From the NCBI RefSeq assembly GCF_003473485.1, contig NC_053042.1, forward strand, positions 29,995,262 through 30,059,261: a DNA stretch of 64,000 nt. Direction: 5' to 3'. The notes beneath the pieces are model-generated. The model was not told where the DNA came from. It saw nothing but the letters and a program-made list of their open reading frames with translations, and searched no databases. Positions 1 through 64,000 of the stretch are shown in pieces. Source of the DNA: Medicago truncatula. Taxonomy: Eukaryota > Streptophyta > Magnoliopsida > Fabales > Fabaceae. Within the stretch, counting starts at the first letter, position 1, and every line of letters starts with the position of its first letter. Both the position numbers and the translations under genes were made by a program.

Positions 1-681
1 CAAATCCTTAACCAAAATCTCATCAAACACCTTCCGCCCATACTCCACTTCCCCACACTTAACATACATCGTCAAAAAACTATTCCCAACCGACAAATCA
101 TTCTCAAAACCAAACTTAAAACAACAACCATGTAAACAAAAACCAAGTCTTAACTTCTCCGGTACCAAAATACCCGAAACCAAACCCAACATTGTAACCG
201 AATTAACAAAAAACCGATTCTCACATAACATTCTCCGAAAAAGCTTAATCGCTTCAACGATCATCATATTATTAGTGTACCCGGAAATCATGGCATTATA
301 AGAGATTGTAAGGTTTACAGGACTTTCATCAAACACCTTACGTGCAAGGCAAGGAAGTGAGGTTTTGGAGTACATGTTGATGAGGGAAGAGTGGGTATAC
401 GGGTCGGGTTGAGACCCGGTTTTGAGGATGTGGGAATGGAGCTGGGAACCGGTGAAGGGGAGGGAGAGGAGGGCGCAGGATTTGAGGAGGACGGGGAACG
501 TGAATGTGTTGGGGAAGAAGGATGAACGGAGCATGTGACGGTATACGGTTAATGCTTCCATGAATTTTCTTTGCTTTGAGAGTTCTCGGAGGTAACAGTT
601 CCATGCTGTTGTTGGGTTTTGTTTTGATTCGCCGGGAACGGGTGGCGACGATGTAGAGTGACGGTGGTGGGAAGTGTTCAT
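1..681 (-). CDS. Pentatricopeptide repeat (PPR) protein, N-terminal part, cut by window edge
   Basis: An open frame of 227 codons runs from an ATG at 681 to the left edge without a stop. After a short N-terminus it shows tandem helical repeats of the plant PLS type: a 'TTAWNCYLRELSK' opening, 'MEALTVYRHML' repeat helices, 'DPYTHSSLINMYSK', 'ARKVFDE', 'YNAMISGYTNN' and 'GNSFLTMYVKCGEVEYGRKVFDE'. PPR proteins of this kind bind organellar RNA and usually act as C-to-U editing specificity factors in mitochondria or plastids. The order of motifs resembles Arabidopsis At3g11460 (MEF10, a mitochondrial editing factor) as I remember it; orthology is inferred. The C-terminal E/DYW region would lie outside the window. 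Such genes are usually intronless, which fits the open edge. The first 25 residues are Ser/Pro/Thr-rich and poor in acidic residues, compatible with a targeting peptide. Confidence 0.9.
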   Translation of the reverse strand, partial: MNTSHHRHSTSSPPVPGESKQNPTTAWNCYLRELSKQRKFMEALTVYRHMLRSSFFPNTFTFPVLLKSCALLSLPFTGSQLHSHILKTGSQPDPYTHSSLINMYSKTSLPCLARKVFDESPVNLTISYNAMISGYTNNMMIVEAIKLFRRMLCENRFFVNSVTMLGLVSGILVPEKLRLGFCLHGCCFKFGFENDLSVGNSFLTMYVKCGEVEYGRKVFDEILVKDL

Positions 682-1442
682 TTCACTTTTAATTTTGTGT
701 GCGGACACTCAGATTTTTAAATCCTTAAAAAAAACACTCAAGTTTTTAAAGTTGTTTGGGATTTTACTAAGAAATTTTTTTTGGTTACATTTTTTTTACT
801 AAGAATTTAGAAGTAAGTAAAGTTTATTATATATGTCCCGATATTTCAGGTAATATGGACAAGACATTATAATATGGAGCATCATAATTCGAACTCTAAA
901 CATTCATTTATTTATCTTATTACTAAACTACTAAACAAACAAATAAAATAGGGTAAAGTTCAATACATACATTTCAATATAATATCAATTATTTTTTTTC
1001 AATTATATACATTCAACTTGATACTATATAATCCTTCAAAAAAAAAAAACTTGATACTATATAATAATATATAATCATTCTTAATTTTTCCAAAACATCC
1101 GCCAGCGGTAAATGACTAACCTTAGTCGGACAATACTCATAAAGTACTACTATAATATTTGAATCCAAGGAACAACTAATATTTGCTAAAATATCAACAT
1201 ATTGATTCACTTAATAAGAATAAGAAACTCCACCTTCCATATCATCCCCCAACAAATGACGAATCTTCTTTAACAATGGAGCAACTCTTCGATGGACACA
1301 AAGATTTGGATACTTTATTTAGTAACACACATAAAAAGAAAAAAAGTAGAAAAAATAATAATTAATTTTCAAATGATTATAGTGTACCTTTTGTTTATGT
1401 GACCAAATAGACTAATAGAGTGTCCAAATTATCGTCTAGAAG
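682..1442. other. Intergenic, AT-rich, no gene seen
   Basis: This is the presumed promoter and 5' flank of the PPR gene. Short open frames here are low-complexity and resemble no family. I see no clear repeat ends. Confidence 0.5.
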
Positions 1443-1583
1443 TCCTAATTCAACTGACAAATGCCGAAATTGTAAGGTCGGCGGACGTCGTGACCCGGGT
1501 TCGAACCTGGAACCTCACAGTTTTGTGTGAGTTTAATTTCAGTGGATTACCGCTTCATCTAAGACCAAAAAAATAAAAAAAAG
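1443..1583 (+). repeat. tRNA-derived SINE (3' part)
   Basis: A good RNA polymerase III B box (GGGTTCGAACC, about 1497-1507) is followed by the 'gtgtgagtttaatttcagtgg' type body and an A-rich tail ending near 1583. The same tail structure recurs at several other places in this window, on both strands. It is a retroposed SINE and not a functional tRNA, because no acceptor stem or cloverleaf can be formed around the B box. Confidence 0.7.
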
Positions 1584-3431
1584 AGTGTACATCCAAAAAT
1601 TATTCTCAGTAAGGACTACCACATATGACTAAAAAAAACCATCTTAATCACCCGGTAAACAACTATATAATCAACATGCAATTCAATTGTTATGAAACTC
1701 AATCTTATGGTATACTTCAATTGCTATGAAACTCAATCTCCTCACAGTTTGTTGATGCATAATGCAAATTATCATAATTATTATCTTTTCATCAGTTGTT
1801 TTTTCCTCATAATCACATCGATAGTTATAAATGATCTATTTTTTATATAATGTTAGGAACATAATTACATAATTCGCCACTTCCCCCTGAGAACCACGAA
1901 CCGGTTCGCACGTACCGATTCACAATATTTTTTCATACTTGGTTCGTGCAAATTCGTTGTTTGGTTTCTGAGAGCGGTGAACAGGTGTGAAGATTAGCTT
2001 TTGAGTCAAAGTTTTTGAAACCATGGAAGATGAAGTTGTTCACTGTTAATGATTTGGTAAAGATGAAGAGGTTCTCATTAAGTTGGATAGAAAAGCACCA
2101 GTTCTCGATGAGAGAAGTAATTAAAAAGTGTCTCCAAAGCTGTCTGCATTATTTATTTATTTATTATTTTTCAATACTTTAATATGTTATTTCATTTTTC
2201 AATTAGACAAGCGAACCGACTCTGTATACCTCTTCATGTACTGAATTCTTGGTAGATTGTGAACCGCGTACTAAGTACCCGTACCACGTACCGAGCGAAT
2301 TGCGAACCTGGTGAGTATGGTTAGGAATACGGTATGAATTTTTTTTTGGTAGTGATACATAAATTTTAGTATAACACTACTCAATCTTTTTCTTAACGTG
2401 AAATAAGTGTCATTTAGTGTGGGACCATGTGACGTGAGTAATGAATCCTACATTTGCCACTTTTAAGGTAAGAGCACATTCATTTTTTGTTTTTGTTCCC
2501 GGAACACATTCTATTTTGGTATTGAAAAAAGGGTGCCATTTAGGATGGGAGACCTCTTTTTTTTTACAACTAATATGATTTTTTATTTTAGAATAATATG
2601 GGTGCTTATTGACCCTTAGATAAGAATTAAATGATTGAGATTAAAAACCCTCTTTTAAAATACATGTTCCTTGCTACATGATATCTTGTTTGTATGGATT
2701 ATTCATCTTCTCCATATCAAAAGTGCGGATTCTAAATCAAAAATATCATGTTGAAAGTGTATGCATCTTGCAGGGAACACACGAAAATATACATGTTGAA
2801 AGTGTATGCTTGCTGGGAATGTATGCAGCTTGCAGAGAACACACGAGGATGGTGGTGGTAACATTGTAGGATTTATAAGCTTCTTAATCCTTCATGACAA
2901 AAAAATTCATTACAAATTCAATTGCTTTTTTAAAGTTCAAGATTAATGTTTTAAATATATCATCCTAGTGGGTGGGTCATGCTGCAAACAAATCTATGCC
3001 ATTCAAAACCTTCTTTCTAAATCTAATGGCTGGCATCGATTTTGAAATTAAAAAAAAAAAAAGTAAAAATTGTAGTCTGCCTACCGTAGCCAACACCTGA
3101 AGAAAGTGGAAACAAGTTCTATTAATAGTATACCTGTTTCCTGTTTTTGTTGATTTGTTTTTCTTGTAGGTAAAGTAATGTACTATATTAGTACCACAAG
3201 TTGAGGCATGTCTGAACAAGTATATCGGCAAGTTTGAGAACAAGAAAGCTATAACATCCTCATAATTCGGAACACTAGCACGTGTCAATTTAAAATTAAC
3301 AACTTTTTTTGGCATTGATCCTTGATAATGTTTTGATTCATTATTTCTTAATTTCTCTTCTCTTTTCTCTCCCACACCATTATTCCATAACAACGTTAGA
3401 GTAACATTGCTTGATAGCTATAGAAGGAAAT
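1584..3431. other. Intergenic with degenerate repeats
   Basis: The span 1690-1740 holds two copies of 'attgctatgaaactcaatct'-like sequence. About 1880-2330 has inverted, GC-richer ends ('cacgaaccggttcgcacgta' against 'accacgtaccgagcgaattg') and may be an old mobile element. At 2745-2850 there is an imperfect tandem repeat (about 50-bp units with 'catgttgaaagtgtatgc' and 'gcagggaacacacga'). No credible gene is seen. Confidence 0.4.
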
Positions 3432-3955
3432 ATGGCTAGCTCAACTGAGAACTCAGACGAAACGTTTCCATCTGCAGATATTGCTGCAGAACTGAATCCT
3501 GGGAATAATACTGAGGTTCAAGTTGATCCTATATCTTCTGAAGTTGCTGCCTCCAAGGAAATTAAGGTACATGCATTGATTGTTTTTTCTATGCAACACT
3601 GACGTTAAGTTTGTTCGGACACCGGCAAACAGATTACATTCAATTACTTTCATTTTTTAAATTATTACATGTGTCAGTGTCGCCGGTGTCATATCTGATG
3701 TCGGTGTTCATAGATTTTTTTTTTCAATTCCTAGATGGAATTATGGAACATGACTGAAGAACTAATATATACCTTATTTTTTTGTACCATGGTGCTTATT
3801 GATTGAAGGAGGAAGCTACAGACAAACAGAAGAAAAAACAAATAGAAAAGAAGGAATATTTGGATAAACTAAAGTCAGCAATTATAATTTCAAGCATTGT
3901 TGTGGCTCTGGCAGGAGCAGCATTTGCCATAACCAAGAAATTGAAAGAGAAATGA
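3432..3955 (+). CDS. Small tail-anchored-type membrane protein, two exons, function unknown
   Basis: Exons are 3432-3566 and 3809-3955, joined in phase 0 across a GT-AG intron of 242 bp, giving 93 residues. The start is the ATG of 'MASSTENSDE'; the frame is open a little further upstream but has no earlier ATG. The N-terminal half is acidic and Ser-rich. Then comes a highly charged Lys/Glu segment in exon 2 (about residues 46-66, KQKKKQIEKKEYLDKLK), then one hydrophobic helix (about 69-87, AIIISSIVVALAGAAFAI) and a basic tail KKLKEK. That layout is typical of a C-tail-anchored protein with the N-terminus in the cytosol; the short helix with a basic tail suits an outer organelle membrane (inference). 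I do not recognise the family. The exact splice fit and the sensible protein make it a likely real gene. Confidence 0.7.
3567..3808 (+). other. Intron with a GTGTC-type repeat
   Basis: The intron contains 'gttcggacaccggcaaac' and 'gtgtcagtgtcgccggtgtc' (3611-3690). This sequence type recurs near 20,220-20,340 and 49,410-49,510. Confidence 0.6.
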
Positions 3956-5215
3956 TCCCACATTGCTCAGTGCTCGAGAGTATTAGAAGATTCATAGATA
4001 TTATCTTCTTTATTTCTTTTTAATACAAGTTTTCTTTCTTTTTGTATGAATTAGTGGTGCCCATCCTTTCTGGAATTTTTGGGTTCTCAAATAAGTCCCC
4101 AGCACCACAAACTATTTAATATTTATGGGATGATAATCATATACATTTTTCACTATGTACTTTCATATCTCAATAGTGTTTATGAAATGATAATCATATA
4201 CACTTTTCAGGATGTAAGTACCCTGATGATTGATGTATCCGTGTCTTAGATTACCAAAATTTATATCATGTTTCTTCTTATGAAGTGTGTATGAGGGTAC
4301 ATTTATTTATAACTATATCATTGGTGCGAAATATCAATCGACTTTATCAAAATAATTAATCTTTGTCAACGAATTTGACTGACCATCTTTAGTAAAGTCT
4401 CCATTCTCAACCACGTTTTTTCCATCCACAAAGTTCAAACTAACATTGCTTAAAAAATTTGAGTCTAGTTCTACTCATAGATCCTTTAACTTAATTTAAA
4501 GTTCTGTATTGGTTCTTTATTACTTTTAGTTATTATTATTAAAAGGTGTTTTATCTTTTTAAACATCAAGAATGTTGAATTTTTTTAGAGCAACAATGTT
4601 GAATCTTTAGTGATTTCTTTCCAAAATTATGAAAAAAATGTATGGCTTGATATTTTGCCGAGATTCTGGTCTACATTGTAGAACACGTTTAGTCGCCTGA
4701 TTTTTGCACAAGGCTACCAAGCTTTGAAAACAAATGAATTTACCTTCAACTGTTTGGGCATGAAACTAAGGACAACATAAGCACTTGGAGAGTAGAAGGG
4801 GCATAAATTAAAAGAGCACGACACTTTGCTTATATTAATACTACATGATTATAGAAGAATGTACAATAGATTTTCCAAAATTACAAGGAAAATGGAGTCA
4901 AGGGATATGACTCCTCTTAGGTGAGCTATTTACTTTGGATAGTAAAGTATATATCAACCATTGATAAACAAATCACCGGTTGATAGTATATCCTCATGCA
5001 TAACAAATCGTGAGTTTCTCACTTTACTAACTACTCATCTTACCGATTCAAATTCAGACAAGGTGGTGAACATTCATATAATCACATGCGTACAGAGTCC
5101 AAATTTTGAAACTATATGTGAATATATATTATCACACTCACAATAGATATGCAAACGTTTCCTTTAAAAAAAAAATAGATATGCAAACGTATGAATCCAA
5201 TGGCCTAAAATATAT
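3956..5215. other. Intergenic between convergent genes
   Basis: This is the 3' flank of the tail-anchored protein gene and of ABCB29, which converge here. It is AT-rich. The phrase 'gatgataatcatatacattttcac' occurs twice near 4130-4210. No gene or clear mobile element is seen. Confidence 0.5.
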
Positions 5216-8200
5216 TCAAACAATGTGACCAGAAGATAGCAATGAATCCATGTGACCATTCAACATAGTTGAACGAGGCAGCTCTTCTAGCTTTCCATTA
5301 TCCAAAAGGAATATTCTTTTAGCCATCATAACGGTTTCCAAGCGATGAGAGATCACAAGCACCTATGAATTGAAAACTGTAAGAATTACTTAAGGTCTCA
5401 ATTAAGCATATCCAATTACTAACATATTGAAAACTGAAAGCAAAATAATCAAATGGCAAAGTAGCTCTGGAAACTCGAATGTCATAACATTGTTGGTCCT
5501 GTGATATAGACTAGGATCTGAATGCATCAAAGAAATAAGAGAAACTTTGCAAAAAAAAGAGAGAGAATAAGATAAAGAGTGTACAACAAATACTTATCTA
5601 GCTGATCATATAATGTTATATGTCACATGACAAATAACAGAAAAGGTTAGTTTCCATACCGTACGATTTTCCATTAAACGCTCCACAGCTTGTCTCACTA
5701 ATAACTCAGATTTACTATCCAACGCAGAAGTTGCTTCGTCCAGAATCAATATAGAAGAATTTTGATAGAAAGCCCTTGCAATAGCCAGTCTGTAAGTTTG
5801 AGAAAGGAAGTAACATATCAAATTTGAATGATATTTCATAAATATTCAAAACATTAAATTTGTCCTTCACATCAATCATAGCTACCAAAAGCTCTTTCCA
5901 AACAGAACAAAATTAGCTGTTAATTCATGGTTTATAGAACAGAATGAAATTTGAATTTGAAAATTTACCTTTGCTTCTGGCCTCCACTTAAAGTTGAGCC
6001 TCTTGGTCCAATATTGGTATTGTATCCTTCTGGAAGTTTCCTAATAAACTCGTCTGCATAAGCAGTTTGAGCTACATGCTTCACTTTCTCCATGTCAATT
6101 TTTGTTGTCAGATCCCTATAACCAATGTTTTCAGCAACTGTACCTGAAAAAAGTGTCTACAATCATATACCATCAGTATTTGAGATTGAAGTAAAAACCA
6201 GATATCTAAGTGCAGTGGAGCTAACCTTTAAACATAAGGTGTTTGGTAACTACCCAAGTTTCTGAAAACTGGTTCTTGTGGAAACTAAATTTGAGATAAA
6301 AATGGTGTTCTTTAATACATCATTTTGAATATGGCTATTTTCTAGTTCAACCTTTTCCAATTCTCTCTATTCCATTCTATTCTTCCTTTCTCTCCCCTTA
6401 AGCTAGATCTTAAGGGTAGATAAATGATGAGGATAAGTATAGGAATTACTCGTTAATCCAAATGATCAATAAGCATGATATGCCTCTTGAATTTAAAACG
6501 GGATTAGACAAAAATAGTTTAAAATATATTTTTTAAACCAAACTTTGTTTCAGTCAAAACTAGTTGCAAGATAACCTGAATTTATATAACTAGTTTATCA
6601 TAAACAGTATCAAACCAGTTATGGGAGTTGCCAAACTGCCCCTAAAAGCTTGTACATTTTTTAAATTCTTGTGAACATTGTGAACTGAAGTCAAATCCTG
6701 CATACAAAAGAAGAAGAATACAGAGGCTTGAGTGATGAATCACTTACTATATCTTGAGAAACTACACCAACATGTCTTCTTAAACTCTGCAAACGAATGT
6801 TCTGGATGTCTTGGTTATCAATCAGTACAGAACCTGCGGGTATAAGAACATGAATAAAAGCTATTGATAAGCAAGATGAGAACTGAGTGTAAAAGTAAAA
6901 CCAGTTAGTATAAGAAATGTATTTGATAAATAACTATTCCCATGATAAACCACACATGATAAAATTAAGTATATTCATCTTTATATTAAATAAACGGCTC
7001 ACCAGATATAGGATCATAAAGCCGAAGCAACAGTTTTGCCAGTGTTGTTTTTCCTCCCCCAGACGGGCCAACAATAGCAACTATCTCTCCAGGTCTAACA
7101 TGAAGGTTCAAACCTTTTAAGATATGAGGTAGGCCATCATTGTACTTAAAGGAGACATCACAGAATTTCAGGTCCCCCGTAACATGGTCCAAATCAACAG
7201 CATCTGGTTTCTCAACCACCTATTATTCAGAAAGAAAAAAAAGATCTATTATTGAAGTTCATCTAGCTTTTTTTATAAAAAAAAAGGGGGAAAGAGCAAA
7301 TTATTGTTGATTAAAGTGACACTAATGAGAAAACCGTTCTCGAGGAGATTTGAACCTCATCCATTGAGATTGCATGGTTAAAACTTTTACTGAGCTGACA
7401 ACTCATGGACATCAGTTCATCTAGTTACCTTGACAGAAAATTTTAAAATAGTAGAACAGGATATTATATGCTCGAACCATCCTAGATTTTTTTTCTTATT
7501 TCATCAATTTCAAACAAATTGAAAAGAAAATATAAAACAATAGAAAAGGAAGGTGAAAGTTAAACAAGCATGCAGATCCAATGTCATATAGGGTCTTTTA
7601 AGCAAGTGGTCATAAATTTACCTTATTTTTGAACCTGGTCATAGCAAACAAGCGTTCGATAGCTGGCTCTCCTTCTCTCCATTCATTGTAAGCTTTTCCT
7701 ACATCCTGCGTTATTCTTTATTTTAAGATTGATAACCAAAGACAGCTCCACAAAAGCTGAACCATGATAACAATACCTGAATAGGCTCAATTAAGAAAAG
7801 CAATGAAGTCACAAATGAAACCAAGCTACAGCGATCAAATGAACCTCTTGAAATCACGATCGAACCTGCGCAAAGTATGGAAAGAACTCCAAAATAAATA
7901 GCCTGAATAACCTGGGGAATTACTGCTTTCATCCTTTTTTTGTTCAGCATCGCAGAGAAGTCCATCAGGGCCAGTCTCTTGAACCTGACACTCTCAAGTG
8001 ACTCTGCGTTGTTTGCTTTCACAAAGAGATACGCGGGCAGCATCTAATTGTTTAGGAGGGGAAATATTGAACACAAGGTAGATAACAAGATTTGCAAACA
8101 ATGCAAGGCTTTTAAGATTTCTTCGTAAAGTACATTGAAGGAGCGTGAGACAATCACGTTTACCTCATTCAGATAAGCTGAGAGAGCAGCAATGCTAATA

Positions 8201-10532
8201 TGTGACTTTTTAGATATTTTGCGAAGTTCTTGACCAAGAAAGGTAACAACTAGAACCATACAAGGAATAACCTGCAATATGCAAAAGCATAACACATGAT
8301 TAAACCTAGTCTTTCTGAAAGAAAAATCAAGTGGTAAGAAAGCATAATCCTCTGACTCACCATAGCTGATATCAAAGAAAGTTCAGGACTTATAGCCAAC
8401 ATATGCATTATCATTGCAGAAAATTGCAGAGAACTTGGTACTATGGTCTGTCAGAAACAAGGGCTAATCATAAAAAAATATAAACAGATACTATAAAGTG
8501 ACCAATCAATTGAACTAAAAAGTAAAAACCACATGCAAATAAATGGAACATTTGTTTTTTTTGAAAGAATGCAAATAAATGGAACATAAATGGAATTATT
8601 GTGCAGTGTGCTCAAAACTACAAGCAAAAACATGAGAAGGGTCACGTTTATAAATTATAAACCCCACCATTCAATCCTCTATTTCTCATTTTATTTAAAC
8701 ACACATACCTTCTCATTCAACATATTATGCAAAGGGATAGGATTTAACCTCTCAAAAAAATGAACATGAGGGATACATTTCCCATGCCCCTCACACCACA
8801 ACAAAGTACAATAAATTTGCGCTTTGCACAGATTCGTCATTTATTGGGGTCTTAAAAAGTACCATATTAGGTACTATCCATGCCATGTAACAGGGTGACA
8901 AAAATTCTACTTATAGTCTGTGCACTTAAAAAAGCAAAGAGATGTTTTATTCTTACACACAGATTTGACAACAAATTTTAAAAGTGATTTGGATTGTTAA
9001 CGCAATTTAAATACTCCCTCCATTTCAAAATATAAGGAAAATTCACTTTTTAGGTTCATTCATTTAATGATGTATGTGGTTCATAATATGGACTACATAC
9101 ATCATTATATGAATGAACCTAAAAAGTTAATTTTGCTTATATTTTGAAACGGAGGGAGTATGTTATTAGTTACTCCCTCTGTCTCGTAATATCTGAACCA
9201 TTTTAAAAAAATATTGTCCCAAGAATATTGACCCATTTCACTTTTCAATATTACATTAATTACTTTTTTTCCAATTATAACTCTAATTAATACTGCTTCC
9301 ACCACTTCCAAGTCAATATATTCTAGTACTTTACATTTATGATAAAGAAGAATGCATCAAAACTTGACAAAGAAGAATGCACCAATACTTGACAAAAACA
9401 CTCAAAACCATTTTTCTAACTCTTTCATTTATACACTTTTCTTAATTTATACATTTTTCTTAATTGTGAAATGGTCAACTGACTAAGTTAAACTGTGACG
9501 GATTGAGTATGTTTGATTGTTTGTTAATGAATATAACAAGGCGCCGCAACTCATAAGTTATCCACTTAATGTAATAAACCATAATTTTAAATGTAGTTAA
9601 TTTAGGGTAGTGATACACAAACCACCTTAGGTGGCATGTACCACTTGTACACCCACATACAATTGTGACATGTGTCCACGTGGTCCCCACACACAAAAAA
9701 AAAAAAAAAAAAACTCACATTTTATATCTCTCACATAGAGGTGGTACAATGTGTGTATGGAGAAAAGGGTGTTCATTATCTGTTAAGTTATGCGAATATT
9801 GCAAATGTATTTTAATCTTAAAAATTTACAAAAATTAACTATTGAGATTAATTTTGATGCATGACCTATATAAAAACTTTTTACACCGTCAACTAAAATT
9901 TACTTCATAAAAACCCCATAGAAATTAACGTCAAAGTTCTTCACCAAAGTTTGTGCGTAAAATAGTAGCAATAGTAAGATAAAACTCACGTTAAGAAGAG
10001 CGTATAAGGTAGCGGCAAGATCAGAAGCTTCAGCAGTAATCCTGTAAGCAATATCCCCACTCGAAATGGCGTCATTCGCTTCAAAAAACGTAAGTTCCCT
10101 CTGCATCACACGATCGAACACATGAACTCGAACCTCATAAACCGCGTTCAACGAAGCTTCCCAAAGAAGCGCGTGTTGCGCATACGTGGCAATCAACCGA
10201 ACAAGAACCAAACCGCCAAGCGCGAGTCCTTGTCTGACGTCGACGGTTGTTGTGGCGGTGGTGACGGCGGAGAATTTGGAGAGAAGGTTGGAAAGGGAGT
10301 AGACGGAGATTGCGCTACAGAGCCAACCGTAGAGGATTGGTTTTTGTTGGGAGGTTAGGTATGGTTTTAGGAATTGGATTGTGTTGTTGTTGGTTCGGAG
10401 GGAGGTGCTTCGGATTTTTAGGTTCGGGAAGTGGTGGTTGTTTTTGGTTCGGAATTTGGTTTGGAATTGGATTGGATGGAGGTTTGAGTTTGGAAGAATG
10501 AATGATGATGAGAGTGAATATGAGATTGGCAT
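5216..10532 (-). CDS. ABCB29: ABC transporter B family member 29-like, chloroplast half-transporter, complete
   Basis: Ten exons joined by GT-AG introns: 10532-9990, 8447-8361, 8271-8164, 8043-7777, 7705-7622, 7219-7003, 6833-6748, 6156-5969, 5789-5660, 5362-5216, giving 618 residues with no break. The Ser-rich, acid-poor N-terminus (about 1-50) looks like a plastid transit peptide. A six-helix transmembrane domain follows (about 60-335), then the nucleotide-binding domain: Walker [10 protein letters not shown] (about 414-422), Q-loop Gln about 462, signature LSGGQ (about 520-524), Walker B ILILDE (about 540-545), D-loop SALD and H-loop His about 576. All catalytic residues are present, so one ATPase half is intact and the protein should work as a dimer. 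Order and length match Arabidopsis ABCB29 (At5g03910, predicted chloroplastic). The substrate is unknown. Only exon 1 forms a long open frame, so a gene finder could easily split this locus. Confidence 0.95.
7285..7440 (-). repeat. SINE in the ABCB29 intron between exons 5 and 6
   Basis: Read on the minus strand it has a degenerate polymerase III B box (complement of 'gatttgaacc' near 7349) and the A-rich end on the low-coordinate side ('aaaaaaaaaggggg' complement side near 7275). It is in the same orientation as the host gene. Confidence 0.45.
9014..9158. mobile_element. Stowaway-like MITE, in ABCB29 intron 1
   Basis: A 145-bp foldback element flanked by TA on both sides. The ends are CTCCCTCCATTTCAAAATAT and its inverted match, and the two halves pair along nearly their whole length around 9085. 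A sister copy lies at 27751-27896. No coding capacity; presumably moved by a Tc1/mariner transposase. Confidence 0.85.
9171..9509. mobile_element. Stowaway-like MITE, more diverged, in ABCB29 intron 1
   Basis: It starts TA-CTCCCTCTGTCTCGTAAT and ends in a decayed inverse ('gtgacggattgag'-TA). It sits 12 bp from the previous MITE. The inner part carries the 'aaatggtcaactga' motif common near the ends of this family. Decay of the right end suggests it is older than its neighbour. Confidence 0.6.
9604..9765. repeat. Dispersed repeat shared with 35,946-36,050
   Basis: 'ggtagtgatacacaaaccac', 'cccacatacaattgtgacat' and 'cacgtggtccccacacac' match a second copy at 35,946-36,050 almost word for word. 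A poly-A stretch follows at about 9694-9712. It sits in intron 1 of ABCB29. Family not recognised. Confidence 0.6.
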
Positions 10533-11489
10533 TATGTTTCTTGAGGAAATGGGAATGAGAATGGTGTTTGAAATATGAATACACTATAAGAAGCACTCTT
10601 GAAATGGGTGTAGATATATGAATATGATACACTATAAGAAGCAAGCATGTGGATTAATTTGGGAGGATTATATATTCATTAGTGTTGGACCAATTTCTGT
10701 TCGATTCATATGAATTGTCTCATTAACATTTCTCTTTTAAATACGTTTCTCTTCATCAATATTTTTAATGCACCATGCTCGTTTATTTTTTGTTGTCCGG
10801 CGTTCGAATCTCAGATCTTGAATATATCATGTTTTTTTATTAAACCACCATAGATTCATATCTGCCATTTTTTTTACAAATATTAATCGATTCAAATAAG
10901 ACATTTGCTTTCAAAGAAAAAAAATGGGAAGACATTTGAAACCCTTCAACCGGGCACAATATATTTATAGGTCTAAAGCGAATTTTAAATTAAGTCTTTG
11001 TAAGTTTGTCGAGAGTAACTTAAAAATTAAGAATTTTTTCAATAGATTTCTTCAATTGAAAGTAATTCTATTCAAGACGTGTCATATTTAAATATGGATA
11101 TCTCTCTCAATTAAAATTTGAACATAAGTTCGTCACTTTATGAGAGTTTAACTCCTTTTGCGAGACAAATTTCATTGGTGCAAGAGCTTTTTTTGTGGGT
11201 TGTTAACTTAGACCAACTTAAAAACATTAAGTTCTAAGTTAGTAAATGTGCACCTTTTTATTTGGAAAAAAATCCCTTACCACTAGTAAGCTTATCTGAT
11301 CTATCTAAATTTGTGGGATTTGCTTTTATATTGTACATAAGAGGAATAAGGGGTCATATTTCTCGAGACAAACCTTCCATCGAGAAATATGATATGTTTA
11401 GATTGGTGGTATAAGGTGGAATTAAGTGAAATGAAATAAAATCTAGTCTATTTTATTCCATCCCACATCCTATACACCAATCCAAACAT
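10533..11489. other. Intergenic 5' of ABCB29, with short SINE remnant
   Basis: The presumed ABCB29 promoter carries a short tandem repeat ('gatacactataagaagca' unit twice, 10580-10650). A SINE-like remnant with the box 'gcgttcgaatctc' lies at 10790-10850. The rest is AT-rich and holds no gene. Confidence 0.45.
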
Positions 11490-12015
11490 GCTAGGTGGGT
11501 GTGTATGACATTTAATAGAGTTAGTGTGGTACGGTTTAGTTGTATTTCAAGTATTTGGAAGGAAGGGAATGAGAAGCTTTTTAACAACAAAGCTATTTCC
11601 ATTGATAACATGGTTGATTTTGTAAAAAAAAGTGTTCGCGGAATTGGTTGAATGTTAAATCAAACAGTTTGGACTATGGTATCACTAAATGGTACTTGAA
11701 TCCTAGAGTATGCCTTGATTTTTTGGAGCTGTAATTTGTGTTGTAGTCATGGTTCGGCTGCGATTCAGTTCGCTGTTTTCATCTGCTAACTGTGTAGTTT
11801 CTTAGCTACAGGTTGTTTCCTCTAGTTTGGAGTGTTATCAAGTGGGTTGTAGAGATTTGTCTTAGTTGTGGGTTGGCTTGCCTTAGTTGTGTTGTTGTTC
11901 AACCAGTTCTGTATTTGTCCTGTGGACTTTATGTTAGGTTTCTTGGGTTTAAGGTTGCTTGCCGTGAAGCAATGATGCATGCCCTTAGGACACTTGTTAG
12001 CATTTTCCTTTAAAT
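11490..12015 (+). mobile_element. L1-type LINE 3' remnant
   Basis: Conceptual translation in more than one frame gives the C-terminal end of plant L1 ORF2, downstream of the reverse transcriptase: 'SSIWKEGNEKLFNNKAISID' (the usual 'W..RN.RIFNNK' signature) and 'DYGITKWYLNPRVCLDFLEL' followed by a stop. The frame changes between these parts, so it is an old 5'-truncated copy. Confidence 0.75.
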
Positions 12016-13719
12016 TTTTACTGTTCTTTCTTGATAGTAGCTTTGGTGTCTTTTTTCCTTTGACAATTTTTTTTTTTTGCTTTTATTCAAAAAATAAAAT
12101 AAATAAACTAAATGAAATTAAGTTTTCTTCTTGGTGCAGAAGATTGCATGTTTATGTTATCTTAACTGATTCAAAGCTTCTTTGCTTGCAAATGAAGAAT
12201 ACAAACATTCGTTGATAATCTATATTTGTGGATTTATTTTCATTAACTATTGTACATATAATTTCAAACGAAGAGGCATATTTTACCCAAAGGGCAAGAA
12301 ACAGACACCTATAGCTGGAAATGTCTATTTGTTCATAGCATGCTCACATTTTCATCTGCAAAATTTTCAGATGCTCAAGACATCGCTAATGCTTGAGTAG
12401 TAGTAGTAGTAGTAGTATTGTAGTGTTTATAACTGCACAAAGTTTCACCGAGATTTTTTTTTTTCTTTCTGATGCGAAGAATACTAATATGTTTGAATTG
12501 GTTGGTTTATATAGGGTGAAATGAAATAACCTTCATTTTTGAAATTCCAACTATTCTATTGCCCTAGTCTATTTTGTTTAACCATATACCACTAATCCAA
12601 ACATACTGTACAGCTAAAATCGAATTAGCAAACAATCAAACCAAACATAAAATTTATGCAGGGCTTCAGCCCTCTTTTCTAACAAAAAAATAAAATAGAA
12701 TAAAATTTATTCAATAAAAAAAACCCAAACATAAAATGAAAGGTAGATAAACATCTATATAAAATCTATAGATTGTATGTCCAAATTAAAAGTCAATAAA
12801 GCTGCGGGTAATCAGTAATAATTTATATGAATTCCAATTGTTCTGCATATATAAGCACCACGTCGCAATGCTTGAAAAAATCTTAAAATTTTCAGATCAG
12901 CAGAGACAGGACAATCAAGGGACCGAGTCTTTAGCATCAGATCCGATTCCTTCACATATAAGTAGCTTCCTACGTACATCCCACCCGTAAAGATGCTGCC
13001 TTCGGCATGCTTCCAAATGAGCTTAACTAATGAACTGCTACACACCAAAGAGAGATAACTAGGAACTCTGAAATTGCAGCATGGAAATTTTTTCATGCAG
13101 TGGATTAAGAATTGTATTACTGAACTAAGATAACTAGATGTATGAAAATGCTGCATTCCAACCGAGTTTTTTATATATTGACTTCCAAGTCCCTAGTTAA
13201 AAAATGGTGTAAGTTGCACAACAAAATAGATTGCACAACCAGCTCAGCTGTAAAACGTGGAATCCAATCACAAAGTGTAAACACAATACCCAACTCTGAC
13301 AATATGCTAAATAAGTTCAGCACCGTTTAGTTCAAACAAGGTTTGCTTAGTAGTCAGAATTGCTGGGGCATATTTTATTCTTTTTACATCAGAGGTGTAC
13401 TCAGTTAAATAATGAGAGCAAAATCTAGACAAAATGGTGCAATTAATAGTGGCTGTGTAGCCAGTTAAACTCAGTTATAAGTTGGCTATGGTTACATGAC
13501 AAAGTTTGCTAGGTGGAGTGTCTGACATTAAATATACGCCTTCTAGGCTTTATCCTCCCTTGTCATTGTTAATTTCTTTCAAAATTACAAAATGCATTAA
13601 GAACTCAGAAGCCATGGCCCGTCGACTTGTGTTTTTGTTATCCTTCTTAACATTGTAAATTGTACCCCCCTCCTCTCTTCTCTCTCCCAAAAAAGAAAAG
13701 CAAGCAGCAGGGACTACAA
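12016..13719. other. Intergenic, AT-rich, with a TAG microsatellite
   Basis: A (TAG)n run of about seven units lies at 12396-12416. A minus-strand open frame of 114 codons at 12812-13156 was considered and not accepted. No other gene-like sequence. Confidence 0.5.
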
Positions 13720-13990
13720 CCAAGCCTTAAGTGGAGTAATCTACACAGATCAAACGATGGTATAACATTCTATCATAAATCATATCTGCATCAAAACCAA
13801 TGACCTTCAAGTCTTCCCTAATAATTTCTCCTATAGTTTTTCTTACCTTTCCACCTTCCATCTAATATACTCTCCAAGTCTCCTTACTATAGAATCTACA
13901 TGTCGCTTCCACTCATGCCCAAACCACCAGTTGAGATTCAACCATCTTTTGTACAGCAAGAAAACCAAGAATAAGACATTCTTGGCTTGA
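13720..13990 (-). mobile_element. RTE-type LINE C-terminal remnant
   Basis: Read on the minus strand, two short blocks match the very common C-terminal tail of plant RTE-like reverse transcriptases: 'QKMVESQLVVWA' and 'RKTIGEIIREDLKVIGFDAD' followed by 'MIYDRMLYHRLICV'. The blocks are in different frames. It is a 5'-truncated, decayed copy. Confidence 0.75.
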
Positions 13991-15030
13991 TAAACTTTTA
14001 CCCCAATAGTTATTTTTCCTTCTTTTCTTCCCCTCCCTACTAAGAAAGTTACAGAGCAAACTTACGCCTTACTACCTTGGCAAACTATGTAAAAAAAATG
14101 AGGCGTTATGTGGAATTTTAGGCAGACACTTTACGAAAGCTAATTGTTTAATGTGAATGGATTAACTTGTTTAAGATTTTAACAAATAATTCAACACAAA
14201 CATACATGAAGTAATGTTGAAATCCTGATTATTCATGTAAGATCAAGTACATACAAGTCACAACTCCCAATAAACCAGTATCTCTCTTAAATAAATATAG
14301 TATGTGTAATGCACAAACAATAACATTTGGCAATTTAACCTGGACTCCCTTTTCTCTTTTCGAAAGCCGATGATGATGGACATGGCTAGTTTCAATTAAA
14401 ACATTGACAGTAACCAATCCATTTTAAAAATATTGACTAGCATTTACAAGAGCTTTTATGTAAAAGGTGCAGTCGATGCGAAGTATTATTTATGAGTTAT
14501 GACCAAAAACTGAAATGGGAGATGCTACAAAAAAAATTACGGACATGTAACCATTTTTTAGAATTGTAGATGAAACATATTTCTGAGTTTAATTTTGGCA
14601 TTCACAGTTTTTTATATTATAAAAGCAATAATGTTTGATGCATTAATAGAACAGTTGACTTTTTAGATAGCTATTATCACAGTCCAACTATTATAATGAG
14701 ATGTCAACAAATAATTAGATGATAGTGTACAATAGTATGAGTGAATCATATTCAAATCCTATAACTTAACATAAGAATAAATGAATGATGAATCCTAGAT
14801 TACACTGTAGGTGGCAAGCATTGATAATAAAATGAAATAATAAAACACCAACAATGTTGATGAACTGTTAAAATATACACATTTAGCAAAGCACAACCAT
14901 ATACTAGCTTATTATGCATTAGTTTGAAGCATATAACAAGAAGTTATAAAACAAAGCTAAAAACCAAGTGATAACAAATACCTCTACACATTACTGATTT
15001 TGGAATGTCCATTTGTTTCACTAAAATTCT
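13991..15030. other. Intergenic 3' of the F-box gene
   Basis: AT-rich sequence with no repeat ends or open frame worth naming. The polyadenylation region of the F-box gene (minus) is expected at its right end. Confidence 0.5.
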
Positions 15031-16773
15031 TCATGAGAATCCAGAAAAATCCTTTGGTGGTTCAATCCATATGCTTTCAAAAGGGTCTTGTTCACCCCAG
15101 TCATGCCACTGCTTACGAGGATAGTAGCGATAGTCATCAAGAGAGAATGATATGCAACGCTTTCCATAAAAACGAACTTTAGAGAAGTAGATACTGTTCC
15201 TCATATTTCCAAGGAGGTCAGTCCTTGAATGAGAAGACAAGAAACTAGCAAATAGAGTTGCTCCATCTAGTGTTTTTAGCTCTTCCCATTCCATTGAGGC
15301 CTGGTCTAACTTGAAAATAATAGGGTTTTCGCTAGAACATGTGTACATTACTATAACATCTCCCTCTTGCTCGGTCATAAATTTCCCCTTCCACCAATTT
15401 TTAGCGAAAAAATTCTCTGGGCATTTGGGTGGAGGTACTGATAGAACACTCCAAGTGCGTTCAGATGGATCGAATACCCCTAGCCAACCCGTTAGACTCA
15501 GGCAATAAAAGAGTCCATTACAGAACACAAGCTTATTCCATATGCTACTGACAAAAGGCAGACGGTTTTGGTAATTAACAGTGACCCACTCGGTTGCCCC
15601 AGGGTGACATGTGCTGATGGCCACAATAGTAGGACTAACATGCTTAACAGTGAACAATACACAGTCAGGTGATGTTGGAGCACAAGAGAAAGCAACTATC
15701 TGGTATGTCATCTCAAATCTTGGCATTTTGATAGTCTCCCGAGTAAAGGGATTAAAGAAAAACACTCGGTCAGTTCTTGGCCGGTATAGCAGTAACCAAC
15801 CATCTTTTGTGTAACAAACTCTAGATCCATTCAACTCTGGAAACTCAATGGAATAGGTCTTCCGCTGAACAGGGTCATAGAATTCATACCACTGACCAAA
15901 TTTCGGAAAATACATCAACCATGGTGATTGGTTCACCATGCGTACAGCATTGGCAACAAAATTCCAACTCTTGCAAACAGCAGAAGCACGGACATTATCC
16001 TCTAAGGCTAAACGAGATATGATCATTTCTAATAGTTCAGCAGGGAGATCAGCCCATGTTTGCAGCTCCAAATTATCATTTTTCACCTCTGTTGCTTCTC
16101 TTCTACTCTTAGCAATTGTATCACTTAACCTAAATAATCAGAAATGCATGTAAGAATTCTACCCAACAAATCCACTTGAATGCTCTTAAAATACAAGAGT
16201 AGATTCAAAATTAAAACATTAACAAATAACACACACATCAATTAATGAGCTTAGTTTAGTTTCTATGCACCGTCACTTTAAAAAGTTTTACACTGTCGGT
16301 CCATCACAACCAATAATGTAAAAGTCAGATGTTTCTAATGATATAACAGTGTAAAATACTCAAATCCTGAACTAATTTAGTTTAATTCTTTAAAATTAAG
16401 CACGATGATAACAGATTAATAAAATTAAACGCATCACTAGTAGATAAAAAACATGCATCACAGTTTTCAACTAACATCTGATCTCACTAATTTGATCCAT
16501 AAACCCTAATGCAATCAATGTGATAAACATAAACTAGAAGCGAATTTGTACAATTTTGTTCAATTCAGAGTTCAGATTCAATAATCCAACATGAAAAAAC
16601 TTAAATCCACCATTCTACACAGAGATCCAACATTAAAAACCAATTTTCACACGTTTAGTTTAAATAATCGATTAATCAAAAAAGTGAAATATGAATTATA
16701 ATTGAAAATTCACAAGTTGATTTGATAAAGAAGTAGCTTACAATTTCAATTTCCTTCTCTTTTTCCCTGACAT
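15031..16773 (-). CDS. F-box protein with DUF295/kelch-like C-terminal domain, two coding exons
   Basis: Exons are 16773-16742 and 16129-15031 with a 612-bp GT-AG intron, giving 376 residues. The long exon alone has no ATG near its start (a GTG stands there). The short upstream exon supplies ATG and a basic leader 'MSGKKRRKLKLLSDTIAKSR', joining in frame, so this start is preferred. F-box at about residues 35-75 (WADLPAELLEMIISRLALED, ASAVCKSW), then a DUF295-type beta-propeller region with 'SPWLMYFP', 'DGWLLLYRP' and 'VFFFNPFTRETIKMP'. F-box proteins join Skp1 and cullin 1 to choose targets for ubiquitination; the C-terminal domain should bind the target, which is unknown. It resembles the Arabidopsis At1g57790 class of F-box/kelch proteins (from memory). 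Nothing is broken. Confidence 0.9.
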
Positions 16774-17159
16774 TATGCGAAATTGATGAAGTAGCGTTGT
16801 TGTTGTTGTTGTTCTTCAGGAAAGAGAGAACGAGTGGAAAGTGTTTCAAAGAGAGAAGAGAGAAATGAAAGCACGTGGATATATGAATCAAGTTGATTGA
16901 GTTACCGCACTCACACGTGCGAGGCGGCTACGTCTTAGTTACCTGTCCGTCCATCAAATACGTGTGAACTCTTCTGCTTCGACACATATGTATAACCTCT
17001 TCTACAAAACAGGTTATACCAAACGTTATTACAAAATACTACAACTATTTTGTAATAACATTTGGTATAACCTATTTTTCTTTTAGTAAAAAACAATAGA
17101 GGGAGAAAGATGTAGATCGATAGACGAAGCATGTTAATGTGGGATCTTCTCACCAATTA
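16774..17159. other. 5' flank of the F-box gene, with a 27-bp hairpin
   Basis: A (GTT)n run near 16796-16812 belongs to the leader region. At 17011-17037 and 17047-17073 there is an inverted repeat with 27-bp arms ('aggttataccaaacgttatt' type) and a 9-base loop. Confidence 0.6.
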
Positions 17160-18400
17160 GCTTATCAATGGATCATGTTGTAAAGGAGGAAGCCGAACAC
17201 AGGATGATATGGTTCCCTCAATGAGGGAAACTACCGCACCACATGTGAAACTAGCCGAGTAAAGGCCGGAAGCCGTAAGCCACGTCATCGGCTAATAGGA
17301 ATAATTTTGCCTATAAATATTGAATTTGTAAATTTTAATAGACACATCCATCAAACACAACATTATTTTCCCAAATTTTATCTATTTATCGACACACATG
17401 TTTATGAATTTCGTAGTTTAGTAGCTTAAAACTTAAAATAAACATACTTAACGTTCTACTACAGCCATTAAGGAAACCACAATTGATGGACATAGTTCCT
17501 CCCTCAAAGTTAATTGCATTAAGAAAAGGGAATCATAGTTGAGGATATCAGTCGAACCTTGGCTAAAAAAAAAATTCATCAACAAATTTGGCATGTCTAG
17601 TGGGACAATATGGTCTTCATCACTAACAAATTTTGTTTCTTAGGTCAGGACTATGTTCGGCATATGCACTTAAGGTTTGGTGATAGTATTAGCAATATAA
17701 ATCAATTGTCATCATCATTAACTGGAATTTCAGGCCAATATAGACCAAACAAACCTTCACAAATGGTAGGGATGTCAACATATGTGGCTCCTCCTAGAAC
17801 TTTTGAAATTGATACGCATGAAACTCCATAAGTCCAAATTGACATGCAATAAGTTTCACCTTATGAAAACACTATGGAGGTAGACAACATGTCTTACACC
17901 GACGTTAATACCAAAAATAAAATATTTGGTCGAAATCATGATTATATTTTCGATAAGTTAGATGAGTTATTTCGACATGCTGCAAAGTGCAAAGATATTT
18001 CGACCAAGAGCATACAAACTTCGACATACCGCAATTTCGACCAAGTGATTTAATGTGTTGCATGCATATGGTTTTCGACCAGAGATAAGGATAAATAATT
18101 TGAAGTTACAATTGGAGTGCATGAAAGTTGTTTTCTAGGGTCTTGCAATTATGTCAAGTGTAGGGCCCTAAATATAGGAAGTTATTTCTACTTTTAATTT
18201 AGACCGTATGATTTAGTGGTAGTTTTTTCTACAAGGTCTATATATCAGTTTGTAATAAGAAGAGATGGCTGGTTTCATGATTTCTAAAAACTTTGTAACA
18301 CCCACGCCAAGGGAGCAAACAGGTTCAGGAGTGGACAGGTTGACAGATTTCAACAACTCTTTACATTCCATGCAATTTAATATTATTGTTCTTCTTTATT
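17160..18400 (+). mobile_element. LTR retrotransposon fossil (Ty3/Gypsy-like), 5' part
   Basis: An LTR-like stretch (about 17160-17560, with a TATA-type 'cctataaatatt' near 17310) is followed by a primer-binding-like site ('aatttggcatgtctagtggg', 17585-17604) and then gag-region sequence with no long intact frame. It is broken and partial; no 3' half is seen in place. A second fragment of the same family lies at 20003-20230. The family is placed by the primer-site context and is uncertain. Confidence 0.5.
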
Positions 18401-20002
18401 TTCTTATTTGTATTTCTTTTCTTTCTTCTTCTTTTTGAATATGCTCACTTGAGCAATTTTTCTATAATGTTGTCATGAAACAACTTGTTTATTAAAAGAT
18501 GTCGGATGCAATTCTACATAAAAAAGAACGATAGTTTTGTTCTTAAAGAATGCATGAAGTGCTATTATAAACCGCTAGACTTGAACGAACCACTTTAAAA
18601 AGACATTATCCGGTCCTAAAACATTGATGGATAATGAAATTTACGTTACCAAAAATCAGTATAAACAAACTTGGCGATCATGGTGGGACACTTCAAGTTT
18701 AGCGTGACTCCACAATTTATAAAAAATGGTTTCAGAGAAACAGAAACCGTATATGAAATGGTATTTAAGCCATGTTTAAAAAAAAATGTTGAAACCATTA
18801 AAGGATGACACCAATTGAATTGGAGAATCTTATCAAAATGGTTTTGCAAAGTTTTATAAAGATTGAAACTAAAAAGTTTTAGCCTTTGAGAGGCCTCTAA
18901 TGTTTGAAAAGTGGTGATTACATCTCTATGGCTAATGATGTCCTAAAAAATTTCTGGATAAATAAGTCAGATTATGACCATAAAAATGGTATTTTTTTAA
19001 ACCGTAAATTAAATGGGTTTTTTAAAACCATGATCATATTAAATGGCTTGGAAGTTTTACAAAGACTAGTATTTTAAATTCAAAACGGAATGAAAAATAA
19101 TTGGTTTTAAATTTGGCTGAATGATTCAAATTGAAAAGTCAAGAGTCATATAGACCATGTCTAAAAGAACAACAATACCATGAACAAGTTTAATTTGTTT
19201 TCTCAATTTTATTTCTTAAGCTTTCGATTGATTTCTGAAAATGAATCAATGCAAAGAAGGAATTGTAGAATAACGGTTCAAAATGGTGAAGGTTGCAAAT
19301 CAGAAGGGTTAGAGAACAATTAATTCGGGGAGCAAGCCAATCAGAAGGATTCTTATTGAATTCAAACATAAGTAATTTCTCTATCCTGCTTTATAATTTC
19401 TCTTATTGTGATTTTGTCGAAAGAAGGAAGAAAAAAAAATATTTCTCTTGTTATTATCAATATAAGGTTATATATATGCTCAAATCAAAAATATGGTACT
19501 TGACCATCATTTCAAATTTAATTGAGTGGATATGTAAGATTGTCTTGTGATACATGATATTGTTCCATAAAATGGTACTTGCCATTAATTGTTAGTTAAA
19601 AAAAAAAAAAAAAACTTTCGACTGATTTCATTTGTGTTGATTATGATTATAAATATTCGAAAGTTTTATGATTGGTCTAGATACAATTAAAGTCATGTAT
19701 CTATGAATGGTATATGCATATACTATAAGTTGATCTTTGAGTGATTTATTTGAAGTTCATTAAAGCCAATATATATTTTGAGATCAATTCACATGATCAA
19801 TCCATTTTGGATTTATGTGAATGATTACCAAATTTGAATTTGTCTTAAAGAGATGAAAAAGAAAAATGATTAAGTGGTCGAAGAAGTTCATACCGTATTT
19901 AGTTTTTTTTTTTTAAAGAAATACAGCGTTTAGTTTTGGTATTATGTTTCAAAATGTTATTTCTCTCATTTTTTTCGAGAAACAATATTTTGGGTGGCCT
20001 CT
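18401..20002. other. Intergenic, AT-rich
   Basis: Simple AT-rich sequence. Several phrases built on 'aaaatggttttaaa' recur at 18,700-19,070. No gene is seen; the short frames have no family resemblance. Confidence 0.45.
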
Positions 20003-20230
20003 GTTAATACAAAAAATAAAATATTTTGTCGAAATCATGATTATATTTTCGACAAGTTAGATGAGTTTTTTCGACATATTGCAAAGTGCAAAAAGATTTC
20101 GACCAAGAGCATACAGACTTCGACATACTGCAATTTCGACCAAGTGATTTAATGTGTTGCACGCATGTGGTTTTCTAGTGTCTTGCAATTATGCCAAGTG
20201 TCGGGCTCTAAGTATAGGAAGTTTTCTAGT
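20003..20230 (+). mobile_element. LTR retrotransposon fossil, second fragment
   Basis: Close match to 17,905-18,185: 'taaaatattttgtcgaaatc', 'tattttcgacaagttagatg' and 'cttgcaattatgccaagtgt'. Same family, broken, internal fragment only. It is followed directly by a GTGTC-type repeat. Confidence 0.6.
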
Positions 20231-20345
20231 GTCGGTGTCGGACACTGACGTGTGTCAGATACCGGGACACTCCTAATTCGAGAGTGTTCGTGCTTCATAG
20301 GCTACCGGTGTCAACGTGTCCTTGTCGTGTTAATTGCTTCATAGT
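20223..20345. repeat. GTGTCGGACAC-type dispersed repeat
   Basis: 'gtgtcggtgtcggacactga' to 'gtcaacgtgtccttgtcgtg', ending with 'aattgcttcatag'. Related text occurs in the intron at 3611-3690 and, in the other orientation, at 49,412-49,510. Confidence 0.55.
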
Positions 20346-21331
20346 TATTGATTTATCTTTACCCAACGAAGAATAGATGGAAGTTGCAAAAACATTTTAA
20401 CTGAAACTAGGCCAACACATAAGAGATGTTAAATTGAAACGGAACCTATTAAATCTAATTTAGAAAAGCTTAACTAAGATCAAAACAGAACTATTGTTTG
20501 TTAGAGGAAGCAACAACTCGTGCAAAACATATTCTAGTGTTTTGGCTGTTCTGTCATATATATGAAAATATGTGTTGCTTAATATAGGACCAATGTATGT
20601 ATAAATAGAACATTGTGTTACATGTTGTGTTTGATCTTTGAAGGATTGCATATGCAACAATCAAGCTGTTTTAATCTGGCTAATACTATTGCTAAGTGAT
20701 TAATATGATCGCATTATTCTTACTTTCTAAGTATATGGCTTTCATCTTTGAAATAAAAAAGAGTATATAGTTTTCCCATTCCTTCCCTTAAAAGTTTATC
20801 ATTGTCTTCATCAGTGCCACAAATTTCTTAGCCATTAAACAACATGCATGAAACTTATTCGATGAGTGCTTGATTAGTACTTTATAGTGCTTTTCCAATT
20901 CTAACTTGAAACGAGTCAACCAAAAAAAATTCATACTTCCAAATGTTGATGGCTATTAAGATTTTAAATTTTTGCACAATCTTTATAGGAATAGGTTACT
21001 CAAGAGCAAGCGCACACACATTCACAAAGGATTAATAGATTCACAATGTTTAAATTTTGTGAGTGAAATTAAATTTTGTTCGAGTTCATGCTATAACAGA
21101 TAGAAAAAGATCCATGCTATAACAGCAAAGGATCCTTGGGAAATTATGCTCAATACAAAAGTGTAAATCCAATTTAACAGACAAGGTAGCATGGCTCATC
21201 ACGAAAATTGAGTTAACAAAACAATGCACAGATGAAAGTATTGGCGGACCATTGATTAGTATAAACCTATATTGTTCAAACCATCAAATTCAGTAGTAGC
21301 AAATATTGAAACTAACAAAAACACAAAGCAT
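20346..21331. other. Intergenic, AT-rich
   Basis: No gene or clear element. This is the 3' flank of the F-box/FBD pseudogene, which lies on the minus strand. Confidence 0.45.
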
Positions 21332-21820
21332 CTAGGAACTGCTGAGATTCAGCTTACATGTGGGAGAGATATGTTGCGCATTCTGCAAAATATATGTTGC
21401 GAATCGAATATCAGTTTCACAAGCTTCATAGTCTATAACTTCAAATTTTGTTAGATGAGATGAAACACATTCTGGAACATGATCTGGATATTCCCAATGC
21501 TCTATGGTTGTTGAATACTTCTCCTGTCAATCCGATACAAAATAGGATTTGTAAAAATACTCAATAGAAGAGAAGAACTGGTGAAATTTTTAGTAACTAT
21601 ATTAAACAAACCTTTGCAATGTAAAGAGAGTGAAGTTTGGGACAATTCTGTAGCATTTTCACCACTACCTCCCAGTCATGAATGCCTTGAGACCAAAATA
21701 GTTCAAGTTCGGTTAAGTTTTCAAACATGGGAAGGCTTTTGTCAAATGAATTGATTTCTTTATTGGAAAGACTTTGCCCAATCTGCATAGCCACATCACA
21801 AAAAAGAAAATACATCTTAT

Positions 21821-22140
21821 AAATACAGATATCAAACATGATGAAATCAAAGGACATTATTTGAATGCTACTGCGGGCATCTCTTTTTGGAAGAGAGTTC
21901 AGTTTCCCTGTCTTTTGCTCCGTTCTCAAGTCCCTGAACTTACGAAGTCTCGTTTCTATAGTATACCAATTCGTTAACATACCTCCGAGCCATTTTTTAT
22001 TAACATAATGACATCGAGCTCATACCTTGGTATCGTGGCAATAGTGAGCCAAGGTAGTATTTGCAGTGAATCCACCGGTTAAGTAGTCATGCATTACGAT
22101 AGGCACGCCCAATTCTCTAGCAAATACAGATATCAAACAT
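21821..22140. other. Chimeric nuclear plastid DNA (NUPT): rbcL + rps2 + rbcL pieces
   Basis: Three plastid gene fragments lie end to end in an intron of the F-box pseudogene. 21843-21877 (plus) encodes '[12 protein letters not shown]' of RuBisCO large subunit. About 21877-22024 (minus) encodes '[18 protein letters not shown]', then '[20 protein letters not shown]' and 'LPKRDA' of plastid ribosomal protein S2. About 22031-22129 (minus) encodes '[19 protein letters not shown]' and '[10 protein letters not shown]', again RuBisCO large subunit. The two rbcL parts come from neighbouring codons of the gene but stand in opposite orientation. A 19-bp direct repeat 'aaatacagatatcaaacat' brackets the block (21821-21839 and 22122-22140), and its right copy overlaps the rbcL edge. 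Confidence 0.9.
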
Positions 22141-22143
22141 CAC

Positions 22144-22173
22144 ATATAATATAATATAATATAATATAATATT
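22144..22173. repeat. (ATAAT)n microsatellite
   Basis: Five to six units of 'ataat' immediately right of the plastid insert, inside the pseudogene intron. Confidence 0.9.
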
Positions 22174-22963
22174 GATTATAAAAGAAGATGAATCATCATC
22201 ATATATCATACCCCATATACAGATAGATACACTTGACATTATAAACTGCTTTGAACGGCACATTGAACAATTCGATACAAGCCGATTTCAACTTTGACAA
22301 GTGTTTAAAGTACCCTCCCTCTGGAACACCGACGTTAGCATTTACACGATATATAGTCAAAGATTTCAATTTGGGACACCCAAAAAGAAGTTTCATGAAA
22401 TCCTTTGTATCATCGAAAAAAATGTGAAACAGAAATAACGTTTCGAGCAAAGGAAGATCAACGGAACAGTGAAGCATAGAGCCTACACTTATCCTCGTCG
22501 TCAAATGCAGATGCACAAGTGTTTTACAGCAGAAAATGGTAGGTGCCAATGGAACATCTAACAAGTGTAGATAGAGATCCTCCACGCCACGTCGTTTTGT
22601 TGCTTCAAGCCAATTGTCGAAACTCAAACAGCTGTCAGCCTCGTCCTCCCAGAGTTCAGACTGATACCTAAGAGAAAGAGATTTGAGGGTGAGGCGTTGA
22701 GCCCATGGAGACCAACATAACAATTTGTCCATAAATCGAAAGAATTAAATCCAGTCCTTTGAGTCGTTTACACCTTCATCATCAATGTCGAGACGGGAGA
22801 GTGAGTAGCACAATGAGACCCACCTCTTTGAAAGAATGGTAGTTGCATGGAAGCAAAGAGAGAATGCGAGTTAGTATATCATCGGGGGGAAGTCGTTGAG
22901 GGTATCAACTTTCACCAACTGTGACGGCAACATTTTTTTCCTCTTACTATTTTTGTTTTCCAT

Positions 22964-23527
22964 CGAATGGTTCTTCGGAAAACAAAGGTTGAATTGGTTA
23001 AAATTGTGGATGCTGTGAAGAAGGTTTTTGAAGAGAAAATCAAATAAGAACGTTGTAGAATAAGGAGAGAAAAACGCTATTTCTGTTAGCATATAGCATT
23101 TTTCTTCTGCTAGTAAGTTTTGAAATTCTGCAAGATATGCTAAGCTTTGATTCCGTCCAATCAGCATTGTTAAATGGGAAAAACTTATTCCTTACCGAAA
23201 ATTCTAGGAAACACTCGTAGATTGAAATATATCCATATTTTTTTTCCTTAAATCTATAAAATAACGATCATTTTTATAAAATAGAGTTTTTTGTTGGCTA
23301 TTATATTTTAGAAAATATCATTGTTTATAAGAATCATATTTAATTTTTTACATTTTATCGTAAAAAATAATCAATATTTTCTATTATGAGTAATAAAAAT
23401 TTAAAAAAAATCAAATTTTATTTCACATACACTTTTGATAATTAAAATTTAATTATTATAATTATAAATGATTGAAAATAATAAAAAAAATTATTCAAAA
23501 AACAACTCAGTTAATTATTAGATTTTA
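22964..23527. other. 5' flank of the F-box/FBD pseudogene
   Basis: A frame of about 68 codons continues upstream of the pseudogene ATG (to 23167) but is hydrophobic and unlike the family, so it is taken as leader. The rest is AT-rich. Confidence 0.5.
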
Positions 23528-24903
23528 GGCTTAATACATGCTTTGGTCCCTAACTTATTTTTGGATTTCATTTTGGTCCCCTAACTATAAAGTGTTTCAA
23601 TTTGGTTCCATAAATCTTCTGTCGTTTACTATTTTGGTCTCCTTCGTTAGTTTTTTAATGTCAAATATTTATGATATAATTTCAACCATTAGATTGCAGG
23701 TCTATTATATACAATAGTGAACCATCACCACATAATTTTTTCCCTTTCTTCATCTTCTTCCTTCCACCCCTTCTCATATTCATACAAAATTCAAGGAACA
23801 TTTTTATTTTATTTTATAAAAAGAATATTTTATTAAAGAATTAAACCAACATTACAAATGGACATAATGTGATCTGGAACGGATTCCATCCACACAACAT
23901 ACGAAAGTATATTTGGCTAGCTCATGAGCCAATTTATTCCCATCCCTCTTAGTAAATTGAAATTTACACTTTATAAAAAAGACCTTTCATATTTCTAATG
24001 CCCAACACTATCTTTCCCATGTAAGATCTAGAAACAGAAACACTTATGTTCACCCTTTTTACAAGTTTATCACAGTCACTCTGGAACTACTGCCCCTAAT
24101 CCCCATGTATCAATTTCAGACAAATTAGCATCACTATTAGCTTTTACATAATCAGCTTCTGGTTTGTTCCATCTAATTTGTGCGTTTCGGTGTTGGGTGT
24201 GGTGTTGTGTTTGATTTAGAATCATGCAACAAGGAGAGATAATTTTTTTATGATGTTGTTGTTTTAAAGCACCATGTTGTTGTTGTGCTGTTTATGTGCT
24301 GAATTTGGAGAAATCCATTTTTTTTAATTCATGATGATGATGATGAAAAGAATCAAAAAGGGTTGAATTTGATTTCTTGATGTGTTGTTGCTGCTATTGA
24401 TGATGATTTCTGGATTTTTGTAGAAAAAAAAAATCAGGGTTTTAATTCTATTTGAAGGTTTATGTATTTTAATTTAATGAAGTTTATTGTTGTTTTAGTT
24501 TGAGTTTTTTATATGAAGTTTTGTGCTTCTGATTTTTTTGCTTTCCTGGGTAGGATTGATGAAGGATTGATGAAGATGAAGAAGATGATGAGAGAAGAAG
24601 ATGAAGAAAATGATAAAAGTTTTAGGTGTTAGTGGTTCACAGGAAAGTACAATAGACCCTACATAATTCAACGGTCCTCTTTTAAAGAATAAATCAAATG
24701 GTTAAAATTAAAAAATTTAATACGGCCTATGGTGAACCACCTTTAAATATGGTTCACTTTAGACTTTTGATGTTAAAATCTAACGGAGAGGACCAAAATA
24801 GTAAACGACAAAAGATTTATGGGACCAAATTGAGACACTTTATAGTTAGGGGACCAAAATGAAATCCAAAAATAAGTTAAGGGACCAAAGTATGTATTAA
24901 GTC
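23528..24903. mobile_element. Mutator-like non-autonomous element, 1.38 kb
   Basis: Long inverted ends of about 150 bp start GGCTTAATACATGCTTTGG and GACTTAATACATACTTTGG (right end, inverted), with runs of 'ggtccctaact'. A 9-bp target duplication TAGATTTTA / TAGAATTTA has one mismatch. It codes for no transposase. The interior carries a LINE RNase H fragment on the minus strand and short trinucleotide-rich DNA (GATGAA/GAAGAT) at 24560-24620. Confidence 0.8.
23825..24190 (-). mobile_element. L1-type LINE RNase H-region fragment, inside the Mutator-like element
   Basis: The minus strand reads 'RWNKPEADYVKANSDANLS' (start of the RNase H-like domain) and further on 'FQFTKRDGNKLAHELAKYTF' (its end), in different frames and with the middle lost. 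It lies wholly between the inverted ends of the host element, so it was either inserted into it or carried along. Confidence 0.75.
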
Positions 24904-25794
24904 TAGAATTTAACACACACACCCACCCAAGTCATTTTTTGTTCATCATTAACTCTATATTCTTTGCATTTCGTTGACCTACGCAGCTCATAGATCAGCT
25001 AAAGCGGCCACATCCTCAGCTAGTTTTTAAATTTTGAAAAAAACATTAGATTGTTCTGAACACATTTTAAGTAATGAAATGATATAAATTTGTTTTCCTA
25101 AAAAAACCTATAGCTTCCAATTTTCCAAACGATGATTTAGGTAGTGAAGAATCAAGCTGATGATGCATTTAAAATAATTAGATGCAATGATTTAGCATAT
25201 GATGAAAATAATGTTAGGAACGAAGCAGTATATTTTGGGCAGCATCAAATGGACCAAGAGGGAGGAAATAGTTAATTATGATTTACTTGTTGAGAATGAA
25301 TAATATCAAGAATATTGAGGACAGAATTAGTGGAAAGAAGTCGAATACTTCTTAAGCAGTTTGGTCTAATCCTAATGTTCGACGTGACATAAAAATCAGG
25401 GGTTACACGTAATTTTGATGACTTTGTCTTTATCTCTCTTCTAACAAGTAGTAATTCTCTTTTATTAAAATAATTTATTTTAATTATTTATCTATCACTC
25501 TATCTCATCTAAAATACACTAAAATCACCAAATCTCAAAGTCACCCATGTATTTTCCGCAACTGCGAAAATCAATCCCACGAATTTTGAGAGACTCAAAT
25601 GGGCGACAAATTCTCCCTGAGAGTAGAAGAGATACGTATAATCTCATCTGAGCGTTCTTGGATTTTTAAAATAAAGGAACCATACAAATAAATGCGGCAC
25701 TAAATTTGGTGTTGAGGGATGAAAAAAGGTTCAACACATAAATACAAGATCCACCACAACGAAAAATATTACGAAATAAATCATTTGTCCTATG
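24904..25794. other. Intergenic, no gene seen
   Basis: AT-rich sequence between the Mutator-like element and a SINE. No open frame or repeat end of note. Confidence 0.45.
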
Positions 25795-25932
25795 AGGTAT
25801 AGGCCACCGGTTAAAGGACTCTACATTGAAGGAGTGTAAGGAGGTTTATGGTTCGATATTCCTGTTGCTAACATTTTGTTCCCCTCTAAACATAATACTA
25901 ACAACTAACGTTTGTCTATAAGAAAAAACATT
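25795..25932 (+). repeat. tRNA-derived SINE
   Basis: A box-like 'taggccaccggttaaaggac', B box-like 'tatggttcgatattcc' and an A-rich end after 'cgtttgtctataag', as in other copies of this window's SINE family. Confidence 0.6.
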
Positions 25933-26118
25933 CAAATTATATTGGTCCACCTCATTTTTCTTTCTAAATGCAAAAGAAAACTTTATTAACTACAAACACG
26001 CACATGATGCGATGCTAATAACTCGTGGTTTGAACAATTAATATTTGTATTTAATGATTAACTCTTTATTTTGTTTCGGTAGAATGACACAGAAAAAAAA
26101 AAAAAAAAAAACACTAAG

Positions 26119-27043
26119 TGCTTGTTTGGTCAAGCGTTTTCACGCCCCAAACCACGTTTTGAAGGCAAAACACCGTTTCAATTATTTTTCTTATGTTTGG
26201 ATGTTTTGCAAAATCAAATCCCAAGAAAGTGATTTTGGTCCCAAACGTGGGTTTTTCAGAAGCCACAAATTGAAGCTTCCACGGCAATTCAACAATCACG
26301 TTTCACTTTAAAAGGATGATTTACCAAACTACCCATATTCACACAAACAACACAACTGCTTCTTCTTCACATCACCCAGATTTCAGCCAGTTGCATGTTC
26401 CCCTTTCTCTATGAAACACACAGCCATACAAATCTCTCTTTACTTTGGTAAGTTTGAGGCCATCACACAAGCTTTGAGTGATGAAAAAATGGGAAAAGAA
26501 TATTAGAGATATGGGAGGAGGAGAAATGGCAGAAGGGTATTGAGAGATGGGGAAGCAAATCAAAATGGTAGAAATCAAAGAGACATACAAGAAATTGAAA
26601 GATCTATGTCAATGGGTATCCAATTGGTATGAAATTGAAGGATTTGCATAAATGGGGATCCAATTGGTATGAGAGAGTTTCTTGAAAATGTTTTTCTTTT
26701 TCTTTTGAGGGTGAACGTGTTGTTTTCTTTCTGTTCCTTATTGAAGTTAAAAATTTATTTGTTATTTATAAATATAAATACTTTTTTTTTTTTGACAAAA
26801 ATAAATATAAATACATTAAAAGACCATTTTGGTTGTTAAAAAAAAAACCCATTTTGGTAATTAGACACCCAAAATCAATTTTAATCCAATCTATCCAAAC
26901 AACATCAATTCATATGAATTACTTTTAAATGAGTGCATCCAAACATAAATCAATTTACATCTAATTCACTTTTAATCAAAATCAATTCTCTTAAAATCAA
27001 TTCTATCAAAATCAATTCTCGCCACCGCCATACCAAACACACA
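26119..27043. mobile_element. Non-autonomous DNA transposon with 'TGTTTGG' ends
   Basis: The ends are TGCTTGTTTGG and, inverted, TGTGTGTTTGG, with the same flank CTAAG on both sides (ACACTAAG if the boundary is moved). Inside, the right half repeats 'aaatcaattct' many times (26,900-27,020). No transposase frame. The short target duplication suggests a hAT or PIF/Harbinger relative; the superfamily is not settled. Confidence 0.55.
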
Positions 27044-27750
27044 CTAAGAACACAATTCAGTCTAGGACATAAATCTACAAGAAGATCAAACCTAATTTTA
27101 AAGAGCGTTCAAACTTAATTACAAAATCTATACAATAGTTCCTTTACAATCTCCAAATATATATGTATAAAAGAAATGTTAAAAATATACTCATTTAGAA
27201 AAGAAAAAAAAGCTTCACCACTCAAGAAGTTAGAACTTAGAAGCATATGCGAACGAATAACTCTTTTCAGTGTTGAATCTAGAAGCTGCATGTTGAAGAA
27301 GCTTCAATGTGTGAACGTAGCAACCGACCAGTCTTGAGGATAAGACATGTGGCTGAATAGTGTTGGCGGCTTCTATTATGATTTGCTTGCTTCGAGTAAC
27401 TTCATTGGATGAGTAGAAATGCAGAATCTAACAAAAAACAATGATACGAGTAGTAATAATTCATAAATTATTAGTATTAGTCACTCAGCGTGCTTTGACT
27501 TTTACACTTCCAGAAGTAGCACTAGTTATTATACTACTCCCAATGTCTTTCAAATCTCAACCTAACATAAGGTCTTATCCAACGCAACAAAGTCACCTTG
27601 TTGTTCTTTTTTTAAAATAAAAAGGTAAGTTCTCCTAACGTCTTCTAGAAACAAAGAAGTTATAAGAATATTGGTGTTCAAACATTAATAAGTATTTGAT
27701 TCTTTTATTTTTGTCATGGTAAATGTACGTCTCTTTAAGGCAAATAATTA
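27044..27750. other. Intergenic, AT-rich
   Basis: No gene or element ends recognised. Confidence 0.4.
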
Positions 27751-27896
27751 CTTCCTCCATTTCAAAATATAAGCAAATTTTACTTTTTAAGGTTCATTCA
27801 ATTAATGATGTATATGGTTTATAATATGGACCACATAAATCATTAATTGAATGAACTTAAAAAGTAAAATTTGCTTATATTTTGAAACGGAGGGAG
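27751..27896. mobile_element. Stowaway-like MITE
   Basis: TA-flanked 146-bp foldback, ends CTTCCTCCATTTCAAAATAT and the inverse of CTCCCTCCGTTTCAAAATAT. Sister of the copy at 9014-9158, sharing the 'ttcattcaattaatgatgta' core. Confidence 0.85.
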
Positions 27897-27997
27897 TATA
27901 CAATTATAATTTTACAATAACAGGAAAATCAAATAATATTTACCAATTTGATGAATATGTAATATTCTTTTATGTGCATACTAACTTACAAAGTTTT

Positions 27998-28320
27998 TTT
28001 TGAACAAGCAAAAATGAGATATATTAACACGGACACCGTAATTGTTACCGCACAAGGTGTGCCAAACAATCACAAAAATGTCAAGATCCAAACAAGATTA
28101 CAACTAAATCAGTCAATAGCCAGACATAAAAGCGGGCTCGACCACCACTGATGAGTACCAAAACTAAATACAACATTGCTAGCCTTTAACCACCACAAAG
28201 AAGTTGATTTCACTTTATCTAGCATTTGTGGCAAAGTACATTGTCTATTTCTAAAAATCCTATCATTCCTTTCATTCCACAACACCGAAACACAAAGCAA
28301 CCAAATCAAGTGGAAGAAAG
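27998..28320 (-). mobile_element. L1-type LINE 3' remnant
   Basis: The minus strand translates 'WLLCVSVLWNERNDRIFRNR' then 'LDKVKSTSLWWLKASNVVFS' and 'WWSSPLLCLAID' plus stop, the usual C-terminus of legume L1 ORF2. Its 3' untranslated tail follows, with the A-rich end near 27,998. Reasonably well kept but only the last 70 or so codons remain. Confidence 0.8.
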
Positions 28321-28381
28321 ACCGTCACCCTCTCGAACAACCTGCATAATTAATAAATTGCAAAAAATGATCTGAAGTTGA

Positions 28382-28733
28382 TTGAGAATCTCACATCTGA
28401 TAGGACTTGACCATACAATATGTTTATATAAGTGGGAGTCAATCATCATGTTAATTACAAGTTAGTTTAAACTAATAAGTGAGTGAATGGTTTGATAAGT
28501 TAGTTTAAACCTGCATAATTATGTTTGTACAACAACTAATAAGTATTTGATGGTTTGATAGATGAAATCAGATAGCAGGTAATTAAATGAATTTTGAATT
28601 TGATTATGATACTATTTTAAAAATTATAGTTGGGCCTAACACAATCCTACAAAACTAACTTGTAATTAAGATGATGATTGACTCCCACTTATATAAACAT
28701 ATTGTATGGTCAAGTCCTATCAGATGTGAGACT
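28382..28733. repeat. Inverted repeat, arms about 84 bp
   Basis: 28382-28466 ('aatctcacatctgataggac', 'gtttatataagtgggagtca') is the near-perfect reverse complement of 28650-28733 ('tgactcccacttatataaac', 'gtcctatcagatgtgagact'). The spacer is about 183 bp, and 'taagttagtttaaac' phrases recur within and beside it. Transcripts could fold into a long stem. Origin unknown; it may be two facing pieces of one repeat. Confidence 0.85.
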
Positions 28734-29077
28734 CTTTAGCATGTTGTACTTTAAGTTTACCCATTTTTTGAAGGGTCTTGCTAACTATTTCCCTCATGGC
28801 AATGGTTAAGGTAACCAAAATTAGTAGTTTTACATTGGAAACAACAATTTATAAACTTTTTACAAGTTGATTTGACCACTTTTTTTTTATCATTTTTCAG
28901 CATAAAATTTCTATTTTTATTTCTTATCCAATGCTCCAAGGGCAATGGTTAGCATTTCCCTTTTTTGAATGTTAACCTTTTTAACACATTCCAAAAAAAA
29001 AAAAAAAAAGTAAGCGTGACATTTTAATATGAAGATAACTCATGTAAAATGTCAGATTCATCCTTTTCCTCCCTCTT
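28734..29077. other. Intergenic, AT-rich
   Basis: Includes a 17-base A run near 28992-29008. No gene. Confidence 0.4.
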
Positions 29078-29215
29078 CACTTTTTTTTTTTTTTTTGTAG
29101 ATAGACAAATGACAATAGTAATCGAAAACTCAACACACGCAAGTTGAGGAGTTGGGGTTGAATCTTAGTATGGGGGTCTTGTAAGTGGGTGATATTAGGT
29201 TTCAATCTTGTTTGA
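29078..29215 (-). repeat. SINE, minus strand
   Basis: A T-run (29082-29096) is followed by 'gtagatagacaaatgacaat' and 'acacacgcaagttgaggagt', the reverse complement of the common SINE 3' end. A decayed box is seen at 'ggggttgaatc'. Confidence 0.6.
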
Positions 29216-29244
29216 CATGTTTTGTGCACTGTTTGGAGCTCCTG

Positions 29245-29410
29245 CAATGATATTATGGGAAATATAAATTAAAGAATTGAAAGAAGAGATAGTAATAAAT
29301 AGTTAAAGGTGTAATATGAAAAATAACATTAATGCTTCATTGATATTGTAAAACGACTTATAATTTAAGACAAATTTTTTCATAGCAACTTATAATCTGG
29401 AACGGAGTAA
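29245..29410. mobile_element. Partial MITE related to 30,296-30,576
   Basis: 'ggaaatataaattaaagaat' and 'ttgatattgtaaaacgactt' match the longer MITE downstream. The right end 'ctggaacggagtaag' is decayed and the left end is missing. Confidence 0.6.
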
Positions 29411-30295
29411 GAGAAACTCTATTTGTTTTCATATTATTAAAATAGTTGATTCCGTTGAAGTCACTGTATAAAATATTTTGTAGGATGAGTAGTGCTAACA
29501 ACATTTTGTTTAACATTCACTCACTTATTAGTTTAAATTAATGCGGATCTACATTTTAAAAAATAAAATGACATAAACTGGTAGAATATACAATGATTTT
29601 ATCCAATAAAATAGTGATCGTTAAGAAAACTATTAAAATACTAACAATTGTGGTCACTGATGAAATTAAGCATCTCTTTCAAAATATTGCACATCTTTAA
29701 TTTGACCTCTTAGCTAGCTTTTTTTTCTTCCCAAAACACCAATTGATTTTTCGATATCTTCTGTGCCTCACAATTAACGTTTTGATTTCACTGGGAATCT
29801 TGATATACAATTAGAAATGCAAATTATGCATATATCAAAAGTTCTATTTTGATGTAGATGTGTAGTATTAAAATTGTTCAATTACAAAAGAATTCTAACT
29901 GAAGAAATAATATTGGGAGTGTGGGACAGTGACCAGCTTATCTTTGATACCTTTTAAATTTCCAACGGAGATTAGTGAATCTTCTAGATCCAGCTAAGTA
30001 GTTGGAAGAGTACATTACATATGCTAGTTATTAAAAAAAAAAAAAAAAACAACTATCCAACCAGTCATAAAAAATAAAAACTATCCAATAACATGATTAG
30101 TTGTAAATATAATCTCTATTCAAGATTATGCGTTGTAATAATCGATGCTGCTTATTTGATCATCAAAAGACGATTGAAAAAAGAGGCATGGATTCAAAGG
30201 TCAGAAGATTGTTCCAATATGCAACAATAGAAGATAAATAAGACCAAGGTTAGCCCAAAGAGGCAAAGACAAAGACAAATAAATATAAATATATA
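29411..30295. other. Intergenic, AT-rich
   Basis: No gene seen. About 29490-29660 resembles a dispersed repeat also found near 58,450 and 60,650 ('aacattcactcacttattag' type). Confidence 0.4.
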
Positions 30296-30576
30296 CTCCC
30301 TCCGTCCCAAATTATATGACGTTTTGGACATTTCACACATATTAAGAAATGCAATTAATATTGTGTGGAAAAAAGATATTATGAGTTGTTTTACAAAATT
30401 GTCTTTAATAAATAATATGGAAAATATAAATGAAAGAATTGAAAAAAGATATAGTAATAAATAGTTAAGGTTATAATATGAAAAGTAACATTAATGTTGC
30501 ATTGATATTGTAAAACGACATATAATTTGGGACAATTTTTTTTCCTAAAGTGACATACAATTTGGGACGGAGAAAG
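30296..30576. mobile_element. Stowaway-like MITE
   Basis: TA-flanked, 281 bp, ends CTCCCTCCGTCCCAAATTAT and the inverse of CTTTCTCCGTCCCAAATTGT. It sits directly against the next, Mutator-like MITE. Confidence 0.8.
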
Positions 30577-30590
30577 TATTATTTTTAGAA

Positions 30591-30893
30591 GGCTAAAATA
30601 TGGTTTTAGTCCCTGCAAATATGCCTCGTTTTGGTTTTAGTCCCTGGTAAAAAAAAAATTTATTTTTGGTCCCTGCAAAATTTTTTGTTTTTGAAAATAG
30701 TCCCTGACCCCACTTTTGTGATGATTTGCATACGTGGCACATTATAACTGAATCAATTTTGTAGTTTTTGGTCCCTGCAAAATTTTTTGTTTTTAAAAAA
30801 GGTCCCTGCAGGGGCCAAAAACAAATTTTTTTTTTACCAGGAACTAAAACCAAAATGAGACATATTTACAGGGACTAAAACCATATTTTAACC
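30591..30893. mobile_element. Mutator-like MITE with 9-bp target duplication
   Basis: 303-bp element with ends GGCTAAAATATGGTTTTAGT and its inverse, and a perfect 9-bp duplication TTTTTAGAA on both sides (30582-30590, 30894-30902). The body is made of 'ggtccctgcaaaatttttt' units in both orientations. Confidence 0.9.
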
Positions 30894-30902
30894 TTTTTAG
30901 AA

Positions 30903-31223
30903 CATCAACTCAATACAAAAGATAAACGAAACGATAAAACATAAACAATGAAACTGAATATTTGGTTACAAAGTTTGGCCAAGTAATGTCTCAAACTCTT
31001 TTTTATTTTATTTTTAAAAGTGATGTCTCAAGCTAGAGAGCAATTGTAGTGTAGTCTTATTGATAGTGAAAAGGATTAAAGTTTACAATGTTACAACTCA
31101 TATATAAATACTACAATTCGGATTACATCAATACCTCTAAATTGCATTTCGGGGGCGACACCTCAGTCCCTTACAACAAACGTTAGGGTCAAACACTTGT
31201 TAGGCCACTTGTAAGTACTTATG
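30903..31223. other. Intergenic
   Basis: No gene or element ends recognised. Confidence 0.4.
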
Positions 31224-31390
31224 AGTCATATGTAATTTTTTTTTTTTTTTGTTTATAGATAGACGAAATTACAATAATTTATTGTGACTCACACACACAA
31301 ATGGAGGTGTCAGTATTCAAACCACAATCACAGGTTCCGATCCAGCAATTTCGACAGTTTTTATTAATTGAGTTAAGACATCTAAACTAC
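31224..31390 (-). repeat. SINE, minus strand
   Basis: The T-run 31236-31249 is followed by 'gtttatagatagacgaaatt' and 'tgactcacacacacaaatgg', the reverse complement of the SINE tail, then a decayed box region ('gtattcaaaccacaatc'). Confidence 0.6.
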
Positions 31391-32551
31391 TACACTATTT
31401 TAGTTCACAAACATATTATTAGAGATATCCACCAATAATGTTGTGTGCTATGCTTCATTGCTTTGATGGAGTGGAAACACATAATCATTGGTAACGACGT
31501 AACGTGTTGGGGGAGTGAGAGATTGTGGAGAATTTCTTTACTTCAATTCACTTTTGAAAGGGATAAATGTGAGAAAAAAACTTAGAGACTGGTTCAGAAT
31601 ATATACCACAAAAAACAAGAAAACAAATATAGCATCATAAAAAAGGGGTCATAGGTTCCAAGAAAGAATAGTCACGGCTAACTAGTGGATACTAGCCCAT
31701 AATTTTTCTTTTGAAGGGATACTAGTCTATATAACTTAGAAAAGGACCATGTTAACTAATGACTCTAAACATTTATTAATAAAAGGAAAAAAAAAAATAT
31801 AATTTATATTGAAAAGAAATATTTTTACATTCAAAAGGTTAACTATACAATTAATAAAACGAAAAAAAAGTAATTTGTATTGAAAATAAATATTTTTACA
31901 CATTCAAAAGGTTAACTACACAAATGTCAAAGTAGTATTATTCATATTTTTTTTTTTCCGGTGGTGTATTTGAAATTTAAAAAGATAATCTCTAGATATG
32001 AATACTTATCATTCCAACCTAAGTTCACAATACTTCGTTTTTCTAAGGCTCTGTTTGATAAAAACAGCGGATAGTTGATAAGCTAGCTAGCTTATAGCTG
32101 ATGACTAATAGCTTATAGCTGATGACTGATGACTGATAGCTTATAAGTTAATTAAAGTGTTTGATAAAATTAACAGTTCAACTAGCTGATAAATGTAAAA
32201 TGACATAAAAATGTATTATTAATATGTAATAAAGTTTATATAAATTGATATGTAAAAATAAAATAAAAATTGATATTAAAGGGTATTATATGTATTATTA
32301 ACAATAATTGATAGTTTCCTAAATCGAACCAATCTAAATCGAGACTGCAAAAAACTGCATTTGATTTGGATGTATATGGATAATTTTTTTTACTAAACCA
32401 CATGGTTTGGTTCGGTTTGGAGTTTTGATTTTACCAACCGAACCAAACAAACCAAACCGCAATATAAGAAAAACATTAATTAAATATATATCACCTAGAG
32501 CAATACTCATAGAAACTCAATGAAAACTTTAATAAAATAACATATTAGTTT
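31391..32551. other. Intergenic with short tandem and foldback repeats
   Basis: At 31,775-31,922 a unit of about 75 bp ('gaaatatttttacattcaaa' plus 'aggttaactatacaatta') occurs twice. From about 32,048 there is one end of a 'ctctgtttgataaaaacagc' MITE with 'gctgatgactgatagcttat' repeats. At 32,400-32,460 'ggtttggttcggtttgg' faces 'aaccgaaccaaacaaacc'. No gene. Confidence 0.5.
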
Positions 32552-32738
32552 AATGGCTTAATTGCACTTTTGGCCCCTATCTTTTCGAAAGTTGTGATTT
32601 TGGCCCCCTAACTAATTAAAATACAAAACAGCCCCCTATGTATTGGATCTTTTGGCAGTTTTGGCCCCCAAGACCACTTTTGACTTAGTCTTCGCTGACG
32701 TGGCACCCACATCCCTTAAGTCAGGTGCCACGTGTCAT
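32552..32738. mobile_element. Half of a Mutator-like MITE
   Basis: The left end GGCTTAATTGCACTTTTGGC continues with 'ggcccccta' units and a 'gctgacgtggcacc' core, as in this legume family. The right half is missing: an LTR-like sequence begins at about 32,739. Confidence 0.6.
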
Positions 32739-34795
32739 GTAACACCCAGTTTTCTCAACATAAAAATTTCATAACAATTATCAGAGTATTCAACACATAA
32801 ACGGAGTGCTACACTTCTTAAAAATCATAAATGAGATAAATAACAATTTATCCCTCAACATAATTATTCAAAACTTCGCAGCGGATTTAATTCAACAACA
32901 TAAATAGTCTTGGCACGAATGCCTCATCAAAACATCTCATAAATATCCAATTAATAACTTAATCATATAAATTCATAATCAAATACGTAAGGAATAGAAA
33001 ATAGCCACAAAAGTTCTCATCCCGTTACGTATCAGAGCACCTAAAGACACAGTGAGGGATAGCCACTCACGACAGCAATCAACAACTACTTATTCTCGAT
33101 CACCTGCAAGTTACTCATACGAAGAGAAACATTTCCAAGCAGAAGGGGTGAGGTTTCACAAAACAATAATATTAAGCATATAATTCATCAATTATATTTA
33201 ACAACATAACAACATCATAATCTCATCATAAATAATAATATAATCATATCATACTTCATTAACAACTCATGTATAGAACACAACTTAACAACTCGACTCG
33301 ACAATGTTACTTCAACTTGACTATGCAACTTAGACCTCTTAATCATGCATGTGGTACCAATCCAGGGCATCAAGCCCTCAACGTGTTAAGTATTAATATA
33401 CTTCCAGGGCATCAAGCCCTCAACTTAGTTGAGCTAAAGCTCCAGGGCATCAAGCCCCCAACGTGGTGAGCAAAGGCTCCAGGGCATCAAGCCCCCAACA
33501 ATGAATGAGTATGCATGGACTCAACAACTTAACATCTTAGAACATCGACCTCTTATATAAATCCAATAATTTGGAACATCATCTTTCATCATAGACCAAC
33601 TCATGCAGCTTAGTTGATAAACAAACAGCAACATAGGCAGTACATAAAATAATTCATGATATAACAATACCAATGCAAATCAACAACATCTCAAAGATCA
33701 TATATAATTCAAGTAATACATATACAAATATATCACATTATTAATGACATCAAATCCTCTTATAACAACTTCACAGATTATCATTAACATCATATACAAC
33801 ATCCATTCCTACCCCAAGGATAAACTCATAACATCTCGTGCGACAAAGATCGCAAAACCCTAAACAAGGTATTCTGTAACTGGGCAACTCGCGAGGCGAG
33901 AGCCTCTACTCGCTATGGCGAGTTCAGGAAAAAGGCATTCACCTTGGCGAACCAGAAACTGGGTGCTCTTGAGAATTTGACATTTTTCACCCAAAAATCC
34001 ATTTTTAAACTTTCCCAGGTTCAATCTCAATCTAAAAACTTGCCTAATCATTATTATACATGTTCAGGCACTCAGGATCATCTAAAGTTCAACTTAACAA
34101 GTGAAATCACAAATCAGGTTCCTCACTGGTCACACTCGCTATGGCGAGTGAACTGCTCGCTATGGCGAGCTGCAAGGTGCAACTCGCGAGGCGGATGAAA
34201 CTTGCTCGCGAGGCGAACGATGAAGATCATCACTCGCTATGGCGAGGATCATCACTCGGGAGGCGAGCGATGAGTGTTGGCTCGGGAAGAATTGCAGTTT
34301 TCACGAAAATCAACCTAAAGGCATGGTTTTAAGCTTAACATTAATTCAAGATATCATTCTATGGATTGTCTAAGGTCTGTAAACAGTTTCTACATCAATT
34401 AATCATCAATTTCTCACTTTAACCCTAATTTCCAACTTCTCTAAATTAATCCTACACTTGTTAAATACAACCATCAGAATTGTTAAATACAACCATCAGA
34501 ATTATACAACTTAATAGAATTGAATGCTAGTCTCACCCTTACCTTAGAAATTGAAATCGCAGCCTTTCTAGGTCTTCTTCTCTTCTCTTGGCTTTTTCTC
34601 TCTTTTCTCCAAAACTGAACGTACGTACTAACTTTTCTAAACTAGGTCTTCTCTTATTTATATCTCCTCCATCTATTCTATCTTATTCCTCTTTTTCCCC
34701 CAAAACTCTCTAAAATCTCAAAACAACCCCTCAACTCAATATTTATTTTATTTTCAAATCGTATTTTATTAAACAATAAAATAAGTCACAACACC
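32739..34795. mobile_element. LTR-type fossil (Ty3/Gypsy-like), with internal tandem repeats
   Basis: It begins TGTAACACCCAGTTTTCTC and runs to about 34,795, where a MULE transposase fragment is cut off. Inside are four 'ccagggcatcaagccc' units of about 45-60 bp (33,360-33,500) and many short palindromic motifs 'ctcgctatggcgag' and 'ctcgcgaggcgag' (33,885-34,275). On the minus strand a TATA-like 'gatatataaataag'-type site near 34,660 would suit an LTR promoter. No coding body is seen, so this is probably a solo LTR or fragment; old, and not whole. Ends and family are uncertain. Confidence 0.5.
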
Positions 34796-35880
34796 TCATC
34801 AAATCACATAAATCACTTAAATCATGGTTGTGAACGCCATTAAGAATAGCCAATTTCCAAGCATTTTTTTCCCTCACGACATATCCACGCACCTTGAACA
34901 AACACCCACATTTTCTTGATCCCGTTGCTTCATGCTTCACTTTTGTACTCGGTAATTTGTGCTTGCCGCTCCGTTCACAAACCAACTCCAACATAGTATT
35001 TCTACCTTCACAAGATCTTCTAATGATAACCGTAAATCCAGCCCTATTTACTTGTCGACGGACCCAACCGAGAAATTCCTCTTTATCTTTCTATGTATCT
35101 CGTGTCGAAAAGAAATGAGCCGTGTCCACTTCGTTGTCACGAAGTTTACACACATCGGAATTGACGCTTTAAACCTCTACTTTAACGGAAGCTTCAACCT
35201 TCACGGAAGCTTCGACCTTAATGGGATCTTCAACCTTAACGGAATCGACAACACTACGTTTTCGATCACCCGTATCATCATCTGCATTCTCAACCGTATC
35301 TATAAATAAACAACATATAATTTGTAAACTAAACATGTATCTAATATCATATAATAACATAAACAAACAAAAAAAAAAAACAAAAGGAAAAAAATAATTT
35401 GGGCAGTAGCCACTACCATTTGAAAATTTTATAAGTTAGCAGCGGCAGTTAACAGCCGCTCTCACCCATCGGTAGTTAACTACCGCTACAGCTCGTGATA
35501 GTACAAAAAAAAACCAGAAAAATCAATCAAATGTAATGGATTTTAACGTTGTAATACCTTTTTTTTTATGCATATTGTGTGTAGAAACGTCCTAGCAATC
35601 GATCAACAATGATTTGGAAGCAAGATTTTGACACAAAAATATTTGAAATTGAATTTTTTCAGGTATGGTAATGATGAGGTAAGGTGATGAGTGAATAGGA
35701 GAGGTAGAAGTTTTCTGGTTTTGGGAGGAAAAATCAACGGCAATTAACAACCGCTGATTCCCAACGGCAGTTAACTGTCGTCGCATCCTCCAACAGTTGT
35801 TAACTACCGTTGGAGACTTTTTAGTAAATTATTTATGTCAATTGAAAGTTTCATATGTCAAAAAAGCAATTTTCTACATT
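34796..35880 (-). mobile_element. MULE transposase (FAR1-like) 5' fragment, broken
   Basis: The minus strand reads 'DKEEFLGWVRRQVNRAGFTV' then 'MLELVCERSGKHK', 'HEATGSRKCGCLFKVRGY' and 'LAILNGVHNHDL', which is the FAR1-type zinc/WRKY-GCM1-like DNA-binding region of Mutator-like transposases. Upstream in the same frame lies an acidic stretch with four 'VKVE' repeats (about 35,180-35,240). Two in-frame stops (TAA after the VKVE repeats, TAG before KDKEEF) break it, and it ends where the LTR fossil begins. The leader side (35,400-35,810) has 'ggcagttaac' and 'gttaactaccg' in both orientations. The catalytic DDE part is absent. Confidence 0.75.
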
Positions 35881-35945
35881 TATTATATATGATTATTTAA
35901 GAAGTCTCTCTCATCGTGGTTTCTAAGAATGGATTAATAACTTTG

Positions 35946-36050
35946 GAGCAGTGATACAGATACAACCTAAGGTGGCATACACACATATACCACCACATAC
36001 AATTGTGACATTTGTCACGTGGTCCCCACATACAAAAAAACCAGCATTTT
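35946..36050. repeat. Dispersed repeat shared with 9,604-9,765
   Basis: 'gcagtgatacagatacaacc', 'accacatacaattgtgacat' and 'cacgtggtccccacatac' match the ABCB29 intron copy. It is followed by CT-rich DNA. Confidence 0.6.
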
Positions 36051-37134
36051 TGTCTTTCACTCTCTCTCTTCCGTCTCTTTCCTTCACCATCTCTTCTCCC
36101 TCTTTTCCTCACCACCGTCGGCCACAACCCCCACCCACCTCCCTCTTCCTTCCGATCTCTAAGCCACCGCAAACAACTCAGATATGATGTCCTCCCTTTT
36201 CTCTGGTCACACCAACCTCCGGCAATCCCTCATCGCCGCCACGTCATCCACCCTCGCAACCTCTACACACAGATCCCGTCGCCGCCGAGAACGGAAGATG
36301 ACCTGTGATGGTGGAACAAAGATTACGGCGACGATGATCAAACCTTGTTATTTCCTACAGTCATTCAAATTATCCAGCGGCCCTTGTTATTTCCTTTCCT
36401 TAATCCCAACATACACGGATGCGTATTCCTCCTCTTTTCTCTGCATTTTCTCTCTCTAACTTAGGAGACTTTCAACAGCAACATGTTCATCATTGTAGTT
36501 TCTAGGGTGGTGAGGAATTAACAGTTAAATTTTTAAGTCCAGAACAAAAATTGTGCCTAAAATTATATCAATTTGATTTTGTCAAATTGTATCAAATTTT
36601 CATCCCACTAATCGTTTCATATTTATTTATCCTTGTTAAGTTGGGTATATGCTGCAAAATGAGTGCCGAGATGCATCTTTTCACAATAATTTAAGATCTA
36701 AATTGTGTTTCTATCAGAAACAAAAAATTTAAGGAACATGGTGAAGGTGAACAGAGGAGATGAGGGGGAGAAGGTAAGTCGTGGAGAGAGAAACTCAACT
36801 TATTGTTTTTTTTTTTGTTTTGTTTTTATTATTGCTTTTATTGGACCAATAAAAATTTGCCAAATCAGAAGTGGTGGGAAGGGTGTATAAATAAAAGTGT
36901 GTCTATCTATACTTTCCCATAACTTTGAACCTGATTTAAATACATGCAAATTACAAAACAACGGCCCACGTCACACCTGATCAATCATCTGTATTATTAT
37001 ATGTTGCTTCTTTTGCTTTGACATTGCTTTCGTCTTCTTTTGACGAGCAAATAACAAAGAAACTTTTTTCTCTTTCTCTAGAAGAATAAAGATAGCTTTG
37101 GAATTTATCGAATCTTCATTCATTCTTTCCTTCA
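36051..37134. other. Intergenic; CT-rich, GC-richer block then AT-rich
   Basis: 36,050-36,320 is pyrimidine-rich and unusually GC-rich for the region, with overlapping short frames in all plus frames, none of which resembles a protein. The rest is the upstream region of the gene at 37,239. Confidence 0.5.
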
Positions 37135-37140
37135 TATAAA
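37135..37140 (+). promoter_or_regulatory. TATA box of the 37,239 gene
   Basis: TATAAA inside 'ttcatataaagac', about 100 bp before the ATG, followed by a CT-rich leader typical of plant genes. Confidence 0.6.
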
Positions 37141-37238
37141 GACAACTACACCAAACCCACTACCATAGCATAAACACTTACCAAACATTCAAACTTCAAA
37201 CACTATCTTTCCCTCTTTCTATTTTCAGCAACTACAAT

Positions 37239-38081
37239 ATGCCACAACTAGATTTCGAAACCCTAGTTTCCGCCTTATCCGGCGTCGCCAACGACAGCAA
37301 AGTCGCTTGCGAACCAACGGATGAAGCGGAAGACTCACCGCCGGAATCATTCTGGCTCTCTAACGACGCTGAATACGACTGGTGGGACAGAAACGCCGTC
37401 TACGAACGAAACGAATCAACAAAAGCAAGCTCAATTTCTATAAACCCTAACTCCGCCTCAAACTCTCAACGATTCTCCAAGAATTTGAAGAAATCCAAAG
37501 CCACAACAATCATCGGTTTACCGAAATCTCAGAAAGCTTCGTTCGCAGAAGCTAGAGGTTGCCGTCGTAATCATCATAAACCGGGAAACACTAGGTTGTT
37601 TCCGAAACGAAGCGCGTCGATCGGAGGAAAATCTGATTCTACTGTTTTTGAACCTTCTTCGCCGAAGGTTTCGTGTATAGGTAGAGTGAGATCGAAACGT
37701 GGACATAATCGAAGGTTGAGAACTCGTCAGAGATCGATTTCTTCCACTGCTACTGGCGTCTCCGCCGCCGGCGTTGTAAGACAGAAATCTTCACGTAGTA
37801 CTCAAAGAAAGAAGAAAACTGGTTTCATCGAAAGTGTTTGCTCGATTTTCAGGAGTCACCGGAGAGAGAAAACTGTTCAGAAATCGAATCCTCCGGTGGA
37901 AGATTCTTCAACGAAGAAGAAGAGAAACAATGGAAGAAAAACGCGGGAAGGAAGTACGGTGAGTAGAACGGTTGAAGATACGGTTCACAGTGAACCGGCC
38001 GGTTTGGGTTCGATGAACCGGTTTGCATCAGGGCGGCGGTCCGAGTCATGGGGAGTAGGTGAAATTGAAAACCACGTGTGA
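37239..38081 (+). CDS. Uncharacterised basic plant protein (ASG8-like family), intronless
   Basis: 280 residues from ATG at 37239, without introns. The N-terminus (about 1-70) is acidic with the conserved-looking block 'PPESFWLSNDAEYDWWDRNA' and 'VYERNESTK'. The middle and C-terminus are strongly basic: 'FPKRSASIGGKS', 'SPKVSCIGRVRSKRGHNRRL' and 'KKKTGFIESVCSIFRSHRRE', with several nuclear-localisation-like clusters and no membrane helix. I recognise the block order from a plant-only family that includes Arabidopsis At2g40475 (ASG8), whose biochemical role is not known to me; the name is from memory. Codon use is higher in GC than the flanks, as expected for a real gene. It has its own TATA box and a CT-rich leader. 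Confidence 0.88.
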   Translation: MPQLDFETLVSALSGVANDSKVACEPTDEAEDSPPESFWLSNDAEYDWWDRNAVYERNESTKASSISINPNSASNSQRFSKNLKKSKATTIIGLPKSQKASFAEARGCRRNHHKPGNTRLFPKRSASIGGKSDSTVFEPSSPKVSCIGRVRSKRGHNRRLRTRQRSISSTATGVSAAGVVRQKSSRSTQRKKKTGFIESVCSIFRSHRREKTVQKSNPPVEDSSTKKKRNNGRKTREGSTVSRTVEDTVHSEPAGLGSMNRFASGRRSESWGVGEIENHV

Positions 38082-38343
38082 ATTCGGTGGCAGCCACGTG
38101 TGGGGTCCAATTTCAGCGTGTGTTCGTTGGGCTCGAAGTTTTGAATAGGTTGTTAGGATGGTGACGTGGCACGTAGAATAACTGTTTGTAACTGTTTTTC
38201 GTTACTACTTGCTTTGAAGCGTGTTTGAATTTGCTGTTTTTGGTTTTTGAACTTATCTGTTTTAGCAGTAAACGACGGCGTTTTTGTAAATATGATTTGT
38301 GTGCTTTTTTTCTGCTGTAAGGAGTAAGCAGCTGTATATTTTT

Positions 38344-38759
38344 GGTCAAATTCATCTAAATTCCTTTAAGTTTTTCATTTTTTTCAAAGTCGTCATTTAA
38401 GTTTCAAAAGTCACAAACAAGTCCTTTAAATTTCAAAAGTCTCAAACAAGTCATTTTAGTTTTTGAATCGTTTCAAACAAGTCCTTTTAGAGGATGATGG
38501 TGATGATTTAGATGATAACAACAAAGATCATTATCCACCATTTGTCATGCCTAAAAAGATGACTAATTTTAAGTGGGTGTTAGGAGCCGGATTTGATACC
38601 AAAAATGAGTTCAAGGAAACAATTACCAACTATGATATCTACAATATGACTTGTTTGAAACGATTCAAAAACTAAAAGGATTTCTTTGAGACTTTTGAAA
38701 CTTAAAGGACGACTTTGAGAAAAATGAAAAATTTAAAGGACCTTTAAATACATTTGACC
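38344..38759. mobile_element. Mutator-like deletion derivative carrying a MuDR N-terminal fragment
   Basis: Inverted ends of about 70-110 bp start GGTCAAATTCATCTAAAT and GGTCAAATGTATTTAAAG (right end, inverted). A perfect 9-bp duplication TATATTTTT lies on both sides (38335-38343, 38760-38768). Between the ends, plus strand, is 'DHYPPFVMPKKMTNFKWVLG' and 'AGFDTKNEFKETITNY', which looks like the start of the MuDR-type transposase DNA-binding domain. So this is an autonomous MULE that lost nearly everything between its ends. One frame of 70 codons (38,463-38,675) runs through both. Confidence 0.85.
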
Positions 38760-38768
38760 TATATTTTT

Positions 38769-39457
38769 CTATGAGCATCTTCTAGTTTAAATCGAGTTAC
38801 AATTGTTTTGGTTAAGAAAGTTAAATATAATCAATTTATCACGTACCCTCACATAAATCATAGAAGTATAAAAATGAAAAGAATTAAAATAATAAAGATT
38901 TTTAAAAATGGTTACCCATGAGTATAGTGTGAGTTAATCTTGTCATCCATAATGTCAAGTGATAGCATGTATACTATCGCTAAAAAAAAGTATGTATGTA
39001 TATATCTCTCAATTATTTGTAAAAAAAAAACAAAATCTCTAAATTAGTAATGCATTAATCTTGGTGATAAGATTTAATATTCTTGTATTATCATCTTTGT
39101 ATTTGAATAATGAGCCACTAGTTAAGCTAGTGAAGCAACAGTTGGTTTTACTTCATTCATGGAGTTGTTTTAGTGGTGTAGGTCCGAGACATTGAGACTT
39201 AGGAGTTAGAAGTTAGGAGTGTGCTATTCACTTAGGAGTTAGGAATGTGCTACCTTTTAGGTCTTAGGTTTAATTTCTTCCATATGTTAGGTGTTGAAGT
39301 TTAGCCATTTCTTCGATTAAAATATCTAATAGTGAACGATGGAATTGACCCCATAAATTTGTTGATCATTGAGGTGAATACCAAATTTAAAAATAAATAA
39401 ACATCTATAGTCTTACATAATTGTAATCATTTTACTATAGATGATTATTTTATTTTA
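38769..39457. other. Intergenic
   Basis: AT-rich. 'ttaggagttagaagttagga' phrases repeat at 39,190-39,250. No gene. Confidence 0.45.
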
Positions 39458-39604
39458 CTCCCTCCGGTCTTATTTATAAGTGAAATTTGACTTTTTAGAT
39501 TCATTGAGTAATTGATGTATCTTATCTAGAATATAGACCAAATACATTATTTATGCAATGAATCAAAAAAGTAAAATGTTTCTTATAAATAAGACCGGAG
39601 AGAG
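39458..39604. mobile_element. Stowaway-like MITE
   Basis: TA-flanked 147-bp foldback, ends CTCCCTCCGGTCTTATTTAT and the inverse of CTCTCTCCGGTCTTATTTAT. The arms pair throughout. Confidence 0.88.
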
Positions 39605-39719
39605 TATTTTATTTAGATTCATGTGTTGCATAGATTAATGTAACATCTGAATATTTTATATTTTGAATTATCTATATTTTAATTCAGCTCTATCTCACTT
39701 GAAAGATAATTTTATATTT

Positions 39720-39788
39720 TTATCTCAAATCAATTTAAAATATATCAAAGTGAGTCTTTTTTGTTTATACTTTGAGATGGAGGGAGTA
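39720..39788. mobile_element. Partial MITE, right end only
   Basis: It ends 'tactttgagatggagggag'-TA, the inverse of a Stowaway-type end. No matching left end is seen. Confidence 0.5.
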
Positions 39789-41915
39789 CGAGGGATATGT
39801 AGTATCATTAAAAGCATTTTGATAAAGACTAATTACTGAGTGCTTTGACCTTAATCATAGAAAACTGTCCGCGTAGAACATTATTACAATAGAGAACTCT
39901 CAAATTTCTGGTGCTTCAATACTTTCATAGTCTAGAGAATAATATACTACTACATCTAGGGCAAAACGAGAATATTTTGCTTTCCTAAAGTTTATCAACG
40001 ATATTTTAGTTCATGGTATTTGAACCCCTTGCCTCTATGTGTGGTAGTTGTACATCTCAATTTTGCAACCATTCAATGGCTGAAGAGGCCTTGCATTGTG
40101 CTGAAACTCTACACCTAGTGGTACCTTTAGAAGCTCAAGTTGTTTCTTGGAGAGTGTCCGAACCTGCATTTTCAATAGGTAAGAAATTACACATGTATAA
40201 AATGAGACAATAAGCTGCGACGCTAAACTTTTTAGATGGTAAAATCAATCATCATAAAAATTAATTTCATATAATCAATTCAATTTTATTTTTTTGGTGA
40301 ACAAAGAGGGCCGATCAATTCAATTTCTATCACAACATAACTAAATACACGTACCTTGCCAATGACATTCCAAATGACACCTTCTTTGCATGGAGGAGTA
40401 GTGAGAGAGCCAACATATCTATAATATCTATAGATCTTTTTATTTAATTCATTTACATCAAAGGTGCCAAGAGCAATGTTAGCATTTTTATTGCCTGCAT
40501 GGTTCTCATTGACTAGCTTATAGAACTTGTCTTCAATCTGCATCCAAGAACCACATGTAATTGGAAGCTATACTACTATCTACTTATGTTATTTATGTGC
40601 TATTAACATTCCAAATGATAAACCCTATATACTTTATATTATATGAGTCACATAATAATAGTGAATGTGATTTTAACTCTACCTTGGAGATTAGAGGATC
40701 AGGAACACCCAATCTATAGAGCTGTGCCACAACTGCTATGTTATTGTTATCTTCTGTGAAGTGAACTAAGTGGAGCTCGGCGTTATGTCTGGATGTCAGA
40801 ATAATTTGTACAAAGATTAGAGTCCAAATCAGTCCTCCCAAAAAAGTTAGAAAACTATATAGTTGCTACAACACACTCAAATGTCCCTAAAAATTTATTG
40901 TAAAGTGACTAATGTGACTTAATTTTTAATTTTTTTAAAAAAATATAATGTGACTTTAATTTAAGATTCATAAAGATGAAATTGATATTTTTTTTTCAGA
41001 GGCTAAATATATCTCTATATTTGTTGTCAAATTCTAGTTTGGTTAAATACTATTTATTTTTAACTTTAGTAAAATAAAATAGTTTATATATTCTGTTGAA
41101 TTACCGTATCATTTTTCTAAACTACAATAGAATCTAACATTCTTTTATAAAAAATATGCTTGTTTAAATATAAAATTACGAGTTTCACAATAATCAAAAG
41201 GTAATATGTCCCTATTTCTGTTTTAAAAAAAATGCTTGTTTATTTAATCATAAAAATGCTTGCACCCTCTTTCTGATATACCACGGGCCAAACATTATAT
41301 CCCATAGTAAGCAGCTCTATTTTATTCAATTTGTTATTAGACAACTTTTGGTATAGAAGTAATTTCTACTACAATTTATTTATTTTAAGGAATCTCTAAA
41401 AATAAAATAAATACATCCAACTTTCTTTTTTATGACTCTTGAAATCACTTTTAAATGTTTGTTTTTAATTTTTTAAAGAAAAAATTGAAAATAAAACCCA
41501 ATTTTAAACGGGTTCACATTGTGTAACCAAAAAAAACGGGTTCACATTAAAATCTAAATGAAATATCAAAACATTCCCAACCACTTATTAGTAGATGTAT
41601 TTAATGTTTGACAATTTTCTATCAAAGAATATTTTTAAAAATATTAAAAAATTACAAGTATTAATGATTGTATTGGTTTTGAATGTTTTAACTATTTTTT
41701 TGAACAAAAACCGAACTGTAAGATGAACTAAAAAGGTAATAAAAGTCGCAATTATTGTCTTAATTGTAGTTTTATATTGTCTTAATTGTAGTTTTATATT
41801 ATTTTTTTTGGTTACAAATTGTAGTTTTATATGAAACTTTGTTTGCTCACTTAAAAGTCACAATTATTTCTTATAATAATCAAACAAAGCTGTCAAAATG
41901 GAGTAATAATATTAA

Positions 41916-42415
41916 GGGTTAAATATGTTTTTGGTCCCTATAAATATGTCAACTTTTTGTTTTAGTCCCTCTAAAATTTTCCTTCAACTTTTAGTCCCTA
42001 TAAAATTTTCAATCACTACTTTTGGTCCCTATTTATAATTTAATTTTTGTATTTTTTAATAAAATTGTGCAGAAATGTGTCAAATATTCTAAAAACAATT
42101 CCTAAAAAAAATTAGATTTTTTTAACAAAACACAAATTAAATATGAATTTTTAACCATAAACAATATAAAAATTCATATTAAATTCATGTTTTGTTAAAA
42201 AATTCTGAATTTTTTTTGGAGTGATTCTTATAATATTTTGAATTTTTCTGGAAAATTTTATTAAATAATATGAATTCTACATATGAGTTTACTTTAAAAG
42301 AGGGACCAAAAGTGAAGATTGAAAACTTTATAGGGACTAAAAGTTGAAGGAAAATTTTAAAGGGACTAAAACGAAAAGTTGACATATTTATAGGGACCAA
42401 AAACATATTTAACCC
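41916..42415. mobile_element. Mutator-like MITE private to carbonic anhydrase copy 1
   Basis: 500 bp, ends GGGTTAAATATGTTTTTGGT and its inverse, with arms of about 150-200 bp built on 'ggtccctataaa'. Perfect 9-bp duplication TAATATTAA (41907-41915, 42416-42424). The matching spot in copy 2 (about 61,690) is empty. Confidence 0.92.
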
Positions 42416-42765
42416 TAATATTAATAATCAAACCAAAGTAATTAAGAAAACTATAATTTAAATCAGAGAGGGTTTCATCAATGTTGTTTTAACTTGTTTT
42501 TATTATGTACAAAATAAAAGGCATCACCCTTGATTGGGTGGAATGCATTGGAAGAGAAGAAGAGAGAGGGAACTTACAAACGACCATGAGCCCTGTGCTC
42601 TGCAGGTGCATGCCAATGAAGTTGTTTCAATGAATAATTCATTCCATTTATATTAATATCTCCCACTTTTCCTTCAAAATGCACCTATAAATACCAAACT
42701 CAACCATATTAGTTAGTTAATATCAGAATTTTCCTTTGACAAAACCTTTACACTTAGACCTTGCT

Positions 42766-42806
42766 AATAATAATAATAACAACAACAATAATAATAATAG
42801 TAATAT
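42766..42806. repeat. (AAT/AAC)n microsatellite
   Basis: 'taataataataataacaaca' followed by more AAT units, in intron 2 of the truncated carbonic anhydrase copy. A shorter AAT run stands at the same place in copy 2 (62,305-62,326). Confidence 0.85.
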
Positions 42807-43104
42807 ACATCAGACAACAATTATCGTATCAAACATCAAACACGTTTTCATATGAAGTGTCGGTGTTACATGGTTAATCAGGTAGCCATAATTTTTCTTT
42901 GGAAGGAAAAGTCTTTTTAATTCAAGTTAATTTTTATTTTTTAACTGATTTGTTAGTTGATGAAAATACATACCCCAATACTGTATTGGTGATTAACAAG
43001 TGTGGCATTTGTAGGAAGGTAGTTTCTGTCTAAGGATTTCATATCCTGGTTCATGACAACATCTGTTATTACAAGATCCACTGGACTCTATGCTTTCCCA
43101 TTTT

Positions 43105-43729
43105 GAAGGGCTGTGGCCAACAATGAAGACCGACTCGTGATGATTACGAAAGGCTTAAGAATGGTTCGAAAAATGACCCCTCTCCAACTGATCTCTAGCT
43201 AGCAAATCCAGCTCTGCCAGAGGAGTCAAGGGTGCAGCCGATGTCCGGCCACATCTGTCGCCCAGAACACTTCCTCTTCCATTCAGACCTGCTAATTTTC
43301 TTAAATCTTTTTTATTAAGTTCCCATTTAACAAAAATTTCCTAAATATTATGTAGTTGTAATATATTTGCCAGAAAGATACAATATAATCATTTATGATT
43401 AAAGAATTTTAGTTAATTTTATATACGATGATGGTTAGTGGTTAGTGCTTAATGCCAAGCCTAGGTAAGCCTACTGTATAGGAACTCATTATATTATAAT
43501 GAGTTTTCAAAATGGTTTTATTCTTGTTAATTTTTTTTTTCTTTATATGCTTTCATTTATACAGACAACATTGTTATTTAGACTCTATCTTTTTAACTCA
43601 TTGTGAATCTTCAAAGTTATCAAATGCAAACAGAATTTCCTGATTTTGCATGGTTGAGCATGAGATATATCCTTTAAATAGGCTTAATCTCTCTATCTAT
43701 TATTAGCGCAGCGTAAGGTTTCTTGTAGT
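43105..43729. other. Unidentified sequence at the break of carbonic anhydrase copy 1
   Basis: 43,105-43,290 is less AT-rich than its surroundings ('gtggccaacaatgaagaccg', 'cagccgatgtccggccacat') and has no counterpart in copy 2. No protein is recognised in any frame. The rest is AT-rich. Confidence 0.5.
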
Positions 43730-44170
43730 GCAAGCAAAACTGAATTAGGGTTTCAATGGAGAAGATGAAGTTGGTTATGGAGGTTGAAGTTTGTTGGAGA
43801 GAGAGAGAGAGATAGAATATTGAATTGAAAATTTTATTCACACTAATGATTGTGTTACAAGCAAGAGACTTATAGAGTAAGTCTCTTGTAACTAACTAAA
43901 TGAAGTTTATCCAAAATAACAAACTAAACTCTTCTTAAGTGTTTGTTAAGCATGATTATGGATTAAAACACGCAAACTAATATACCCCTCTTAATCCATA
44001 ATCCTAACATTCTATGAGACCTAACTTGTCCCTCAAGCAAGTGAACCTATCAATCTTCAAAGCTTTTGTGAAACCTTTTGTGACTTGTTCTCTGCTGATA
44101 AAGTGAAATCTGGTTTCTATATGCTTGCTCCCGCCATGTTCCCCATTTCCTAAATCCTAACCAGAGCATC
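43730..44170 (-). mobile_element. LTR retrotransposon fossil (Ty1/Copia), 3' end
   Basis: On the minus strand the end of a Copia RNase H region is seen ('KGFTKALKIDRFTCLRDKLG'), followed by an LTR starting TGTTAGGATTATGGATTAAG and running to about 43,740. Broken and partial; the rest of the element is not present. A GA run lies at 43,795-43,812 in the LTR edge. Confidence 0.7.
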
Positions 44171-44879
44171 CTTCAGACGTGTGTACTGCATCTGTAGTCT
44201 CTTTAATTTTGTTAGACATGATGCTACCATTTGGATCCTTTTAATGCAATTATGTTAGGATTTAGGAATATACCTATTATTTGGAAGTTCATGAAAGAGA
44301 AGCTTGCGGGATCTTTACTTCCTTGCATTGGTGTACTAACAAAGGCTTAGAACATGTCCTTATTGAACTTGACACGAAGGATACATGCAAATAGTAGAAC
44401 AACCAGAACAAACAACAAAAAAGGGCATGCAGCAGACGGGGAAGGAAGAAATTGGATGGTGAGGCTGATTGAAGAAGTGAGGCCAAAGAAGGAAGAAGGA
44501 AATCGGAAAATCAATTTAGGCAAATAATGGACCATGTAGACAATGTCATGTAAGTTCCACATCATTAATGAGCACACCATGTCTTTTAAAGAGAAGGGGG
44601 ACCAAATATATTAGTTGACTTTCAAAATAGTGGGATCAAAAAACCCATTTTAGAAAATGGGGTATCAAAAATTAACAAATTAGAAAATAGGGGGATCAAA
44701 ATTGCATTTAAGCCAATAAAATATTATAGAAATTTACGGTGAGAGAATGATGCCCCATTTCAAAACAGAAAATACCTTAAGCTAAAAGAACATTAGACCT
44801 TAAATTTAAGATATGACTTTTTACAACTAAACCGACCCTTAGAGTTTGTCATGGTTAATTTCTAAACTTTGTGATATCA
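44171..44879. other. Intergenic with the right end of a Mutator-like MITE
   Basis: 44,590-44,714 has 'gggggatcaaaattgcattt' and 'aagcc', the inverse of a MULE-type end as at 32,552; no left end is found. The overlapping minus-strand frames at 44,289-44,580 are not gene-like. Confidence 0.45.
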
Positions 44880-45200
44880 TGTTTAGAGGAAGAGAAGCTA
44901 TCCACTCCCCTTTAAGCATCCAACTCAAAGTCTATAGGTCCTAAACTTGGGTCATTAACCCATTGATAAGCAGTTAAAATTGCTTCACCAACTTGTACCT
45001 CACATATTGGTGCCCGTCTCATCCCTTATACAAATTTTCATCCCAACTTTAATGATTTGTTTTGAAAAGGACGCGTCAATGTTACATTTAAATTTACCAA
45101 CATTAGATTTAGATCACTTGTTGTTACCTACATGCCTTTATGAGATGCATGTCTAACTTCTTACAAATCTGTCTGCCTTTCAATCTTGCAGCATAGTCTT
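44880..45200 (-). mobile_element. L1-type LINE RNase H-region remnant
   Basis: The minus strand reads 'MRRAPICEVQVGEAILTAYQ' and 'DPSLGPIDFELDA', the middle of the RNase H-like domain in plant L1 ORF2 ('CEVHVGEA', 'MDFELDSK' in relatives). Short and decayed. Confidence 0.65.
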
Positions 45201-45349
45201 AGCACGAGAGAAATATTATTTGTTGGTTTTGTTTTTAGAATTGTTGATATGTGATATGTCATAAACTTGCACATAGGATTAACTTTTTGAGGAGTATTGA
45301 GAGGTCTTGCAACAAATATTCATATGTATTTCTTTATTTGTAGATCACT

Positions 45350-45500
45350 TGTTATTTTTTTTTGTTACACATGTCATTTTTATATATAAAGGATTAATTA
45401 CATCAATACGACATAAAACTCACACATACAAAAGTGTGATCCAAAGTCTAACACAGAACACCAATATCCAATCTAACAATTTTGGTATTTTACGGTTGAT
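45350..45500 (-). repeat. SINE, minus strand
   Basis: T-run at 45,355-45,363, then 'gttacacatgtc', 'ataaaactcacacatacaaa' and 'agtgtgatccaaagtctaac', as the reverse complement of the SINE tail and box region. Confidence 0.5.
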
Positions 45501-46227
45501 CTAAGACTTATGAATTGCATTTTTAATAGTCATATAGATAGATTGACATTAATTCCATCCAAGTAATAAGACGAGAGACAAATCCATAAAGTTATCGATA
45601 GGGGGCTAGAATTTTAGTGATTATATTATAATCACTACAAGAAATATTGGATTTTCCTAGGGAAATATTTCTCGGAAAACACGGATTTCCGAGAAATTAT
45701 CGAGGAAACAAGTTGTAGGAAATTTTAGATCTATTCCTACGAGATTTCCGAGGAAATACTTTTTCCGACGGAATTACCGAGGAAAGTTTGGTAGGAAAGC
45801 ATTGTGCAGTCTGCCACATCTGACACACGCTTTTCGACGAAAATTTCGTAGGAAACAATAATAATTAAAAATTGCACACGTTTTCCTACGAAACTTTCCT
45901 AGGAAACAATTATATTTAAAAAAAAAAAAAATTTGATCCAAATTTTGATTTCGAAAAAGGCGCCAAATAATTCAAATGAGGTGCCAAAATATTTGGCACC
46001 AAAATTTCATAAAAAATCAAATTTAAAAAAAAAAAACGAAAAATAAAAAAAGTGCGCCAAAATTTGAAAATAACCCAAATTTTTTGATAACATGTCATTT
46101 TGATAAATAATTACATAAAACAAAATTCATATATGCAAGTTAAATTTTCTTTGACAGTAACCACCTAAAACACCCCAAAAGTGCCCAAAATCCCTAACCA
46201 AAAAACAGCAATTGAAAAGAATATAAA

Positions 46228-48756
46228 TTACTCGTTATGATCATCATCCCTCTCCTCGTCCTCGTCCTCGTCCTCATCCTCGTCCTCGTCCTCATCATCA
46301 TGATCATCATCATCATCATTGTCGTCGTCATATGTTCGGTCTTCTTGAACCGACGGTGATGATTGACTCGATGGCGACGATGATTCCGATGTTTTCCTAC
46401 ACTTCATGCCACCCATCCTTTTTGTAACCATCCTTTTGAGTTTTCTCATTTCCTCTGCCTGTTTGGCCAGCAATTTCCTTAACTCATTCTCCGATTCTTC
46501 TTTCTTTGCCAACGCCTCCTTTTGAGATTGCAACTCCTGGTTCATTCGTTGTATCATTGCTTGCATCTCAAGAGGTAGCTCTGTAGAACGAGATGAGGAC
46601 TCTGGTGGAGGAGGAACATAGAACAAATCTCCATGTACCACATTGCCGGCAAATGGCCCAAGACCGTACATTCTACCCCTTTCTTTTCCTCCATCCGGTC
46701 TTCCTTTTTTTGCAGCCTTCGCCCATAATTGAAGTTTAATGGGGAAGGGAATTTCCGGATACGATGGAATCTCAAGATTCTCCTTCAAAAACTCCGCTGC
46801 ATTCGTGCGATAAGCTGCCTATAAAGTAAAGTAATCAATAATAAAGTCAAAACCGAAAAGAAAAAAAAACAAATACACATCAGCAGCAAGCTATCAACAC
46901 CAAAACAGAAAAGCCACATACAGAAAATGGATCACCTAAAAAACTCACTCCCTAACCACTGTCAGTAACAAAACAGCATGCCATTGATATCGTGTTCGTC
47001 TTTCGGCTAGTACACGTAATAATAGTCATTTCCTTTTTTCATAAACCATTGATATCAGCATGAAATGCAATAATATTTTGATAACTAACATACTTATTAG
47101 GCTCTTCTTAGCAGGTAGGTACTTTGGCATCGTTAGCATGATACTATATATGTAACAGAAGCTGTAGAAGACCTTTTGATGTATAAACTAAAGATCCAGC
47201 TAGTACAATTCAATTCACTAAAGATCAAGCTATAAACCATATGACCGACACACGACCCACATCCTTTGAACACAGCAGAGAACATAAAATTATTAAGAAT
47301 TTACCTGGGTATTGCTAGCTCGAGCATCAACATACCGACCAAGATTCTGACTGAAACGAGTTACATCATGGATCTCTTCCGGATAAGGAACTCTACCCAA
47401 TCTATTTCGCTAATTGTACACACAAATATTAACCAATTAGAACATTTGGCAAATTGAATATATACATATATATAGAAATATAAATAGCTAAATATATTTT
47501 TTTACCAAATCTCTAGCATAGGTAGCGGTACTGACAGAACCTTGTGTGTGCAACTGCCCTCCTACAATAGATGCCCTATTCACCTTGTTAGCTTTGGACC
47601 GATTCTTAAAATGTGGATCTTCATTCCAATACTTCAGCAATAACTCCCAGCTTTTCTCTCCGATCCATTGTGTACGATAATTGCCCTTACGTTTTTTCAA
47701 TTCCTGCCGTTCATCATATAACAAATCTGATAAACGTCTTGCAGCTACCCTATGAAAGTTTCTCTCTACAAGAGTGTGATGATGAGGTTCCCATCTACAA
47801 AAATCCTACAATAAAAAAAATTATTAGACATTCAGTAATGTTAACCATATTATAAAGTAAATACAATTATTTAATATTCAATAAAATGTGTTTACCGAAA
47901 AGTATTTAAAAAGGTCGTTCCTGTCATCGGTAGTAAGATCTGAATATACGGCCCAACGCCTATCTTTAGGGTAAAACGTCTGGATCGCCATTCTAATATG
48001 TTCTGATACTCCGTGGGATGGCTCTAACCTACAAATTTGAATTGTTAATTAAATTATGCATTTAAAAAACTAATAAGAATTAAGTCAAACATAGGTAACA
48101 AATTAATTTTTTATTACTTACGTTTCAGGTGTTGGTGTAACCACAACAAGGTTATCCACATACTCCCAGTTTTCAATGATTTGACGTCGTTGTCGTCGTC
48201 TTTGATCAGCCCCAGACGGTACCTCTTCATTTTGGTTGTTTTGTTGTTGTTGTTGCTGTTGTTGTGGAGGCCGTTGATCAGCAAGTAAGGCTAGGAAATT
48301 TCCAGTTTGCATAAGATCTTGCATCAGTTCCGTTGATGATTGTGATGGAACGGATGTGTTAAAGCCTTGTCGGACATTAGACCGGGTGGTGTTGTAATTT
48401 GGCGAGTGTGTCGATGGCGGAGTAAATCCAGGCATGGCAAAACCAGGACTAGAATATATGGGGGGCTGGCTAGTAGTAGCATGACTAGTAGTAGCTGCTG
48501 GAAATGATGCGGGAAGAATAGGCGGGAATGGTGCGGGAGGAATAGTCGGGAATGGAGTGGGGTAAGGAGGTGGAGTAGTAGCAGTAGGAATAGGAGTACC
48601 AGTCCGTTCATCAATGTTACGGAAGGTAATCCCCGTCGGCCGAACCCACTGTCTGGTAGGGTCTGAGGAAACATCTATTCTTCCATTCTTCTTTTTCTTC
48701 GGCTTCCCATGATCTACAACATGAGCCTTACCCTTATCCTTGTCTCGTCCAGACAT
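46228..48756 (-). CDS. CACTA accessory protein, TNP1/TnpA-like (Transposase_24 family)
   Basis: Exons 48756-48122, 48028-47896, 47805-47506, 47409-47305, 46818-46228 join in frame by GT-AG introns to 587 residues with no break. The N-terminus is basic (MSGRDKDKGK, KPKKKKNGR); then a Pro/Thr-rich stretch with a Gln run (about residue 170). The Transposase_24-type domain (about 205-390) holds 'LEPSHGVSEHIRMAIQTFYP', 'RRLSDLLYDERQELKKRKG', 'WNEDPHFKNRSKANKVNRAS' and 'GSVSTATYARDL'. A coiled-coil-like Glu/Lys segment follows (about 460-510), then a very acidic Asp/Glu tail. Proteins of this kind bind the subterminal repeats of their element to bring the ends together. It keeps all features, so it may still be made and act on related elements. 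Confidence 0.85.
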
Positions 48757-50429
48757 CCCTGTCTGCTTGCCTAAACAGTCTGGAACAGAAATAAAAAGAG
48801 TTGATTAATGCTCTAAAATACGCACAGGTTTAACATCAAGAAAAAATGCAATGATACATTCAATTCGACTACACTATATCAGTAATTCAGAAAGATGGAT
48901 GGGTAGTATGCAGGGTATTCAAAAAGGTAAACACGTGTTAACTCTCAACCCACAATTCATAGCTCTTACCTAACCACGACGGCGACACCTAATGACGAAA
49001 CCTAAATGCACACTAACAGATTTGAATCAGCATAAAGTTACTTTTATACTATTATGTTATGGTAATAATGTCATAGATTAAGAAATGTAGAAGTATGATC
49101 AATTGAGTAAGTGAAAAAAAGAAAAAAGAGGAATAGATTGAAATTCTGACTTTTGCAGCAAATTGGTAAAACTGCTAACATGTTTATGTACCTGTACACG
49201 TTCATTAGTAAAACTGTACAAATTGGATATTTAAACACCAAAAGTAAAATTATATTTATATTCTTGACATTCTAAGCTTTCCAGGGAATGTTCGTTTACT
49301 CAATTCGGACACCGTTTGATATTTTAATTAAATAGAGGAAGTTTAAGTCTGTTAACGAACAAAACTGAACTTTTGGATTGGTTTTGTAGAATTACACTGA
49401 AAACCCTATGAAGCACGGACTCGGACACGGACACGGGACACGACACGGACACGAGACACGGCTAATCTAAAAAAACCTAGGACACCGACACGGCTATATC
49501 ATGGTGGAAAAGGGAGCAGCGAAAACACTACCTCGAGAATTTTATTTGACAGTAACATCAACCAATCTATCTCAAGAATTTAGTGGAATTCAACTTGGAG
49601 ATAAAGAAAAGTCAGAATCTTCAACCAAAAATTGTGTTATAAGCTTATACTACAATTCTGTCCTAATTTTCAAAACATAGCCAAAATGAAATAAAGAGAA
49701 TTAAATCAAGCTAGTGAGTAAAGAATGAATTTCAATAATCAAAATGATCAACTAATTCAATGGTACTCCATCACCAAACTCAGCACCAAAAGTTATTGAT
49801 AGCTAAAAACAGAATCATACAATACTTCTATAAATAATTAAAATTGAAAAACAGAATCAGATAACCTAGTTGCAGCAATGGATTGTGAAGACGCCTTGGC
49901 TCTTATAGTCTTTGATTAAGCTTCTTCTATTTCTTTGATAACACCTCAAGTTGATCCAAGTTCCTATAAACATAGTTCAAAATTAGATAAATCAAAATAC
50001 ATTTAATTCAAACTCTTAGCTCATCGTAATCAAGATTAATTACAATCTTCAATCTTCACAATGAAGAGTAATTACAATCTCTTAAATTTCCTTTGACACT
50101 TCATAAAATGCACAACAATTAGCTCATCGCTCATACATCAACTCTAGCACATTTCTTTAAGCACCAAGAAAATAACAGACTCTAATGCTCAAAAACAAAT
50201 CTGAATCAAAACCAACAAATGGCAGATATAATCTCATGAATGGATGACATAATACTGATCCAAATTATCATGCATATCTTCTTCTAATCTACCTCATAAA
50301 AAACAGAAAAACTATATTACTTCCACACACACCACACATATCCATATGGCAGGATTATATATTAAAATAAACAGGAGAAACTTAACTTAGTTCAAAACTA
50401 GTTATAACACTCACTCATAGATCAGAACC
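48757..50429. other. CACTA interior without coding sequence
   Basis: This is where the rest of the transposase gene would be expected. Instead there is 1.67 kb of AT-rich DNA, with a 'cacggacacgggacacgaca' repeat (49,412-49,510) related to those at 3.6 and 20.2 kb. No transposase motif is found in any frame, so the region is replaced or decayed. Confidence 0.6.
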
Positions 50430-51401
50430 TTAAGAATGTGAGGTGCCACAAACATTTAATTTAGATGACGCAGTAGTGAACATAAACCAAACTTTATTGT
50501 AATAATGCCATGTCATTTTATCAGCCGTGTGAGTTGATGCAAACAATCTCTGCAATCTTGGTATTATTGGCAGATAAAACATTGACTTGATTGAGACTCG
50601 TTTCTTCTTCTGAGAACCGACATCATCACATACTTCATACCTCGGTGCATTGCAAAATTTACACGCCACCAATGCCCCATCATTTTTACCAAATTCGTTG
50701 TCGTAAAACAACATGCACCCATTAACGCAACAATCAATAATTTTAACTTCCAATCCCAACTTCTCCACCAACTTTTGAGCCTCATAAAAACTCAAGGGCA
50801 AATTGTCCTTTACAGGAGTTGCGTCCCTCATGATATCTGTATAACACTCTGAGCCTTCTTCGGCTACACTCCAATCTGACGCGGCAGCTAAAAGCCTCAC
50901 ACTCATTGATAACTTAGAATCAGACGACCCTTCAAACAACGGCTTGTTTACTTCTTGCATCATCTTGTAAAACTTCAACGCTTTCTCATTCGGGATTGTT
51001 TCCTCTTCACCACCCTCGTTGTAAGACAAGTTCACCCCAAGTGCATCACCGACCATATCTTCCATCACGCCAAAGTTTTCACACTCCATACGCGCCTCGC
51101 TGCTTGAAGCGTGCATATTAACATCAGACTCGGTATTATTTGTAGGCTCTTGTTCATCGTGATAAATCCACAAATAATAATTCTCCATAAAACCAAGGTC
51201 CTTTAAATGGTTTAGAACATTTTTTGGGCTCCGAATCAACCTACACGGACATCTTATCCCTCCCTCCAATTGAAAGGCATCTTGCGCCATGGCGTAAGCA
51301 ACAAAATCACGAACTCCATCCACAAAAGCCGCCTTAAGTTTCCTTTTCCCCGGATATTTTCTATCGTACATCCAACTACGATGGAAAATATGTTGATCCA
51401 T
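50430..51401 (-). CDS. CACTA transposase (TNP2/TnpD-like), C-terminally truncated
   Basis: One frame of 323 residues from ATG at 51401. Residues 1-80 form the transposase-associated domain ('RSWMYDRKYPGKRKLKAAF', 'CPCRLIRSPKNVLNHL', 'ENYYLWIYHDE'). Residues about 220-310 are the start of the Transposase_21 domain ('LPLSFYEAQKLVEKLGLEV', a Cys-rich 'CCVNGCMLFYD'/'ACKFCNAPRYEV', 'PIIPRLQRLF', 'KMTWHYYNK'). Family members continue for several hundred residues with the DDE catalytic core; here the frame ends 14 residues after that point in an unrelated tail. It cannot be an active transposase. A shortened protein could still bind partners, as truncated En/Spm products do (known for the family; inferred here). 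Confidence 0.85.
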   Translation of the reverse strand: MDQHIFHRSWMYDRKYPGKRKLKAAFVDGVRDFVAYAMAQDAFQLEGGIRCPCRLIRSPKNVLNHLKDLGFMENYYLWIYHDEQEPTNNTESDVNMHASSSEARMECENFGVMEDMVGDALGVNLSYNEGGEEETIPNEKALKFYKMMQEVNKPLFEGSSDSKLSMSVRLLAAASDWSVAEEGSECYTDIMRDATPVKDNLPLSFYEAQKLVEKLGLEVKIIDCCVNGCMLFYDNEFGKNDGALVACKFCNAPRYEVCDDVGSQKKKRVSIKSMFYLPIIPRLQRLFASTHTADKMTWHYYNKVWFMFTTASSKLNVCGTSHS

Positions 51402-52759
51402 TTTTCGCGTCGCTACAGTTGACTCAAATTAGTACCATATATTTTTATACGTAAATATTTTTTTAATATAAATAACAATTTTTTTCTAATCACCTAAATA
51501 TTTAGAAATTTGTACAAAATAAACATGCTATCGCATAAAAATTATATAAGATTTTATATTTTATGACTAAAATATATAACATTTTCTAATCTATATCAAA
51601 TTTTCTAAAATTTGTATGAAATAAACATTCCGTGCATATACAAATTACGAACCACAAATAAATGTTAAGCGCGGACGCCAGAATTGATTCCCACAAAATA
51701 ATCCACATATGTCATATTAATTAACTTCATAATTTTTTTGCTACTTTACATTATTTTTCTAACAAACTTAATTATACATATTTCTTTACTAACTTAACTT
51801 TTTTTTAAAGAACTACAGTAACATTTTTACTAGCTACATTTATTTTACGTAAAACAAATTTGATCTAAATAACATATTTACTACAATTTAATTTTACTAA
51901 CTATGTTTCTAATATCTAATATTTTTAATACTAATCCATTGAATAAATTTTAAATAAATAAAAGATACTAACCTCAAATAACAAGCCAATGAACAAGTGG
52001 ATCCAAAAAAAAAAAGCAACAACCAGCCAGCAGCAACACCAACTTTAAAATGGATCGAAAACAAGGAAACTACAAAAAATAATGCAACATATTTTAATAA
52101 CTAAATTAACAATATATATAAATACACACATTTTTAAAAGTAAACATTTTTAACTAAACTACAAGTTTTTCTACAAGCTAACACTTTTTTCATTATACTC
52201 TCTCTAACACTAATAAGTTGAAATTTAATTTAATCCCACTAAATATTTTTTTAAAGAAGTTAATCCAACTAACATTTTTTTATAGAAAAATCCCGCTAAC
52301 GTTTTTATTAATTACAATATAATAATTTTAGTAACTATTTTTCTAATAATTAATATTTAGTACTAATACCATTGTAGCAATAGTTAGAAATGTACCAACC
52401 TCAAATAATAAGTCGACGAACTAAGCGGAGGCAGCAAAATCAACGGCAACGAACAACAACACCAACCTCAAAATGGATCAGAACCAACATAACTATAAAA
52501 AAAAATGTAACTTATTTTAAAATATAACGATATTAAATATTTATAAATTCAAACACTTGTAAAATTGAAATCAATTATAATATCAATAATTACCTTTGTT
52601 AGAAACTTCAACAATGATAATAATATTATGGAGAATAAAATTTGAGTGATATTAAAAAAATTTGAGTGAGAATAGAGTGAAAATTGTAAGGAAGAAAATA
52701 GAGTGAAGAGTTGTATATTTATAATGCTGCAACGATAACAAACGGCTAGTTAGAATGCG
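51402..52759. other. CACTA 5' region
   Basis: AT-rich leader and promoter side of the transposase gene, with small-scale repeats such as 'aacaacaccaac' beside 'cagcagcaacaccaac' (52,020-52,040 and 52,450-52,470). Two similar blocks ending 'acctcaaataa' and 'aaaatggatc' (51,970-52,060 and 52,390-52,480) suggest an internal duplication. Confidence 0.5.
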
Positions 52760-53239
52760 GGTCCCGTGTTTTCCGACGAAATTTTCGTAGGTAATTTCCA
52801 CCAATCACAACCAGCCACACACCCTATATCCAACGGCTTTCTGCATGTGGGGCCGCAGCTTTCCTAGGAAAATATTCGTCGGTAACGTAGGCCAATCACA
52901 TGCTCCCACGCGCCCTTTTTCTGCATGTGGGGCCGCTGCTTTCCTAGGAAAGTATTCCTCGGTAAAAGCAGCCAATCACAAGCTGGCACGCCCCACTTTT
53001 CTGGTCCTTTTTTACTGACATGTGCTTTCCTACGAAAATTTCGTCGCTAATTCGTAGGAAACCTTTTTCTAGGAAATTTCGTCGGAAATCTTTGTAGGAA
53101 AATTCAATATTTCTTGTAGTGAATAGAAAATTAAACCACAATACAATTTCTAACAAGAATTAAAAAAAAAAGATTAATAATAATTGAACTCATAGATTAT
53201 ATAAGTTTAATATAACGGAGCTCTTTATATATGGGGAGA

Positions 53240-53860
53240 TAGTGACCAATACGCAAACCTCATCTGTTCGGATGAGATATTTGTTGTCTTCCCAAAATTA
53301 AGGGTGGCTTAGGCATTAAGAGACCTCACCATATGAATGACGCTTTTCTAATGAAGATGTTTTGGAATTTGATCACAAAACCAGATGACCTTTGGCATAA
53401 GGTTCTCTGTGGTAAGTATGGAAGGAACAACGACAATAGGGTAACCATAAATTCTCAACCTTATAATTCTCCACTATGGAAAGCTTTAGCATGTATTTGA
53501 GATCAATTTCGATAGAATACTGTGTGACAGTTGGGCAACTGTAACAATATCAATTTTTGCCTGGACAATTGGATTTTTAGTGGAAATTCTCTTATCTCCA
53601 TCACCAACCAAACTAGCATCAACACGACTCTCACTGTGAGGGATGTGGTTACCTCCTCAAGAGATCGGAATTATAATTTCCTTATTTCTAACTTACCTCA
53701 TACCTTTGCTTTTCAGGTTTTGTCCATCCCTACACCTAAGTACATATGAACATGACAAGATCGTCTAGAGAGGAACCAACACTATGAATGCTAGAGCTTA
53801 GCCTATTGAGGGAGATTGAAAGACCTTATTAAGTTGGAGAGAGAGAGGGATCAACTTCAC
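53240..53860 (+). mobile_element. L1-type LINE ORF2 fragment, just outside the CACTA element
   Basis: The plus strand translates 'CLPKIKGGLGIKRPHHMNDA' and 'FLMKMFWNLITKPDDLWHKV', then 'LCGKYGRNN', the conserved stretch after the reverse transcriptase, and 'NFCLDNWIFSGNSLISI' further on. Frames change and stops occur, so it is an old internal fragment. Confidence 0.8.
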
Positions 53861-54569
53861 CAAAGAATTACACTAAATATTACACTTAATTTAAATCATG
53901 GTGACAACTAGGGTACCCATGGAAGAATGGTGGGTAATTTATCCCAACCAATACACATTAGCCACATAAGCACATTTTTAAGTGGTATTCATGAACTATC
54001 TTGACCCCACCAACAAATTGCTCATTTTCATTGGTTGGTGGGTAAATTACCCACCATTCTTCAAGGTAATCTAGTAAAAACCTTAAATCATTGATTTTAA
54101 TATAATCCAGTGGTTGTGATTTATTCACTTAAGCGATCACGTGACCCACACTCGATCTATGCAAATTTCTTCCCTTCCAACCCGATACGTAGCACCTTAA
54201 CCGATACTCACCATGATTAGCTACCCTCTGCAAAACCTTATTTTCGATAACCGTCTATGGTTTAAGTTTGAACATAAAATTTCTATTATACAATTATCAC
54301 ACATACATTCAATAAAATCAAGATAATATTAAAATATTTGATACACTTAGACTCACATTTTGCTAAAATGGAACAAGAACAACAAATGAAAACAATGACA
54401 ATGAAAATGAAAACTTTGCAAATATTTGATACACTTGATATTGAGATATTAGTTGTTGTGAGAATTCGGCCAGCAGTCGTGTTTTGAGTTGCAGATCTCA
54501 TTAGTGATTGTACCATCTCTCTGATCCACAACCTTCTTTGGTGTTTCTCCTTTTGCATCAACGTTTTTA
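53861..54569. other. Intergenic, 3' of the ankyrin gene
   Basis: 'ggtgggtaatttatcccaac' (53,928) and 'ggtgggtaaattacccacca' (54,037) are related phrases facing each other around 53,990. A minus-strand frame at 54,286-54,561 begins just past the ankyrin stop and looks like 3' untranslated sequence. Confidence 0.5.
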
Positions 54570-56275
54570 CTATGATCTATCAAGTTTCTTTGCATTGCGC
54601 TCATGCTGAAGTTTTGAGTAGACAACAAAAGTTAAACAAACAAATGGGCCAGTTATAAGAACAACAAAAGGGATTTTAACAAAAATGGCGCTGGCATATG
54701 CAGGGGATATCTTCAACATAGAGATCATATAACAAAGGGAAAACCAATACATTAGCATGTACACAACCATGCATTGCATCACACTTGAGGTCATAATAAT
54801 TATTGTTGTAATTGATGTATAAAAGGAAAGCATATTTGAAACTGAAAACAGACAGAAAATAGCTTCTGACAAGACAGATTTCCCAACATTTCCTTGGGTA
54901 CTAGAAATAGTAGAATTGGAGGAAGTGATGTTCAAACTATTGTCACCGGCACTACTCGGATAAACTCCACCAGGGGGAGTCAGAGCTGATTCATACATGG
55001 TAGTCGCAATAAGAGCTGCGACTATTAACCAAATGTTGCGTTGCTCCTCTGTCATGTCACTTCTAATACGAATTGTCTGAATTAACAATTTATACATAGT
55101 TGTTTTCTTCGACCTTAGCATATGTGCAAGTGTGGGAGCATCAGCGACTTCCATGCTAGATTTTGCTCCTGCCCTTAATAATATACTCTTGATCTTTGGA
55201 GTGCTTGCTATGTCTAATGCTGTTTTGTTCTCCAAATTCTTTGCCTCGAAATTTATACCAGTACTTAGCAACAATAGAAGTTTCTGTGCTACCACGTAGT
55301 TAATAAAAAATATAAATGTTAGAGATCATTCAAGTTAGCAACAATGCCACAAATCTTATTTATAAGTTGTCTTTCTTGTTTTCAAGAAATACGACAATTA
55401 ATTACAACAAAGCAAAAAAGAAATGTCCTCGTGAGCTTAACTCAGTTGGTATGATCAATGCATAATATATACAATGTCTGGTCACCACAAACAAAAAAAA
55501 AAGCAAAATAGAAATACTCTCTCCATCCCTTTTTATAAGAACATGTAACAAAAATCACGTGTATCAAGAAAAGTTGTTGAAGTAATAAATTTGTCTGAAT
55601 ATGTATGACTTGTACTAGATTACCCTTTGTGTATAAATGCATTCAACGTAAGATTACCTGCGGCTCAATACTTAGTGCTGAAACATGCAAAATGGTGTTG
55701 CCTGCATCGTCCCTCTTGTTTAATATTCCATTTTCCAGCTCTACAGCGCCTCTTTGTTTATTTGTTTCGAGCCATCCAACAAGTACTTGAAGGGCCTCAT
55801 ATTGTTCATTCTTGATAGCAATATGCAATGCGGTCTCACACCTCACAGTCACATCTCTAATGGAATTAGGACATACAAGGAGGAATTTAGCTAAAAGGTC
55901 AACCTCTCCAATTTGACTTGCAAAATGAAGAGCAGTTAAGCCTTCTCTTCCTTGAACTCTAACAAGTTCTTTATTGATGTTCACAAATTGAGACACGAAA
56001 CTCTTTTGGCCATTTTGCATAGCAAGATGGATGGGACTGAATCCTTGCTGATTTAGTTTCCAAGCATATGAAGGTTTCAAATTCATAATTTCAGTGGCAA
56101 ATTGAAGATGACCCATAGATGCAGCCGTATGTAAAGGAGTTTCAACAAATGGTATTAAATCTATACGCTCCAAAATGTATGGATCATCTTGAATTACTGT
56201 GTAGAGGAGATCTATATCACCTGCTTCAGCTGCACCTTTCAATCGGTTAAAACAATATATGCCATTTGTGTTCAT
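54570..56275 (-). CDS. Ankyrin-repeat membrane protein with PGG domain (BDA1/ACD6-like)
   Basis: Exons 56275-55658 and 55283-54570 join in phase 0, giving 443 residues. Residues 1-270 hold about six ankyrin repeats ('FVETPLHTAASMGHLQFATE', 'QGFSPIHLAMQNGQ', 'EGLTALHFASQIGEVDLLAK', 'CETALHIAIKNEQYEALQVL', 'AGNTILHVSAL', 'ENKTALDIAS'). Then comes a PGG domain (about 305-430): 'RNIWLIVAALIATTMYESAL' followed by 'TPPGG' and three further hydrophobic helices, so four membrane spans, and a short basic tail. Relatives such as BDA1 and ACD6 act in plant immunity at membranes; a defence role here is inferred. Length and domain order fit the family and nothing is broken. Confidence 0.92.
55428..55505 (+). 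repeat. SINE fragment in the ankyrin-gene intron
   Basis: An A box-like 'gtgagcttaactcagttggt' lies near the tRNA-like head and an A-rich tail ends the copy near 55,503. The B box is mostly lost. Confidence 0.55.
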
Positions 56276-56347
56276 GTTTGAAGCTTTAATTTTTCAGTAT
56301 AATGTGTGCAAGATATAACAAAATAAGGTATCGGATAAACTGGCTTT

Positions 56348-56358
56348 GTTTATATATA
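56348..56358 (-). promoter_or_regulatory. TATA box of the ankyrin gene
   Basis: Minus-strand CTATATATAAAC, about 75 bp before the ATG, with ATTGG a few bases further upstream. Confidence 0.55.
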
Positions 56359-56629
56359 GATGGCCAATAAAGAAAATCCAAAACAGAAAAACACAGTAGA
56401 GGACTAAGTTATTAACTATCTAAAAACATATTTAGAAACCAAAATGATTAATAGATGTAACACTTGTGAACGTGTTTGTAACTTCGGTGTATTATAACGA
56501 TAATGTTTTACACATTTAAAGACAAAAATGGTTGTTTATCCACTCGACATTGCGACACTAACTAACATATTACATAAATAATTATTAGTTAATACTCTAT
56601 TAGCCTCCTTTCAAGATCAAGGTCAAGGA

Positions 56630-56935
56630 GCCGGCGATAAAAAGACAAAAACCTTGAGCTTATTACGAAACAAGAATAATTTTAGATGTTAACAAGGTGG
56701 ACATGTTTGTTGAGCATTGAGAGACTTGGCAACTACCTTTTCACAAACGAAATGAATGTCTAATTCAAGATTATAATTCTGGCATGAAGTAATAGATTTG
56801 ATGAAAGCAAGACTGCACTTAATTTGTCACAAAGTAATAGACGAGTAGTGTGCAGAGCCTACAACCTCAATATTCATGATCTGACCCAGCTAAGAACTTC
56901 TCTATTTGGCCTCTTCAAAAAAAAAAAAATTCTCT
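56630..56935 (-). mobile_element. LTR retrotransposon fossil (Ty1/Copia), RNase H fragment
   Basis: The minus strand reads 'LLCDKLSAVLLSSNLLLHAR' and 'LELDIHFVCEKVV' in nearby frames, the familiar Copia RNase H ending. Broken internal fragment without LTRs. Confidence 0.65.
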
Positions 56936-58832
56936 ATTTGCTAAAAGTAAATTGATAATAAGATGGAAATAAAAAAGTATGTAGTGGATCCTACCATTAA
57001 GTGAGTCATATTACTATTAATTATTTTCAAACTTTGTGTATTTATCTCTTCAAATGAAAAAAAAATTGAGAGATTGATAAATGGAGATGATCTTGACTCG
57101 ATGTGACCAGGCAACTAAAAAAAATACTCTTCTCCCAACAAGTTTTGCTCATTCCCAATCAAACTTCCGAAAATGCCCATGGTGTGAGTTAACTCATGCA
57201 TGTGTTAAACGAGCCTGAGGTTAACTCATACTGCGTGAGTTAAATCACGCAGAAGGCCAGCGCAAGTTAACTCACGCTGCGTGTCCTTTTAAAGGTCAGA
57301 CATAACCTCATTTTCTCATTTCTCATCTATCTCCAAAATCTCTCTCAAATCACCCAAATCCAAAATTACTTCAACTTCAAATCAAACAACACACCAATAA
57401 CAAGTAAATTTTCATAATCAAACACCATTAACCTTTTTATGTTTATGTTAGATTTTTCCTCTTAAATTAGATTTTTTTTTAGTTTTAGGGTTTTTTTAAA
57501 TTTTGATTTTTTTGGCAAGAAATGATAAAATGTTATACGTAAATGACTTATATTGCTTAATTGTTTAGATGTTTGCAAGTTTATGTTGTATAGGATGAGT
57601 GGGGCGTAAGAGAATGCACCTCATTCTTTTACGTCCATGCTCATCCTATATGAAGGGATTCGATGTGAGAACTTATATAGTTGATTTGCTAGAATACCTG
57701 TGTTGTGTTCTTTTCATTCTTTTGACTTTTCCAAGAAAGTTACAAATCTCTACCCAAAGTATACGACACTCCAATCCCAACACTGACTTGAAAACCATTT
57801 GAAAAATGTGTTCCATGAGTTACTCTTGTTGTCCAAAACTTGTTTCAGATTATATAATCCGAAAATTATAATTTTTTTTTGGATTATATAATCCGAAATT
57901 CTTCAATAATGGGTGAAAATGGGTCAAACTTCGTATTTTGTAGGATGAGAGATATTTCGTATTATACAATCCGAAAATCTTACGCACAAGATTTTTTTTT
58001 GACAAATTAAAGGAATTATTGTAAATTGTAATTATATGTTTTTTTAGTACAAGATGAGATAAATTTTTAAGGAAACAATATTTAGAATGATGAAAGTGAG
58101 TGTAAATAACTAGCAAAGTGAGTGTAAGTAATTTAATAAAACTTATAAAAGTGAGTGTAAATAATTAAGTGGGTGTAAATTGCTAACTTACTCATTAATA
58201 ATTTTAGGCAGGTGTATGTTTTCCGATTTACCCCTTTAGTGTTTTTATGTAGGTGTAAAGAAAACTACTTCATTAGAGATAATTACAAGATTGCCTAACT
58301 AGACTTATGAACTTTTGAGTTTTGGTCTTTGTCCCCCAATCTTTGTAAACCCTTTTTCTTTAATTTAAAAAATAAAAAAATAAGATTTGGTCATTTGATA
58401 CAAAAGGATTAATATGAGATGGAAGGGGAGGGGGTATAAGTTTATAAAGAATGCTTGGAACACTCATTTTCTAACATTTTCTATTTAATTGATTGAAATA
58501 TGTGAGTCTCATCTACTTTATGTGATATCTATTTTTAAAAATATTAAACTCACATTGAATTTCATCTAATAAAAGAGTAAGTGTTAAAGAAAACGTGTTC
58601 ATAATTGGTTTAAAATTATAATTCCACAAAAAACAATATTATAATTTTAAGTTGGAAAATGCTAACAAATTTCTTTGGGACATTGTTTAAGGAACCAACA
58701 TATACTAGATTTATTATACTTTTCCCGGTCACATTTATAAACAACTTTTGCATTTTTAGATTCATTAAATAATTGGTCTCGACTAAATTATAATACAGAT
58801 GCATCAGTTATTTAATAAATTTGAAATGGAAA
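56936..58832. other. Intergenic with short repeat clusters
   Basis: 57,175-57,290 holds five 'gagttaactcacgc'-like words in both orientations. 57,845-57,975 holds 'attatataatccgaaa' four times, some inverted. 58,440-58,600 resembles the repeat at 60,650-60,800. No gene is accepted. Confidence 0.5.
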
Positions 58833-58989
58833 TAGAGAACTCTCCATTTTCTGATGCTTCAGCCTTCAATACTTTCATAGTCTAGACTAGATGATAATAT
58901 ACTAGTAACATCTAAGGCAAAACGAGAATATTTTGCTTTCCTAAAGTTTATTAACGATATTTTAGTTCATGGTGTTTGAACTCCTGCCT

Positions 58990-61900
58990 CTATGTGTGGT
59001 AGTTGTACATCTCAATTTTGCGACCATTCAATGGCTGAAGAGGCCTTGCGTTGTGCTGAAACTCTACCCCCAATGGTGCCTTTAGAAGTTCTAGTTGTTT
59101 CTTGGAGAGTGTCCGAACCTGCATGTTCGATAGGTAAAAAATTACACACGAACGGAAGACAAACGGACAAGACAATAAGTTATCCCGCTAAACCTTTTTA
59201 GATTGCGAAAACCAATCCTCGTGAAAATTAATTTCATACTATCAATTCAATTTCTATCACAACATAACCAAATACAATTAGTACCTTGTCAATGACGTTC
59301 CAAATGACACCTTCTTTGCATGGAGGAGTAGTAAGAGAGCCAACATATCTATAATATCTATAGATCTTTTTATTTAATTCATTTACATCAAAGGTGCCAA
59401 GAGCAATGTTAGCATTTTTATTGCCTGCATGGTTCTCATTGACTAGCTTATAGAACTTGTCTTCAATCTGCATCCAAGAACCACATGTAATTGGAAGCTA
59501 TACTACTATCTACTTATGTTATTTATGTGCTATTAACATTCCAAATGATAAACCCTATATACTTTATATTATATGAGTCACATAATAATAGTGAATGTGA
59601 TTTTAACTCTACCTTGGAGATTAGAGGATCAGGAACACCCAATCTATAGAGCTGTGCCACAACTGCTATGTTATTGTTATCTTCTGTGAAGTGAACTAAG
59701 TGGAGCTCGGCGTCATGTCTGGATTTCAGAATAATTTGTACAAAGATTAGGGTTACAAATTAGTCCTCCCAAAAAAGTTAGAAAATTTATTGTAAAATTT
59801 CTAATGTCACTTAATATATATATTTTTGAAATACAATGTGACTTCAATTTAAAATTCTTAAGATGAAATTGATTTTTTTTTTTTTCAGAGGCTAAATATA
59901 TCTCTACATTTGTTTTTTCTTTGACAAGATATCTCTAGATTTGTTGTCAAATTCTAGTTTGGTTAAATACTATTTATTGTTAGTAAAAGAAAATCCTTCA
60001 TATATATTCTGGGTTAATAGTGTTTTACCCCCTAATAGGTCATTCAAAAACCAATTATTATTTTTTTTGTCAGAAATTTCATTTTTGAATGACATGTTAG
60101 GGTTAGGGGTATTCAAAAACAATTTTTTTTACAGAAAGGTAAATAAAAAAAATTACAGGACGGAGAATCGAAAATGACCTATATTATGAGGTAAAATATC
60201 ATTAACCCTATATTCAGTTCAATTACCGTATCATTTTTCTAAGCTCCAATATCACTATTTCATATTTATATAGTAAAATACTAATAGAAAATTATCAGCA
60301 TGATTACTGATGTAACAATAGAATCTAACATTCTTTTATGAAAAAAAAAAATGCTTGTTTAAATATAAATTACGAGTTCCACAATAATCAAAAGGTACTA
60401 TGGCCTTGTTTCTTTTTAAAAAAAAATGCCTGTTTATTTAATCATAAAAATGATTCTACCCTCTTTCTGATATACCACGGGCCAAACATTATATTCCATA
60501 ACGATTTTCTATCAAAGAATATTTTTAAAAATATTAAAAAGTTTGACCATTAATGATTGTATTGGTTTTGAATGTTTTAACTATTTTTTTGAACAAAAAA
60601 CAAACCATAAATACTACTCTGGTTGTGTTTTATCATGTGTCACATGAAGAGTGCTAAAACACTCTCTTTCAAATACTCTTACTAACATTCACTCTTTTTA
60701 TTATGTGAAATTAATGCGGGTTTCATCACTTTATGTTATATCTCTTTTGAAAGTGTGATACATATATAAGTTTCACCCAATAAAGAATGAGTGTTAAAAA
60801 AGTTAAAAAGACGTGTTTCTAACTTCATCTATGTGAATGAGTGTTAAAAAAGTTAAAAAAACGTGTTTCTAACTTCATCTATGTTCACTTTGAAAAAATA
60901 TCTGTGTCAGATTATAAAGTACTCATTTTCTAACTTCATCTATGTTCACATTAGAATATAAATATGACATTAATACTTAATTTCTCTTTCCTATATTATT
61001 AAAGAAAAATAATTCACATTAGAATATAAATATGACATTAATGCTTAATTTATCTTTCCTATATTATTAAAGAAAAATAATTTTACAAAATCAGTCGTAA
61101 TTTAAGGAGTATAAAAACACATACCTTGGTGAATTTGATGACTACAAAAATAACAATTTCCATTGTCTTTTACAATTATGGTTGTAGGGAGAAATTGGTA
61201 CAATTTAAGTATATGCAATAAACACCTTTATAATTTATTAAATAATTGATATATTTCGTATGTAATATAAATCAAATACATTAATTATTCAATAATTTTA
61301 AAAATAAATTTTTGCTTATGATAATAACCATATAGTGTATGTTTCACCAAACCATTAAAGTATTTTTCATTTCATCTACAAAATTACGGTATGCATGTTT
61401 CGAATATAACTTTGTCAAAAGAAAAAAATGTTTCCAATATAATTCTTCTTTGGAAAAAAAAATTCCAATATAAATTATGTGTTGTGGCACACGGCTAATT
61501 TAATTTTTTTAATGGGACAATATATTGTCTTAATTGTAGTTTTATATGAAACTTTGTTTGATCATTAAAATTCACAATTATTTCAAATAAGAAATAATTG
61601 TGAATTTTAATGAGCAAACAAAGTTTCATATAAAACAAAGCTAGTAACCAAAAAAAAAATCAAACAAAGCTGTCAAAAATGGAGTAATAATAGTAATAAT
61701 CAAACCAAAGTAATTAAGAAAACTATAATTTAAATAGAGAGGGTTTAATCAATGTTGTTTTGTTTTTATTATGTCCAAAATACTTCCTCCGTCTCATAAA
61801 AATTGTCTCTTTAACCTTTTTTCTTTTTCTCAAAACAATTGTCACTTTAGTATACTAATGTAACATTTATTATATTTTTCCATTATTATACCCTTATTTA

Positions 61901-62950
61901 TTGAACTTCATCTAACTTAATTACTTCACTAACTACAATTAATAAGGATATTTTAATAAATGATATTAATTTTACCATTGAAATCAACACAATTAATCAT
62001 TTTCTTAATAATCGTGCACAAATCTTAAACGACCATTATTTAGAGAGAGATGGAGTAAAAGGCATCACCCTTGATTGGGTGGAATGTATTGGAAGAGCAG
62101 AAGAGAGAGGGAACTTACAAACGACCATGAGCCCTGTGCTCTGCAGGTGCATGCCAATGAAGTTGTTTCAATGAATAATTCATTCCATTTATATTAATAT
62201 CGCCCACTTTTCCTTCAAAATGCACCTATAGATACCAAACTCAACAATATTAGTTAGTTGATATCAGAATTTTCCTTTGACAAAACCAAAACTAAAAATT
62301 TGACCTAATAATAATAATAATAATACAAAAATATCGCATTAGACATCAAACATGTTTTTATATAAAGTGTCGGTGTTACATAGTTAATCAGATAAGCACA
62401 ATTTTTCTTTAGAAGGAAAAGTCTTTTCAATTCAAGTTAATTTTTATTTTTAACTGATTTGTTAGTTGATGAAAATACATACCCCAATACTGTATTGGTG
62501 GTTAACAAGTGTGGCATTTGTAGGAAGGTAGTTTCTGTCTAAGGATTTCAATACATTGTTCACAACAATATTTGTCATTGCAAGATCCACTGGACTCTGT
62601 GCTTTCCCATTTGAGCATGCTGCGAATGATTGTTTTAGTGTTCCCCATTTCAGAGGACCATTTGGTCCAATATAACTAAAATTAACCGAATCTAGCATAA
62701 AAATTAGAAAAAAAAAAACCTCAGTCATAAAAAATTATCAGCATATCATAACATGTAATTTAGTCTTCACAGATTAAGAAAAACAATAATACTCAGTTGT
62801 AGAATGAAGGAATGAGAAAAATGTAGCACTGAATTAATTTTTTGATATTAAGTTATGAAAAATGCAAAATGAAATCGTACCATGATTTGCTGAAGTGCAT
62901 AGAGCCAAAGCAGCTATGGAAAGGATTGAGATGTAAATCTGCAAGGCCAT
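58990..62950 (-). CDS. Alpha-type carbonic anhydrase, secreted, complete
   Basis: Exons 62950-62881, 62691-62483, 62225-62119, 59718-59613, 59467-59285, 59118-58990 give 267 residues. The enzyme interconverts CO2 and bicarbonate. Residues 1-22 (MALQIYISILSIAALALCTS) are a signal peptide, so it should enter the secretory route. The zinc ligands are His about 116 and 118 (QLHWHAPAEH) and His about 135 (AELHLVHF), with the gatekeeper Glu about 122, a Thr in 'SLTTPPC', and Cys 49 and 214 placed for the usual disulfide. The family resembles plant alpha-CA/nectarin-like proteins; the exact member is not assigned. Intron 3 is 2.4 kb and loaded with repeats. A truncated copy lies 19 kb to the left in the same direction. 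Confidence 0.94.
60011..60207. mobile_element. Small MITE private to carbonic anhydrase copy 2
   Basis: 197 bp, ends GGGTTAATAGTGTTTTACCC and its near inverse (GGGTTAATGATATTTTACCT). The flanks TATATTCT and TATATTCA are a decayed 8-9 bp duplication. Copy 1 has one uninterrupted 'tatatattctgttgaattac' at the matching place. Confidence 0.8.
60785..61080. repeat. Two local tandem duplications in carbonic anhydrase intron 3
   Basis: A 50-bp unit ('gaatgagtgttaaaaaagtt' start) occurs at 60785-60834 and 60835-60884. A 68-bp unit ('ttcacattagaatataaata' start) occurs at 60945-61012 and 61013-61080. The copies differ at one to three positions, so both are young. Not present in copy 1. Confidence 0.9.
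61541..61634. repeat. 44-bp-arm hairpin in carbonic anhydrase intron 3
   Basis: The left arm 61541-61584 ('tttatatgaaactttgtttg' and on) and right arm 61591-61634 pair with one mismatch over 44 bp around a 6-base loop. Copy 1 (about 41,818-41,865) has only the left-arm sequence. Confidence 0.9.
61783..62055. mobile_element. Stowaway-like MITE private to carbonic anhydrase copy 2
   Basis: 273 bp, ends CTTCCTCCGTCTCATAAAAA and a shorter, decayed inverse ('gagagagatggag'), flanked by TA. At the matching place copy 1 reads 'caaaataaaaggcatc' with a single TA. Confidence 0.88.
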
Positions 62951-62995
62951 TGTTGTGATTGCTTTAATCTAAGAGCCAATGTTTGATTCCTTCAG

Positions 62996-63003
62996 TTTTT
63001 ATA
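62996..63003 (-). promoter_or_regulatory. TATA box of the alpha-carbonic anhydrase gene
   Basis: Minus-strand TATAAAAA about 50 bp before the ATG, in AT-rich promoter sequence. Confidence 0.65.
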
Positions 63004-63149
63004 GAATATATATGCAATACTATCACTATCACCATTATGTTTATTTTTAGAAATCTGGCACATTAATTTTGTAGGGTTTATGACGTTTTATTTAGTTTCC
63101 TAAAATAAGTTTTTTTTTTTTTTTTAAAGTAGAGTTAATTGAGTAAATG

Positions 63150-63280
63150 GTTATAGTCGACAAATCTTAGCTCAATCGATAAAATGTTAAAATTGTTAGT
63201 CTGAACGCCGTGACTGAGATTCTACTTGTGTGTGAGTTTAGATGGTTATTTGTCATTTCGTCTATTTACTAAAAAAGTAA
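63150..63280 (+). repeat. tRNA-derived SINE
   Basis: A box-like 'tcttagctcaatcgataaaa', a decayed B box ('agtctgaacgccgtgactg'), then 'gtgtgtgagtttagatggtt' and 'atttcgtctatttact' with a short A tail; the same family as the other SINEs of the window. Confidence 0.65.
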
Positions 63281-63299
63281 ACGAACCTTATAAATATCT

Positions 63300-63530
63300 T
63301 TTTTTGAGCAACGAGAAATTCACTGCATTTCATTCAAAATCAAGTGTACAAAGTAGTAGGTACATCACGGAAAACATGGGGGTTAAGGTGAGATAAAAAC
63401 AACTCTAGCAATGTTGAGAGCTACTTTATTAGCTTGCCTCTTAACAAACGACACTACATAGTCAGAATTACTAAGCAACAAAGTTTGACATTCAAAAACT
63501 AAATCACCAATTTCATTATTTGGAGGATTG
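63300..63530 (-). mobile_element. L1-type LINE RNase H-region 3' remnant
   Basis: The minus strand reads 'EIGDLVFECQTLLLSNSDYV', 'VSFVKRQANKVALNIARVVF' and, past a stop, 'YFVHLILNEMQ', the usual end of the RNase H-like domain. Confidence 0.75.
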
Positions 63531-63534
63531 GTGG

Positions 63535-64000
63535 ATTTTAGTGTATGTCAACATATCTAAAGTTTTGTTTTTAGTTCCTACAAAAAAATCGCATTTTTTA
63601 GTCTTCGCAAAATTTCTCGTCAACATGTTTAATCCTTGTAAAATTTTCTATCATCATTTTTAGTCATTTTAAAATTTTCCGTCGTCATCTTTTGTCTTTA
63701 AAAATGCTAAATGAAAACGTTACATGAACTAAAAACTGTGATTTTTTTTTGTAGGACTAAAAACGAAATTCTAGATATTTTTATGGGACATTTAACTAAG
63801 CCTTAAAAATATTACCATATCTGCTCACAATTTCATATATGTTTTTAGAGTGATAACCCATTTTGGTCCCTAGTAAAATATATAGGGGCCAAATTAGTTC
63901 TTTAAAAATAAAAAGAATCTACGTAGTCATTTACAAAATTAAACCGCGACAATTTGGACCCCGAACAGGTTTCTAATATTAAATTTAGGCAAAATTATAC
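63535..64000. mobile_element. Two diverged Mutator-like MITE pieces at the right edge
   Basis: 63,550-63,800 has 'tttttagttcctacaaaaaa' words at the left and 'gtaggactaaaaacgaaatt' words at the right, an old foldback. From 63,850 a second one starts ('cattttggtccctagtaaaa') and runs off the window. Confidence 0.4.

Follow-up and report, generated by a model that had tools for sequence, protein, structure and literature searches.

An intron of an F-box pseudogene contains a complex insertion of plastid DNA in nuclear DNA (NUPT), made up of rbcL in sense orientation, rps2 in antisense, a 9-nt filler and rbcL in antisense, 282 bp in all between the two copies of a 19-bp target duplication. It lies in the window, the whole 64,000-nucleotide stretch of Medicago truncatula DNA analysed here (C1:29995262-30059261). 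The block probably originated in one break-repair event, in which a staggered break was repaired by template-switching copying off plastid DNA. The initial annotation had described three plastid pieces, rbcL-rps2-rbcL, within a 19-bp direct repeat; all of these main elements were found, with small corrections. The features are as follows.

21335..22963, minus strand: host F-box/LRR/FBD pseudogene (alignment to C5 paralogues; Pfam matches)
21821..21839, plus strand: target duplication copy 1, 19 bp (repeat search, 19/19; the C5 paralogue site has a single exact copy)
21836..21846, plus strand: ACATGATGAAA, four target bases and seven further bases forming an exact rbcL 11-mer, a proposed short initial template step (exact-match scan against local rbcL)
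21842..21879, plus strand: piece A, rbcL sense, 38 bp exact (match to local rbcL)
21876..21879, plus strand: GGCA, 4-bp microhomology between piece A and rps2 (join simulation)
21876..22021, minus strand: piece B, rps2 antisense, 146 bp (C42 match; uS2c at the protein level)
22022..22030, plus strand: filler ATACCTTGG, 9 nt (sequence)
22031..22129, minus strand: piece C, rbcL antisense, 99 bp (96/99 to C7:7379345; Rubisco large chain)
22122..22129, plus strand: AAATACAG, 8-bp microhomology between rbcL and target (join simulation)
22122..22140, plus strand: target duplication copy 2, 19 bp (repeat search)

The assembly comprises 42 contigs and 429,922,655 bases (430 Mb). Contig C42 (117,500 bases) is the plastome contig; it opens with ndhF, closes with atpE and atpB (translations read by eye) and contains plastid tRNAs, with 20,000 bases masked over three stretches. 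It ends just short of rbcL, as is concluded because a nuclear copy on C7 (L030, C7:7374500-7384400) matches the final 4.1 kb of C42 with 99.6% identity and then continues into rbcL, with several small indels. The reference for rbcL is therefore the nuclear copies on C7, C3 and C6 only, not a plastome rbcL; in its local positions the facing edges of the two rbcL pieces are 246 and 271. C41 is a probable mitochondrial contig, identified by a cox1 search in which it has one of the seven matches (the rest are on C2, C6, C7 and C8). In searches of the assembly contigs, C41 matched neither the pieces of the block nor its junctions. A distant-mode search of a plasmid collection with the block gave zero matches, as expected.

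The plastid origin of the block is seen in both nucleotide and protein matches, and its flanks are a nuclear F-box gene. Piece B matches C42:78681-78829 (blastn, 147/149, E 1.8e-71), with one difference by direct count across the 142 bases 21880-22021, and its protein match is chloroplast uS2 (uS2c, E 5.8e-22). Piece C matches the C7 copy at 96 of 99 positions (of the three differences, two are gaps in C7), and its protein match is the Rubisco large chain (E 6.5e-17). Alignment to the plastid genome, which the initial annotation had proposed, thus gave the pieces and orientations listed, with rps2 matched to C42 and rbcL aligned to nuclear copies. The orientations of pieces A and B and the 99 bp of piece C, in minus orientation, are as annotated; the lengths of piece A (38 bp exact against 35, possibly with seven more rbcL bases ahead) and piece B (146 bp against about 148) are revised. 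The two rbcL pieces are indeed inverted relative to each other, but lie 24 bp or about 8 codons apart in the gene, not about ten codons, and all rbcL-derived parts come from a single stretch of about 150 bp (local positions 209-361). One repeat copy does overlap rbcL, by 8 bases (22122-22129) where about 9 had been given. The filler between pieces B and C (22022-22030), absent from the earlier description, matches neither flank; these 9 nt apart, all 282 bp are assigned. The block therefore joins at least two non-adjacent plastome pieces in mixed orientation, the arrangement that defines a complex or rearranged NUPT.

The repeat, AAATACAGATATCAAACAT, is identical in its two copies (21821-21839 and 22122-22140, 19/19) and has no further exact copy on the plus strand of the window. 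An F-box paralogue on C5 (C5:17304169-17304295) has the same intron with matching flanks, one exact 19-mer and no insert. This is the empty site with one copy of the repeat that the initial annotation had foreseen, found in a paralogue, not in another accession. Two more C5 paralogues lack the insert, one having the 19-mer with a one-base insertion and one being more diverged. F-box relatives also lie on C2, C3, C6 and elsewhere; the comparison covers the three C5 loci. With its single 19-mer, the uninterrupted C5 site shows that the repeat is a true duplication of the target and that the window copy carries the derived state. Next to repeat copy 2, a (TATAA)n run (window 22145-22172) exceeds that of the C5 paralogue by about 15 bp.

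Target duplications are also formed by LINE-type target-primed insertion, where they measure about 7-20 bp, and the 19 bp found here falls within this range. LINE endonucleases prefer T-rich ends, to which the bottom-strand end ...CTGTATTT is loosely similar. There is no 3' poly(A) or simple tail beside 22121 or 21840 on inspection of the sequence, and a LINE-type insertion was rejected on the absence of this tail. It is extremely unlikely that a retroelement-type endonuclease made a 19-nt staggered nick and that plastid templates then served to complete its aborted insertion; were this so, retroelement cutting would open sites for plastid-to-nucleus transfer.

The two internal joins of the block, rbcL/rps2 and rps2/filler/rbcL, were each searched for as a 24-mer, tolerating 3 mismatches at most. 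In the 430-Mb assembly each has one match, which is the window, and the backward control of each has 0. Both joins being unique, no assembly contig shows a pre-scrambled source, an inference limited by the masked and missing parts of the plastome, and the order of the pieces is absent from the organelle genomes within the limits of C42 (20 kb masked, end missing). It is very unlikely that the block came in one transfer from an organelle genome in which the pieces already stood in this order. The masked 20 kb, the end of C42 before rbcL and a comparison made with the plastome of this assembly only leave some room for such a source; against it, both junctions are unique among the 42 contigs, the nuclear copy keeps the usual rbcL-atpB adjacency and rps2 is about 38 kb away on C42. 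The uninterrupted paralogue site and the assembly-unique joins support the view, already expressed in the initial annotation, that a break was repaired with a patchwork of plastid DNA as filler.

The host gene is dead, as had been annotated. Compared with the C5 paralogue it has frame-shifting indels and a premature stop (TAC to TAA), and its exon pieces still give Pfam matches to LRR_At5g56370 (E 1.4e-11) and FBD (E 1.6e-13). In Pfam, no family, the F-box included, was matched by the piece of the broken first exon. The C5 paralogue has an F-box (E 2.6e-7) and is not called intact because part of a later exon is missing. The insert sits in the host intron, placed by eye at about 21787-22210 with its GT and AG ends kept. 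Since the insert is intronic, the death of the gene need not stem from it. Near the F-box paralogue cluster on C5, locus L034 (2663-7200) has long open frames that resemble, by eye, a copia-type retrotransposon.

Substitution rates lie between 6.5e-9 and 1e-8 per site per year. The block differs from its references at 1 of 142 positions in rps2, 0 of 38 in piece A and, by one substitution, 1 of 91 in piece C, a total of 2/271 (0.74%), and its earlier description as not ancient is a fair one. By hand calculation at these rates the insertion may very roughly be 0.7-1.1 million years old, with a range of about 0.1 to 4 million years given only two events. Later decay and rearrangement of NUPTs are described (PMC7037861). 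That a larger simple NUPT was inserted here and scrambled afterwards is the most improbable of the explanations considered, as against it there are just two substitutions in 271 bp, the ends fit the 19-mer exactly and the 282 bp are assigned but for 9 nt.

Three joins of the block show microhomology; the chance figures for joins and filler come from tests picked after inspection of the sequence and are somewhat flattering to the reading. At the right end, AAATACAG is common to rbcL and target (8 bp), and in simulations random joins reach at least 8 at a frequency of 1.25e-4. The rbcL/rps2 join has GGCA (4 bp, at least 4 by chance at 0.020), and the left end has ACAT (4 bp, chance 0.019 if the entry into rbcL is GATGAAA). 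The left join contains ACATGATGAAA, whose source in rbcL lies between those of pieces A and C and which overlaps piece A by TGAAA (5). The chance of such an 11-mer is 0.1-0.6% within 1.5 kb of rbcL, and 10-22% with the whole plastome contig as source. Read as a template switch, the 11-mer explains the lone mismatch there (GG/GA) without mutation; alternatively, the ends may simply have been joined over 1 bp of homology, with one G-to-A substitution. A different source for the left join, ATGATGAAAT (local position 116, C7 copy), was rejected, being shorter and lying where C7 is deleted relative to C3. Eight bases of the filler, TACCTTGG, form the reverse complement of CCAAGGTA, which belongs to piece C; the chance of this is 0.55% with piece C as source and 1.8% with the whole insert. 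The complete 9-mer has one further occurrence on C42, no more than chance predicts at this length. Clear microhomology is missing from the rps2/filler/rbcL join, and a direct join would have 1 bp. Microhomology together with nearby-templated filler characterises polymerase-theta scars, and both are present here, with one join lacking microhomology and one reduced to 1 bp on the plainer reading.

The joins bear on how the pieces were put together. NHEJ could have ligated plastid fragments end to end, either ahead of their insertion or in the course of it, with fill-in of a staggered break yielding the 19-bp duplication and no template switching. PMC6215612 and PMC7037861 give NHEJ ligation as the standard reading of complex NUPTs, in which microhomology of 1-7 bp is usual. 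For this block we regard ligation as rather unlikely; the rbcL parts are inverted and drawn from one short stretch, additional steps are required for the filler of 9 nt and for the 11-mer at the left join, and a 38-bp ready-made duplex fragment is possible but awkward. Judged from the sequence, copying with template switching, as in polymerase-theta-like end joining, appears favoured over ligation of ready-made fragments because of the 8-, 4- and 4-bp microhomologies, the two-step left rbcL join and the inverted filler copy. The double use of TACCTTGG and the origin of the rbcL parts in a single stretch are also easier to obtain by copying.

We therefore infer one event, in which a break with staggered ends was repaired by templated copying, polymerase theta being the enzyme. 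The F-box pseudogene, or a still-living ancestor of it, would have been opened in its intron by two nicks spaced 19 nt, and this spacing would explain the 19-bp duplication. The resulting 3' ends (left, ...AAACAT; right, ...CTGTATTT) would stop exactly at the microhomologies, so that both could prime on rbcL, annealing through ACAT and AAATACAG to plastid DNA located in the nucleus. By repeated release and re-annealing, the left end would copy a few rbcL bases, then 33 new rbcL bases and then rps2. The right end would copy about 91 rbcL bases and then, snapping back, eight of these again. Joining of the strands and fill-in would yield the duplication; the same sequence would result whether the overhangs were 3' or were 5' and filled in.

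The proposed steps have parallels in other systems. In Arabidopsis, microhomology-primed extension and release, when repeated, yield fillers through polymerase theta (PMC10923293). In mammalian cells, complementary 3' overhangs at breaks give rise to tandem duplications (PMC8355091). In tobacco, breaks are the limiting integration sites for plastid DNA, and inactivating single repair pathways raises the rate of transfer (PMC12181080); neither polymerase theta nor any other single enzyme is thereby shown to be required. The block resembles polymerase-theta end joining, including T-DNA capture in Arabidopsis, in its microhomology-primed steps and nearby-derived fillers; in PMC10923293 this pathway mostly deletes at the break, whereas the block has a duplication and no target loss, and the role of the enzyme here is a putative one.

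Rearranged NUPTs, with several pieces of organelle DNA in mixed orientation, are a described class (PMC6215612, PMC7037861). They share with the block several plastid fragments, mixed orientation, short microhomology and break repair. Unlike them (PMC6215612, PMC7037861), the block is very small (282 bp), has end homology of 8 bp, just above the quoted 1-7 bp, has a filler copied from a neighbouring piece, and has an exact 19-bp target duplication with a single-site paralogue. It adds to this known class and is unusually legible, since a small, young scar and an empty paralogous site make every join resolvable to single bases. It suggests that plastid DNA may act as a copying template in break repair, beyond serving as ready-made filler. 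We regard the block as a single event of an ordinary class and claim no function for it. Vaughn and Bennetzen (2014) reportedly described, in rice, tandem duplications that contain inserted patches, in which an insertion from several donors is flanked by a direct target duplication. The block would be similar in being bracketed by a duplication and drawn from several donors, and different in that its donors are plastid. The titles and abstract openings returned by a search of open-licence papers gave no evident account of plastid DNA with templated insertion and target duplication.

Mixed NUPTs are not unique to this locus in the assembly. Among seven other plastid-derived loci (L003, L004, L005, L014, L030, L031 and L032), one joins rbcL to other plastome regions, within limited flanks. 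L031 (C3:12142500-12152400) contains at about 4193-5505 a mosaic joining rbcL to C42:45417-46010 and 62026-62127. L003 and L004 (C4:12691360 and C4:12567345) are near-identical plastid stretches of the rps2 region, about 124 kb apart; over 3.1 kb they share 99.9% identity with C42.
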